Position numbers and translations under genes: made by a program. From a virus, in the IMG/VR virus record IMGVR_UViG_3300028597_000044, positions 1-37,833 of that record: a DNA stretch of 37,833 bases; one strand, written 5' to 3'. The notes below the pieces were generated by a model that was not told the DNA's origin, ran no database searches, and saw nothing but the letters and a program-made list of their open reading frames with translations. This document shows positions 1 through 37,833 of this stretch, one piece after another; position 1 is the first letter of the stretch; each line of letters opens with the position of its first letter.

Positions 1-127
1 CAAGCGCATCTCGCACTTGGATCAGCTCACGGGATGCGAGCTGCGCCTCTGAGTTATCCTTGCCGGCAACCTTTTCGAGCTGATCGCCAATCGACTTGCG
101 CAAGCCATAGAGCTGGGCTACATCCGA
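1..127. repeat. 127-bp direct terminal repeat, left copy
   Basis: Bases 1-127 are identical to 37707-37833. The repeat lies inside the gp16-like ejection-protein gene, whose reading frame continues unbroken when the two copies are merged. An exact overlap of 127 bases is what a de Bruijn assembler with k=127 leaves on a circular contig, so this is more likely an assembly overlap than a biological terminal repeat. The real molecule would then be a circularly permuted genome of 37,706 bp. Confidence 0.95.
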
Positions 128-1855
128 TTGTGCGCCATTTCCGCCAAGGTCCAACTTGTTGCGAACCTTGGTCAGCGCCGAAACTACTGCATCACGCTGG
201 CCCTCTGGGCCTTTGAGGATGCTGTCGATTTCTTCGATGACTGGATTGGTATTAGCAGGCCGGGCGCCTTGCAGTGAAGCCTCGCGCAATGGGGCAGTGG
301 CTGCATCACGCGCCTTGATCGCATCGTCAAGCGTCTGCTGAGTGCCGCGGATCTGATCAAGGAACGCATTGCGAGCTTGGTAATTGGCCATGTCGCGCTC
401 AGCAAAGAGGTTTGGCGCACGACTCTTGGCTGCGTTCTCAAGGGCGAGGATCCCAGGGTTCTGCGCGGCCTGCCCGAGGGTTGGTGTTGAGCCGGGAACA
501 TATTCAGTGAGGTCTGTTGCAAGCTTTCCGTTTGCCCCAGCGCGGCCGGCTGCTTGAGGCGCAGTGAGAGCAGCAGCGAGCGCTCCGGTATCAGCAGCCG
601 GTGTGCCGCCAACAGCCGCCTCCTGGCGGATCACGTTTCCAGCAATGCCAGCTCGGCCTGCCTCGGTGAATGGTGCGACCAGCGATTTAACGGCACCGAC
701 TGGATATTTCAGTGCGCCACCAATCACCGGAACCGCGGCGCCAAGCGCAGCCCCAAGGGCCGCTGAGTCACCAAGGTTTTGATCCTCTTGCCCACCCGAA
801 AGAAGAGCACCACCGGCGGCGCCTTGCGCTGCGTTGTAGCCCATTCGCGAGAGAAGACCGCCATTGCCACGCAGAAAAGTCCCGATGGCGCTGGCCGTCT
901 CTGGGGCGATGTTCGCGGCCTTGGCCAGTGCATTGCCACCCTGAACAAGACCGGCTTCAGCGGCTGAAATTGGAGTCATCACGCCGAGCAAGTTTCCGCC
1001 GATGCGGCTGGCGGTTCCTTGGATACCAGGCTCTGGGTTACGCGCATCGTAGTCCGTGCGGCTTTGGATGTTGAGCTGCTTCTGCTGTTCGGCGGTTGGC
1101 ATGTTGATACCAGCCTGCCCTAGCAGCCCGGTCAGCCCGGAAGCCTCTGCGCCAGAGGCGAGCCATTCGGATGGTGCATCAAGCGCGTCGCTGATCCCAC
1201 GGCCTACAGCGTTGGCATTCTTGATGCCCTGCGAACCAAGCATCTGCAGCACTTCCCAGGCTTGTCCCGGGATTGTCGAGGGCTGGGCAGGCTGCGGGAT
1301 GTTGTCCACGGTCGATGGGGGCTGCACGGCCGGCTCACGGCGAACCTCTGGCGAAGATGGCCGAGGACCGAACATCGCTTCGAACGGGTCTTCTGCTGGG
1401 GCAGGCGCAGCGGTAGCGGTAGATGCACTCGGTCGTGGGCCGAACATTTCTTCGAATGCGCCAGGACCGGCTTGCTGTGCGGGTTGTTTGGCCACTGTAG
1501 GCGCTCCGTAGTTGGCTGAAACCTTGCGCAGATAATCCTGCGTCTTCGGCCCCCAGTTGCTTTGATCAGTGCCGCCGTGATAGGCCAACACCGCCTGCTC
1601 TGGCGAACCATAACGCCTCAGGTTCTCATCGAGCAGCTTTGCAACCCCTTCAATCGATTGCGCTGGATCTTTTGGGTCAATGCCAAGCGCTTTTGCCGTT
1701 GCCGGGATTTGCTGGCCAAGGCCGGTCGCCCCGTATTCGGCGTTGTAGGCGTTCGGGTTGCCGCTGCTTTCCGTCTTCACGATGGAGGCAATCAGCTGCG
1801 GGTCGACGTTGTATTTCTGGCCGGCGCTGGCGATCAGCGAATCCCATTGGTTCAT
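1..1855 (-). CDS. P22 gp16-like DNA ejection protein with lytic transglycosylase domain (N-terminal part)
   Basis: This is the 5' part of an 839-codon gene that runs off the left end and resumes at 37706, ending at 37042. The ATG at 1855 overlaps the stop of the preceding gp20-like gene (ATGA). Residues 1 to about 115 are an SLT-type lytic transglycosylase domain: catalytic Glu29 lies in KTESSGNP, followed by YGATGLGQ and a YHGG motif. Residues about 130-180 are Pro/Ala-rich and contain a repeated peptide, FEEMFGPRPS then FEAMFGPRPS. Small-residue, weakly hydrophobic stretches follow. In P22, gp16 leaves the virion with the DNA and helps it cross the envelope; the SLT domain would open peptidoglycan locally. 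The P22 protein is about 609 residues, so this one is longer. No stop codon occurs inside 1-1855. Confidence 0.9.
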   Translation of the reverse strand, partial: MNQWDSLIASAGQKYNVDPQLIASIVKTESSGNPNAYNAEYGATGLGQQIPATAKALGIDPKDPAQSIEGVAKLLDENLRRYGSPEQAVLAYHGGTDQSNWGPKTQDYLRKVSANYGAPTVAKQPAQQAGPGAFEEMFGPRPSASTATAAPAPAEDPFEAMFGPRPSSPEVRREPAVQPPSTVDNIPQPAQPSTIPGQAWEVLQMLGSQGIKNANAVGRGISDALDAPSEWLASGAEASGLTGLLGQAGINMPTAEQQKQLNIQSRTDYDARNPEPGIQGTASRIGGNLLGVMTPISAAEAGLVQGGNALAKAANIAPETASAIGTFLRGNGGLLSRMGYNAAQGAAGGALLSGGQEDQNLGDSAALGAALGAAVPVIGGALKYPVGAVKSLVAPFTEAGRAGIAGNVIRQEAAVGGTPAADTGALAAALTAPQAAGRAGANGKLATDLTEYVPGSTPTLGQAAQNPGILALENAAKSRAPNLFAERDMANYQARNAFLDQIRGTQQTLDDAIKARDAATAPLREASLQGARPANTNPVIEEIDSILKGPEGQRDAVVSALTKVRNKLDLGGNGAQSDVAQLYGLRKSIGDQLEKVAGKDNSEAQLASRELIQVRDAL

Positions 1856-3327
1856 TGCAGCAACCCCTGTGCGCGTGCTTTGCCGAGAGAAAGCTTGAAC
1901 TCAGCCTGTTCACGCGGCGTCAGGCTGTCGAGCATCTTGTAGGCCTGTTCTGGCGTCATGTCCCGCACAGCGAAGACGCGCGGGTCAATGTCTTTGTTGA
2001 ACTGGGTGCTGAATTTGTTGTACTGCTCCGGCGGCAGGCCGCTTTGCTGCCAAGCCAGGTTTTTTGCCTGGATACCGCGCTGGGTGGCGATCAGCACGTC
2101 AATGATTTGCTGGTTGCCGAGCTTCGAAAGCCCAGCACTTGGATTTGCGGCCACCGCAGAGGCGAGTTTTTCATTGGTGCCTTGTCCCAGTTGGGCTGCC
2201 AAGTTCTGCGCCAGCTGAGTGCTGTACTTCTTGAACTCTTCCAGGCTCGCAACCTTCTGCGGATCGATACCGATTTTTTTGGCCATCTCTGGCGACACCT
2301 GCAGCGCGAGCGCGGCGGCCTTGCCCTGCCAGTCGGCATTGGGTCCCGTGTTGATGTCAGTCAGCGCGCCGCGCATGTTCTGAAGCTGGTAGATAGCCGG
2401 AGTTGCAGCATCCGCGGCGCCCTGGAGGGCCAGAGCGGCGTCTGCCGAACCTTTCCCCGTAACCTCTGCCGCGGCCTGCGCGCCGAGCGCTGGAGCGATC
2501 TGTAGGCCTGGGGCGCCGGTGGGCGCGAGATTGATCCTGCCAGTGCCCAAACCCCCGGATTGCGGGACTGCACCGGTGGGCGCGATCCCTCCTTGATCGC
2601 CCTGCATCTGGAGCTGCTGGGCCTTGGTGATGGTGCGCATGGTCTGCGTTGCTGGGTCGTAGACCTGCACGTTCTCGACCTGCTGGCCTGGCGTCAGGGT
2701 GTTTGGCACTACGCCGGTGAGCCTTGGTTGCCCGGTCAATGGGTCAATGGCCATGATCTGCTGAGAGCCACCATTGTTGATCACTTGGGTTTGAGGCATC
2801 AGCGTCTTCAGGCGATCCGCGTCCGTGCTGAACCCGACATACTTCTGTTTGACCCAGTTTTGCAGCTGAGCAGGATCGGTAGGCATGTCAGCCATGAAGT
2901 TCACGGCGTCGTCGGAGGTGAAAAGACCGGACTTGATGCCGTTGATGGCGATGGATTGAACGGCTTGAGGGGTCACATTGCCGGAAGCCAAAAGACCACC
3001 AAACCCGCCGGAAAGCAGGTCGGTACGTTTCTGCGCTAGCTCGAGCTTTCCCTTGTCGAAGTTCAGCGCCGAGTTGCGTGCCTCGTTTACCTGCGCCTGG
3101 ATCTGAGGCAGGTTGTATGCTGCTGGGCCCTGAGACAGAGCGGCTGTGAGGGCGCCGTAGTCGATCTGGCCGGTATTTGGGTCTGTCGCCTGCTTGTAGG
3201 CCTGAGATGCGGCAAGATTAGCTTGCTGCTGTGCGATCTGGCCGCGCAGCGCAGTGACACCGCCGAGCGTCTGCAGCAAGTTCGGTTGCTGGCTTGCGCC
3301 ATATGCAATGCTTGGATCGATGGCCAT
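1852..3327 (-). CDS. P22 gp20-like DNA ejection (injection) protein, 491 aa
   Basis: The product is a 491-residue, Gln/Ala-rich, largely helical protein without enzymatic motifs. It lies between a gp7-sized protein and the transglycosylase-bearing gp16-like protein, which is the P22 order 7-20-16; P22 gp20 is about 471 residues. In P22 these proteins are packed in the virion and ejected before the DNA to form a conduit through the envelope. The start ATG at 3327 encodes MAIDPSIAYG, and the stop overlaps the next start by four bases, indicating translational coupling. The assignment rests on order, length and composition; I see no diagnostic motif. Confidence 0.78.
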   Translation of the reverse strand: MAIDPSIAYGASQQPNLLQTLGGVTALRGQIAQQQANLAASQAYKQATDPNTGQIDYGALTAALSQGPAAYNLPQIQAQVNEARNSALNFDKGKLELAQKRTDLLSGGFGGLLASGNVTPQAVQSIAINGIKSGLFTSDDAVNFMADMPTDPAQLQNWVKQKYVGFSTDADRLKTLMPQTQVINNGGSQQIMAIDPLTGQPRLTGVVPNTLTPGQQVENVQVYDPATQTMRTITKAQQLQMQGDQGGIAPTGAVPQSGGLGTGRINLAPTGAPGLQIAPALGAQAAAEVTGKGSADAALALQGAADAATPAIYQLQNMRGALTDINTGPNADWQGKAAALALQVSPEMAKKIGIDPQKVASLEEFKKYSTQLAQNLAAQLGQGTNEKLASAVAANPSAGLSKLGNQQIIDVLIATQRGIQAKNLAWQQSGLPPEQYNKFSTQFNKDIDPRVFAVRDMTPEQAYKMLDSLTPREQAEFKLSLGKARAQGLLQ

Positions 3328-3336
3328 ATCAGAGCC

Positions 3337-4023
3337 TCACTTGTAGAGCGCGTTGTAGAGCATGTAGTTATTGATCCCGCTGTTGACGGCATTGCCGACA
3401 CCAGCGATCCCAGCGGCCTGTGCGTTACCTTGTTGCGTCAGATAGTTGCCAGCATTGTTTGCCGCTTGCACGCCAGCCTGACCAGTCTGAGCCGCCGAGT
3501 TTTGGCCAACATTGAGCAGGTTCTGGAGGTTGCCGACATTATTCTGTGCGGCAGAGAAATTGGTGTTGTAGGTGCTCAAGGCGCGGTTGTACTGATTGCC
3601 ATAAGTCTGATCGGCAAGGCCCGTCGCATACTGGCTGAGCCCCTTTGCCTGGGCTCCAGAAAGGCCAAGGCCCTGGGCGGCCAGGGCGTTATTCGTGCTT
3701 TTCAGGCCCTGGGTCAGTGCGAACTGATAGCCAGGCGTGTTTTGCAGATTGCTTGCGTCGAATCTGAACTGCTGCTGCAGAGTCGAGTTCGGGTTGATCG
3801 TCGGGTTCCCGAGCTGGTCAACCGTGTAGCCCATGGCATTCCAAAGCGGGTTGACAGCCTTTTCACCGACCGCCGTATAAGGGCTGAGGTCGGCCCGAAT
3901 CTGTGCTGCGGCCTCCGCAGACTGATCAGCAGCTTTGCCGGCTGCATCTGCCTGCTTGCCTGCCGCCATATTTGAGGCTACACCACCAACAACGGCGCCC
4001 CCGACAACTGCTGCTGCGACCAT
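3337..4023 (-). CDS. P22 gp7-like DNA ejection protein, 228 aa
   Basis: The product begins with an Ala/Gly/Val-rich hydrophobic segment (MVAAAVVGGAVVGG) and continues as a Gln/Asn/Ala-rich helical protein. P22 gp7 is 229 residues, is processed at its N-terminus and is the first ejection protein in the P22 order, so length and position both fit. I chose the ATG at 4023, just downstream of the acetyltransferase stop, rather than an upstream start (4062) inside that gene. It is followed by the gp20-like gene after nine bases. The glycine-zipper-like N-terminus suggests membrane interaction during ejection. Assignment is by synteny and composition. Confidence 0.75.
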   Translation of the reverse strand: MVAAAVVGGAVVGGVASNMAAGKQADAAGKAADQSAEAAAQIRADLSPYTAVGEKAVNPLWNAMGYTVDQLGNPTINPNSTLQQQFRFDASNLQNTPGYQFALTQGLKSTNNALAAQGLGLSGAQAKGLSQYATGLADQTYGNQYNRALSTYNTNFSAAQNNVGNLQNLLNVGQNSAAQTGQAGVQAANNAGNYLTQQGNAQAAGIAGVGNAVNSGINNYMLYNALYK

Positions 4024-4025
4024 GA

Positions 4026-4481
4026 TTACTCTCCAAGCCAGTGTGTGTATGTGACTTCGCAACGCTCATATCCCAGGCGCTCAAAGAGCCAGGACGCATC
4101 GAGATGGCATTTCGAGCCAACGAACATGCGCTGCACGCCGCGGCGTTTTGCCTCTTCCTCGGCGGCCTTGAACAGCTTGAATCCTGTGCTGTTGCCGCGA
4201 TGATCCGGGTGGACATAGAAGATGTCCATGATCAAAGTAAGGCACGTTTGGTAGTGAAGCCCTGGCGCTACGAAGCCGATGAAATAGCCGATCAGCTCAC
4301 CGGAATCACGAACAACCATGAACATCAGTTCGCCGCGGCGCTCGCGCTCGATGTAGATCCCATATTGCGGATCGAGCGGCACCTTATCCTTGTTCAGCGC
4401 CAGCTCTTCGTAGTGCAGCGGCAGCAGCGGCAGCAGCTCAGGCAGGCGCTCTTCGAACGATTCAAGCATCACAGTAATCAT
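4026..4481 (-). CDS. GNAT-family N-acetyltransferase, 151 aa
   Basis: The protein has the GNAT fold signature: strand beta4 MDIFYVHP is followed by the acetyl-CoA pyrophosphate-binding loop HRGNSTG (about residues 94-100) and helix alpha3, and it ends with the typical FERLGYE motif. The substrate cannot be read from sequence; GNAT enzymes acetylate amines of proteins, small molecules or antibiotics. I chose the ATG at 4481, which overlaps the oxygenase stop as ATGA and has GAGG upstream; a GTG at 4487 is possible. It sits in the late operon between an oxygenase and the first ejection protein, so it is made late and could modify a virion or host protein. That role is inference. Confidence 0.85.
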   Translation of the reverse strand: MITVMLESFEERLPELLPLLPLHYEELALNKDKVPLDPQYGIYIERERRGELMFMVVRDSGELIGYFIGFVAPGLHYQTCLTLIMDIFYVHPDHRGNSTGFKLFKAAEEEAKRRGVQRMFVGSKCHLDASWLFERLGYERCEVTYTHWLGE

Positions 4482-5044
4482 GCGCACCTCACATCAACCA
4501 CCATGCTGATGCGGTCGGTGGCGCTGTTGTTGATCACCTCATGTTCAAGCGCGTTGTCGAAATACCAGGTTTCGCCCGGGCGCATGAACACTGATTCGTC
4601 TTCGCAGCGGAATACGACGCCAGGCTCTGCCTGCAAGCAAAGGTGATGACGCGACCAATATTCGGCGTGGGCCGGCGTGTCCTTGTGTGGAAAGATCACG
4701 CCGCCCGGCTTGATGCGGTTGATCATCACGCGTCCCAGGCGAGTGCCGCCGACATAGGACATCAGCCCCATAATCAGGGGGCGCGCTTCAGGCAATAGGG
4801 CATACGCCGGTTGATCGATACACTCGTGCTGGTCGTATTCGGAAAAGTGCTTGGCGACTTCCTCTTCCGTCTCCTTCACCGACTTGACCGGGAATCGCAG
4901 GATGATCGAATCGACCTCGCCGAACGGGCCTTGCGGGTAATCGCGCAGGTAGGTGTCAGCAGTCCACAGCTCGGGCTTGCGAGCGATAGCCGCCAGCAAT
5001 GGCATCACGTCTGTTCCATGGCCGATCCGCAAAAAGTTTCTCAT
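4478..5044 (-). CDS. 2-oxoglutarate/Fe(II)-dependent oxygenase, aspartyl/asparaginyl hydroxylase-like, 188 aa
   Basis: A double-stranded beta-helix oxygenase is indicated by the iron-binding triad H120-x-D122 (in FPHKDT) and H168 (in ALEHEV), with R178 (TDRIS) placed to bind 2-oxoglutarate. Around these are GETWYFDN and VINNSA, as in the aspartyl/asparaginyl beta-hydroxylase (PF05118) superfamily. Such enzymes hydroxylate Asp or Asn in proteins or free amino acids; this target is unknown. All catalytic positions look intact. The gene is in the late operon and is translationally coupled to a GNAT acetyltransferase, occupying part of the region where P22 keeps gp14. Late co-expression suggests action on virion assembly or lysis-stage host targets, which is inference. 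Confidence 0.85.
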   Translation of the reverse strand: MRNFLRIGHGTDVMPLLAAIARKPELWTADTYLRDYPQGPFGEVDSIILRFPVKSVKETEEEVAKHFSEYDQHECIDQPAYALLPEARPLIMGLMSYVGGTRLGRVMINRIKPGGVIFPHKDTPAHAEYWSRHHLCLQAEPGVVFRCEDESVFMRPGETWYFDNALEHEVINNSATDRISMVVDVRCA

Positions 5045-5060
5045 GTTGGTCTGTCTCTGG

Positions 5061-5396
5061 TTATGTGCCTGGCACGTATTCTACGCCGGAAACATTGAGC
5101 GTGAGCGCAAGGCCCGAGGCGAAAAGCTGCGTGCCTGGCTCCAACTTGTGGTTGATCGCCTCGTTTGCCTGGATGCATTGGCCGGCAGCCACTGACCTGG
5201 TGCAAATGAGCGTGGCAGCAACAGCGGTGAGCCCGGTGGGCACTTTGTAAAGCGCGAATGTGACCGGGGCGCCAGTGGGGTTATAGACCGTTGCCTGTTG
5301 GATGGTTTCGTAAGTCAGCGTTGGCGCCGTGAACAACGAAGCCGGCGCTGCCGAGAGTGTTGCGCCAGAGATAATTTCCCGCCATTTCATGGCCAT
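5061..5396 (-). CDS. Small virion-associated protein, 111 aa, function unknown
   Basis: The start at 5396 (MAMKWREIISG) is preferred over upstream in-frame codons that lie inside the previous gene. The rest is beta-rich, Thr/Ala-rich sequence (TYETIQQATVYNPTGAPVTFALYKVP) resembling small decoration or tail-tip proteins of siphoviruses and podoviruses. It follows the fibre-like protein by about ten bases and precedes the oxygenase, all in the late operon. No transmembrane segment or signal peptide is evident. A virion component is the best guess from composition and position; no family is recognised with certainty. Confidence 0.72.
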   Translation of the reverse strand: MAMKWREIISGATLSAAPASLFTAPTLTYETIQQATVYNPTGAPVTFALYKVPTGLTAVAATLICTRSVAAGQCIQANEAINHKLEPGTQLFASGLALTLNVSGVEYVPGT

Positions 5397-5406
5397 TTTC
5401 GATGCC

Positions 5407-6417
5407 CTATGCAGAGGTGTATTGGATGGTGCCAGACAGATAAACCGTTCCACCCGATGGAAGATCAGTGATCAGCACGGAGGCCCGCGCGACGCCTGAG
5501 CCATTTGCGATTACCTGGAGGGTAGTTGCCCCCGAAGGAAGCAGCAGGCACAGCTCGGTAAAAGTGGCTTTGGTAACGCCAGACCAATCGAGCTTTCCCG
5601 CAACGGTGGTAATGCCAGACATGGCAACAGGAAGGCCGGAGATAAGCAGGCCGCCGGCCGCAGTTGTCCGCGTAAATGTCGATGTCTGAATCACAAAACT
5701 TGCTGAGACGAGCCGCCCAATCTTTGTGTAAACCGCAGCGCGCACTGCGTAGACAACGTTCAAATCACCTGGCGTTGTGCACGTCAGCGTGGGGGTCCAT
5801 GAGCCTTCTGCATAGTCATCCAGTGTGTTGACATTCGCGGATGGCACCTGGGTTGCAGGGAACACCACTTGACCATTTGTCAGGCTGACCGCAACGAAGG
5901 TTGGCGACTGGCTGGCTGCGAGCTGATCAACCCGGAGTTTGTCTGCTGCAGACATGCTGCCAGCGACAAGATTGGTAGCCGGCGTGATGCTGATAGCCGG
6001 CGTGGTTCCTCCAGAGCTGACAATCGGGGCCACTCCAGAAACAGAGGCGACTGCAGCCCCTGGGGTGACGCCATCGAGCTTGGCTTTGTCAGCGCTCGAC
6101 ATGAACCCGTTGTCATTGATGGTTGCAATGGCGTGATGCAAGGGGTCGTATTGAGCGCCATGGTTCCACGCGAAACCAGTCTCCACCTCTTCAGCAGGTT
6201 TGACGTTTGGCGCCTGAGAATACTCGTAAATTTCCGTTTCGCCGGCGCGGCGCTCAAGAGACTCGATTCTGTTTTCCTGCTCAATCGGGTCTACACCAAC
6301 GGTTCCGCCAGTCCGTCGCAGAAGACTGAAGAAGAATGAGTGCCAAACGGGATTGATAAAGCCGCGCTCATCAAAGATCGGTGTCCCAGCATCCGGCACC
6401 TGGCTTGGAATGCTCAC
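5407..6417 (-). CDS. Tail fibre/needle-slot protein, 336 aa
   Basis: The N-terminus (FDERGFINPVWHSFFFSLLRRTGG) is typical of podovirus proteins that dock on the tail. It is followed by a short coiled-coil-prone stretch (about 45-65), repeated fibre segments with SADK and LDDYAEGSWTPTLT motifs, and a beta-rich C-terminus, as in trimeric fibres. It lies directly after the gp10-like gene with a four-base overlap, the slot used in P22 for the gp26 needle, yet it shows no gp26-like sequence. It probably plugs the tail or forms a short central fibre and could contact the host surface. The function is inferred. Confidence 0.75.
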   Translation of the reverse strand: MSIPSQVPDAGTPIFDERGFINPVWHSFFFSLLRRTGGTVGVDPIEQENRIESLERRAGETEIYEYSQAPNVKPAEEVETGFAWNHGAQYDPLHHAIATINDNGFMSSADKAKLDGVTPGAAVASVSGVAPIVSSGGTTPAISITPATNLVAGSMSAADKLRVDQLAASQSPTFVAVSLTNGQVVFPATQVPSANVNTLDDYAEGSWTPTLTCTTPGDLNVVYAVRAAVYTKIGRLVSASFVIQTSTFTRTTAAGGLLISGLPVAMSGITTVAGKLDWSGVTKATFTELCLLLPSGATTLQVIANGSGVARASVLITDLPSGGTVYLSGTIQYTSA

Positions 6418-7826
6418 GATGCGGCCCTCTGGAACTGGATGTACGCACCATTCAGCGCTGTCGGACTATCGGAAGCCCATGAGAGCTCAAACACACGGCT
6501 GCGGGACATGCCGAGACGAAGGAACCGGCAGTCTTTGAGAAAGTCCCCGCGCTCTCCAAGCGTCGTGCTGATGTAGCCAGACCATGAAGCCCCCTTCGTA
6601 TCGCTCCACCTCAGGCGCAGCTCAGGCGGCGTCCCGTAGACGCCGTATCCGACCTGCATTGCGGCCTTGAACTCCTTGTACATGATCCGCACGCCTTCAT
6701 CGGCAAGGTGTGGAAACCCGCGAACACGGCGGATTTCGTTGCCGTTGTCGTTGTAGACGTCGAGGCTCAATTCGTAGAGGTTTCCGTTTTCGTAGTCGCC
6801 GACGATGTGGCGGCCATTCCAGCACGCGAAGCAGTTAGCTCGGTGCCGGCTTTCGCTGCCATCTTCGTTGAGATAGGCGCGCTCATGCCACTCGCTGGTG
6901 GCGGCATCAAAAACCCAGGTCTTGTTGGCAGTCGGAAAGGTGATCACGTACCAGATGTGCCCGGACATCTGCTGGATGTAGGAAATCGCATCATCCACGC
7001 GCTCATAGGTCTGAAATTCGTTCTCAATGGCAAAGGTGCTGATGCGCTCGCGGTCGTAGTTCATCGTGCGCAGGACCATGCATTCCCCTTGCGGCGATCG
7101 GCTGAGCCAGTAGATCGAACCATCTGCCTGCGCGAGCGAAGAAACTGCCACGCACCCGAACTGGATGAATGCGCCAGACAATCGACTGAAAGTGAAGTCG
7201 GTGCCACCGGTGTTGGTCCAGATCTCAGTTGTTTGCTCGCCGAACAGAAACACATTTCGGCGCGTCGCAATGGCCGCGACCAGCTTGTCCGGCGACCCTG
7301 ACTTGCTCGCAAAATCCAAAGGATCGAAAGCGACCTGGTTGATCAGCGAAATGTAGAACTGCTGGGTCCCTGGTCGATTGAAGACAAAATACCCATCGAC
7401 GAGATCGATGCGGTTCGACCCATAAAAGGCCGGGTCCGTGATCGAGGAAACAGCCTCAGTGTCCAAGTCCATTTGATAGCCGGCGGTCGTGCCATCGACG
7501 AGAACCAAAGTGTTCCCGTTATCGAGCATGTAGACCGGGCCCAGGTTCGAAGCAATGGTGCCCAGCACGGTAAGACTGAAGTCTTCATTGACGCGAACGA
7601 AAGACTGTTCGACCAGACCATAAAGCTTGTTGGTGGTGGTGACATACAGGCCGCGCCAGCGGTTGTGCGTTGACTGCGAAAGCAGGCGCGTCCCTGGCGT
7701 CGGGTAGTAGGTCGTTGGGAATTCTTCGTCCTGGGGGTTTTTCTCGGCGAAGAGGTTTGTGCATCGCTGAGCCGACGCGATGACGCTGCGTGCCTGGTAG
7801 GCGCCGGTGAGCAATGGAATCTTCAT
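6414..7826 (-). CDS. P22 gp10-like packaged-DNA stabilisation / tail hub protein, 470 aa
   Basis: The length (470; P22 gp10 is 472) and the opening (MKIPLLTGAYQARSVIASAQ, then NLFAEKNP and YYPTPGTRLL) are characteristic of the P22 gp10 tail accessory factor family. After headful packaging, gp10 hexamers assemble below gp4 on the portal and help keep DNA inside. The body is rich in beta-strand repeats (for example LYGLVEQSF, GSNRIDLVDGYFVFNRPGTQ), consistent with a propeller-like fold. It overlaps the gp4-like gene upstream and the fibre-like gene downstream by about four bases each, as expected for a coupled tail-assembly cluster. Confidence 0.92.
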   Translation of the reverse strand: MKIPLLTGAYQARSVIASAQRCTNLFAEKNPQDEEFPTTYYPTPGTRLLSQSTHNRWRGLYVTTTNKLYGLVEQSFVRVNEDFSLTVLGTIASNLGPVYMLDNGNTLVLVDGTTAGYQMDLDTEAVSSITDPAFYGSNRIDLVDGYFVFNRPGTQQFYISLINQVAFDPLDFASKSGSPDKLVAAIATRRNVFLFGEQTTEIWTNTGGTDFTFSRLSGAFIQFGCVAVSSLAQADGSIYWLSRSPQGECMVLRTMNYDRERISTFAIENEFQTYERVDDAISYIQQMSGHIWYVITFPTANKTWVFDAATSEWHERAYLNEDGSESRHRANCFACWNGRHIVGDYENGNLYELSLDVYNDNGNEIRRVRGFPHLADEGVRIMYKEFKAAMQVGYGVYGTPPELRLRWSDTKGASWSGYISTTLGERGDFLKDCRFLRLGMSRSRVFELSWASDSPTALNGAYIQFQRAAS

Positions 7827-8539
7827 CGGGCATTATCCGTGTAGATGTTGTAGGCGCCACCATTGCCGGCGAGGTTGTCGGGCATGTAGAGCTTGCCAAT
7901 CTGCATGTTTGCGGCGCGCAGAGTTGCCATGGTTGCTGCAGCAAGCTGCGGAAGGCCTTGCGGCATCGGGATCTGGTAGAAGATGCATAGCCGGCCGGCC
8001 AGGTTGTACATGATTGCTTCATCGTATTCGGCGGGCATCAGGATGTTGTCGAACGCCGTCGCCGTCGATGGCAGATCTGCAAGGCACTGGATGTGCACTT
8101 CGTAGGAGCTGTCGGGCACTGGCCAGACGTGCAAAACCCCCAGCGGATACTGAGGGTCGTAGTAGACCAGGCTTGGAATCGAGCCCATGGCCTTTGGTGA
8201 AACCTTGCCCCAATCGGTCTGTGACATCAACAGGTCAAGCGGGAAGTCAACTTGCAGGCCTGGGTTGTTCAGCTGCCGGCAGTAGGCGCCAATCAGCTTC
8301 GATGGCCGAGGGGTATTGAAGTTGCCACCGACACCAACCGTGTAGGTCTGGGCGCCCGTGCCAACGCAGGGCACATCGAGCAGCTGGAACACGATGTTTC
8401 GCATCCGCGACCATTGCGCCAGCATCATGTTGTAGAGCTTGAAGCAGTCGGCTAGGTCTTCGGCCGTGGCCGTTTGGCCAACCCCGAGAACGCCCGCCTG
8501 TTTCAGCGCTAGGTTGATCAGTTCGACGGGCGTTGTCAT
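7823..8539 (-). CDS. P22 gp4-like tail accessory factor, 238 aa
   Basis: The N-terminal helices (VELINLALKQAGVLG, then LYNMMLAQWSRM) match the pattern of head-completion proteins of the P22 gp4 type, which bind under the portal after packaging. It lies immediately before the gp10-like gene with a four-base overlap, exactly as 4-10 in P22. At 238 residues it is longer than P22 gp4 (166), the extra length lying in a central beta-rich section (YYDPQYPLGVLHVWPVP). P22 gp4 has been reported to have peptidoglycan hydrolase activity; I cannot see a catalytic motif here. Confidence 0.85.
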   Translation of the reverse strand: MTTPVELINLALKQAGVLGVGQTATAEDLADCFKLYNMMLAQWSRMRNIVFQLLDVPCVGTGAQTYTVGVGGNFNTPRPSKLIGAYCRQLNNPGLQVDFPLDLLMSQTDWGKVSPKAMGSIPSLVYYDPQYPLGVLHVWPVPDSSYEVHIQCLADLPSTATAFDNILMPAEYDEAIMYNLAGRLCIFYQIPMPQGLPQLAAATMATLRAANMQIGKLYMPDNLAGNGGAYNIYTDNAR

Positions 8540-8560
8540 CCCGGTTACTCCATGGGTGCG

Positions 8561-8875
8561 TTACTCGGTTTTGCCTTCAGCGGCCTTGCGGTCGCGCTCT
8601 TCCTGGATCAGCGCGAGCAGCTTGTCGGCGCCCAGGCGGTGATGCGGGTTCAGACCCATCGATCGGGCAAGTTCCAGAAGGCCAAGCCGCTCTTCTTCGG
8701 TGATCTCGTCGCCGCCTTCGCCGGCCGATGGCTTGGCTTTTTTGTCTTCGGAACGCTCTTTGGCTTCAGCTGGCGTGTCGTACCAGTCATCGCCGAGTGC
8801 GTCTTCGGCTTCCTGGCTGTCAACCACCTGCGATGGCAGGGATGCGTGATATTTCCACTTTGGATGCGTGTGCAT
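8561..8875 (-). CDS. Small acidic head-region protein, 104 aa, function unknown
   Basis: This is a charged, mostly helical, acidic protein (EEERLGLLELARSMGL, then LIQEERDRKAAEG) located between the coat and gp4-like genes. The start MHTHPKWKYH is the first ATG after the coat stop. The C-terminal 45 residues could fold as a small helical domain of the kind seen in head-tail joining or head-stabilising proteins; the middle is low complexity and probably disordered. There is no counterpart in the P22 order. It is co-transcribed with the virion genes, and a structural or assembly role is likely but unproven. Confidence 0.72.
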   Translation of the reverse strand: MHTHPKWKYHASLPSQVVDSQEAEDALGDDWYDTPAEAKERSEDKKAKPSAGEGGDEITEEERLGLLELARSMGLNPHHRLGADKLLALIQEERDRKAAEGKTE

Positions 8876-8926
8876 GGTCTTGCTCCGTAGAAAGAGGTAG
8901 GCCCCATCGCTGGGGCCTTGGTTGGA

Positions 8927-10150
8927 TCAGAGGACGTCGGCGATGCCGGTGCCCCATTCTGGGCGGATGGTGGCATAGCCGTAGAGGATATCGAGACGAC
9001 TGATGAACACGTCGTTGGTGATATCGAAGCCGCGCAGGAAGCGCATCGAGATGCCGTCGTAGGTTTCACGACCGGCCATGTCCATGTTCTTCGGCAGCGG
9101 CAGGTCGGCAGTTGCCATGGTGACAGCCATCGGGTCCATGATGAAGTTCTTGCGGAACGTCACGCCGGCACCGCCCACCAGGGTAATCAGCGCGCCGTTG
9201 GCTGGCGATGCGGTCACGGTGCCGTATGCCACGTTGCCGACGGTGATGGCTGGGTAGATCGGGATCGAGGTGGCTGCCGCCGAGACGTTGGCCGTTACAA
9301 CGAACTGACGCAGCTCGCCGGTTGACTGCTTGGTAACCGGGTTCACGCCGAACACGCCAGCAATGACGATGATGTCGCCCTTGTTGAACGTGCCGGTGAT
9401 CGCCGCGACAGTCAGGGTCGAACCGGTTTGGCCGGCACCAGCCACAGCGCCAGCGGTATAGGAGCCGTTGGTGTGCTTCAGCACGGTCTGATCCATGCCC
9501 CAGTCCAGACCCAGGGTGTTCATCCCCATCTCGCCTGACTTGTACTGATCGCCGATCTTCTGCTGGTTATTGAACAGGCCCGCCAGGGAGCCCACGGTGC
9601 GAGCCTGGGTGCGCGGATCTAGGATGGCTTTACGCATGCCCTTGGAGTTGACACGCGGCGTGCTGGTCATATCCAGCATGGCGCCGCCATCGAGCCATGC
9701 GCCGGCATCAGGCGTTGCAATGGTGCCGGTGCTGTCAGCGGTGTTGCGACCCTTGAAGCTCAGGTTGCTGAAGCTTTCCACGCTCTGCATGACATCGACA
9801 GCCACGCCGCCCGCCAGGGCGTTCACCGCCGGCAGAATGTAGCGATTGCTGAAGTCGTCCATCGAGAGTGCCAGCTCGGCGGAGTTGAAGCCCAGATCGA
9901 CACCCTTCTGGGACGAAACGGTCAAAGGAACTTGACGTTCGTTGGTGTCTTGTGGAACCGCCACGCGGCCGGAGCGAACGGTGTAATCGTTCGGCAGGCG
10001 GATACGCAGGGTGTCACCGATCTTGGCGCCTTCACGGGCGAACTGATCGTCGTACTGGGTATCGATGTTGCGCAGAAACAGGTTGGTGTTTTTGAACAGT
10101 CGCAGAGCCTCGCGAGTGATCATCGACGCCGTCAAGAATGTGTTAGCCAT
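8927..10150 (-). CDS. Major capsid (coat) protein, P22 gp5 family, 407 aa
   Basis: The N-terminus (MANTFLTASMITREALRLFKN) and the segment GDTLRIRLPNDYTVRSGR are diagnostic of the P22 coat family, an HK97 fold. Residues about 225-330 are a Gly/Thr/Val-rich beta region (GSTLTVAAITGTFNKGD to ANGALITLVG) that matches the position and character of the inserted I-domain, which in P22 controls folding and capsid size. At 407 residues it is slightly shorter than P22 gp5 (430). It follows the scaffold gene and has a GGAAG ribosome-binding site. It forms the icosahedral shell assembled on the scaffold. Confidence 0.95.
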   Translation of the reverse strand: MANTFLTASMITREALRLFKNTNLFLRNIDTQYDDQFAREGAKIGDTLRIRLPNDYTVRSGRVAVPQDTNERQVPLTVSSQKGVDLGFNSAELALSMDDFSNRYILPAVNALAGGVAVDVMQSVESFSNLSFKGRNTADSTGTIATPDAGAWLDGGAMLDMTSTPRVNSKGMRKAILDPRTQARTVGSLAGLFNNQQKIGDQYKSGEMGMNTLGLDWGMDQTVLKHTNGSYTAGAVAGAGQTGSTLTVAAITGTFNKGDIIVIAGVFGVNPVTKQSTGELRQFVVTANVSAAATSIPIYPAITVGNVAYGTVTASPANGALITLVGGAGVTFRKNFIMDPMAVTMATADLPLPKNMDMAGRETYDGISMRFLRGFDITNDVFISRLDILYGYATIRPEWGTGIADVL

Positions 10151-10165
10151 GATTTTTCACTTCCT

Positions 10166-10939
10166 TCAGAAACGAGTTTTGGCGGTTTTCTCTCGCCATT
10201 TCACCCATTCTTCCATCGACATTTTGCTTGGATCGGCTTCCGCCGAAACGTTGCTGTCGACTGGCGTAATGGGCGCCGGTGCTTTCGACACAGCTTTTGC
10301 TGCTGGCTGGGCAGCTTTGAGCGCAAGACGCTCCAGCTCCCGGCCTTGTTGTACTGCTGGCAGAGACAGAATGCGCGCGGCCTCTTCCGGGTTCTTGCCC
10401 AGGGTATAAATCACCCGGTGGGCATCATCCATGCCGAGAAGCGCAGAAACCTGGTCGTTACTGATCCCCAAGGCATCGAGTGTTTGCACGGCTGCGCCCC
10501 AGTCCGGGTACTCCGTTTCCCCGACCGTTGCGACGGACTTCCCACGCGCCTGGATTTGCTCCTGCTGTGCCTTCTGCGTGGCCCGCTGCTCAACCAATGC
10601 TTCGATGTCTTGGGGATCTTGAACCGGCACCTGCTTCAATGCCGGATCAACACCAGATTCCTTGCTCATCTGCTCTACCAATGCGCGATAGCGAGCGGCC
10701 TCTCCTGATGCCTCGTTCGCTTTGCGTTCCGCATCGTGTCGCTGACGGGTAAGTTCGCCGATCCGCTTGAGTGCCCAGCCGTTGGGATCCTTCCCTTCCT
10801 GCTGCTGGCTGGCCTGCTCTTGCGATTCTGCCTCTTGCCCGTTTTCGCTGGCGGACGATTCCGGCGATTGGTTAACGTCCAGCTGCGTCGCTTCGCCATC
10901 TGCCTGGCTGGTGGACTGCACCGTTGTTTCTTCGGTCAT
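10166..10939 (-). CDS. Scaffolding protein, 257 aa
   Basis: The product is Gln/Glu/Ala-rich and largely helical, with a disordered acidic N-terminus (about 1-55), a coiled-coil segment (about 60-95) and a basic C-terminal helix (EEWVKWREKTAKTR) that would contact the coat, as in P22 gp8 (303 residues). It lies directly upstream of the coat gene, as in P22. I chose the ATG at 10939; a TTG at 10954 would add five residues but has no better ribosome-binding site. Scaffolds direct procapsid assembly and exit before packaging. A small hairpin (TCAGG/CCTGA) lies in the upstream gap at 10963-10978. Confidence 0.85.
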   Translation of the reverse strand: MTEETTVQSTSQADGEATQLDVNQSPESSASENGQEAESQEQASQQQEGKDPNGWALKRIGELTRQRHDAERKANEASGEAARYRALVEQMSKESGVDPALKQVPVQDPQDIEALVEQRATQKAQQEQIQARGKSVATVGETEYPDWGAAVQTLDALGISNDQVSALLGMDDAHRVIYTLGKNPEEAARILSLPAVQQGRELERLALKAAQPAAKAVSKAPAPITPVDSNVSAEADPSKMSMEEWVKWREKTAKTRF

Positions 10940-11035
10940 GGCCTTGTATTCCAAGTGAGAGCATCAGGAAACCGCCTGAAGTCGGTATGCCGTTATTCTG
11001 TACCAAAAATCAACAGTCGTCATTTATTCGTGCGT

Positions 11036-11338
11036 TTACCGCAAATACTTGACTTGGTAAACACCGGCCAGCGGAGTCAGTGCGCCGGCGGTTGCGTTGA
11101 CGAAAGTGATCGCCAGGGTATTCAGCGCACTGCAGCGAGCCACCAGCGGCGAAACGCCGGCGGTGATACCTGGAGGACTGACATCCACGAAATCACCGAC
11201 CTGCAGGCCGGGCACGGTAAAGGTCTGCTCAGCGGCAGTGTTGGCTGCGACGGAAACCGGGGTGAGTGAGATGGAAAGCTTTTCGATCTTCGAAAGCGTT
11301 TCCGAAGCGAGGTTGGAGACACCGGTATAAGTTGCCAT
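11036..11338 (-). CDS. Small beta-rich head protein, 100 aa
   Basis: The sequence has the look of small phage beta-barrel proteins: VSVAANTAAEQTFTVPGLQVGDFVDVSPPG, then TLAITFVNATAGALTPLAGVYQV. Similar proteins occur near head genes of many tailed phages and are often found in virions as decoration or head proteins. It sits between portal and scaffold, where P22 has nothing comparable. The start MATYTGVSNL is preceded by GGAG about eight bases upstream. No membrane segment is present. A virion role is likely; the exact function is unknown. Confidence 0.78.
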   Translation of the reverse strand: MATYTGVSNLASETLSKIEKLSISLTPVSVAANTAAEQTFTVPGLQVGDFVDVSPPGITAGVSPLVARCSALNTLAITFVNATAGALTPLAGVYQVKYLR

Positions 11339-11350
11339 TTTGAAGCTCCT

Positions 11351-13510
11351 TTACATGAGTGGTTGTTGCGGTGCCATGCCTTGCGACATGTCTGGTTGCA
11401 TTGCGGGTTGCATGCTCGGTGGTGGCAGCGTCAGCGCATCATTGGATGGCTGTGCGTCAATCGGGGTCGGCTGGCTGGCGGCAGCGATCATGGTTTGGGC
11501 CTCGATGATCCCGATATCCGGCAGTGCGCCTGTGTTCTCGATGTGGGTCAGGAGCTTGTCGAGACGGTCGGTCATAGCCTGGTAGGACTTGACTTCGGTT
11601 TGCTTCTGCTTGTCCTCGATTTCCTTTTCCTTGGTGGCCGACAGATCCATTGCCGACGCCAGCTGCGCCTGAAGGTTCTTGATCGTGTCCATGGCCTGCT
11701 GCAGCTCTGGGGATGGCCCCTCGCCGAGGATGTTCGCCGGAATCGACCGCTTGAAGCGCTCGGCCAGCTCGTCGGCCAGAGGGAAGTCAGCAGACAGCAT
11801 GTACAGATCACCTGCCAGACCAAGGAACGAGGGGTTCTGCGCAGCTAGGTCGGTCATTGCGGCAAATGCCTCTTCGCGCTTGGTGGCGTAGGATGGGCCA
11901 GTGTCTGCCACGACTTCATATTTGCCGGCACCCGGGTTGAAGATGCGCTCTACCCCCTCGCCGCCTGGCTTCTCCTGCTCGACCATGGCGCCCTGCTGTT
12001 GCGGGTCGATCTTCACGGTGTCGTCGCTGCCATCTTCCGCCAGGATGCGCACCACGCGCGGCGTGTCATACACCTTCGGGATGATGTCAATCAGGATCTT
12101 GCCGGTGTAGCGGATACCCGTGGCCAGGCCGTCGCGGAAGTGGGAGGTCGAGGTTTCGCCCTGTTTGGCTCGGCGCTTGATGGCTACGCCGGCGATCTCG
12201 TTGGATGGAGCGCCCATGAGCGCATCGTTCTGGCCGCTGGCCATCTTCATTTCTTCGGCCGCAATCTGCATGCCCTGCATGTAGCCGGCGCTCATTACCG
12301 GCGCTTCGGCGCGCTGCGGCGGTGGAATAGGGTTGCCATTCTGGTCCGTCGACTTGTACGGCAAAACCGCATGGTTCTCCGTGTTGGCCGTTTCCCAGAT
12401 GGTTTCGTAGCCTTCGATTGAGCGGTCATCGGCGATGTACGGGGTCTTGGTCTGAAGCGCGACGTGCTCAGTCGCCGAGCTGGACCAGTAGTTGTACATG
12501 CGCTGCGGGTCTTTGATGTTGCGCACGTGCCCCTTGCGGTCCAACTTCCCGTCAATGATGCACTCTTCGCCCACGATGCGAACGATAGGCACGGTTGTTC
12601 CAACCCAGTCGCTGCGCTCCACGATGGCGTCGCCGGCGATCTTGCACCACTTGATGGACGGGGTTTCGATTGGGCGACGCTGAATGCCCTTGTCGGCCAG
12701 CACCATTTCGGCCAGCTCTGGGTTCTGCTGCTCGAGCACGGACTTTCGAATGGTCGAGATCTGGACGCCGCCCACGCCATCAGGAACAGGCATCGCGATC
12801 AGCTCATCAGTGACATATTCGGTGTAGTAGTACTCGGCCACGCGCACGTTGTCCAGGTTGCACCAATCGTCTACATCGCCGATGGTTCCGCTACCGACTT
12901 TATCCTTGAATTTCGGGTACTTACGGTTGAATTCCTTGCGCGGAACGTCGTCATGGACGAAGCCCCATTTGGCGTCAGAGCCGTCAACTTCCTTGATGTT
13001 TGGGTCCAGGGTGACGCTCTGTGGGTTGCGAATTCGACGGATGAAGATCTCCTGATCAAACGAATCCTCATCGGCGTACTCGGTGACTACACGCCAGTAG
13101 CCGATGCCCGTCCAGACCTGGAACTCGGTGGCGGTCTTGTATGCGTCTGCAGCGTTGGACTGGTACTGAATGTGCCGAGCCATGCCTTCATAGACCTGGG
13201 CGCTGTCGTATGATGCTTCGCCGCCCACGGCGCGAATCTTGATCGCCGGAAGGCTTTCCTTGATGTCGTTGATGATCATCAGGCACTGCTGGCGGGTCTT
13301 GTTGATCGTCAGACACGGCTTGCGGTCGCTCTGGCGCGAGTTGCGCAGCGTGTCAGGCCACTGATAGCCGTTGTCTGGGTCGGCGCGCACAAACTTCAGA
13401 TCATCCGTGAACAGGTTGTTGAATTCCCCCTCCCATTCCCTGCCCATCTTGAAGCGTTCTTTCGCCTCGCGGATCAAGTCTTCGTCTTTTTTCTGGCTTG
13501 TGCTCGACAT
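11351..13510 (-). CDS. Portal protein, P22 gp1 type, 719 aa
   Basis: The length (719; P22 portal is 725) and the segments KKDEDLIREAKERFKMG, NGYQWPD, RPCLTINK-like RKPCLTINKTRQQ and WTGIGYWRV are typical of the P22-type portal family. The middle carries GLTIGIR-like wing and stem regions, and the last 120 residues (about 590-690) are a helical, Gln/Met-rich barrel tail. Twelve copies form the channel at one capsid vertex through which DNA is packaged by terminase and later ejected. It lies immediately after TerL. The long C-terminal helix suggests a P22-like internal barrel, which senses headful completion. Confidence 0.95.
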   Translation of the reverse strand: MSSTSQKKDEDLIREAKERFKMGREWEGEFNNLFTDDLKFVRADPDNGYQWPDTLRNSRQSDRKPCLTINKTRQQCLMIINDIKESLPAIKIRAVGGEASYDSAQVYEGMARHIQYQSNAADAYKTATEFQVWTGIGYWRVVTEYADEDSFDQEIFIRRIRNPQSVTLDPNIKEVDGSDAKWGFVHDDVPRKEFNRKYPKFKDKVGSGTIGDVDDWCNLDNVRVAEYYYTEYVTDELIAMPVPDGVGGVQISTIRKSVLEQQNPELAEMVLADKGIQRRPIETPSIKWCKIAGDAIVERSDWVGTTVPIVRIVGEECIIDGKLDRKGHVRNIKDPQRMYNYWSSSATEHVALQTKTPYIADDRSIEGYETIWETANTENHAVLPYKSTDQNGNPIPPPQRAEAPVMSAGYMQGMQIAAEEMKMASGQNDALMGAPSNEIAGVAIKRRAKQGETSTSHFRDGLATGIRYTGKILIDIIPKVYDTPRVVRILAEDGSDDTVKIDPQQQGAMVEQEKPGGEGVERIFNPGAGKYEVVADTGPSYATKREEAFAAMTDLAAQNPSFLGLAGDLYMLSADFPLADELAERFKRSIPANILGEGPSPELQQAMDTIKNLQAQLASAMDLSATKEKEIEDKQKQTEVKSYQAMTDRLDKLLTHIENTGALPDIGIIEAQTMIAAASQPTPIDAQPSNDALTLPPPSMQPAMQPDMSQGMAPQQPLM

Positions 13511-13511
13511 T

Positions 13512-14987
13512 TCAGTTCATCCAAGAAGTTGGGCCGGCTTGACGGCGCGGTGGGGCTTTCGGCGCGGCCTTCTTCTGGCCCACCTTGATTTTCTGAATTG
13601 CGAACCGTCGCATCATCAGGGCATAGCGCACAGCGGCAAGTATGTCATCTTTTACCTTGACAATTTTCCCGTTTTCGTCGCGGTGGTAGTTCATTTTCTC
13701 TTCAAAGAAGTCCGAAAGGTGGCTGAATACCTTCAATTTCCCCTTTTCGAAGAGAGAATACATCTCGACCAACCCAGCTTCCACGCCGTTTCCGCCGCCC
13801 TGCCAAGTGGCCTGATCGGCCAGCATTGACCAGCCGGCGCGTTGATAGGACGCTTTCTGCTCTTCACCGCTGCCTTTTTCGTGCTGGAGGCCGTCATGTG
13901 GCCAGGCGGTGGGCACACCTTCTGCCCAGCTTCGCACGGCGGCCCAAGCCACCTCAGGCAGCGTGCGCGACTTCTTCCATGCGTGAGTGACGTAGAGGCA
14001 GTCGTCGTCCTTGTCCCACGCGATCTGCACATGCGCCTGGGGGTGATCCCATCCAAAGTCCATGCCGTTGATGACGAACCAATGATCGGGAATGTCGAAG
14101 GCTTGGCACTTGATCTCGTTGTCGCCGATGTCGAAGATCAGGCCGGCACCGAGCAATGGCATGCCCTTCGAGCGCATGTCGCGCTGCCATTCTGGATAGA
14201 GGGCGAGCAGGTCGCGTTTGGTGCTGGCAGACAGGTGCGGGGCCTCGTCCCACGTCGCGCGCTGCATGTACTGCGCTTCGCTCTCTGGCTGGTCCATGAA
14301 CTGGACAACCAGGTCGGTACGGCCGTTCTCCGGGGTGAAGGTCAGGATGCCGCGCCCGCCGCGCCCCATGTCGCCGTTCGCGGTCCGCGTCATGACTTGT
14401 GGGAAGATCGCTTTGTCCTTCGGCTCTTCGTCGATGTGGAACCAGTCCACAACGTCGCCCATGATCGCGTGCTGGCCCTGACTGTATGACCAGAACTGGC
14501 AGATGGCAGTGCCACCTGACCGGTGAGCCACGCGGACTTCGCGCATGGCCTCCGATGTTCCGCCGGCAGCGATGTGACCGAGGATTCGATCCGCCGGCAC
14601 CAAGCCACCGGTGAACTTGCCGCCCACCAGGTTGCCGAACAGAACCTTCTGCAGCAGGTCGCGGGTCTTCTCCATCGAGAAGCCGAGCAACCACACCATC
14701 GGCGGCACTTCGAACTTGTGCCCGGGCCAGATATCTGGGTAGTCGCCGGTCAAATGGAATGCGTCGATAGTCAGGCCGGTACGGGTTTTCCCGACCTGGT
14801 TGGCAGCCATGAGCATGCAGGCTTTGTGGTTCGCCGTGGCGCGAATGAATCGGGTCTGCCAGGCGTAGAGGCTTTCGAATTGGACAAAGCAAAGCCGGCT
14901 GAGGCGCCGGCGTTCTTTCTCTTGGAGCAGCAGGAACAGCTTTTCCTTATCCGCCCTTTGTTCGTTCGGCAAGGCGCGCGATTTCAC
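13512..14987 (-). CDS. terL: Terminase large subunit, 491 aa
   Basis: This is the packaging motor ATPase and nuclease. Walker A is AANQVGKT (about 61-68) and Walker B is WFHIDEE, with Asp186 and Glu187. The RNase H-like nuclease domain begins with INGMDFGWD (catalytic Asp310) and has late acidic positions in KVKDDILAA. The GTG at 14987 is the only start that retains the N-terminal adaptor-like helices before Walker A; it overlaps the end of terS by about 40 bases. Together with a P22-type portal this implies headful packaging from a pac site, which in P22 lies in the terS gene. The fold is complete. Confidence 0.95.
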   Translation of the reverse strand: MKSRALPNEQRADKEKLFLLLQEKERRRLSRLCFVQFESLYAWQTRFIRATANHKACMLMAANQVGKTRTGLTIDAFHLTGDYPDIWPGHKFEVPPMVWLLGFSMEKTRDLLQKVLFGNLVGGKFTGGLVPADRILGHIAAGGTSEAMREVRVAHRSGGTAICQFWSYSQGQHAIMGDVVDWFHIDEEPKDKAIFPQVMTRTANGDMGRGGRGILTFTPENGRTDLVVQFMDQPESEAQYMQRATWDEAPHLSASTKRDLLALYPEWQRDMRSKGMPLLGAGLIFDIGDNEIKCQAFDIPDHWFVINGMDFGWDHPQAHVQIAWDKDDDCLYVTHAWKKSRTLPEVAWAAVRSWAEGVPTAWPHDGLQHEKGSGEEQKASYQRAGWSMLADQATWQGGGNGVEAGLVEMYSLFEKGKLKVFSHLSDFFEEKMNYHRDENGKIVKVKDDILAAVRYALMMRRFAIQKIKVGQKKAAPKAPPRRQAGPTSWMN

Positions 14988-15411
14988 GGTCGAGTTCTTC
15001 CGGTGTCAGTTGCGTGTAATTCATGTGGCCGGAATGGTCGATTTCCTGCCGGTCACGCCAGTTTGCTTTGTCGCGGTTTTTCAGGAAGAAGATGCAGGCG
15101 GTGGTGTCTGGGGCGTAGTGCTTGACGATCTCGGTCTTGACGATTTCGCCTTTCACAACCCGGATGTCCACCTCTGGATGGGAGTAGCCAGTCGCGCGCT
15201 TGTACAGGCTTTCGGCGACGGTTGCGTTGGCGAGCATCTTGCCAAGGCGCATCGCCTCGCGCACTTCAGGGTACCTGCGCACCCATTTCTCATAGGTAGA
15301 GTTCGCCACACCGAAGAAGTCAGCCAGCTCAACATTGGTCGCGCCCAGCAGGCAGAGCTTCCGGATCTGCTCGGGATATTCGGGCTTGTAGAGTGTCGGT
15401 GCGCCGGCCAT
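14947..15411 (-). CDS. terS: Terminase small subunit, 154 aa
   Basis: The N-terminal helix-turn-helix (IRKLCLLGATNVELADFFGVANSTYEKWVRRYPEVREAM, about 12-50) is characteristic of small terminase subunits that recognise the packaging site. A central helical oligomerisation region and an acidic C-terminus (PEELDREIARLAERTKG) follow; the latter would contact TerL. I chose the ATG at 15411 (MAGAPTLYK), two bases beyond the preceding stop, over a longer in-frame extension that has no ribosome-binding site. The gene overlaps terL. By analogy with P22 the pac site may lie inside this gene. Confidence 0.92.
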   Translation of the reverse strand: MAGAPTLYKPEYPEQIRKLCLLGATNVELADFFGVANSTYEKWVRRYPEVREAMRLGKMLANATVAESLYKRATGYSHPEVDIRVVKGEIVKTEIVKHYAPDTTACIFFLKNRDKANWRDRQEIDHSGHMNYTQLTPEELDREIARLAERTKGG

Positions 15412-15413
15412 GG

Positions 15414-15800
15414 TCAGACCCCCAAAAGCTTTTTCAACGCTTCGCCGGCCAGCGGGGCCAGTGATACCAGGGTGACAAGGCCGCCGCCCACCCAAACGAC
15501 GCCGCGGATGAATGACTGGTTCTTGGCCTGGTCCATCTGCAGCTTGTCGATCTCAGCCGATAGTGACCGCTCCAGTCCGTTGATCCCAGAGTCAAGCTTT
15601 GTGCCAATCCCTCTGGCGATTTCCTTTACCGCAACGACCTCGCCCTGGATCTGGGCGACATTGAATTCGAGCGTGCTCACACGGTGCGGAAGTCGCTCTT
15701 CTTCCAGACGTTGCAGTCTGTACTCGATGTTGCTACCCATCGACATGGAATCCATTTGATTTTGCCTCGCTTGTTCAGGGGTTTCGGTCTGGTCATTCAT
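15414..15800 (-). CDS. XhlA-like membrane protein: coiled coil plus C-terminal transmembrane segment, 128 aa
   Basis: A soluble coiled coil (about 30-95, with heptad stretches LQRLEEERLPHRVSTLE and SLSAEIDKLQMDQ) is followed by one strongly hydrophobic segment (GVVWVGGGLVTLVSLAPLAG, about 102-121) and a short basic tail (EALKKLLG). This is the layout of haemolysin XhlA-like phage proteins, which act with holins or in lysis timing. The start ATG at 15800 has a GGAGGGAG ribosome-binding site and overlaps the stop of the 52-residue gene. It lies directly before terS, far from the main lysis cassette in map terms. A lysis-related role is plausible but not proven. Confidence 0.75.
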   Translation of the reverse strand: MNDQTETPEQARQNQMDSMSMGSNIEYRLQRLEEERLPHRVSTLEFNVAQIQGEVVAVKEIARGIGTKLDSGINGLERSLSAEIDKLQMDQAKNQSFIRGVVWVGGGLVTLVSLAPLAGEALKKLLGV

Positions 15801-15951
15801 CACGCTCCCTCCGCACGGCTGGCGATGAATCATCAAGTCCTGGTTGGCCCAAGCCTACGCCTTGCGCTGAGCCGAGGTCGAGTTCTTCGCCATAGCGGCT
15901 GTCCTCGGCGGCCCACAATTCGATTTCCTGAACGGCGTCTGAAATTCCCAT
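15793..15951 (-). CDS. First gene of the late operon, 52-aa acidic protein, function unknown
   Basis: An ATG at 15951 preceded by AGGA (six-base spacing) opens a 53-codon frame starting MGISDAVQEIELWAAEDSRY. The product is acidic with a helical N-terminus and a Gly/Asp-rich tail. Its stop overlaps the start of the XhlA-like gene, which supports real, coupled translation. It starts 22 bases downstream of the second of two tandem terminators, so it is the first gene behind that barrier. I do not recognise a family. Confidence 0.7.
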   Translation of the reverse strand: MGISDAVQEIELWAAEDSRYGEELDLGSAQGVGLGQPGLDDSSPAVRRERDE

Positions 15952-15972
15952 CGCTAATCCTGTGTGCTGGTC

Positions 15973-15998
15973 GTAAAAAAGCCCGGTACGTTGCCGGG
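15973..15998 (-). terminator. Intrinsic terminator, proximal of a tandem pair, leftward
   Basis: Read leftward, AGCCCGG and CCGGGCT form a 7-bp GC-rich stem around a 7-base loop (CAACGTA), followed by six T residues. It lies immediately before the 52-aa gene that opens the late operon. Confidence 0.88.
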
Positions 15999-16043
15999 CT
16001 ATGGTGCTGGCAATCTGATTATGCCTGATGGTAGTCCAGAAAT

Positions 16044-16076
16044 GAAAAAGCCCGGTGCTGGGGAGCGACCGGGCTT
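16044..16076 (-). terminator. Intrinsic terminator, distal of a tandem pair, leftward
   Basis: Read leftward, AAGCCCGGT pairs with ACCGGGCTT (9 bp) around an 11-base loop, followed by TTTTT. Its stem core is nearly the same as that of the second terminator 70 bases on. Together they should stop transcription from the replication/tRNA region before the late genes. Confidence 0.88.
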
Positions 16077-16435
16077 GCCGTCTTTCCGGCTGTCATTCTG
16101 GCAAAGTCCCTCTTGGCTCAAAGGCCATGATCGAGCGTCCAGACTGCTGGTAGCAGATGGCCGGCGCTGATCTCCGGCGTTACGACAGTGGCACCTATTC
16201 GCACTTCTCGCGGTATTGCTCCGCTTGCACTTGCGCATCAGCCTGCGCATTCATCTGCATCAGGCTGCTAACTCAGTAGCGGGCGTGTTGGGCAATGGAC
16301 TTAGCCACGCGTTCTCATCCCTTCAAGCAAGCAGTCTGATGAAGACGTTCCGCGTGTGCGGGCTGGTTAAGTATCTGGAGCAGTTGCCGAGCGAGTCGGA
16401 TGCCTTCCAGGCTGAATATCTTGGCGCTGGTTGTT
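16077..16435. other. 359-bp region with no convincing gene
   Basis: Between the tRNA genes and the tandem terminators no frame has the composition of its neighbours. The longest leftward frame (to 16250) is Arg/Cys/Ser-rich and looks like a shadow. A 21-codon leftward frame starting at about 16262 (MQMNAQADAQVQAEQYREKC) has plausible composition but no clear ribosome-binding site. The stretch would form a long untranslated leader for transcripts entering the terminators. Confidence 0.6.
16298..16326 (-). promoter_or_regulatory. Possible leftward sigma70-type promoter upstream of the late operon
   Basis: Read leftward, TTGAAG (16326-16321) and TAAGTC (16303-16298) are 17 bases apart. The match to consensus is moderate. 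If active, its transcript would meet the two terminators before the first late gene. Confidence 0.25.
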
Positions 16436-16511
16436 TGGCTGGAACGGGAGGGCTCGAACCTCCGACCGGGCGGTTAACAGCCGCCAGCTCTACCAACTGA
16501 GCTACATCCCA
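16436..16511 (-). tRNA. tRNA-Asn (anticodon GTT)
   Basis: All four arms fold over 76 bases. The acceptor TGGGATG pairs with CGTTCCA (two G-T pairs), D stem GCTC/GAGC, anticodon stem GGCGG/CCGCC with loop CTGTTAA (anticodon GTT), and T stem GGAGG/CCTCC with loop TTCGAGC. The discriminator is G and CCA is encoded. U1-A72 and G73 are the same as in E. coli tRNA-Asn, so it should be charged normally. It is four bases downstream of the tRNA-Thr gene in the same leftward transcript. Confidence 0.95.
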
Positions 16512-16514
16512 ATT

Positions 16515-16590
16515 TGGTGCCTCCTCAAGGATTCGAACCTCGTGTCGTCTCGTTACGAGCGAGCTGCATCACCGTCAATGCTTAGGAGGC
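16515..16590 (-). tRNA. tRNA-Thr (anticodon CGT), divergent core
   Basis: A 76-base cloverleaf: acceptor GCCTCCT/AGGAGGC, D stem GCAT/ATGC, anticodon stem GCTCG/CGAGA (one G-A mismatch) with loop CTCGTAA (anticodon CGT, reads ACG), T stem CGAGG/CCTTG with loop TTCGAAT, discriminator A and encoded CCA. G1-C72, C2-G71 and G35-U36 match E. coli threonyl-tRNA synthetase determinants. Position 8 is A and position 14 is T, the reverse of the nearly invariant U8-A14 pair, so the tertiary core is unusual. It may be a specialised or decaying tRNA. Confidence 0.82.
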
Positions 16591-16595
16591 GAGGC

Positions 16596-16667
16596 GGCCC
16601 CATTTCGCCGGGGCCTGGCGGCAGGTCGGACGGCGACCAACCGCGTGCAGACCTTTGCACGACCTGC
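16596..16667 (-). other. Hairpin-rich leader upstream of the tRNA genes
   Basis: Between the RusA-like gene and tRNA-Thr there are two inverted repeats. GCAGGTC/GACCTGC (16621-16627 with 16661-16667) encloses the smaller hairpin GTGCA/TGCAC (16645-16660). GGCCCC/GGGGCC lies at 16596-16614. Neither has a T tract. They could help processing of the tRNA precursor or be an independent structured RNA. Confidence 0.45.
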
Positions 16668-16686
16668 GAGCGGATGGTAGGCGTTG

Positions 16687-17181
16687 TCAGGCGAACAAAT
16701 CAATAGGCTCTTCGACTTCCTTTGCAGTGCCGGGCAACTTGTCATTGGTGCCGAGTAGATCTAGGGCCGTGACCTGCACCATGACGCATGGGTTGTCGCT
16801 GAAGCGCTTGGTGATGTGGTGGTCAACCACTTGGCAGTCGTCGACCCAGACGGCACCGGTAAAGCCATCCTCGATAGCCTTGAGGCAGTTCGAGCTGTCC
16901 GGCTTCTTGGTCGGGACAATCTGGCCCAGGCGCGCGGCCTCCTGCTTCTTCTTGCTCCACGATGCGGGGATTGGAAAGAACAGCTGGATCTTGAGTTCAA
17001 CCGGCCCTTCCATCAGCGGGCGCCCCTGCATGCTGAGCTTTGCCTCCCAGTGGCAGCGGTCTTCATACTCTACCGTTTCCTTCGGCATATAGGTGATGAC
17101 CCGCTTGCCGCGCAGGCCGGCGCGCACGGACTGTTTGCCGAACGGATCTCCCGGCACGCACACGAACAGGGTTTCGGTCAT
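16687..17181 (-). CDS. RusA-family Holliday-junction resolvase-like protein, 164 aa
   Basis: The RusA fold is suggested by PGDPFGKQSVRAG near the N-terminus and by the core KKPDSSNCLKAIEDGF followed by WVDDCQVVDH (about 92-120). In E. coli RusA the corresponding core is RDLDN, with essential Asp70 and Asp72, and DDAQ with Asp91. Here the first Asp and the DD pair are kept but the second Asp of the D-x-D motif is Ser (PDSSN). Resolvase activity may therefore be lost or altered. In lambdoid phages rusA lies late in the replication operon, as here. It overlaps the Ea22-like gene by four bases. Confidence 0.8.
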   Translation of the reverse strand: MTETLFVCVPGDPFGKQSVRAGLRGKRVITYMPKETVEYEDRCHWEAKLSMQGRPLMEGPVELKIQLFFPIPASWSKKKQEAARLGQIVPTKKPDSSNCLKAIEDGFTGAVWVDDCQVVDHHITKRFSDNPCVMVQVTALDLLGTNDKLPGTAKEVEEPIDLFA

Positions 17182-17738
17182 TTGGCTGAATCCTTTGCCA
17201 TGAAATAGTCAACGGATTTATCCAGATCGTCGCAATGTGGATTCTCTACCTCTTCGCGGCTGCCAACGATCCAAAAATCCAGAGCATTAACATCAAAATG
17301 GTCACCCCACGTATTGCCAGGCTTTCGCAACCACCGATACCGCTCGGCGTCCTTGCGCAGCTCGGCAACCTCTTCAAAAGCTTTTCGTGTCTCTTCGGCG
17401 TATTTGTGCCAGGAATCTTGCTCCTTGAGCAGCGACTCATTCTCAGACCTCAGCCGTGCCAGATCTTCAAGCTGCGCCGGTGGCCAGAAGCAGGTCACGC
17501 ATTCCTCTAGGCCGTGAATGTGGCAAAGCTTGCGGGCACCTTGGAGTTGTTCGAGTTCGGCGATCAGGGCCAAGACGGCGGCAGGGTTGGCGGCGGCGAT
17601 GAAAGCCGAGTCTTCTGCCGTCGCCATCTTGCAGATTCTTTCCCCGTGGCCACCATCGGAATAAACATCGTGCTCACCGGCCCATGGCCCTGGCGTTGCA
17701 GCCTCAGCCAGCCGCTTCAGTTCGCTGTAATCGTTCAT
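17178..17738 (-). CDS. Ead/Ea22-like protein, 186 aa
   Basis: The N-terminal AATPGPW and the segment FIAAANPAAVLALIAELEQLQ are hallmarks of the Ead/Ea22-like family (PF13935), found in accessory regions of many temperate phages and of unknown biochemical function. A coiled coil (about 90-130, LARLRSENESLLKEQ) follows, then RYRWLRK and a C-terminal region with WIVGSREEVENPHCDDLD. Translation starts at an ATG behind the leader GGAGAAAGACCA shared with three other genes in this genome. Its stop overlaps the RusA-like start. Confidence 0.85.
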   Translation of the reverse strand: MNDYSELKRLAEAATPGPWAGEHDVYSDGGHGERICKMATAEDSAFIAAANPAAVLALIAELEQLQGARKLCHIHGLEECVTCFWPPAQLEDLARLRSENESLLKEQDSWHKYAEETRKAFEEVAELRKDAERYRWLRKPGNTWGDHFDVNALDFWIVGSREEVENPHCDDLDKSVDYFMAKDSAK

Positions 17739-17751
17739 TTGGTCTTTCTCC
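17739..17751 (-). repeat. Shared translation leader (GGAGAAAGACCA), copy 1
   Basis: Read leftward, GGAGAAAGACCAA lies directly before the ATG of the Ea22-like gene. The same 11-12 base string precedes the genes starting at 18817, 19039 and 29772. It contains a GGAG Shine-Dalgarno element. Confidence 0.8.
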
Positions 17752-17777
17752 GGTCTGTTTGGTCTGCGGTCATTGTA

Positions 17778-17870
17778 TCAGTGCGTGGTCACGTACATGA
17801 ACCAGGTAACGGCCATGAAGCACGAAACGACGAACCAGTGGTAGATGGCTATGCAGAGCTTGCGGATCAT
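17778..17870 (-). CDS. 30-aa single-pass membrane microprotein
   Basis: An ATG at 17870 overlaps the previous stop (ATGA) and opens a 31-codon frame. The peptide has a short basic start (MIRKLC) and then one hydrophobic span (IYHWFVVSCFMAVTWFMY). It is one of several very small membrane peptides in this genome. The overlap and the clear amphipathic-to-hydrophobic composition support it, but no homologue can be named. Confidence 0.6.
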   Translation of the reverse strand: MIRKLCIAIYHWFVVSCFMAVTWFMYVTTH

Positions 17871-18142
17871 GGCTTCACCTTCAGGCCGGCGGACTCGATG
17901 GCTTCACGGCATTCGGCCTTCGCGAGCTTGTCACCAACCCAGATGTTCCAGGATGCGACCTCCCCGTCAGAGGCCCCATCGCACGACGGCTCATTGCGAA
18001 CCGGTGGCAACTCAATCACCAGCGATTCGCGGGAGGATTGCCAGGCGGAAAATAGGTGATGCTTCACATCCTCGTAGCACTCATGCCAAAAGCGTTCTTT
18101 GAACCACACCTCAAACTCTTCCCGCATCGTGTCGCTGCTCAT
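17867..18142 (-). CDS. Phage accessory protein, 91 aa, function unknown
   Basis: The sequence opens MSSDTMREEFEVWFKERFW and continues with AWQSSRESLVIELPP; this mix (short helical FEVW and WQ-S-RES motifs) is common in phage accessory proteins near Ea22-like genes, whose function is unknown. The start at 18142 overlaps the previous stop by four bases, and an upstream start is less likely. It has no membrane segment. It sits in a chain of tightly overlapping small genes between the helicase and the RusA-like gene. Confidence 0.75.
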   Translation of the reverse strand: MSSDTMREEFEVWFKERFWHECYEDVKHHLFSAWQSSRESLVIELPPVRNEPSCDGASDGEVASWNIWVGDKLAKAECREAIESAGLKVKP

Positions 18143-18366
18143 ACGCCACCCCACGCCATCACGCGCCGTTGAAATTCTTCATCGGTCATCACATCGACCG
18201 AAGCCTTCGGAGCAGCCTGCAAAGCCGCACAGAACGTCCTGTAGTGCGATGCCATGCCCGGCAGCCGATACCCGTCCTTCGTCGCATGCCGATACTGGGC
18301 AAGCGTTTCCACCGGCAGGTCGTGAACATCTGCCCAATGCGTTTCGAACATCTCCATCGTCTTCAT
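18139..18366 (-). CDS. Small accessory protein, 75 aa, function unknown
   Basis: The sequence begins MKTMEMFETHWADVHDLP and ends with the acidic-aromatic segment DEEFQRRVMAWGG. It appears soluble and helical. It is coupled to the next gene by a four-base overlap and separated from the coiled-coil protein upstream by about 50 bases. I do not recognise a family. Confidence 0.7.
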   Translation of the reverse strand: MKTMEMFETHWADVHDLPVETLAQYRHATKDGYRLPGMASHYRTFCAALQAAPKASVDVMTDEEFQRRVMAWGGV

Positions 18367-18418
18367 GCTGAACCCTCGATTCTTTTTCGGCCCTTACGAT
18401 TTGTTATGTTGTTTCACT

Positions 18419-18817
18419 TCAACCAATAGTACCCGCGCCGCAGTGAGGGCACGGACCCTGATAGTGCTTATGCAACCCTTCATGGCTGCAAATAATCGCC
18501 GCATTGCCCCCGCTCTTCGCGCCTACGCCATTTTCTCGATTACTTTGACCCGATGTACTGCCTTTGCTTTTGCGCGCCTTACGCGACGTGTAGAGAGTCC
18601 TTATGAATTGGCGCTGACGGCGGATGGTTTCCTGCTGCTCGATGATCAGCTTGTTCTCGCTGCGCTGCTGCTCGTTGTAGGCGTGGTCGATGGCGTGCAG
18701 ACGAAGCTGGATGTCGTCACGCTCCTGTGTCATCTGCGCCAATCTCTCCTGGAGTTCCAGTAAAAGCGCCGCGTTGAATTCTTTGTCGAATTCCTTGGGG
18801 GTAAGCAACCTGTTCAT
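18419..18817 (-). CDS. Coiled-coil protein with possible C-terminal zinc site, 132 aa
   Basis: Residues about 15-75 form a long charged coiled coil (LLLELQERLAQMTQERDDIQL, then NEQQRSENKLIIEQQ), followed by a basic linker (RKARKSKGSTSG). The last 25 residues contain C-x-H ... H-x-H and CPHCGAG, which could bind zinc. This suggests a nucleic-acid or protein-binding adaptor; no family is recognised. The start lies behind the shared leader GGAGAAAGACC. It is in the replication-to-late interval of the leftward operon. Confidence 0.75.
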   Translation of the reverse strand: MNRLLTPKEFDKEFNAALLLELQERLAQMTQERDDIQLRLHAIDHAYNEQQRSENKLIIEQQETIRRQRQFIRTLYTSRKARKSKGSTSGQSNRENGVGAKSGGNAAIICSHEGLHKHYQGPCPHCGAGTIG

Positions 18818-18828
18818 GGTCTTTCTCC
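18818..18828 (-). repeat. Shared translation leader, copy 2
   Basis: Read leftward, GGAGAAAGACC abuts the ATG of the 132-aa coiled-coil gene, identical to the leader of the genes starting at 19039, 17738 and 29772. Confidence 0.8.
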
Positions 18829-18841
18829 GGCATTTGGTGTT

Positions 18842-19039
18842 TCAGAATGGAATGTCATCCGACAAATCAGGGCTTCGCTCTTTCGTGGCGTAGGCCTTTG
18901 GCTCTGTCTCATGCCACTGTTTGCAGGCATCCCACCAAGTTTCGCCGAAGCTGCAGTGGAATACGTTTCCCTTGTAGCCCCGGCATACCCAGCCAAGGAG
19001 TAAGGATTTCCGTTCGTATGGCCTGACTTTCGGTTTCAT
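18842..19039 (-). CDS. Small Trp/Cys-containing protein, 65 aa, function unknown
   Basis: The sequence (MKPKVRPYERKSLLLGWVCRGY, then GETWWDACKQWHETEPKAY) is compact, basic at the N-terminus and aromatic-rich. Its ATG overlaps the stop of the 43-aa gene and lies behind the shared GGAGAAAGACC leader. Short phage proteins with the WWDACKQW-like pattern occur in Pseudomonas-type phages; none has a known function as far as I can tell. It follows the helicase and may be an accessory replication or host-takeover factor, which is speculation. Confidence 0.72.
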   Translation of the reverse strand: MKPKVRPYERKSLLLGWVCRGYKGNVFHCSFGETWWDACKQWHETEPKAYATKERSPDLSDDIPF

Positions 19040-19167
19040 GGTCTTTCTCCGCTGTGGTGATGCCCGCGCTTCTGCGAGTCGTCTTTTTGCTGTTCCTGTT
19101 TCGCTTTTTCAGCCTGCTGTTTCGCCCATTCCAGATATCGTTTCGCGATTGCTCCTGCGTGCTCCAT
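19036..19167 (-). CDS. 43-aa highly charged small protein
   Basis: The ATG at 19167 has GAGGTG five bases upstream and begins nine bases beyond the helicase stop. The peptide is a Lys/Gln/Glu-rich helix (KRYLEWAKQQAEKAKQEQQK) ending in a His-rich tail (KRGHHHSGERP). The stop overlaps the next start (ATGA). No function is recognised. The good ribosome-binding site and coupling on both sides support expression. Confidence 0.65.
   Translation of the reverse strand: MEHAGAIAKRYLEWAKQQAEKAKQEQQKDDSQKRGHHHSGERP
19040..19050 (-). repeat. Shared translation leader, copy 3
   Basis: Read leftward, GGAGAAAGACC abuts the ATG of the 65-aa gene; part of it is also the end of the 43-aa coding frame. Confidence 0.8.
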
Positions 19168-19175
19168 TTTTCACC

Positions 19176-20540
19176 TCAATCGAGCAGTGAGCTGCTCGCG
19201 TAAGTGCGCAGCGGTCGCGGCGCGGGCTCTTCGTAGTCGGCTGAGAGATCCGTGAATGAGCTGTATTTGCCCTGGTAACGGGTCTTCACCGTACACGGCT
19301 CGATATCCCGAGCAACGCCAATGATCACCTCGGCCACGCCGCGGTACTCCGTATTCTCGTTGTAGACCTCATCCCGGTACACGAACATGATCAGGTCTGC
19401 ATCCTGTTCAATGCTCCCAGAGTCGCGCAGGTCGGACGGGATCGGGCGCTTGTTCGGCCTAGCCTCCAGTTGTCGGTTGAGCTGGCTCAGCGCGATCACT
19501 GGAACGCTCAGTTCCTTTGCCAGAAGCTTCAGCTGACGTGTGATCTCGCTGATGCGCTGTACGGCATTGGCGCGGCTGTCTTCAACGTCGACCAGGCCGA
19601 TATGATCGACCAGGATCAGATCAAGGCCGTGCTTGAGCTTGTGGCGTCGAGACACGGAGCGGATACGGTTGATGGTTGCGCCTTTGCGGTCATACAGCGC
19701 CAGCCCCGAGTCGGCAATCTTGGCGGAAGCACACAGCAGCTCGTTCGAGTGCGTGCGCATGGCTGTGCCGTCCTTCAGCGCCTGCAACGGGATCGAGCCA
19801 AGGCTTGCCAGCGATTTGTCCATAAGCTGCTGGTTTGACATCTCAAGGCTGAACACCAGGACTTGTTTGTGGCACTGCACCGCATTGTGGTCGGCAATGT
19901 TCATGGCCAGGGTGGTCTTACCCATCTTCGGCCGGCCGGCGATCACAATGAGCGCTTCCGGCTTCAGTCCCATCAGCTTTGCATCAAGTGACGCTATGCC
20001 CGTGGTCAGGCCGTCGATTTCACCGCCGAGGCTTTCGCGGCGCTCCAGCTCGTCAACGTGCTTGCTGATCGCTTCCTTGCCGGTGATCGTCTCGCACTCA
20101 CCAGATCCAGTGGTGATCGAATTGATCTCGGCTTGGGCCTGAGCAATCTTGTCTTCAGCACTGCTGTCAGTGCCGGCGATCTCGCTGATGTTGTAACAGG
20201 CCGCGACCAGGGCTCGGTCAATGCTGCGCTCCAGAACCGTACCGACGTAGGACTTGGCGTTTGCAGCGCTCGGCGTGTTCTTGTGCAGCTCCGCGGTATA
20301 GGCGAAGGCTGGAGTTCCGTCGTGCAGCGCACCGATGTGTTCGCCAACGGTCAAGAAGTCGACAGGTAAGCTGCTGGCCTTCAGCTCCATGATGGCTTTG
20401 AATACTTCGCGGTTAGCACCGAAGAAGAAATCGGATTCCTTTAGCTCTGCCGACAGAACATCGATCAGCTCGGGCTTTATCAGCATTGCACCTAAAACGG
20501 CCTGCTCGGCCTCTTGGCTGTATGGGTCACGCACGGTCAT
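19176..20540 (-). CDS. DnaB-like replicative helicase, 454 aa
   Basis: The protein has the DnaB N-terminal domain (SQEAEQAVLGAMLIKPELID at about 8-27) and a RecA-like motor. Walker A is AGRPKMGKTT (about 201-210), Walker B is LILVDHIGLV with Asp312, and SQLNRQLEARPNKRPIPSDLRDSGSIEQDAD is the characteristic helicase core. At 454 residues it is the usual length. It unwinds DNA at the fork and would be loaded by the initiator encoded immediately upstream, whose stop it overlaps by 14 bases. Bringing its own helicase makes the phage independent of host DnaB loading. Confidence 0.95.
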   Translation of the reverse strand: MTVRDPYSQEAEQAVLGAMLIKPELIDVLSAELKESDFFFGANREVFKAIMELKASSLPVDFLTVGEHIGALHDGTPAFAYTAELHKNTPSAANAKSYVGTVLERSIDRALVAACYNISEIAGTDSSAEDKIAQAQAEINSITTGSGECETITGKEAISKHVDELERRESLGGEIDGLTTGIASLDAKLMGLKPEALIVIAGRPKMGKTTLAMNIADHNAVQCHKQVLVFSLEMSNQQLMDKSLASLGSIPLQALKDGTAMRTHSNELLCASAKIADSGLALYDRKGATINRIRSVSRRHKLKHGLDLILVDHIGLVDVEDSRANAVQRISEITRQLKLLAKELSVPVIALSQLNRQLEARPNKRPIPSDLRDSGSIEQDADLIMFVYRDEVYNENTEYRGVAEVIIGVARDIEPCTVKTRYQGKYSSFTDLSADYEEPAPRPLRTYASSSLLD

Positions 20541-21252
20541 TGTAATTTCCCTCTACGATCTTTTTGAAATTGGCCTTGTTCACGAACCAGTCGAAAGCGA
20601 ATGTCTGCCGCTCCATCAGGAAAGTGCTTTTCGATATCGCGGTAAAATACTGTTCCCACCACGTGACTGACTGAAACTTAGGATTGCTTGCCCATCGCTC
20701 ACGGAGTTTCTTTTTCCGCTCATCGTCGAAGATCTTCGGTTGAGGCTTGCCTGGGAGAATCCGGGCATACGCAGCCTTGATTTCTTCGTAAGGCACTGGC
20801 GGAGCTTTTGCCGCTTTCTGGTCATCGTCAGATGACGAGTGCTTTAGATCTTCTTCTTGTATTTCTTGTACTTCTTTATTGTGGTCACTTGCTGGTCGCT
20901 TGCTGGTCAACGTCTGGTCATTTGCTGGCGATGACTCCTGATAGAATGACCACTTAGTTATTGTAATTATTGAGAATTTTGACTCTGATTTGATGGTTAT
21001 CTGCTGGAGAGATTCGAGCACTTTTAGAGCGCTGCGAACAATACTCTCGCTGACACCAGTTTTCTCAGAGAATTTATGCCGTCCAAATACCAATTGCCCC
21101 GGTAATAACCTGACAACCTGCCGCCCGACGAGAATTTCTCCTTCCTTGTAAGACGCCGAAAGCAGAAGGTGAATCCAAACAGCCAGGTACTCGGGCTTTG
21201 CCGCAATCGCGCTGGTCGCCAGTTTGCGAGAGAGCTTTACCCAGTTCGACAT
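20527..21252 (-). CDS. Phage replication initiator / helicase-loading protein, 241 aa
   Basis: The N-terminal 100 residues (MSNWVKLSRKLATSAIAAKP, then YLAVWIHLLLSASY, RQVVRLLPGQLVFGR, and SESIVRSALKVLE) form the winged-helix replisome-organiser domain common to phage initiators. A disordered linker (about 105-165) contains DNA with four iterons. The C-terminal part (WWEQYFTAISKSTFLMER, FAFDWFVNKANFKKIVEGNY) is the conserved tail of such proteins that contacts the helicase. I chose ATG 21252 (MSNWV) because upstream codons overlap the membrane-protein gene. The layout is analogous to lambda O, which also carries the origin inside its gene. Confidence 0.87.
   Translation of the reverse strand: MSNWVKLSRKLATSAIAAKPEYLAVWIHLLLSASYKEGEILVGRQVVRLLPGQLVFGRHKFSEKTGVSESIVRSALKVLESLQQITIKSESKFSIITITKWSFYQESSPANDQTLTSKRPASDHNKEVQEIQEEDLKHSSSDDDQKAAKAPPVPYEEIKAAYARILPGKPQPKIFDDERKKKLRERWASNPKFQSVTWWEQYFTAISKSTFLMERQTFAFDWFVNKANFKKIVEGNYNDRA
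20883..20926. repeat. Four tandem 11-bp iterons, candidate replication origin
   Basis: On the + strand the units are GGTCACTTGCT, GGTCGCTTGCT, GGTCAACGTCT and GGTCATTTGCT, end to end (20883-20893, 20894-20904, 20905-20915, 20916-20926). They lie in the linker-coding part of the initiator gene. An AT-rich stretch (about 20943-20985) is adjacent on one side. The 11-bp pitch is close to a helical turn. Lambda-type phages carry their origin as iterons plus an AT-rich region inside gene O. Confidence 0.75.
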
Positions 21253-21253
21253 A

Positions 21254-21457
21254 TCAGAATCCTTCCCGATTCGACTTGAGCGCGCCTTCGATCTTCGCAG
21301 CGCACGCCATACCGCCGAAAACGCCGACGAAGAGCAGCCAGGGCAGCGCATCGAACCAGCGCATGGAGACGCAGAACCAGACGATCACGGCCACTGCCGT
21401 GAAGACGATCAGACCGGCGATTGCCGTGTGGATGGTGAATCCGTCACTTGCTTTCAT
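21254..21457 (-). CDS. Two-span membrane protein, 67 aa
   Basis: The peptide has two hydrophobic segments, AIAGLIVFTAVAVIVWFCVSM and LPWLLFVGVFGGMACA, separated by RWFD, and a basic C-terminus (KSNREGF). Both ends are probably cytoplasmic. I prefer the ATG at 21457 to a GTG at 21466. It overlaps the regulator gene by 14 bases and stops two bases before the initiator start, so it is co-translated with replication genes. Candidates for its role are superinfection exclusion or early membrane function; nothing in the sequence settles this. Confidence 0.72.
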   Translation of the reverse strand: MKASDGFTIHTAIAGLIVFTAVAVIVWFCVSMRWFDALPWLLFVGVFGGMACAAKIEGALKSNREGF

Positions 21458-21656
21458 GGTCTTCACCCAGGGCTACAAATTCGCTGACCTTCAGGCCGAG
21501 TGCGTCGGCGACTTTCTGAAGGCTTTCGCAATTCCAGTTTGTCCGACTGGCCAGACCGCTAACGCTTGGCTGCGTCATGCCGGCCATTGCAGCGAACTTG
21601 ATCTGGTTCAGACCGCGCTTGGCCAGGGCTATTTTCAGGGACTTCGAAGCATTCAT
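21444..21656 (-). CDS. XRE-family helix-turn-helix regulator (Cro-like), 70 aa
   Basis: The product is a single XRE domain: LKIALAKRGLNQIKFAAMAGMTQPSVSGLASR is a helix-turn-helix with the recognition helix at about TQPSVSGLA, followed by SLQKVADALGLKVSEFV. At 70 residues it lacks the C-terminal oligomerisation or S24 peptidase part of CI repressors and is the size of Cro. It is the first gene leftward of the switch and probably binds the inverted repeat at 21726-21758 and controls one or both divergent promoters. Whether it sustains lysogeny or only times early genes is not visible. Confidence 0.87.
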   Translation of the reverse strand: MNASKSLKIALAKRGLNQIKFAAMAGMTQPSVSGLASRTNWNCESLQKVADALGLKVSEFVALGEDHESK

Positions 21657-21685
21657 ACAGGCGATCCTCTTGGTTGATGCTGGCC

Positions 21686-21714
21686 ACTATAGGCGAGCCA
21701 ATAATTTCAAGCAA
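21686..21714 (-). promoter_or_regulatory. Leftward sigma70 promoter for the regulator/replication operon
   Basis: Read leftward, TTGCTT (21714-21709) and TATAGT (21691-21686) are 17 bases apart, and the start of transcription would be about 20 bases before the regulator ATG. Both boxes are close to consensus. Confidence 0.7.
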
Positions 21715-21725
21715 GGGTATTATTT

Positions 21726-21758
21726 CTCACGAATGCATATTTTTATTGTATTTGTGAG
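21726..21758. promoter_or_regulatory. Inverted repeat between divergent promoters, candidate operator
   Basis: CTCACGAAT (21726-21734) and ATTTGTGAG (21750-21758) are inverted copies with one mismatch, separated by 15 bases. The right arm abuts the rightward -35 box. An operator for the 70-aa XRE protein is the natural reading. Confidence 0.55.
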
Positions 21759-21788
21759 TTGACAGATAGCCACTGGTGATCCTATAGT
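21759..21788 (+). promoter_or_regulatory. Strong rightward sigma70 promoter for the early operon
   Basis: The sequence shows TTGACA (21759-21764), an 18-base spacer and TATAGT (21783-21788). Transcription would start near 21795, about 37 bases before the first gene (21832). Confidence 0.85.
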
Positions 21789-21831
21789 TCGTCTCAAGCA
21801 ACACCACCAACGAACAACGGAGCAAGACGAG

Positions 21832-21951
21832 ATGAACGAGACATCGAGTTCCTACTACCCAAAGCTCAGCCGCTACGAGCGACGCCAGTTGGCCAAAGCA
21901 AAAAAGGCTGCTGCTCGCAAGAAGCTGATGCGCGAGGCCTTTCCAGGTTAA
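21832..21951 (+). CDS. 39-aa basic peptide, first gene of the rightward operon
   Basis: The ATG at 21832 follows GGAG and opens a 40-codon frame. The peptide starts MNETSSSYYPKLSRYERRQ and continues as a very basic helix rich in Lys, Arg and Ala (RYERRQLAKAKKAAARKKL). It resembles the arginine-rich RNA-binding motif of N-type antiterminators in composition, and a GC-rich hairpin (21970-21989) follows at once. Position and charge suggest an early regulator, but N proteins are longer and highly divergent, so this is a hypothesis only. DNA binding or ribosome association would be alternatives. Confidence 0.62.
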   Translation: MNETSSSYYPKLSRYERRQLAKAKKAAARKKLMREAFPG

Positions 21952-21969
21952 CCAACCCCGCCCACCTCA

Positions 21970-21989
21970 AGCCCCTTGATTGGGGCTTT
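21970..21989 (+). terminator. Hairpin after the first early gene (terminator or RNA target)
   Basis: AAGCCCC and GGGGCTT pair around TTGATT; the run after it is only three T residues, so termination may be weak. It lies 18 bases after the 39-aa gene and before the next ribosome-binding site. It could be an attenuator or the RNA target of the basic peptide. Confidence 0.55.
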
Positions 21990-22015
21990 GCCAGTACCAG
22001 CAACAGGAGACGACC

Positions 22016-22162
22016 ATGAAAGACCGCCGCGCATTCCGAGGCCTACGGGTTGCCAAGATCGCCCAGGGCTACTTGCAGTTCGTCGACCCGGATGCGGAAG
22101 GCGAATTCTGGTACATGCTGAGTGAAGACCTTGTTCCGTTTCTGCCAATCGAGTTCCGATAA
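22016..22162 (+). CDS. Small protein, 48 aa, function unknown
   Basis: The ATG at 22016 has AGGAG six bases upstream. The product starts MKDRRAFRGLRVAKIAQGY and ends acidic-aromatic (EGEFWYMLSEDLVPFLPIEF). It is the second gene of the early rightward operon; early small proteins in this position often act on host functions. No family is recognised. Confidence 0.72.
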   Translation: MKDRRAFRGLRVAKIAQGYLQFVDPDAEGEFWYMLSEDLVPFLPIEFR

Positions 22163-22187
22163 CAACACCAACACCGGAGTATCTGAA

Positions 22188-22517
22188 ATGCTCACCCAAT
22201 CGAAAGAACTGTTTGCCCCGAGCCTGCACTACCAGCAGGCGATCACCGCTGAAGTCCGGCGCATGCCGAAGCCGGTAGAGGGCGACCCGATGGCGCCGGA
22301 AGTTCGCGACCACCTGGAAGCAATGCTGCTGCAAGCGTCAAAGGAGACGGAGCGCCAGCCCTGCAACCTGCTGCTGCAATACGCCTCCGGATTCATCGGG
22401 CACGCCGTCTTCACAAAGGACTGCACGATTGCCGAGCGCCTGCACTACTGGGGTGAGATCGACAGGATCCGTCAGCGCGTTGCTGATCGCAATTATTCAG
22501 AACGAGGTGTGAGATGA
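22188..22517 (+). CDS. Small early protein, 109 aa, function unknown
   Basis: The ATG at 22188 (MLTQSKELFAPSLHY) follows GGAG. The product is helical and soluble (LHYQQAITAEVRRMPKP, then ETERQPCNLLLQYASGFIGH, CTIAERLHYWGEIDRIRQR). It resembles phage early proteins that carry one conserved helix-rich domain of unknown function. Its stop overlaps the next start by four bases. Confidence 0.75.
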   Translation: MLTQSKELFAPSLHYQQAITAEVRRMPKPVEGDPMAPEVRDHLEAMLLQASKETERQPCNLLLQYASGFIGHAVFTKDCTIAERLHYWGEIDRIRQRVADRNYSERGVR

Positions 22518-22759
22518 GAAATAAAGATAATGGCGGATCGGCGTTCCCATCTGCTGATGCCGTACTACTCAAGGAATACCACTTAGAATCTATCGGCCGT
22601 GACAAATTCCAGTGGATGAAGCTGCGAGATTACTTCGCTGCTAAAGCGATGCAAGGCATCATCTCGGCAGTCCCTCACCTTTCCGAAATAGACCCTCGGG
22701 ATGCAGCAGAAGAAGCGTATTCCTACGCCGACGCCATGCTTGCGGAGCGTGCCAAATGA
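22514..22759 (+). CDS. Phage protein with LRDYFAAKAM motif, 81 aa
   Basis: The sequence has the pattern NGGSAFPS ... MKLRDYFAAKAMQGII ... AEEAYSYADAMLAER, which recurs in many phage and prophage genes of unknown function, usually in early accessory operons. The start overlaps the preceding stop and the stop overlaps the next start. No membrane segments are present. Confidence 0.82.
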   Translation: MRNKDNGGSAFPSADAVLLKEYHLESIGRDKFQWMKLRDYFAAKAMQGIISAVPHLSEIDPRDAAEEAYSYADAMLAERAK

Positions 22760-22932
22760 AGCGCCAGGCCACGAAAGACAACCGTGCGCAGGTCGAGCTG
22801 CACATCCAGCGGCAGCGCGCGCTGGGCGAACGCATGATCGGCGATGACGACCAACCATCGCGCTGGGAGCTGTTGGCCACGCTGGCAATCATCGTTTTGG
22901 TGGCTTTCGGCACGGTAAGGGGTTGGTGGTGA
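22756..22932 (+). CDS. 58-aa protein with C-terminal transmembrane segment
   Basis: The frame opens with ATG at 22756 (MKRQATKDNRAQVELH), overlapping the previous stop. It has a charged helical N-terminus and one C-terminal hydrophobic segment (WELLATLAIIVLVAFGTV) ending in RGWW, typical of a tail-anchored phage membrane peptide. Its stop overlaps the GTG of the next gene. Function is not recognised. Confidence 0.72.
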   Translation: MKRQATKDNRAQVELHIQRQRALGERMIGDDDQPSRWELLATLAIIVLVAFGTVRGWW

Positions 22933-23114
22933 AGCCGCGCAACGCGATTTACGTTGGTGGTCCGCTACTTGATGCGCCGGATGATGAAATCATGATTCCG
23001 TGCAAGTTTTTGAAATGCGGAAGAAAATTCTCGCATTCGGCATGGGTACGAAACCACTGGCACTGCCCCGGCTGTCACGAAGAAGACGCGGCCGGGATTA
23101 CTGAAGAGGATTGA
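22929..23114 (+). CDS. Zinc-ribbon-like small protein, 61 aa
   Basis: The likely start is GTG 22929 (AAGGGG six bases upstream), overlapping the previous stop. The product has C-x4-C in CKFLKC, a histidine region, and HCPGCHEED near the C-terminus, so Cys4 or Cys/His zinc binding is likely. The N-terminus KPRNAIYVGGPLL is also seen in short phage zinc-finger proteins. Zinc ribbons bind nucleic acids or proteins; which one is unknown here. Confidence 0.75.
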   Translation: MKPRNAIYVGGPLLDAPDDEIMIPCKFLKCGRKFSHSAWVRNHWHCPGCHEEDAAGITEED

Positions 23115-23117
23115 GTG

Positions 23118-23801
23118 ATGATTGAAGTCAAGGAAAGGCCGATCCTGTTCTCGGCGCCGATGGTGCGCGCCATTCTGGATGGCCGGAAGACGGTCACGCG
23201 TCGGGCGGTGAAAGTTCAGCCCGAAGTGCGCATGGTCGACATGATCGGCCCGATGCTGACCTTTAAAAACAAACGTGGCGGCCACTGGCTTTACCCAAAT
23301 GCCAAGCAGCAAATAATCGCAGATTGCCCCTATGGTACGCCCGGTGAGCGGCTGTGGGTGCGCGAGACCTTCATGGACTTGATCGGCACCGGTGTCGAGC
23401 ATCGGCCAACACCCGACAGCCCGTTGCAGCGTTACGCCTATGCGGCTGACTGCCCGGCAGGATCGCACGCCGACGAGGCGAGAAAGGATTACGGCTTGAA
23501 GTGGAAGCCTAGCATCCACATGCCGCGCGCCGCCTGCCGCATCCTGCTAGAGATCACCGACGTGCGCGTCGAGCGGTTGCAGGACATCAGCGATGAGCAG
23601 GCAATTGCCGAAGGCATCGAGCCTTTTACCGACTTTCAGTCATCCGGCCACTGGCGCCGATATCGCGACGGTGGAACGAACAGCTACGTGGACAACCAGG
23701 TCATGTCGTATGCATCACTGTGGAGCGAAATCAACGGTGCTGGCTCATGGGAAGCCAACCCGTGGGTCTGGGTCGTCGAGTTCAAGAGGGTTCAGCCATG
23801 A
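23118..23801 (+). CDS. ASCH-domain protein, 227 aa
   Basis: The N-terminal motif (RPILFSAPMVRAILDGRKTVTRR) is that of phage ASCH-domain proteins, a PUA-like fold thought to bind RNA or modified bases. The conserved PYGTPGERLWVRETF, the pair KPSIHMPRAACRI and the ending WEANPWVWVVEF all fit this family. At 227 residues the length is normal. ATG 23118 is preferred over GTG 23115. It is followed by a membrane peptide and a methyltransferase-like gene with coupled starts, so it might sense modified nucleotides; that link is inference. Confidence 0.88.
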   Translation: MIEVKERPILFSAPMVRAILDGRKTVTRRAVKVQPEVRMVDMIGPMLTFKNKRGGHWLYPNAKQQIIADCPYGTPGERLWVRETFMDLIGTGVEHRPTPDSPLQRYAYAADCPAGSHADEARKDYGLKWKPSIHMPRAACRILLEITDVRVERLQDISDEQAIAEGIEPFTDFQSSGHWRRYRDGGTNSYVDNQVMSYASLWSEINGAGSWEANPWVWVVEFKRVQP

Positions 23802-23944
23802 TCCTGACCGCCCTCTACGCCGCCGGCACATGGCTGGCAATCATCACCCTCGCCATCTACGGCATCAGCCTTTACGGCGCACACCTGGCCAAGCTTCGAG
23901 ATCAGCGGGCGAAGGACGGGGTTAACTGGAGTATTGAAGCGTGA
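23798..23944 (+). CDS. 48-aa single-pass membrane protein
   Basis: The ATG at 23798 overlaps the stop of the ASCH gene. The peptide has one strong N-terminal transmembrane segment (ILTALYAAGTWLAIITLAIYG) followed by a short basic helix (HLAKLRDQRAKDG). It resembles the short membrane peptides found between accessory genes of Pseudomonas-type phages. Function unknown; coupling on both sides supports it. Confidence 0.72.
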   Translation: MILTALYAAGTWLAIITLAIYGISLYGAHLAKLRDQRAKDGVNWSIEA

Positions 23945-24639
23945 GCAAGGTAGCGATTTTCCTGTACGACTACACCGGCCTAATGGCGCAGCCGTGGCTT
24001 GATGCCGGATACGAATGTTGGCTATTCGATGGTCAGCACCAGGAAGGCATTACCAGGGAAGGAAATCTGTTCAAGGTCGGCATGTGGTTTCACCATGATC
24101 AGATCGAAAAGCACGCAGTGGATATCGCTCGGATGGTCGGGGGCAAGGCTGATTTCGTATTTGGATTTCCTGAGTGCACCGATCTGACAAATGCCGGTTC
24201 AAAGCACTGGAAAAAGAAGGCTTTGGACATCCCGGACTTCTTGGATCGAGCGGTTGCTTTGGTGAAGCTGGTTCCTGAAGTTGCAAAAGCTGTCAACTGC
24301 GACTGTTGGGGCGCTGAAAATCCTGTTGGGAAACTTTCCACGCTTTGGCGGAAGCCTGACTTCAAGTTCCATCCGTGTGCATATGGGGACTACCTGCCAG
24401 ATGATGATGTCCACCCTCTGTACCCAGAGGTTTATCCGCCACGTGACGCCTACAACAAGAACACCTGCATCTGGAAAGGCCCTGGGTTCAAAGAGCCAAA
24501 GCGCAGGCCGGTTAAGCCACTTCACAAGGACAACCCCGGCTGGAAGAAGTGCGGAGGGAAATCGATACGCACCAAAAACATCCGAAGTGCAACACCGCGC
24601 GGCTGGGTTCTTGCCGCATTCGAGGCTAACCACAAATGA
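23941..24639 (+). CDS. Cytosine-methyltransferase-like protein, 232 aa
   Basis: The segments FGFPECTDLTNAG and AENPVGKLSTLWRKPDFKF match the catalytic Cys region (normally PC) and the ENV region (here ENP) of cytosine-C5 methyltransferases, as in a family of short phage proteins related to them. The N-terminus (VAIFLYDYTGLMAQPW) lacks a clear glycine-rich SAM loop, and there is no target-recognition domain, so activity is uncertain. At 232 residues it is much shorter than a normal C5 enzyme. It starts at GTG 23941, overlapping the previous stop. A role in protecting or marking phage DNA is possible. Confidence 0.75.
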   Translation: MSKVAIFLYDYTGLMAQPWLDAGYECWLFDGQHQEGITREGNLFKVGMWFHHDQIEKHAVDIARMVGGKADFVFGFPECTDLTNAGSKHWKKKALDIPDFLDRAVALVKLVPEVAKAVNCDCWGAENPVGKLSTLWRKPDFKFHPCAYGDYLPDDDVHPLYPEVYPPRDAYNKNTCIWKGPGFKEPKRRPVKPLHKDNPGWKKCGGKSIRTKNIRSATPRGWVLAAFEANHK

Positions 24640-24713
24640 CCACCTACGCCTACTGCCTTATCGCCCTGGCCTGCAACGGCCTTCCGCAATTTATTCAATG
24701 GTGCATGTCATGA
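24636..24713 (+). CDS. 25-aa hydrophobic peptide
   Basis: An ATG overlapping the methyltransferase-like stop opens a 26-codon frame with a hydrophobic, Cys-rich core (TYAYCLIALACNGLP). Its stop overlaps the next start by four bases. Precise coupling on both sides is the only support; the peptide may be a membrane microprotein or only a translational bridge. Confidence 0.5.
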   Translation: MTTYAYCLIALACNGLPQFIQWCMS

Positions 24714-25189
24714 GTGAAGTGAAACCGGTTCATCGCTATAAAGCGCAAACGATGTTTTCGTTTGGCGGCTCAAAGATCGAGTACTTCCCGCACGGGCCAG
24801 ATGTCGTACTTGCTACTGAATTCGACGCCCAAGGCCTGCGAGCCGATACGGCTGAGGCTTTGAGCGTCACCAACCTTCTGATCGATATAGTTCCGGGGCT
24901 TGATGGCATGGGTTATGAGGTTTATGCGAAATCGGTGGCCGAAGTTAGTCTGCTGATCAGCAACCTTTACCTAGATGCGGAAACCGCAGGCGAGAAACTT
25001 GCCGCCGCCGAGCAGCGCATTGATCGTCTTGCTGTCCTGCTACGCCGTGCTGACGACTTCATTTACATAATGACCGGCTCAGATCCTGAAAGGCATTTGA
25101 ACAAGAACTGGGAAGCCGCAATTGAAGTTCTTCGCGGTGAAATTGCCGCCGCCCTCAACCCCAAACCCGAGGCAGGAAGTCATGAGTAA
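24710..25189 (+). CDS. Accessory protein, 159 aa, function unknown
   Basis: The ATG at 24710 (MSEVKPVHRYKAQTMFSFGG) overlaps the previous stop. The product is soluble: a beta-rich N-terminal half (SKIEYFPHGPDVVLATEFD), a helical segment (EKLAAAEQRIDRLAVLLRR) and an acidic C-terminus with ERHLNKNWEAAIEVL. Similar layouts occur in Ead/Ea22-like accessory proteins, but the signature is not complete. The following gene starts eight bases before its stop. Confidence 0.7.
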   Translation: MSEVKPVHRYKAQTMFSFGGSKIEYFPHGPDVVLATEFDAQGLRADTAEALSVTNLLIDIVPGLDGMGYEVYAKSVAEVSLLISNLYLDAETAGEKLAAAEQRIDRLAVLLRRADDFIYIMTGSDPERHLNKNWEAAIEVLRGEIAAALNPKPEAGSHE

Positions 25190-25364
25190 GACCGCGTTCC
25201 TCAAGGAGAAAACCGACGCCGAATGTCGACAGCTTGCTGCGCATTATTGGCATCGGGCGAACAAGGCCGAGAAAGAGCGCGACGAGATCAAGAAAGAAAT
25301 CGACAAAATACGCGCCGAAAACCGACGGCTTATCAACCTGGCACACGAAATGATCGAGGACTGA
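25182..25364 (+). CDS. Coiled-coil small protein, 60 aa
   Basis: The ATG at 25182 (MSKTAFLKEKTDAECRQLA) begins a charged helix (HRANKAEKERDEIKKEIDKIR) that should form a coiled coil. It overlaps the preceding gene by eight bases and the next start follows three bases after its stop. No catalytic or membrane features are seen. It could be a partner or linker of neighbouring accessory proteins. Confidence 0.68.
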   Translation: MSKTAFLKEKTDAECRQLAAHYWHRANKAEKERDEIKKEIDKIRAENRRLINLAHEMIED

Positions 25365-25366
25365 CC

Positions 25367-26317
25367 ATGACCAATAACCCAACGATTGACGGCGTGTCGC
25401 GTGAGTTGCTGACAAACCTTCTTCACTGTGGAAATTCATCAAGCTTTATTCCGTTGGGTATTACCAAGCAGTTGCGCGCCCTGCTGGATGCCCCTGTCGG
25501 CGAACGAGTGCCTGCACCCGGGAAGACGAATACCATGGCGCACATGGGCTGCGACCGCTGCGGATGCTCAACAGTTGAACATTGTGATGAAATCGGTTGC
25601 GGCTACTTAGGTGCGGGGAATGGAGAGCCTGGAACAGAAAGTTATCAAGTTGCCCGTGAGTGCCAGTCCCTCAACTTCGACCCCGACGCAATTAGCGCAG
25701 GGCCTGGAGGGGTAACTGAAGCTGAAAGATTGCAAGCAACTTGCGACGGGCTTGACTCTCAAAATGACGCGCTTGCTGACGAAGTCGCCGCCCTGCAATC
25801 CACCATCGCCCAGCTACAGGCAGAGAGCGCCCGGATCAAAGCGCACCTTTGCGTGTGCCGTGACTGCGGCGGCCAGGGGGAAGTCTATTCCGGTCACAGT
25901 TCCTATCAGGGTCACAACCAGCCGCCAGAGCCTGACATGGACGTATGCGGAACTTGTGACGGGGACGGCGTACTCGGGCCGATTGAAGATTTCGAAGCGC
26001 TGGCCTCCGAGCGTGACCTGTTACAGGCGCGCATCGCTGAGCTGGAGAGCGGGAGGGGTGAGGCTGATGCATGGGCGCTTTTAAACGGTGGCGGGCTGAT
26101 TCGCGACCTTACCGACCGATGGGATGTTGCCAAGGACTGGGACGGCATCGTCGAGCCTCTGTACTTTGCCCCGCCAGCGCCGGTCGCGGTGGTGCTGCCT
26201 GAGCGCAAACCAGACATTAATCGTTCCTTCGAAGGCACCGACGCAGAGTGGTACGGAAACATCGGCTGGAACGACTGCCTCGACGCCGCCGCTGCGCTGA
26301 ATGGGGTGAACCCATGA
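25367..26317 (+). CDS. Mosaic Ea22-like accessory protein with CxxCxGxG zinc repeats, 316 aa
   Basis: The ATG at 25367 follows the 60-aa gene. The N-terminal half has ISRELL-like VSRELLTNLLHCG and a Cys-rich stretch (MGCDRCGCSTVEHCDEIGCGY). A central coiled coil (EVAALQSTIAQLQAESARI) is followed by CRDCGGQGEV and CGTCDGDG, DnaJ-type CxxCxGxG repeats that bind zinc. The C-terminus (AEWYGNIGWNDCLDAAAALN) is typical of Ea22-like phage accessory proteins. It looks like a mosaic of modules, as usual for this family. The function is not known. Confidence 0.8.
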   Translation: MTNNPTIDGVSRELLTNLLHCGNSSSFIPLGITKQLRALLDAPVGERVPAPGKTNTMAHMGCDRCGCSTVEHCDEIGCGYLGAGNGEPGTESYQVARECQSLNFDPDAISAGPGGVTEAERLQATCDGLDSQNDALADEVAALQSTIAQLQAESARIKAHLCVCRDCGGQGEVYSGHSSYQGHNQPPEPDMDVCGTCDGDGVLGPIEDFEALASERDLLQARIAELESGRGEADAWALLNGGGLIRDLTDRWDVAKDWDGIVEPLYFAPPAPVAVVLPERKPDINRSFEGTDAEWYGNIGWNDCLDAAAALNGVNP

Positions 26318-26370
26318 TCCTGCTCGCCATCCCTCCTCTCGCCTGGTTCTACTTCGTCTACATCCGCTGA
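26314..26370 (+). CDS. 18-aa membrane micropeptide
   Basis: An ATG overlapping the previous stop opens 19 codons encoding MILLAIPPLAWFYFVYIR, a hydrophobic peptide with a basic end. It is too short to recognise. The exact ATGA overlap and the following ribosome-binding site for the next gene make it worth recording, at modest confidence. Confidence 0.4.
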   Translation: MILLAIPPLAWFYFVYIR

Positions 26371-26377
26371 GGTAAAT

Positions 26378-26704
26378 ATGAACAAAACAGTCATGTTTTT
26401 GCAGGCTGATATGCACCGCGCCATCAACTCCGGGCGTACAAACATCGAGGTTTCTATCCTGGATCTGAAGGAGCTGATCGGCGAGGTCATGCGCGCCGAG
26501 GCAAGGGAAAAGCTGGAGCGCTGCGGGCAGGTGCTGGGCTTCATCCGGCCCTCGCAATGCGAAGCCATGGCATCCGGAAAAGCTCTGTACGTGTCAATCC
26601 GCCGGAAGAAGGACAAGGCCGGCGAATACTGCCAGCCGATTTATCGCGACATCCTCGATAAATCAGTTGAAGTGATGTCAGAAAGCAGTCAGGATAGCGC
26701 CTGA
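26378..26704 (+). CDS. Small accessory protein, 108 aa, function unknown
   Basis: The ATG at 26378 (MNKTVMFLQADMHRAINSG) follows GAGG. The segment CGQVLGFIRPSQCEAMASGKALYVSIRRKKD resembles a short beta-hairpin domain seen in phage accessory proteins. The C-terminus is acidic and Ser-rich. It is the last gene before the structured intergenic region and the recombination genes. No family can be named with confidence. Confidence 0.7.
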   Translation: MNKTVMFLQADMHRAINSGRTNIEVSILDLKELIGEVMRAEAREKLERCGQVLGFIRPSQCEAMASGKALYVSIRRKKDKAGEYCQPIYRDILDKSVEVMSESSQDSA

Positions 26705-26735
26705 AACACAAAGTCTTGGCGGGCTTTAAATTGGT

Positions 26736-26814
26736 AGGGATTCGCGAGCAGAGTGCTGGAACCAATTCCAGTCCGCCAACGCCGAAAGGCGACTCTGCTC
26801 TCGAATCCCTTTTT
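26736..26814 (+). ncRNA. Candidate three-way-junction RNA ending in a U tract
   Basis: A 19-position stem (26736-26754 with 26792-26810, 18 pairs and one mismatch at 26745/26801) encloses two hairpins: CTGGAA/TTCCAG (26756-26761 and 26766-26771, loop CCAA) and CGCC/GGCG (26780-26783 and 26788-26791, loop GAAA, a GNRA tetraloop). The closing strand runs into TTTTT (26810-26814). A terminator-like structure, but far more elaborate than needed. It could be a stable RNA, a processing site or an attenuator before the recombination genes. Confidence 0.65.
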
Positions 26815-26832
26815 AGTTTCTGGAGATAGGCA

Positions 26833-27738
26833 ATGACCATTCAACAATCCGTCGGCGAGCTGGACCGGTCGAGCTATTTCGGCAGCTCCGACATCGCCGC
26901 GATCCTCGGCATCAGCCCATGGCGCACGAAGCTTGACGTGTTCCTGGACAAGACCAAAGGGCGTCAGCCAATCGATGACACCAAGGCTGCCATCTTCAAG
27001 CGCGGCAAGCGCCTAGAGCCCTACATCCTCGACATGTATGCGGAAGACACGGGCGAAACCCTGATCCATCGTGGCGAACGCTACGTCGATCTGGAATACC
27101 CATTCCTGGCCGCAGAGATCGACGCCGAAACCGAGAGCGGGAAGAACGTCGAGGCCAAGTCCGCGCGCGCAGACTGGGGCAAGGTCTGGGGTTCCGAGAT
27201 GACCGACGAGATCCCGGTCTATTACAACGCCCAGGCCATGTTCGGCATGGGCATCAACGGCGCCGAGTTGGCAGAGTTCCCGGTGCTGATTGGCATCGAC
27301 GACTTCCGTATTTACCGTGTCGATCGCGACCAGCAGATCATCACCAATCTGAAGAAGGCTGCGGTCGAATTCTGGAATGACCACATCGTTGCCGGAGTTG
27401 CGCCGGAGCCAGCCACCGTTGGTGATATCGAGCGCCTTTTCCCGTGGGATGCCGGCAGCGTGATCCAGGCAACCGACCAGATCCGTGATGCCTACCTGGA
27501 TCTGAAAGACCTGAAGAAACGCATCAAACTGCTTGAGGGTGATGCCGAAGAGGCTGCCAAGCGAATCAAACTGTTCATGGGCGAGCATCAGGTGCTGAAA
27601 TTCGGCGCTGATACGCTGCTCAGCTGGAAATCGCAGAAAGCCAGGTTGTTCGATGGAAAAGCGTTCACCGCAAAACACCCAACCATTGCGGAGAAATTCC
27701 GCTACGACAGCACCAGTCGTGTCATGAGGATCAAATAA
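26833..27738 (+). CDS. YqaJ-family (lambda-exonuclease-like) recombination nuclease, 301 aa
   Basis: The N-terminal SSDIAAILGISPWRTKLDVFLDKTKG and RGKRLEPYILDMYAEDTGE, followed by the catalytic motifs AAEID (Asp97) and VEAKSA (Glu107, Lys109), match the YqaJ viral recombinase family (PF09588), with a PD-(D/E)XK nuclease core. It should resect DNA ends and hand single strands to RecT, whose start it overlaps by one base. The C-terminal 100 residues contain a coiled coil (LDLKDLKKRIKLLEGDAEE). All catalytic positions look intact. Confidence 0.92.
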   Translation: MTIQQSVGELDRSSYFGSSDIAAILGISPWRTKLDVFLDKTKGRQPIDDTKAAIFKRGKRLEPYILDMYAEDTGETLIHRGERYVDLEYPFLAAEIDAETESGKNVEAKSARADWGKVWGSEMTDEIPVYYNAQAMFGMGINGAELAEFPVLIGIDDFRIYRVDRDQQIITNLKKAAVEFWNDHIVAGVAPEPATVGDIERLFPWDAGSVIQATDQIRDAYLDLKDLKKRIKLLEGDAEEAAKRIKLFMGEHQVLKFGADTLLSWKSQKARLFDGKAFTAKHPTIAEKFRYDSTSRVMRIK

Positions 27739-28682
27739 TGAGCACCACCCAATTGAGACAGGCAGCCAGCGGGCAAGCACCTGCGGCTCAAGCTGCAGAC
27801 CCGAAATCGATTATGGGGCTGATGAACAGCGATAGCGTCAAAAAGCAAATGGCGCTGGCCATGCCGAAGCACCTGACGGCCGATCGCCTGATGCGCATTG
27901 CCATGACAGAAGTTCGCAAAGTCCCGGCGCTGGGCAAGTGCAACGTCCAGTCATTCATGGGTGCCATCATGCAGTGCGCACAGCTCGGCCTTGAGCCTGG
28001 CGCTGCGCTCGGCCACGCCTACCTGCTGCCGTTCGGAAATGGCAAGGCCTCTGATGGGCTGGCCAACTGTCAGCTGATCATCGGCTATCGTGGGATGATT
28101 GACCTGGCACGGCGCTCCGGGCAAATCATCAGCCTCAACGCGCGCGCCGTGTACAGCAATGACCAGTTCGCCTACACCTACGGGCTCGATGAAACCTTGG
28201 AGCACATCCCGGCCACCGGTGATCGCGGCGAATTTACGCATGTTTATGCCGTGGCAAAGCTGAAAGGCGGCGGCATCCAGTTCGAGGTCATGTCGAAGGC
28301 TGACGTGCTGAAGGTCAAGGCCACCAGCAAGGCCGGCAACAACGGCCCATGGGTCAGCCATTTCGACGAGATGGCCAAGAAGACCGTGATCCGCCGACTG
28401 TTCAAATACCTGCCGGTTTCCATCGAAGTGACCCAGGCAGTGATCCTCGACGAGAAGGCGGACGCCGGCGTCGACCAGGACAACGCCTCAGCCATCACCG
28501 GCGAGTTCAGCGTATTCGAAGAGCCACAACAGCTCGGCGTTGACGAATCGCTGGACAAAGAAACCGGTGAGATCACCGAGCCGAAGAAACGCCAGCAAAA
28601 ACGGCAGGATCCAGAGCCTGAGAAAGAGCCAGAGCCAAGGCTCGACCAGGAAGGCGCCGACGAAGAATTTTCGATGGAATAA
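27738..28682 (+). CDS. recT: RecT single-strand annealing protein, 314 aa
   Basis: The core VQSFMGAIMQCAQLGLEPG, GYRGMIDLARRSGQIISLNARAVYSNDQ and AYTYGLDETLEHIP is typical of RecT, closely resembling the E. coli Rac-prophage protein (269 residues). The last 60 residues form an acidic Gln/Glu/Lys/Pro-rich tail (PKKRQQKRQDPEPEKEPEP), probably disordered and interacting with partners. It anneals single strands generated by the exonuclease encoded immediately upstream. The overlap TAATG couples the two genes. Confidence 0.96.
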   Translation: MSTTQLRQAASGQAPAAQAADPKSIMGLMNSDSVKKQMALAMPKHLTADRLMRIAMTEVRKVPALGKCNVQSFMGAIMQCAQLGLEPGAALGHAYLLPFGNGKASDGLANCQLIIGYRGMIDLARRSGQIISLNARAVYSNDQFAYTYGLDETLEHIPATGDRGEFTHVYAVAKLKGGGIQFEVMSKADVLKVKATSKAGNNGPWVSHFDEMAKKTVIRRLFKYLPVSIEVTQAVILDEKADAGVDQDNASAITGEFSVFEEPQQLGVDESLDKETGEITEPKKRQQKRQDPEPEKEPEPRLDQEGADEEFSME

Positions 28683-28735
28683 CACCCGCGGCACGGATGC
28701 CGCACCAAACCCTCAATAGACCAAAGGAAATACCT

Positions 28736-29698
28736 ATGAACGCTCAGCAAAAAGCAGTGATCGACAAAGCCGCAAAAGAAGGCAAGCTTCCATCGGAGAT
28801 TACTGGTGAATTTCTTCTGCATGACTTGGTGCAGGCCTGCATCGGCCAGCTCAGCAAGCACGAAGTAGGCTTCCGCAAGCTGACCGAAAAGCAGCAGGAC
28901 GCAGCTATCGCCGAGCTGACCGACAACCTCAAGGAAAGCGCATTGCTGGCCGCCCGCATCATCGCCAGCGCCGGCACGCCGACCGTAAGCGGAACATTGA
29001 AGAAAATCGCCATCGATGCCAAGTCAGTCCTGACCGTCAGCGTCGACGGCGGAGAGAAATACTTCAACGAGCTGATCAGCAAGACCCAGGACAAGTCTGA
29101 TGTCCTGATCGTTCTGTACGAACGCGATTATTTCGATGCCCTGGACAACATCCAGTCCGAGAAGGACCAGAAATCTTTGCCGCTGGACGGTGACAAGCCA
29201 GCCAAGAAAGCCCCAGCCAAGGGCAAGACCAAGGCAGCTGCCGATGTCGCCGCGTCCATCGTCCTGGAGCCGGCCATGATGGAAAAGGCCAGCAAGTTCA
29301 TCGCGGACGTGCGCACCCCGACCATCGCCGGCATCCAGAACGTCCTGGGCATCGGCTTCCAGAAGGCCGAAGCTGTTTTGGCCGAGCTGGCGCGCAAGGG
29401 CGAGATCGTTGCCGAGGAAGATGGCAGCTACAGCATGCCGAAGGCTGTAAAGACCAGCGAAGACCCTGTAGATGGGCAGGATGGCCCAGCGATTCATGAA
29501 GAGCTGACCGAAGACCTCTATCAGGCGATCAAGGCCGGTGTGATCGAAAAGCAAAGCGTGGCCAAGATCGCGATCACGATCAAGCATGGCGTGACCGATG
29601 AAGTCGCTGACGACGCAATCGACCGCCTGGAAATGGAAGGTGTCATTTCGGCGGAAGACGAGATGGGCGGGCGCGAAGTTCTGGAGCAAGCCGCTTGA
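28736..29698 (+). CDS. Protein with two FtsK-gamma-like winged-helix domains, 320 aa
   Basis: The first 150 residues are a helical/beta domain of unknown type (FLLHDLVQACIGQLSKHEVGF), then a Lys/Ala-rich linker (PAKKAPAKGKTKAAAD). Residues about 180-228 (MMEKASKFIADVRTPTIAG, then GIGFQKAEAVLAELARKGEIV) follow the FtsK-gamma domain closely, and residues about 256-316 (EDLYQAIKAGVIEKQ, then AIDRLEMEGVISAEDEMGGREVL) look like a second copy. FtsK-gamma binds polar KOPS-type sites on chromosomes. No ATPase motor is present. Lying between RecT and an SbcC-like ATPase, it may guide recombination or replication to DNA sites. The domain assignment is by pattern. Confidence 0.75.
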   Translation: MNAQQKAVIDKAAKEGKLPSEITGEFLLHDLVQACIGQLSKHEVGFRKLTEKQQDAAIAELTDNLKESALLAARIIASAGTPTVSGTLKKIAIDAKSVLTVSVDGGEKYFNELISKTQDKSDVLIVLYERDYFDALDNIQSEKDQKSLPLDGDKPAKKAPAKGKTKAAADVAASIVLEPAMMEKASKFIADVRTPTIAGIQNVLGIGFQKAEAVLAELARKGEIVAEEDGSYSMPKAVKTSEDPVDGQDGPAIHEELTEDLYQAIKAGVIEKQSVAKIAITIKHGVTDEVADDAIDRLEMEGVISAEDEMGGREVLEQAA

Positions 29699-29723
29699 CT
29701 GTACAGTGACATCTGACTAGTAT
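29695..29723 (+). promoter_or_regulatory. Putative rightward promoter before the SbcC-like gene
   Basis: TTGACT (29695-29700) and TAGTAT (29718-29723) have a 17-base spacer. The predicted start lies at the foot of the hairpin at 29727-29752. The -10 match is moderate (4 of 6). Confidence 0.45.
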
Positions 29724-29726
29724 CAC

Positions 29727-29752
29727 AACGGCGCCACACAAGGCGCCGTTTT
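29727..29752 (+). terminator. Intrinsic terminator-like hairpin
   Basis: AACGGCGCC pairs with GGCGCCGTT (9 bp, loop ACACAA), followed by TTTT in all. It lies between the FtsK-gamma-like gene and the SbcC-like gene and should reduce read-through, or cap the 5' end of a transcript from the promoter just before it. Confidence 0.8.
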
Positions 29753-29759
29753 CACAACC

Positions 29760-29771
29760 GGAGAAAGACCA
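29760..29771 (+). repeat. Shared translation leader, copy 4
   Basis: GGAGAAAGACCA abuts the ATG of the SbcC-like gene on the + strand; the same string precedes three genes on the other strand (17738, 18817, 19039). Confidence 0.8.
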
Positions 29772-31514
29772 ATGAAGCTTCAATCCATCGCGATTTCTGA
29801 AGTGCTCGGCCTGTCCAGGGCCGATATCAATTTCGGGGGCGTCACCCTCGTGGCTGGCGATAACGCTGTAGGAAAGTCCACTCTTTCTGACTGCATCAGC
29901 ATGGCGCTGCTTGGTACGCCATCGCGCGTATCGGCAAAGAAGGATCTGGCGCAGCTCCTGCGCGACGATGCCGCAAAGGGCCGGATCACCATCAGCTACG
30001 AAGACGGTGGAGGCACGGCAGAGTTTCGCCTCCCAAAGGGCGAGCATCATGCCAACGAGTTACCCGGGATGCAGTTCCTCCCATTCGTCCTTCGTCCTTC
30101 GAAGTTCGCCGAGCTGGATGCCGATCAGCGCCGAACGCTACTTTTCCAGCTGACCAACTGCAAGACCTCCAGCAAGATCATCATCCAGAAACTGGTTGAG
30201 CGGGGCATCGACGAGTCGCTGGCGACAGACTTCGCGATCAACTGGAAGACTGGATTCCCGGCGGCGGCAAAAGAGGCTTATGCGCGCGGCACAACTGCCA
30301 AGGGTGCATGGGGGCAGATCACTGGGCAGAAGTGGGGATCGATTGTTGCTGAAGACTGGAAAGCACCAATTCCAGAGGGAAAGTGCCCAACAGAAGCCGA
30401 ATTACAGGCTCTCATGGCTGAGCATGAGAAGGTCGCTGCAGAAGTCGAGAAGGGACAGAGGTACGTCGGGGGCTTGGAGGCAAAACGCGAGGCATCTGCC
30501 AGCTACGTGCATCGTAAGCAGGCCGTGGAAGATCTTGCGGGTCAGATCACCCGGCGCAAGGCCAAGCAAGCCGCGACAGAGAAAGACCTGAAGGCGCGCG
30601 AGGCTGAGTTGCCGGCGCTGACCTTGGAGCTTTCAACCCTGCAAGCCGGATCTGTTCCGGTTACCTGCCCATGCTGTGGCGAGCAGCTGCGAATCAATGG
30701 CGGCGCGCTGGAGAAGTTCCAGGGCATGAAGGCCGACACCAAGCTGGTGACCGACTTGGCATTGCGCGTGCGCAACATGAAGGACGCCATCGAGCTGCTG
30801 AAGCGCACACTATCCAACGATATCGCGTCGGTCGCCGAGGCCGTTTCTGCGGGCAAGCAGCTTGAATCGATTTTGGCTGAGCAGGTTGAGGTGATCGACG
30901 AAGTAAAAATCCAACAGGGCAAAGATGCGCTCGCAGGGCAGAAGGCCAAGGCCGATACGCTGCGCTCCCAGTTCAATGACAAGCAACAGGCCCGCATCGA
31001 TTTCTCTAAAGTCGCCGAGAAGACCGAGCAGGCTGCCAAGGCTCACATCGAGGTGAAGACTTGGCTTGCCGTTGGTGATGCGCTGTCGCCAGACGGGATT
31101 CCTGCCGATCTTCTCTCTGACGCGATCGCCCCCTTCAACCAGTCGCTGGCAGCTCACGCCAGCCTGTGTGGGTGGAAATCTCCAGAAGTCCAGGCAGACA
31201 TGGCCATCACCTACGGCGGTCGCCTGTATGGGCTTTGCAGCGCCTCCGAGAAGTGGCGCGCCGATGCGCTGTTTGCGCTGGCGATTGCGCAGATCAGCCA
31301 GCTCAAAATGGTGGTGCTGGATGGCTTCGACATTCTGCACGCGGCCGCTCGCCAGGAACTGCTGGGCATGTGCTGCCAGCTTGAGCAGATGAAGTCGATG
31401 GAAACCATCATCCTTTGCGGAACGATGAAAGAGCTGCCGCCGGCTTCGGCGCTGGCCAAACGAGGCGTAACAGGCGTATGGATTGCCAAAGGCATTGCGG
31501 AGAACCAAGCATGA
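29772..31514 (+). CDS. SbcC/Rad50-like ATPase, 580 aa
   Basis: An AAA/SMC-type head is formed by the two ends: Walker A GDNAVGKST (about 29-37) and, at the C-terminus, a signature-like LCSASEKWRADAL (about 488-500) and Walker B MVVLDGFD (about 513-520). Between them are two coiled coils with a zinc-hook CPCC at 299-302. Unlike cellular Rad50/SbcC the Walker B Asp is followed by Gly instead of the catalytic Glu. No partner nuclease (SbcD) gene is seen nearby. It probably works in phage recombination or end processing with RecT and the exonuclease. At 580 residues the coiled coil is short. Confidence 0.88.
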   Translation: MKLQSIAISEVLGLSRADINFGGVTLVAGDNAVGKSTLSDCISMALLGTPSRVSAKKDLAQLLRDDAAKGRITISYEDGGGTAEFRLPKGEHHANELPGMQFLPFVLRPSKFAELDADQRRTLLFQLTNCKTSSKIIIQKLVERGIDESLATDFAINWKTGFPAAAKEAYARGTTAKGAWGQITGQKWGSIVAEDWKAPIPEGKCPTEAELQALMAEHEKVAAEVEKGQRYVGGLEAKREASASYVHRKQAVEDLAGQITRRKAKQAATEKDLKAREAELPALTLELSTLQAGSVPVTCPCCGEQLRINGGALEKFQGMKADTKLVTDLALRVRNMKDAIELLKRTLSNDIASVAEAVSAGKQLESILAEQVEVIDEVKIQQGKDALAGQKAKADTLRSQFNDKQQARIDFSKVAEKTEQAAKAHIEVKTWLAVGDALSPDGIPADLLSDAIAPFNQSLAAHASLCGWKSPEVQADMAITYGGRLYGLCSASEKWRADALFALAIAQISQLKMVVLDGFDILHAAARQELLGMCCQLEQMKSMETIILCGTMKELPPASALAKRGVTGVWIAKGIAENQA

Positions 31515-31693
31515 GCACCAAACCGAAAACAATCACCACCACTTTGCGGATCCCTGAAGACATGCACGGGCGCGCTGCCAGTGCATCCGATGAACTCCAC
31601 ATCCCGCTCAACTCTTTCGTGCTGCAGGCCATCAGCGAAAAGCTGAAGCGCGGCGAATGGCTGGAACTTCGGGAGACAGACGATGGCAAATGA
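31511..31693 (+). CDS. Arc/CopG-like ribbon-helix-helix protein, 60 aa
   Basis: The start at 31511 overlaps the ATPase stop. The N-terminal strand TITTTLRIPEDMHGRAASASDELHI followed by helix SFVLQAISEKLKR is the pattern of Arc-type ribbon-helix-helix DNA-binding dimers. Arc in P22 represses early antirepressor genes; this one is in an early operon and probably regulates transcription of phage or host genes. The operator is not identified. Confidence 0.82.
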   Translation: MSTKPKTITTTLRIPEDMHGRAASASDELHIPLNSFVLQAISEKLKRGEWLELRETDDGK

Positions 31694-31913
31694 TCGCTAC
31701 CAGTTCATGCAGGGCAAACGCTATGCCTGCGAGATGATCGAGACGCTGCGCAATCTTGCCAACGATCCAAAGTTCGCGCTTCCGGTCGTTGATCGCCTTG
31801 AGCAGTCTTGTGCCAACAAGCCGCCGAGCTTTACCGCTGGCGTTCTGCTGATCACCCGAAACGTGCGCCGATTCTTCGGCGGCATGAAGACCAATTTCAA
31901 AGGAGGTGTTTGA
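31683..31913 (+). CDS. Small protein, 76 aa, function unknown
   Basis: The ATG at 31683 overlaps the preceding gene by 11 bases; the product is basic and helical (MIETLRNLANDPKFALPVVDRLE, then LLITRNVRRFFGGMKTNF). No family is recognised. It ends one base into the next start, so all three genes are coupled. Confidence 0.7.
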   Translation: MANDRYQFMQGKRYACEMIETLRNLANDPKFALPVVDRLEQSCANKPPSFTAGVLLITRNVRRFFGGMKTNFKGGV

Positions 31914-32518
31914 TGGATATCGATTGGAGTAAGGCGCCGGAAGGATTTCCATTGTGGCTTGAGGGAACAACCGAAGAGCATCGCAAGCACAGTGGCTGGT
32001 ACCGCCGAGTCGACGGAGTTTTTGAAGGCGCATTCGGCGGCCAGTGGCACGGTTTTCGTGAAGGCCAGTTTTTTACTGTGCATCGTAAGCCGGACGATCA
32101 TTGCGAACACAGCCACGGCAATGATCAAGGCTGCCCAGAGTGCGGCGAGGAATTCGCGCCAGCATGGACTGGCGAAGGCCGGCCGCCGGTTGGGACGGTG
32201 TGTGAGGCCAAGATGCCGCCAGGCTTGTCACGTGAAGTAGCTTTGGGTTGGGAATGGCGCAAGGTTGAAGTTGTAAAAAGCGGAATGGATGGCGCCGAGA
32301 ACGAATGCCTTGTTTTTGACCTTGAGACGACACGGCCTGCTTGGGTGGATGAGTTCCGCCCCATCCGCACGCCCGAGCAGATCGCGGCGGAAGAGCGTGA
32401 AACCGTAGTTGCTCAAATGCTCAGCGAAATCAATTATGCGTCTTTTGAGGCATCACATTATCTGGTAATGGCTGAACGACTCTACGACGCCGGCTACCGC
32501 AAGCAGCCAGACAAATGA
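31913..32518 (+). CDS. Accessory protein, 201 aa, with a Cys/His cluster
   Basis: The ATG at 31913 has a perfect AGGAGG. The product starts DWSKAPEGFPLWLEGTTEEHRKHSGWYRRVDG, a pattern seen in phage accessory proteins. A cluster with HCEHSHGNDQGCPECGEEF (about 63-81) could bind zinc, and the C-terminal half carries ERETVVAQMLSEIN. The function is unknown. The stop overlaps the next start. Confidence 0.78.
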   Translation: MDIDWSKAPEGFPLWLEGTTEEHRKHSGWYRRVDGVFEGAFGGQWHGFREGQFFTVHRKPDDHCEHSHGNDQGCPECGEEFAPAWTGEGRPPVGTVCEAKMPPGLSREVALGWEWRKVEVVKSGMDGAENECLVFDLETTRPAWVDEFRPIRTPEQIAAEERETVVAQMLSEINYASFEASHYLVMAERLYDAGYRKQPDK

Positions 32519-32703
32519 CCGCCGGCAAAATGAACTACGCGCTGGAACTGCCGAACCGGTGCGAGTATTGCGGGAATGACCGGTCACACTGCAAGAGCAG
32601 GGCCTGTTCAAATAAGCGGCAGAAAGCATGGGCGGAGGTGAAGAAGAATGAAAAGAGCGCGGCGTTACGACTTCAAGAACCTGATGGACCGATTGACCTC
32701 TGA
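32515..32703 (+). CDS. Small zinc-finger-like protein, 62 aa
   Basis: The start overlaps the previous stop (ATGA). The sequence contains C-x2-C in CEYCGNDR followed by HCKSRAC, so a Cys/His zinc site is likely, and a basic-helical C-terminal part (KRQKAWAEVKKNEKSAALR). It is typical of small phage zinc-binding proteins. The following gene starts within its 3' end in another frame. Confidence 0.72.
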   Translation: MTAGKMNYALELPNRCEYCGNDRSHCKSRACSNKRQKAWAEVKKNEKSAALRLQEPDGPIDL

Positions 32704-32767
32704 TGCTTGGTTCGTGATCAAGGAGAAGGACAAAGAGGTCTATTTTTTTGCACAGATGGTGATATGA
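32648..32767 (+). CDS. 39-aa basic protein
   Basis: The ATG at 32648 has GGAGG nine bases upstream and opens 40 codons (MKRARRYDFKNLMDRLTSD, then EKDKEVYFFAQMVI). It overlaps the 62-aa gene in a different frame and its stop overlaps the next start by four bases. A good ribosome-binding site and coupling support it; the function is not known. Confidence 0.6.
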   Translation: MKRARRYDFKNLMDRLTSDAWFVIKEKDKEVYFFAQMVI

Positions 32768-32955
32768 AAATCCTTTGCAGGCTAGGCCTGCATAAACCGT
32801 CACATACGATTAATGTCTATATAACTCAAAGGGGTTGGTTCACATCAATATGCCTTGGTGACGAAGAGCACCAATATGTTGTTTGTGGCAGATGCGGCGG
32901 GAAGATAAAAAAATGCAATGATCATTTGCCTCTTGTGGAAATTGGATTGGAGTAA
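32764..32955 (+). CDS. Small Cys-rich phage protein (DUF1660-like), 63 aa
   Basis: The opening MKILCRLGLHKPSHT and the C-terminal CGRCGGKIKKC are those of small phage/prophage proteins of the DUF1660 type, whose function is unknown; the CxxC pair suggests metal binding. The codons are less GC-rich than in the neighbouring genes, so recent acquisition is possible. It is the last gene of the rightward operon and ends just before the bidirectional terminator. Confidence 0.75.
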   Translation: MKILCRLGLHKPSHTINVYITQRGWFTSICLGDEEHQYVVCGRCGGKIKKCNDHLPLVEIGLE

Positions 32956-32956
32956 C

Positions 32957-32982
32957 AAAAAGGCCGGCGCAATGCCGGCCTT
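32957..32982 (-). terminator. Terminator between convergent operons
   Basis: AAGGCCGGC and GCCGGCCTT form a 9-bp stem around a 5-base loop. Read leftward, five T residues follow, so it ends the late operon after the 176-aa gene. Read rightward the T tract is weak, but the stem should also stop the early operon. Confidence 0.9.
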
Positions 32983-32985
32983 CCT

Positions 32986-33516
32986 TCATCTGCCGATTAC
33001 CAAAACCTCCACGATATCTCCGGACGCAGCCGGCTCAAACGGCCCGCTTGTGAGCAGCAGCGTTCCACGGCTTCGCTTGCCTGTGAGCGTCACCTGTGTG
33101 GCCGTGACAGATCCTACAACCGCAACGAACTCCTGATCAGATGCATACCGCGACACCGGCACGATGACCGGCGCAACGGTCTTGCCATGGGCAATTGTGA
33201 CTGTGCCGCCGGCGCCGAGCGTTGCCGTGAGCCGAGTTGCCGATACGCCAGCGGTTGCCAGGGCAGAGGTGAGTGCCGAGGTAGTCACGTAGGATGCCAG
33301 CGCCACCGAGAGATCCGCTGCAGTGATGCCGGCCGGCGGGATAACGGGCTTGTTTGACAGGCTCGCGTAGTCGCCGGTTGTGGCCACAGCAGCCAACGTC
33401 GAGGACTTCGCCCGGGTGTTGATATCGGCCTGCATGGTGTTGATGGCTGTCTCTGCCTCAGCTCTTGGCATGAACACGGAAAGATCCGCGCCTACGTCAG
33501 TTACCGGGCCGATCAT
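32986..33516 (-). CDS. Tail protein with fibre-type motif, 176 aa
   Basis: The segment YASLSNKPVIPPAG is a common motif of phage tail-fibre and tail-tip proteins; the rest is Ala/Thr/Val-rich beta sequence (ATRLTATLGAGGTVTIAHGKTVAPVIVP). The start at 33516 overlaps the previous stop by four bases. It is the last gene of the late operon and probably a small virion or fibre-associated protein acting with the 97-aa protein. An in-frame extension to 33690 is rejected because it would overlap the previous gene with Arg/His-rich sequence. Confidence 0.78.
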   Translation of the reverse strand: MIGPVTDVGADLSVFMPRAEAETAINTMQADINTRAKSSTLAAVATTGDYASLSNKPVIPPAGITAADLSVALASYVTTSALTSALATAGVSATRLTATLGAGGTVTIAHGKTVAPVIVPVSRYASDQEFVAVVGSVTATQVTLTGKRSRGTLLLTSGPFEPAASGDIVEVLVIGR

Positions 33517-33806
33517 GGCAGATACTCCTGCACGCAGAGACGTCCGTTGGCGACGTAGCCCGACTCGTAATACAGAACCCAGCACCCGGCGATGCCGGCA
33601 GTGGACTTGGAAGTGTCGCCGTTGTTGGTGAGTTCGAAGCCGTGCCGACTGTCGCCGCCGATGATTGGCGGTGGCGATGCCCCCTCCCATACCAGCGCCT
33701 TGATCGGGCTTTTGTTTTGAATCAGCAGGCGGGTGCCGGGGGTGATGCCGGTGGCCAGGTAAACGTCAGTCCACACCCCAATGGGCGGCGAGATGTCAGG
33801 AATCAT
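33513..33806 (-). CDS. Small tail-associated protein, 97 aa
   Basis: The product is beta-rich with Gly/Pro turns (SPPIGVWTDVYLATGITPGTRLLIQNKSP, then GGDSRHGFELTNNGDTSKS). Similar short proteins occur beside tail-fibre genes of podoviruses. Start 33806 has GGAG eight bases upstream. It follows the lysis cassette and is coupled to the 176-aa tail protein, so a virion role is likely. Confidence 0.75.
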   Translation of the reverse strand: MIPDISPPIGVWTDVYLATGITPGTRLLIQNKSPIKALVWEGASPPPIIGGDSRHGFELTNNGDTSKSTAGIAGCWVLYYESGYVANGRLCVQEYLP

Positions 33807-33828
33807 TTATCGAACTCCAGATACAACG

Positions 33829-33851
33829 AAGGCCGCCCCCTTGGCTGCCTT
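33829..33851. other. Imperfect hairpin between Rz1 and the small tail genes
   Basis: AAGGCCGCC and GGCTGCCTT form a 9-position stem with one mismatch around CCCTT. A short T run follows only in the rightward direction. It may be a weak terminator or a processing site between lysis and tail genes. Confidence 0.35.
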
Positions 33852-33859
33852 TTCGGTTG

Positions 33860-34063
33860 TTATTTGTTGACGCATTTAAGGTCGTAGAGTTCGTTGTGGG
33901 CGGCAATTTCTTCCTTGGTCTGCCGGTTCATGGCCTTGCGGTCTGCCGCGGTCGTGGTGATCGGCTTCACCCATGAGCAAGCGGTGTCAATCGGAACGAT
34001 TGTATTTTGACAGCCGCTGATCAAGATCAGCATCAGAAACATCGGAAATTTTTGCATCGACAT
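33860..34063 (-). CDS. Rz1: Rz1-like outer-membrane spanin lipoprotein, 67 aa
   Basis: The product starts MSMQKFPMFLMLILISGCQ, a signal peptide ending in a lipobox with acylated Cys18, followed by a short polar region. This is the classic outer-membrane spanin subunit. It is in another frame, overlapping the 3' part of Rz, and its AGGAG ribosome-binding site lies within Rz. Spanins bridge inner and outer membrane and fuse them in the last step of lysis. ATG 34063 is preferred; a second ATG occurs six bases in. The typical Pro-rich segment of Rz1 is weak here. Confidence 0.88.
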   Translation of the reverse strand: MSMQKFPMFLMLILISGCQNTIVPIDTACSWVKPITTTAADRKAMNRQTKEEIAAHNELYDLKCVNK

Positions 34064-34241
34064 GTGCTCGCTCCTGCACGGCCTGGACCGTTGCTTTCGC
34101 CTGGGTGATTTGCTGCTGTGCCTGGGCTTGCTCGGCGCCCTCCGCCTTGCCCACGGACTTCCCGCGCGCGTGCCCGAGAAGCCCCCCCACGATCGCGCCG
34201 ACAAGGCCGACAACGGCAAGCAGGATAGTGCCGAGGCTCAC
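33987..34241 (-). CDS. Rz: Rz-like inner-membrane spanin, 84 aa
   Basis: I chose the GTG at 34241, which overlaps the lysozyme stop and follows GGGGAG. The product has a strong N-terminal transmembrane anchor (LGTILLAVVGLVGAIVGGLLG) and a periplasmic Gln/Ala-rich coiled coil (GAEQAQAQQQITQAKATVQAVQ). An ATG at 34307 inside lysozyme would add 22 charged residues before the anchor. It is shorter than lambda Rz (153) but has the expected overlap with Rz1, so the pair forms a two-component spanin. Confidence 0.85.
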   Translation of the reverse strand: MSLGTILLAVVGLVGAIVGGLLGHARGKSVGKAEGAEQAQAQQQITQAKATVQAVQERAHVDAKISDVSDADLDQRLSKYNRSD

Positions 34242-34657
34242 AGCCAGCTCCCCGTGCGCATGGCCTTCACCAGGCGCACGCCGCGGCCTTTTACTTGACC
34301 GAACCATTTCGAGTCCTGAAGCTCTGCCGCGGCATCGTCGAAGTCGCTGGAGTTCAGCGCCGATAAGAAGCGCTTGAAACCGGCCAGGCGCGAATAGCCA
34401 AGGTTGAACGAAAGGTTGACCACCACCTCTTGCCTTACATCGTTCAGGTGATCGAAGCCTGGGACCAGCGCCCGGGCATCGCTCTCGGCCTGCTTGATGT
34501 CGTTGGCATACATCAGGTCGATCTCGTCATCCGAGAATCCTCGATCTGTGAGGTTTCGACCGATACCGCCGGAGATCTTCCCGACGCTATCGGTGTAGAT
34601 CTTCTTGCTGCGCATTTCGTCCACTTCGAGCTGCCGCTTCAATCGCGCCTGGTTCAT
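34238..34657 (-). CDS. Phage lysozyme (T4-type, GH24-like), 139 aa
   Basis: The sequence aligns with T4 lysozyme: LEVDEMRSKKIYTDSVGKISGGIGRNLT corresponds to the active-site region, with catalytic Glu14 (T4 Glu11) and Asp23 (T4 Asp20). The third catalytic position is Ser29 instead of Thr26. The C-terminal FLSALNSSDFDDAAAELQDSKWFGQVKGRGVRLVKAMRTGSW matches the T4 helical domain. It has no signal sequence, so it needs the holin to cross the inner membrane. It overlaps the holin gene by four bases and Rz by four. Confidence 0.94.
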   Translation of the reverse strand: MNQARLKRQLEVDEMRSKKIYTDSVGKISGGIGRNLTDRGFSDDEIDLMYANDIKQAESDARALVPGFDHLNDVRQEVVVNLSFNLGYSRLAGFKRFLSALNSSDFDDAAAELQDSKWFGQVKGRGVRLVKAMRTGSWL

Positions 34658-34869
34658 GGCTTGTCTCCGGAAACCTTGTTCTGATGGATGTTGGTGGCAA
34701 TCACAATGGCGAACCCGAGCGCGCCGATGATCAGCTTGTACTGTGCCAGCGGGATAAGCTCCTGAAGGCTCGGGAGTGCGTCACGCAGGGCTGTCATCGC
34801 CGGCAGCGAAAGAGCGAGCCAGGTGCTGTACCGGCGCCACCAGCGGCGCCATTGTGGGATTGGTTTCAT
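34654..34869 (-). CDS. Holin, 71 aa
   Basis: The product begins MKPIPQWRRWWRRYSTWLALS, a basic-aromatic start seen in holins of Pseudomonas-type phages, followed by hydrophobic segments STWLALSLPAMTAL and KLIIGALGFAIVIATN separated by an acidic turn. The C-terminus is basic (HQNKVSGDKP). It immediately precedes lysozyme and spanins, so it is the inner-membrane pore that releases lysozyme. Start 34869 is just after the tailspike stop; an upstream codon at 34968 lies in the tailspike gene and is rejected. Confidence 0.88.
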   Translation of the reverse strand: MKPIPQWRRWWRRYSTWLALSLPAMTALRDALPSLQELIPLAQYKLIIGALGFAIVIATNIHQNKVSGDKP

Positions 34870-34874
34870 AATCG

Positions 34875-36947
34875 TTATCCGATGTAGTCCAGCGATTGAG
34901 TGGTTGCTGTTGCGCTGGTAATGCTCCCCGGCGCGGTGGCGGTGGTTCGAATGGCGATCTGGAACCAATCGCCGGGGGTGCCTCGTACTGGAAACGACAG
35001 GGTTGCCTTTGGCGCTTCGCCAGAAGGCAAGTTAAGAAGCTGGCTTGCCACCGTTACACTGGAAGAGTTCTGAAGCATCAGCTCAAAAATGCCGCCGTTG
35101 AAGCTGCTGTTCCCGATCACCGTTACCGAGATTTGCATGCGAGTTGCGCCCAGAGGCAATACCAGCCTATTTGGGTTGGCCACTGCCCAGCCGCCCTGGG
35201 AGTCTTCAACAAGCGCATCGAAGTTGATGAGCGTTGTTCCCGTGGACAATCCTAGTGAGGCGGTGCGCTGAGCCGTGGTAGTGCGCAGGTTTTGCGAGTA
35301 GATCCGCATGCCGCTCGGGATCCTCGCGCTGTACACCGACCCGTCAGGGTTAAGTGAGTCATCCGTGACAAAGTTGAACCGGAACTGGGTGTACGCAGGC
35401 TGGCCAGATGTGGCTGCATAGTTGGCGAAGTAGGCCGCGAAGTTGGCGATTTGGCCGCCTGCGTTGATCACATACGGAACCTCGATTGGCCCCGCGCAAT
35501 TCACAATACTGATGCGCTGTGGCACCTGCCCCTGAAGGGAAATGATCGCGGAGTCATTCGCAGCGCCTGGCCCGGCGAAGCACTCGCAGTCAACGAGCGA
35601 GACCGTGTTGCCGCGGAACGGGTAGGTAATCACCGGAGGCGCCAGCCAGTAAACGACCGGCATGCCTGCGAACTCACCGCCAAAGCGCGAGCCACGCGCA
35701 ACAAGCGATCCCTTGAATACGTCAACCCAGCGTGGCGCAGTGATCCGGTCAACGCCAAAAGTCCCCATCACGGGCACGCCGAACATGTTGTTTAGGTAAA
35801 GGTTCGGATAACCGTCGCAGCTGATCGAGCCGTTCTCAAAAACCGGCGTGCTTGGGGTGTAGTTTTCCTTCGAAACCAGAACCCAGCAGTCCTCGACGAT
35901 TGCCGAGTCGCAATAGTTGAGCAGCACCCGGCGCGGCTTGTAAAAGGCGCACTGCTTGATTGTCAGGTTTGCCGACAGGTGAGAGTTTGCGCCACCGGTT
36001 GGAAATGTCTTGATCGCAAAGTCAGAGCTGAGACTGAATGTGCAACGGTCAAACGTCCAGCGCGTTACGTCAATGTTGGCGTTCTGCAGCTTCGCATGGT
36101 GACGCCCCCCGACAAAGTTGATCCCGCGAATCTCCCACTGGTACGCCTCATTCACACCATTCAGGATGTCCTTGTTGGTGTCCGTCTGGATAAAGAAAGC
36201 ATTGTCGCCAACGAGCTTGAGATAAGAGCCGGCCGGGATGTCATCAGTCAGCTTGTACTTGCCTTTTGGGGCGCCAAGCTCGACCGACTGGCTTACGTAT
36301 CCGCCAGTGATAGCGCCCACCAAGGTCTGATACCCGCCAAAAGAGCACGCATATGTGACTGCGTTTCGGATCGCCGCAGTGTCATCGGTGGAGTTGTCAC
36401 CTTTTGCGCCGAACTGGCGGATGTTGCATTCGAATGGGTTGATGAACTTCCAGCGCCCACCATCTGCGCCGACCAGGATTGAGCCCCCGTTATCCACGCT
36501 GGTGGTGTCCGCCAGGTCGAGGTAATACTGCGCCGACCCGTCATCGCCGGCGACGTAATAACCCAGTGTCTGCGCGTTCTTGTAGACCGTTTTGTCGAGC
36601 GCCCGAACGGCGGCAACGTTCGGAACCTGGATTGATGCGCGGCTATACAGATCGGTGATCGCGCTCTGCAGCGAGCCGGCCAGGTCCGGAAGATATGCAT
36701 CCCAGATCTGAACCAGCGAAGCATCCTTTAACACTTGGCGATAGCTGCCGGACCCGTAAATGGAGGCCTCTCCCCTGGCATCCAGGATGATTGGATTGGT
36801 GTTGAGGATGGTTTGCGCTGCGTCTTGCCATGTATCCTTGGGCGTACTGGTGTTTGGTGAATAGAAAAACACCCGACCACCGGCCAGTGGATGCCCATTT
36901 GCATCTGTGAAAGCCTGCTTCCCGTTTTGCAGCAAGATGCCTGACAT
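34875..36947 (-). CDS. Tailspike with P22-like head-binding domain, 690 aa
   Basis: The N-terminal 110 residues (MSGILLQNGKQAFTDANGHP, GGRVFFYSPNTSTPKDTWQDA, NPIILDARGEASIYGSGSYRQVLKD) are the conserved head-binding domain of P22-type tailspikes. The DNA-distal part has a beta-helix start (NIRQFGAKGDNSTDDTAAIRNAV) and many beta-strand repeats, so a trimeric beta-helix with glycan-binding or glycosidase activity is expected. The ATG at 36947 with GGAG seven bases upstream is preferred. It follows the gp16-like gene after a 94-bp gap. The receptor (O-antigen or exopolysaccharide) cannot be read from sequence. Confidence 0.93.
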   Translation of the reverse strand: MSGILLQNGKQAFTDANGHPLAGGRVFFYSPNTSTPKDTWQDAAQTILNTNPIILDARGEASIYGSGSYRQVLKDASLVQIWDAYLPDLAGSLQSAITDLYSRASIQVPNVAAVRALDKTVYKNAQTLGYYVAGDDGSAQYYLDLADTTSVDNGGSILVGADGGRWKFINPFECNIRQFGAKGDNSTDDTAAIRNAVTYACSFGGYQTLVGAITGGYVSQSVELGAPKGKYKLTDDIPAGSYLKLVGDNAFFIQTDTNKDILNGVNEAYQWEIRGINFVGGRHHAKLQNANIDVTRWTFDRCTFSLSSDFAIKTFPTGGANSHLSANLTIKQCAFYKPRRVLLNYCDSAIVEDCWVLVSKENYTPSTPVFENGSISCDGYPNLYLNNMFGVPVMGTFGVDRITAPRWVDVFKGSLVARGSRFGGEFAGMPVVYWLAPPVITYPFRGNTVSLVDCECFAGPGAANDSAIISLQGQVPQRISIVNCAGPIEVPYVINAGGQIANFAAYFANYAATSGQPAYTQFRFNFVTDDSLNPDGSVYSARIPSGMRIYSQNLRTTTAQRTASLGLSTGTTLINFDALVEDSQGGWAVANPNRLVLPLGATRMQISVTVIGNSSFNGGIFELMLQNSSSVTVASQLLNLPSGEAPKATLSFPVRGTPGDWFQIAIRTTATAPGSITSATATTQSLDYIG

Positions 36948-37041
36948 GGCCGTTCTCCATAGAGGTTTTAAAGTGCGCCTACTTGACGCTGTTTTGCATG
37001 TGGTAACCGAGTACCAACAGCCATATTTCTGGATGTTCTGG

Positions 37042-37833
37042 CTATCTGTTGTTTCCAGCGCCAGACGTAGCGGCTGCTGGAGTAGCGCCCCCCGTCCGGC
37101 GAAGAATCTGCCCAAGTCCCTGCGGATCCGCTGACCGCATCTGTTTCAAAACCTCTGCACCTTTAGGGTTCAGCAAGAAGTCAATGAGCTGAGACTCAAT
37201 GGCCGGGCTTTGAGCATTCAGAGATCGACCAACAAGTCCGGCGGCATTTTGCCCCGCCAAGCCTCCAATCGCAGCGCCTGCTGGCCCACCCAAGGCGAAG
37301 CCAAGTGCGCCGCCAACTGCACCAGGGGTGACAGGCGCGGCAATGCTCAGCGGGCCGGGCATCATTGCGCCAATCAGCTGATTTGTTGCCAGGTTCTGGA
37401 ACGTGTCCGAACCCCGTACTTTCCCGGCGGCCGTACCAGATTCGCGCTGCAGATCTTTGTGCAAATTGCGCAGCATCTGCATCTGCTCGTCGCTGATCGA
37501 CTTCGCTTCATTTGCACCAGGTGCCTTGCGCATCTTCTCGATTTTCAGCAGCGCGTTTTTCATGGATGGCAGCGTGATTCGCTGCGATGATGCATCCGTG
37601 AGATTCAGGCCTTGCAGGTAGTTCTGCGCGTCGATCGGCTTTGACATTTCGGCATAGGTCTGCCGGTATTGCGCGAAACCCGGGGCTGCCTTTTCCATCG
37701 CGTCATCAAGCGCATCTCGCACTTGGATCAGCTCACGGGATGCGAGCTGCGCCTCTGAGTTATCCTTGCCGGCAACCTTTTCGAGCTGATCGCCAATCGA
37801 CTTGCGCAAGCCATAGAGCTGGGCTACATCCGA
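37042..37833 (-). CDS. gp16-like DNA ejection protein (C-terminal part, continues from 1-1855)
   Basis: This segment encodes the end of the 839-residue protein and joins at base 1 after removal of the 127-base overlap (37707-37833 repeats 1-127). It is Ala/Gly-rich with helices (LASRELIQVRDALDDAMEKA) and a Gly/Ala/Pro-rich hydrophobic region (GPLSIAAPVTPGAVGGALGFALGGPAGAAIGGLAG) that could insert into membrane, and a C-terminus ending in ATSGAGNNR. Such glycine-zipper stretches are usual in ejection proteins. The stop is a TAG at 37042-37044. Confidence 0.9.
   Translation of the reverse strand, partial: SDVAQLYGLRKSIGDQLEKVAGKDNSEAQLASRELIQVRDALDDAMEKAAPGFAQYRQTYAEMSKPIDAQNYLQGLNLTDASSQRITLPSMKNALLKIEKMRKAPGANEAKSISDEQMQMLRNLHKDLQRESGTAAGKVRGSDTFQNLATNQLIGAMMPGPLSIAAPVTPGAVGGALGFALGGPAGAAIGGLAGQNAAGLVGRSLNAQSPAIESQLIDFLLNPKGAEVLKQMRSADPQGLGQILRRTGGATPAAATSGAGNNR
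37707..37833. repeat. 127-bp direct terminal repeat, right copy
   Basis: Identical to 1-127; marks the circular join of the assembly. See the left copy. Confidence 0.95.

Follow-up and report, generated by a model that had tools for sequence, protein, structure and literature searches.

The question raised by this locus is what a strongly folding RNA does directly before the recombination genes of a phage. We analyzed a window of 37,833 nt, the whole stretch of viral DNA in IMG/VR record IMGVR_UViG_3300028597_000044, in which an earlier note, made from the sequence alone, had described at 26736-26814 a stem of 19 positions with a single mismatch that encloses two hairpins, one with a GAAA loop, and is followed by a U tract. 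All of these parts were confirmed. The GAAA hairpin directly abuts the long stem (P3), and the sole mismatch among the 19 positions is C26745 against U26801, at position 10. The minimum free energy of the fold was -45.6 kcal/mol, compared with -22.95 ± 3.32 in 200 dinucleotide shuffles (z -6.8), none of which reached as low a value. The placement before recombination genes also proved correct: the RNA occupies the gap between an ORF of 108 aa, with its stop codon at 26702-26704, and a RecE-like/YqaJ exonuclease gene, which is followed by RecT. An SbcC-like gene (palindrome nuclease subunit; window 29772-31511) lies in the same operon as the RNA and is relevant because the operon DNA contains a 19-position near-palindrome.

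The three-way junction described by the earlier note is present, as one of two mutually supported folds of an element that starts about 26 nt earlier. The covariance-model match to the window spans 26710-26814 (94.1 bits), so that the element is about 105 nt long with its true start at about 26710, and the segment 26710-26735 had been missing from the first description. This segment holds two strands with partners further downstream (Table 1): the loop of an upstream hairpin (A1) is complementary to six nucleotides of the junction strand (A1'), and a second stretch (A2) is complementary to the loop region of inner hairpin 1 (A2').

Table 1. Features of the leader element and its surroundings (window coordinates unless a locus is named).
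Feature	Position	Strand	Evidence
Weak promoter candidate TTGAAG-N17-CAGGAT, overlapping the upstream ORF end	26667..26695	+	Same hexamers in relative L003; TTGACA-N17-CAGGAT in L004
Hairpin A: AAAGUC/GGCUUU stem, 6-nt loop UUGGCG	26710..26727	+	Stem covaries in relatives, 88% paired; within covariance-model match
A1: loop UUGGCG, partner of CGCCAA 26774-26779	26716..26721	+	Long-range complementarity
A2: AAUUGGU, partner of ACCAAUU 26761-26767	26729..26735	+	Covarying long-range pairing
P3 5' arm, 19 nt	26736..26754	+	Fold; covariation
Inner hairpin 1: CUGGAA-CCAA-UUCCAG; A2' (26761-26767) in loop and upper stem	26756..26771	+	Three of four scored pairs with compensatory changes
Junction strand UCCGCCAA, including A1' CGCCAA 26774-26779	26772..26779	+	Letter-identical in Burkholderia phage BcepMigl
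Inner hairpin 2: CGCC-GAAA-GGCG	26780..26791	+	Covarying stem; loop sequence varies among relatives
P3 3' arm, mismatch U26801 against C26745	26792..26810	+	Fold; covariation
U tract, five T, terminator-like	26810..26814	+	Sequence; recurs in relatives
GGAG ribosome-binding site and exonuclease ATG (26833), 22 nt past P3	26822..26833	+	Sequence
RecE-like/YqaJ exonuclease gene	start 26833	+	PF09588 YqaJ; phrog_434 RecE-like exonuclease, E 7.8e-76
Type 2 loci	L366-L448, e.g. L369:4095-4229		48 distinct sequences

To find relatives, the window RNA was compared with phage sequences by blastn. The sole informative match was 23 identical nucleotides in Burkholderia phage BcepMigl (E 0.03), in an intergenic gap ahead of the replication genes of that phage; the core UCCGCCAACGCCGAAAGGCGA is identical to that of the window, and the long stem is wholly different in sequence with its pairing retained. 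FelixO1-like phages gave a 21-nt match (query 107-127, covering the 3' arm and U tract) that was taken as chance (E 0.4), and blastn among phages with the RNA of member L117 gave no match. The close relatives L003 and L004, with exonucleases 92% and 83% identical to that of the window, have further upstream CUUGGCGG in common with it, the loop of which is UUGGCG. Exonuclease relatives in the temperate phages epsilon15 and D14P have no upstream gap and no such RNA.

Searching IMG/VR for two loop motifs returned at least 120 stretches, and a second pattern returned 86. We then required both hairpin A and P3, by which about 45 of the first-pattern matches were discarded for absence of the structure, and retained at least 114 distinct records, or 113 after one copy was dropped. 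The window RNA therefore has at least 113 distinct relatives, nearly all from phage contigs, most of them collected through patterns that prescribed the letters of A1 and A1', and many of them on related contigs. Isolated phages with the RNA are the Burkholderia phages BcepMigl, DC1, CSP3 and BcepIL02. Among 84,980 prokaryote genomes, a pattern of this kind matched only two contigs. Of the 398 genomes of the phylum to which the covariance model was applied, one had the element, and that one had already been identified. The RNA therefore belongs to phages and is for the most part not seen in prophages.

The stems are conserved by compensatory change. Such changes, which the earlier note had proposed looking for in relatives, were seen in 18 of the 19 P3 pairs among 41 diverse members. 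Across these members 96.9% of cells were paired, against 71.9 ± 0.7 when shuffled and 34-45% with slid partners, and double-changed cells numbered 363, against 89 ± 9 in shuffles. The A2 helix is conserved in the same way: its two strands change together, as AACUGGU/ACCAGUU in L003 and ACCAGUG/CACUGGU in BcepMigl, and mean A2:A2' pairing was 6.07, whereas shuffling the partners gave 3.87 ± 0.09 (none of 200 as high). Members with a 15-nt hairpin 1 had 98.7% of A2:A2' paired (71 ± 2.3% in shuffles, 23-47% in slid registers), and their double-changed cells numbered 55; where hairpin 1 is 16 nt long, pairing was 77%, against 56 ± 2%. The six A1:A1' pairs are possible in all 41 aligned members and nearly invariant, an invariance that is in part built in because the search patterns required those letters. 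A single compensatory G-C to A-U change (UUGACG/CGUCAA) occurs in L308, which was found by a pattern-free search via its downstream protein. The stems and A2:A2' are thus conserved by compensatory change, and A1:A1' by one such change.

The long stem is constrained in length as well as in pairing. P3 has 19 positions in nearly all of the 113 listed members, in which other segments vary in length, and 80 of these members have a P3 mismatch at position 10 or 11. Since the letters of the mismatch vary (A.C, U.U, A.G, C.A), it is the mismatch itself that is kept. A2 adjoins P3 without a linker, and its helix takes in the first one or two P3 nucleotides in 85 of the 113 listed members, so the A2 helix and P3 compete directly. 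A rough A-form estimate gives a reach of 53 Å along P3, compared with at most about 47-51 Å via hairpin 1 and A2:A2'; by this estimate a full P3 and a full A2:A2' could not coexist, a conflict that would be relieved if one to three of the outer pairs of P3 opened.

The surroundings of the element are also regular. In the window, a stable stem (P3) runs directly into five U residues, the arrangement of an intrinsic terminator, and P3 with its U tract is predicted to be a good one by sequence. A U run of at least five follows P3 in 103 of the 113 listed members; the tract is absent in L107, L150 and L160 and broken in L177. The next start codon lies a median of 17 nt past P3 and within 40 nt in 109 of 111 listed members, which leaves little room for another promoter. 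At the other end, 69 of the 113 have a -10 hexamer that precedes the A1 loop by 10-14 nt, and 67% of upstream regions score at least 7, against 19% of shuffles; on this evidence, transcripts should begin at hairpin A. The element therefore sits at a fixed place downstream of a promoter and just upstream of a start codon, as a leader would. The promoter is weak in the window, where a strict consensus scan at the element found none, and the RNA may be made there by readthrough out of the upstream operon.

The genes behind the element belong to unrelated families. Among 83 downstream proteins scanned, we found DUF1376 (15), HNH_3 (12), NUMOD4 (9), HTH_39 (5), AP2 (4), YqaJ (3) and HTH_ParB (3). 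We considered autoregulation by the downstream protein and rejected it, because the RNA precedes replication and recombination genes whose products differ in this way (DUF1376, HNH/NUMOD4, HTH_39, AP2, YqaJ, ParB-type). NUMOD4/HNH endonuclease genes often stand directly behind the RNA (L026, L053, L080, L139, L140, L145, L161 and others), a placement that looks as if mobile nuclease genes insert just past the leader.

The predicted fold depends on how much of the RNA has been made. Using ViennaRNA nearest-neighbour folding, which models equilibrium rather than kinetics and does not score pseudoknots, transcripts of the listed members ending at the junction had mean probabilities of 0.80 for A1:A1' and 0.49 for A2:A2', and both helices stood at 0.8 or above in the nascent RNAs of only 43 of the 113. 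Once the RNA was complete, the two helices fell to 0.00 and P3 reached 0.96-0.98. For the window, the best nascent structure up to 26792 was the A1A1'/A2A2' hairpin (-28.7), and the best full structure at 26814 was the terminator fold (-50.3). The conserved helices appear mutually exclusive, one of them is the predicted terminator stem, and the folds differ by transcript length; we read the element as a leader switch because the nascent and complete RNA favour different folds.

In other phages the DUF1376 replication gene is preceded by a different RNA (type 2), whose long-range topology is that of the window's kind (type 1). The type 2 hairpin A loops GUGGAAA, GUGAGAA, GUGACAA and GUGGC are matched by UUUCCAC, UUCUCAC, UUGUCAC and GCCAC, respectively; an A2:A2' helix is present as well, and so is a long P3, again interrupted by an internal mismatch. 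Type 2 mostly lacks the U tract, and the outer part of its P3 pairs the Shine-Dalgarno/ribosome-binding site GGAG. Pairing was 95.6%, against 90.5 ± 0.4, with 91 double-changed cells, against 31 ± 4. Here A1:A1' itself covaries, at pair 11/110 (A-U 17, G-C 12) and pair 12/109 (G-C 16, A-U 12, C-G 1), and type 2 could be a covariance family of its own. Four loci with exonucleases 61-63% identical to that of the window (L205, L206, L207 and L209) have a type-2-like RNA with a U tract upstream of the exonuclease gene, with the pairings GUGGAAC/GUUCCAC and GACCAGAUGCCGGGG/CCCCGGCACUGGUC identified by eye. Judged by these sequences, type 1 and type 2 appear to replace each other at the exonuclease locus. 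One topology thus recurs ahead of both genes, DUF1376 and exonuclease, with sequences that differ and platforms that are interchangeable. All told, hundreds of other phages have the same or a parallel RNA directly ahead of early DNA-replication genes.

The earlier note knew of no RNA family with this layout, and that holds for Rfam 15, which covers neither type 1 nor type 2. At the gathering threshold, no family matched the element in the window or in 22 homologous or neighbouring loci, and a permissive scan of the window region gave chance-level matches only. The Rfam matches in these loci were two adjacent tRNA genes in the window (16439-16590, - strand) and an int-alpA RNA (RF02996) at L305:906-980 (38.5 bits, gathering 35.8), a locus without the window-type RNA. 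The int-alpA RNA also lies directly upstream of the DUF1376 replication gene in a phage contig but differs in sequence and fold, and neither the window nor the searched type 1 and type 2 loci match RF02996. A similar-looking motif, GAAACACGGCUAGG...CCGAAAAG...CCUGCCG...GUUUC, was seen by eye before the start codon in many of 80 loci, which suggests that int-alpA-like motifs are a putative third leader RNA at the DUF1376 gene. We found no description of the element in the part of the open literature covered; a paper about JC1, a related phage of the Bcep22-like group, gives ordinary predicted terminators only.

We consider it probable that the element, about 105 nt long, is a leader RNA that acts in cis and gates the gene immediately downstream, with P3 as the OFF platform and the upstream pairings competing against it. 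When OFF, the RNA would form an intrinsic terminator made up of P3, both inner hairpins and the U tract together with hairpin A. In the competing state, A1:A1' and A2:A2' would form before the P3 3' arm is made, holding the P3 5' arm in a loop. If some signal kept these early pairings, RNA polymerase would read through into the exonuclease/RecT operon, or in relatives into replication-initiation and other early genes; if P3 formed, transcription would stop (type 1) or ribosome binding would be blocked (type 2). We infer that the RNA passes between these two states in the cell, that P3 is OFF and that a signal shifts the balance. The two types would represent two platforms on one plan, terminator and hidden Shine-Dalgarno, by analogy with riboswitches. 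Like riboswitch-type leaders, the element is a structured 5' leader located at a promoter, with helices that exclude one another and a platform that is a terminator in type 1 and a hidden ribosome-binding site in type 2; unlike them, it occurs almost only in phages, before unrelated early genes, and outside all Rfam riboswitch families. It appears to work like a riboswitch or attenuator, and is described here as riboswitch-like rather than filed as a riboswitch. Another phage RNA that changes termination in the early transcript is put of HK022, an RNA antiterminator that suppresses distant terminators and carries none, whereas the window element has a terminator built in.

A discrete small RNA acting in trans, with its own promoter and terminator, would use A1 and A2 to pair between molecules, for self-regulation or superinfection immunity, and would target its own read-through transcript or related phages in the manner of IsrK, C4 and P4 CI RNA. 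We regard this as unlikely. Although a promoter at the 5' end and a terminator at the 3' end suit such an RNA, a free small RNA would not require a start codon as close as the one found here, and most type 2 relatives retain the same pairings without a terminator-like U tract. The loops themselves have some features of recognition loops, as UUGG in the A1 loop matches YUNR, their U-turn consensus, and the A2 sequence differs between phages as expected of specificity loops; however, intramolecular pairing is favoured because both partner strands lie within one RNA. IsrK of Gifsy-1 is a phage leader RNA with a terminator, a terminated short form, a read-through mRNA and alternative folds (PMC4825925), and IsrK/C4 antisense RNA (Gifsy-1, P1/P7) is the nearest described phage system in logic. 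IsrK differs in that it pairs with a downstream ORF, whereas the partner strands of the present element are all within the same 105 nt, and no C4/IsrK antisense profile matched in the Rfam scans (all 4227 families).

Quite improbable, in our view, is a static, unregulated element, either a strong intrinsic terminator or a protector of the mRNA 5' end, in which the pseudoknots would only fold or stabilize the RNA. The complete fold is very stable and P3 with its U tract makes a good terminator by sequence, but a plain terminator would block the gene behind it and needs no conserved central mismatch or two covarying long-range helices. Nor does it need a fixed stem length; the constant 19 positions of P3 fit a rigid tertiary fold and could reflect a single static one with a frayed base. 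An RNase III processing site of the sort that separates early genes on the early transcript of T7 is very improbable: P3, which lies between early genes, does offer a duplex of about two helical turns that contains an internal mismatch, but such a site has no need of the U tract, hairpin A, A1:A1' and A2:A2' or a 5' promoter, the mismatch type varies freely among members, and, as with the RNA decoy that the earlier note also raised, neither the conserved long-range pairings nor the tight start-codon link is explained. Among the options of that note, a regulated terminator is the best supported.

The cis-acting leader may be part of something broader. Tentatively, the RNAs could form a phage-specific class of riboswitch-like sensors, with at least two structural types and interchangeable transcription and translation platforms, in which a double-pseudoknot core would read a host or infection-state signal and gate DNA replication and recombination. 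To our knowledge, phage leader RNAs with a sensing role are hardly known. The analysis yields a covariance model and clear point mutations for an RNA that is widespread in phage contigs and almost absent from bacterial genomes. The element points to an undescribed RNA switch deciding whether early replication and recombination genes turn on.
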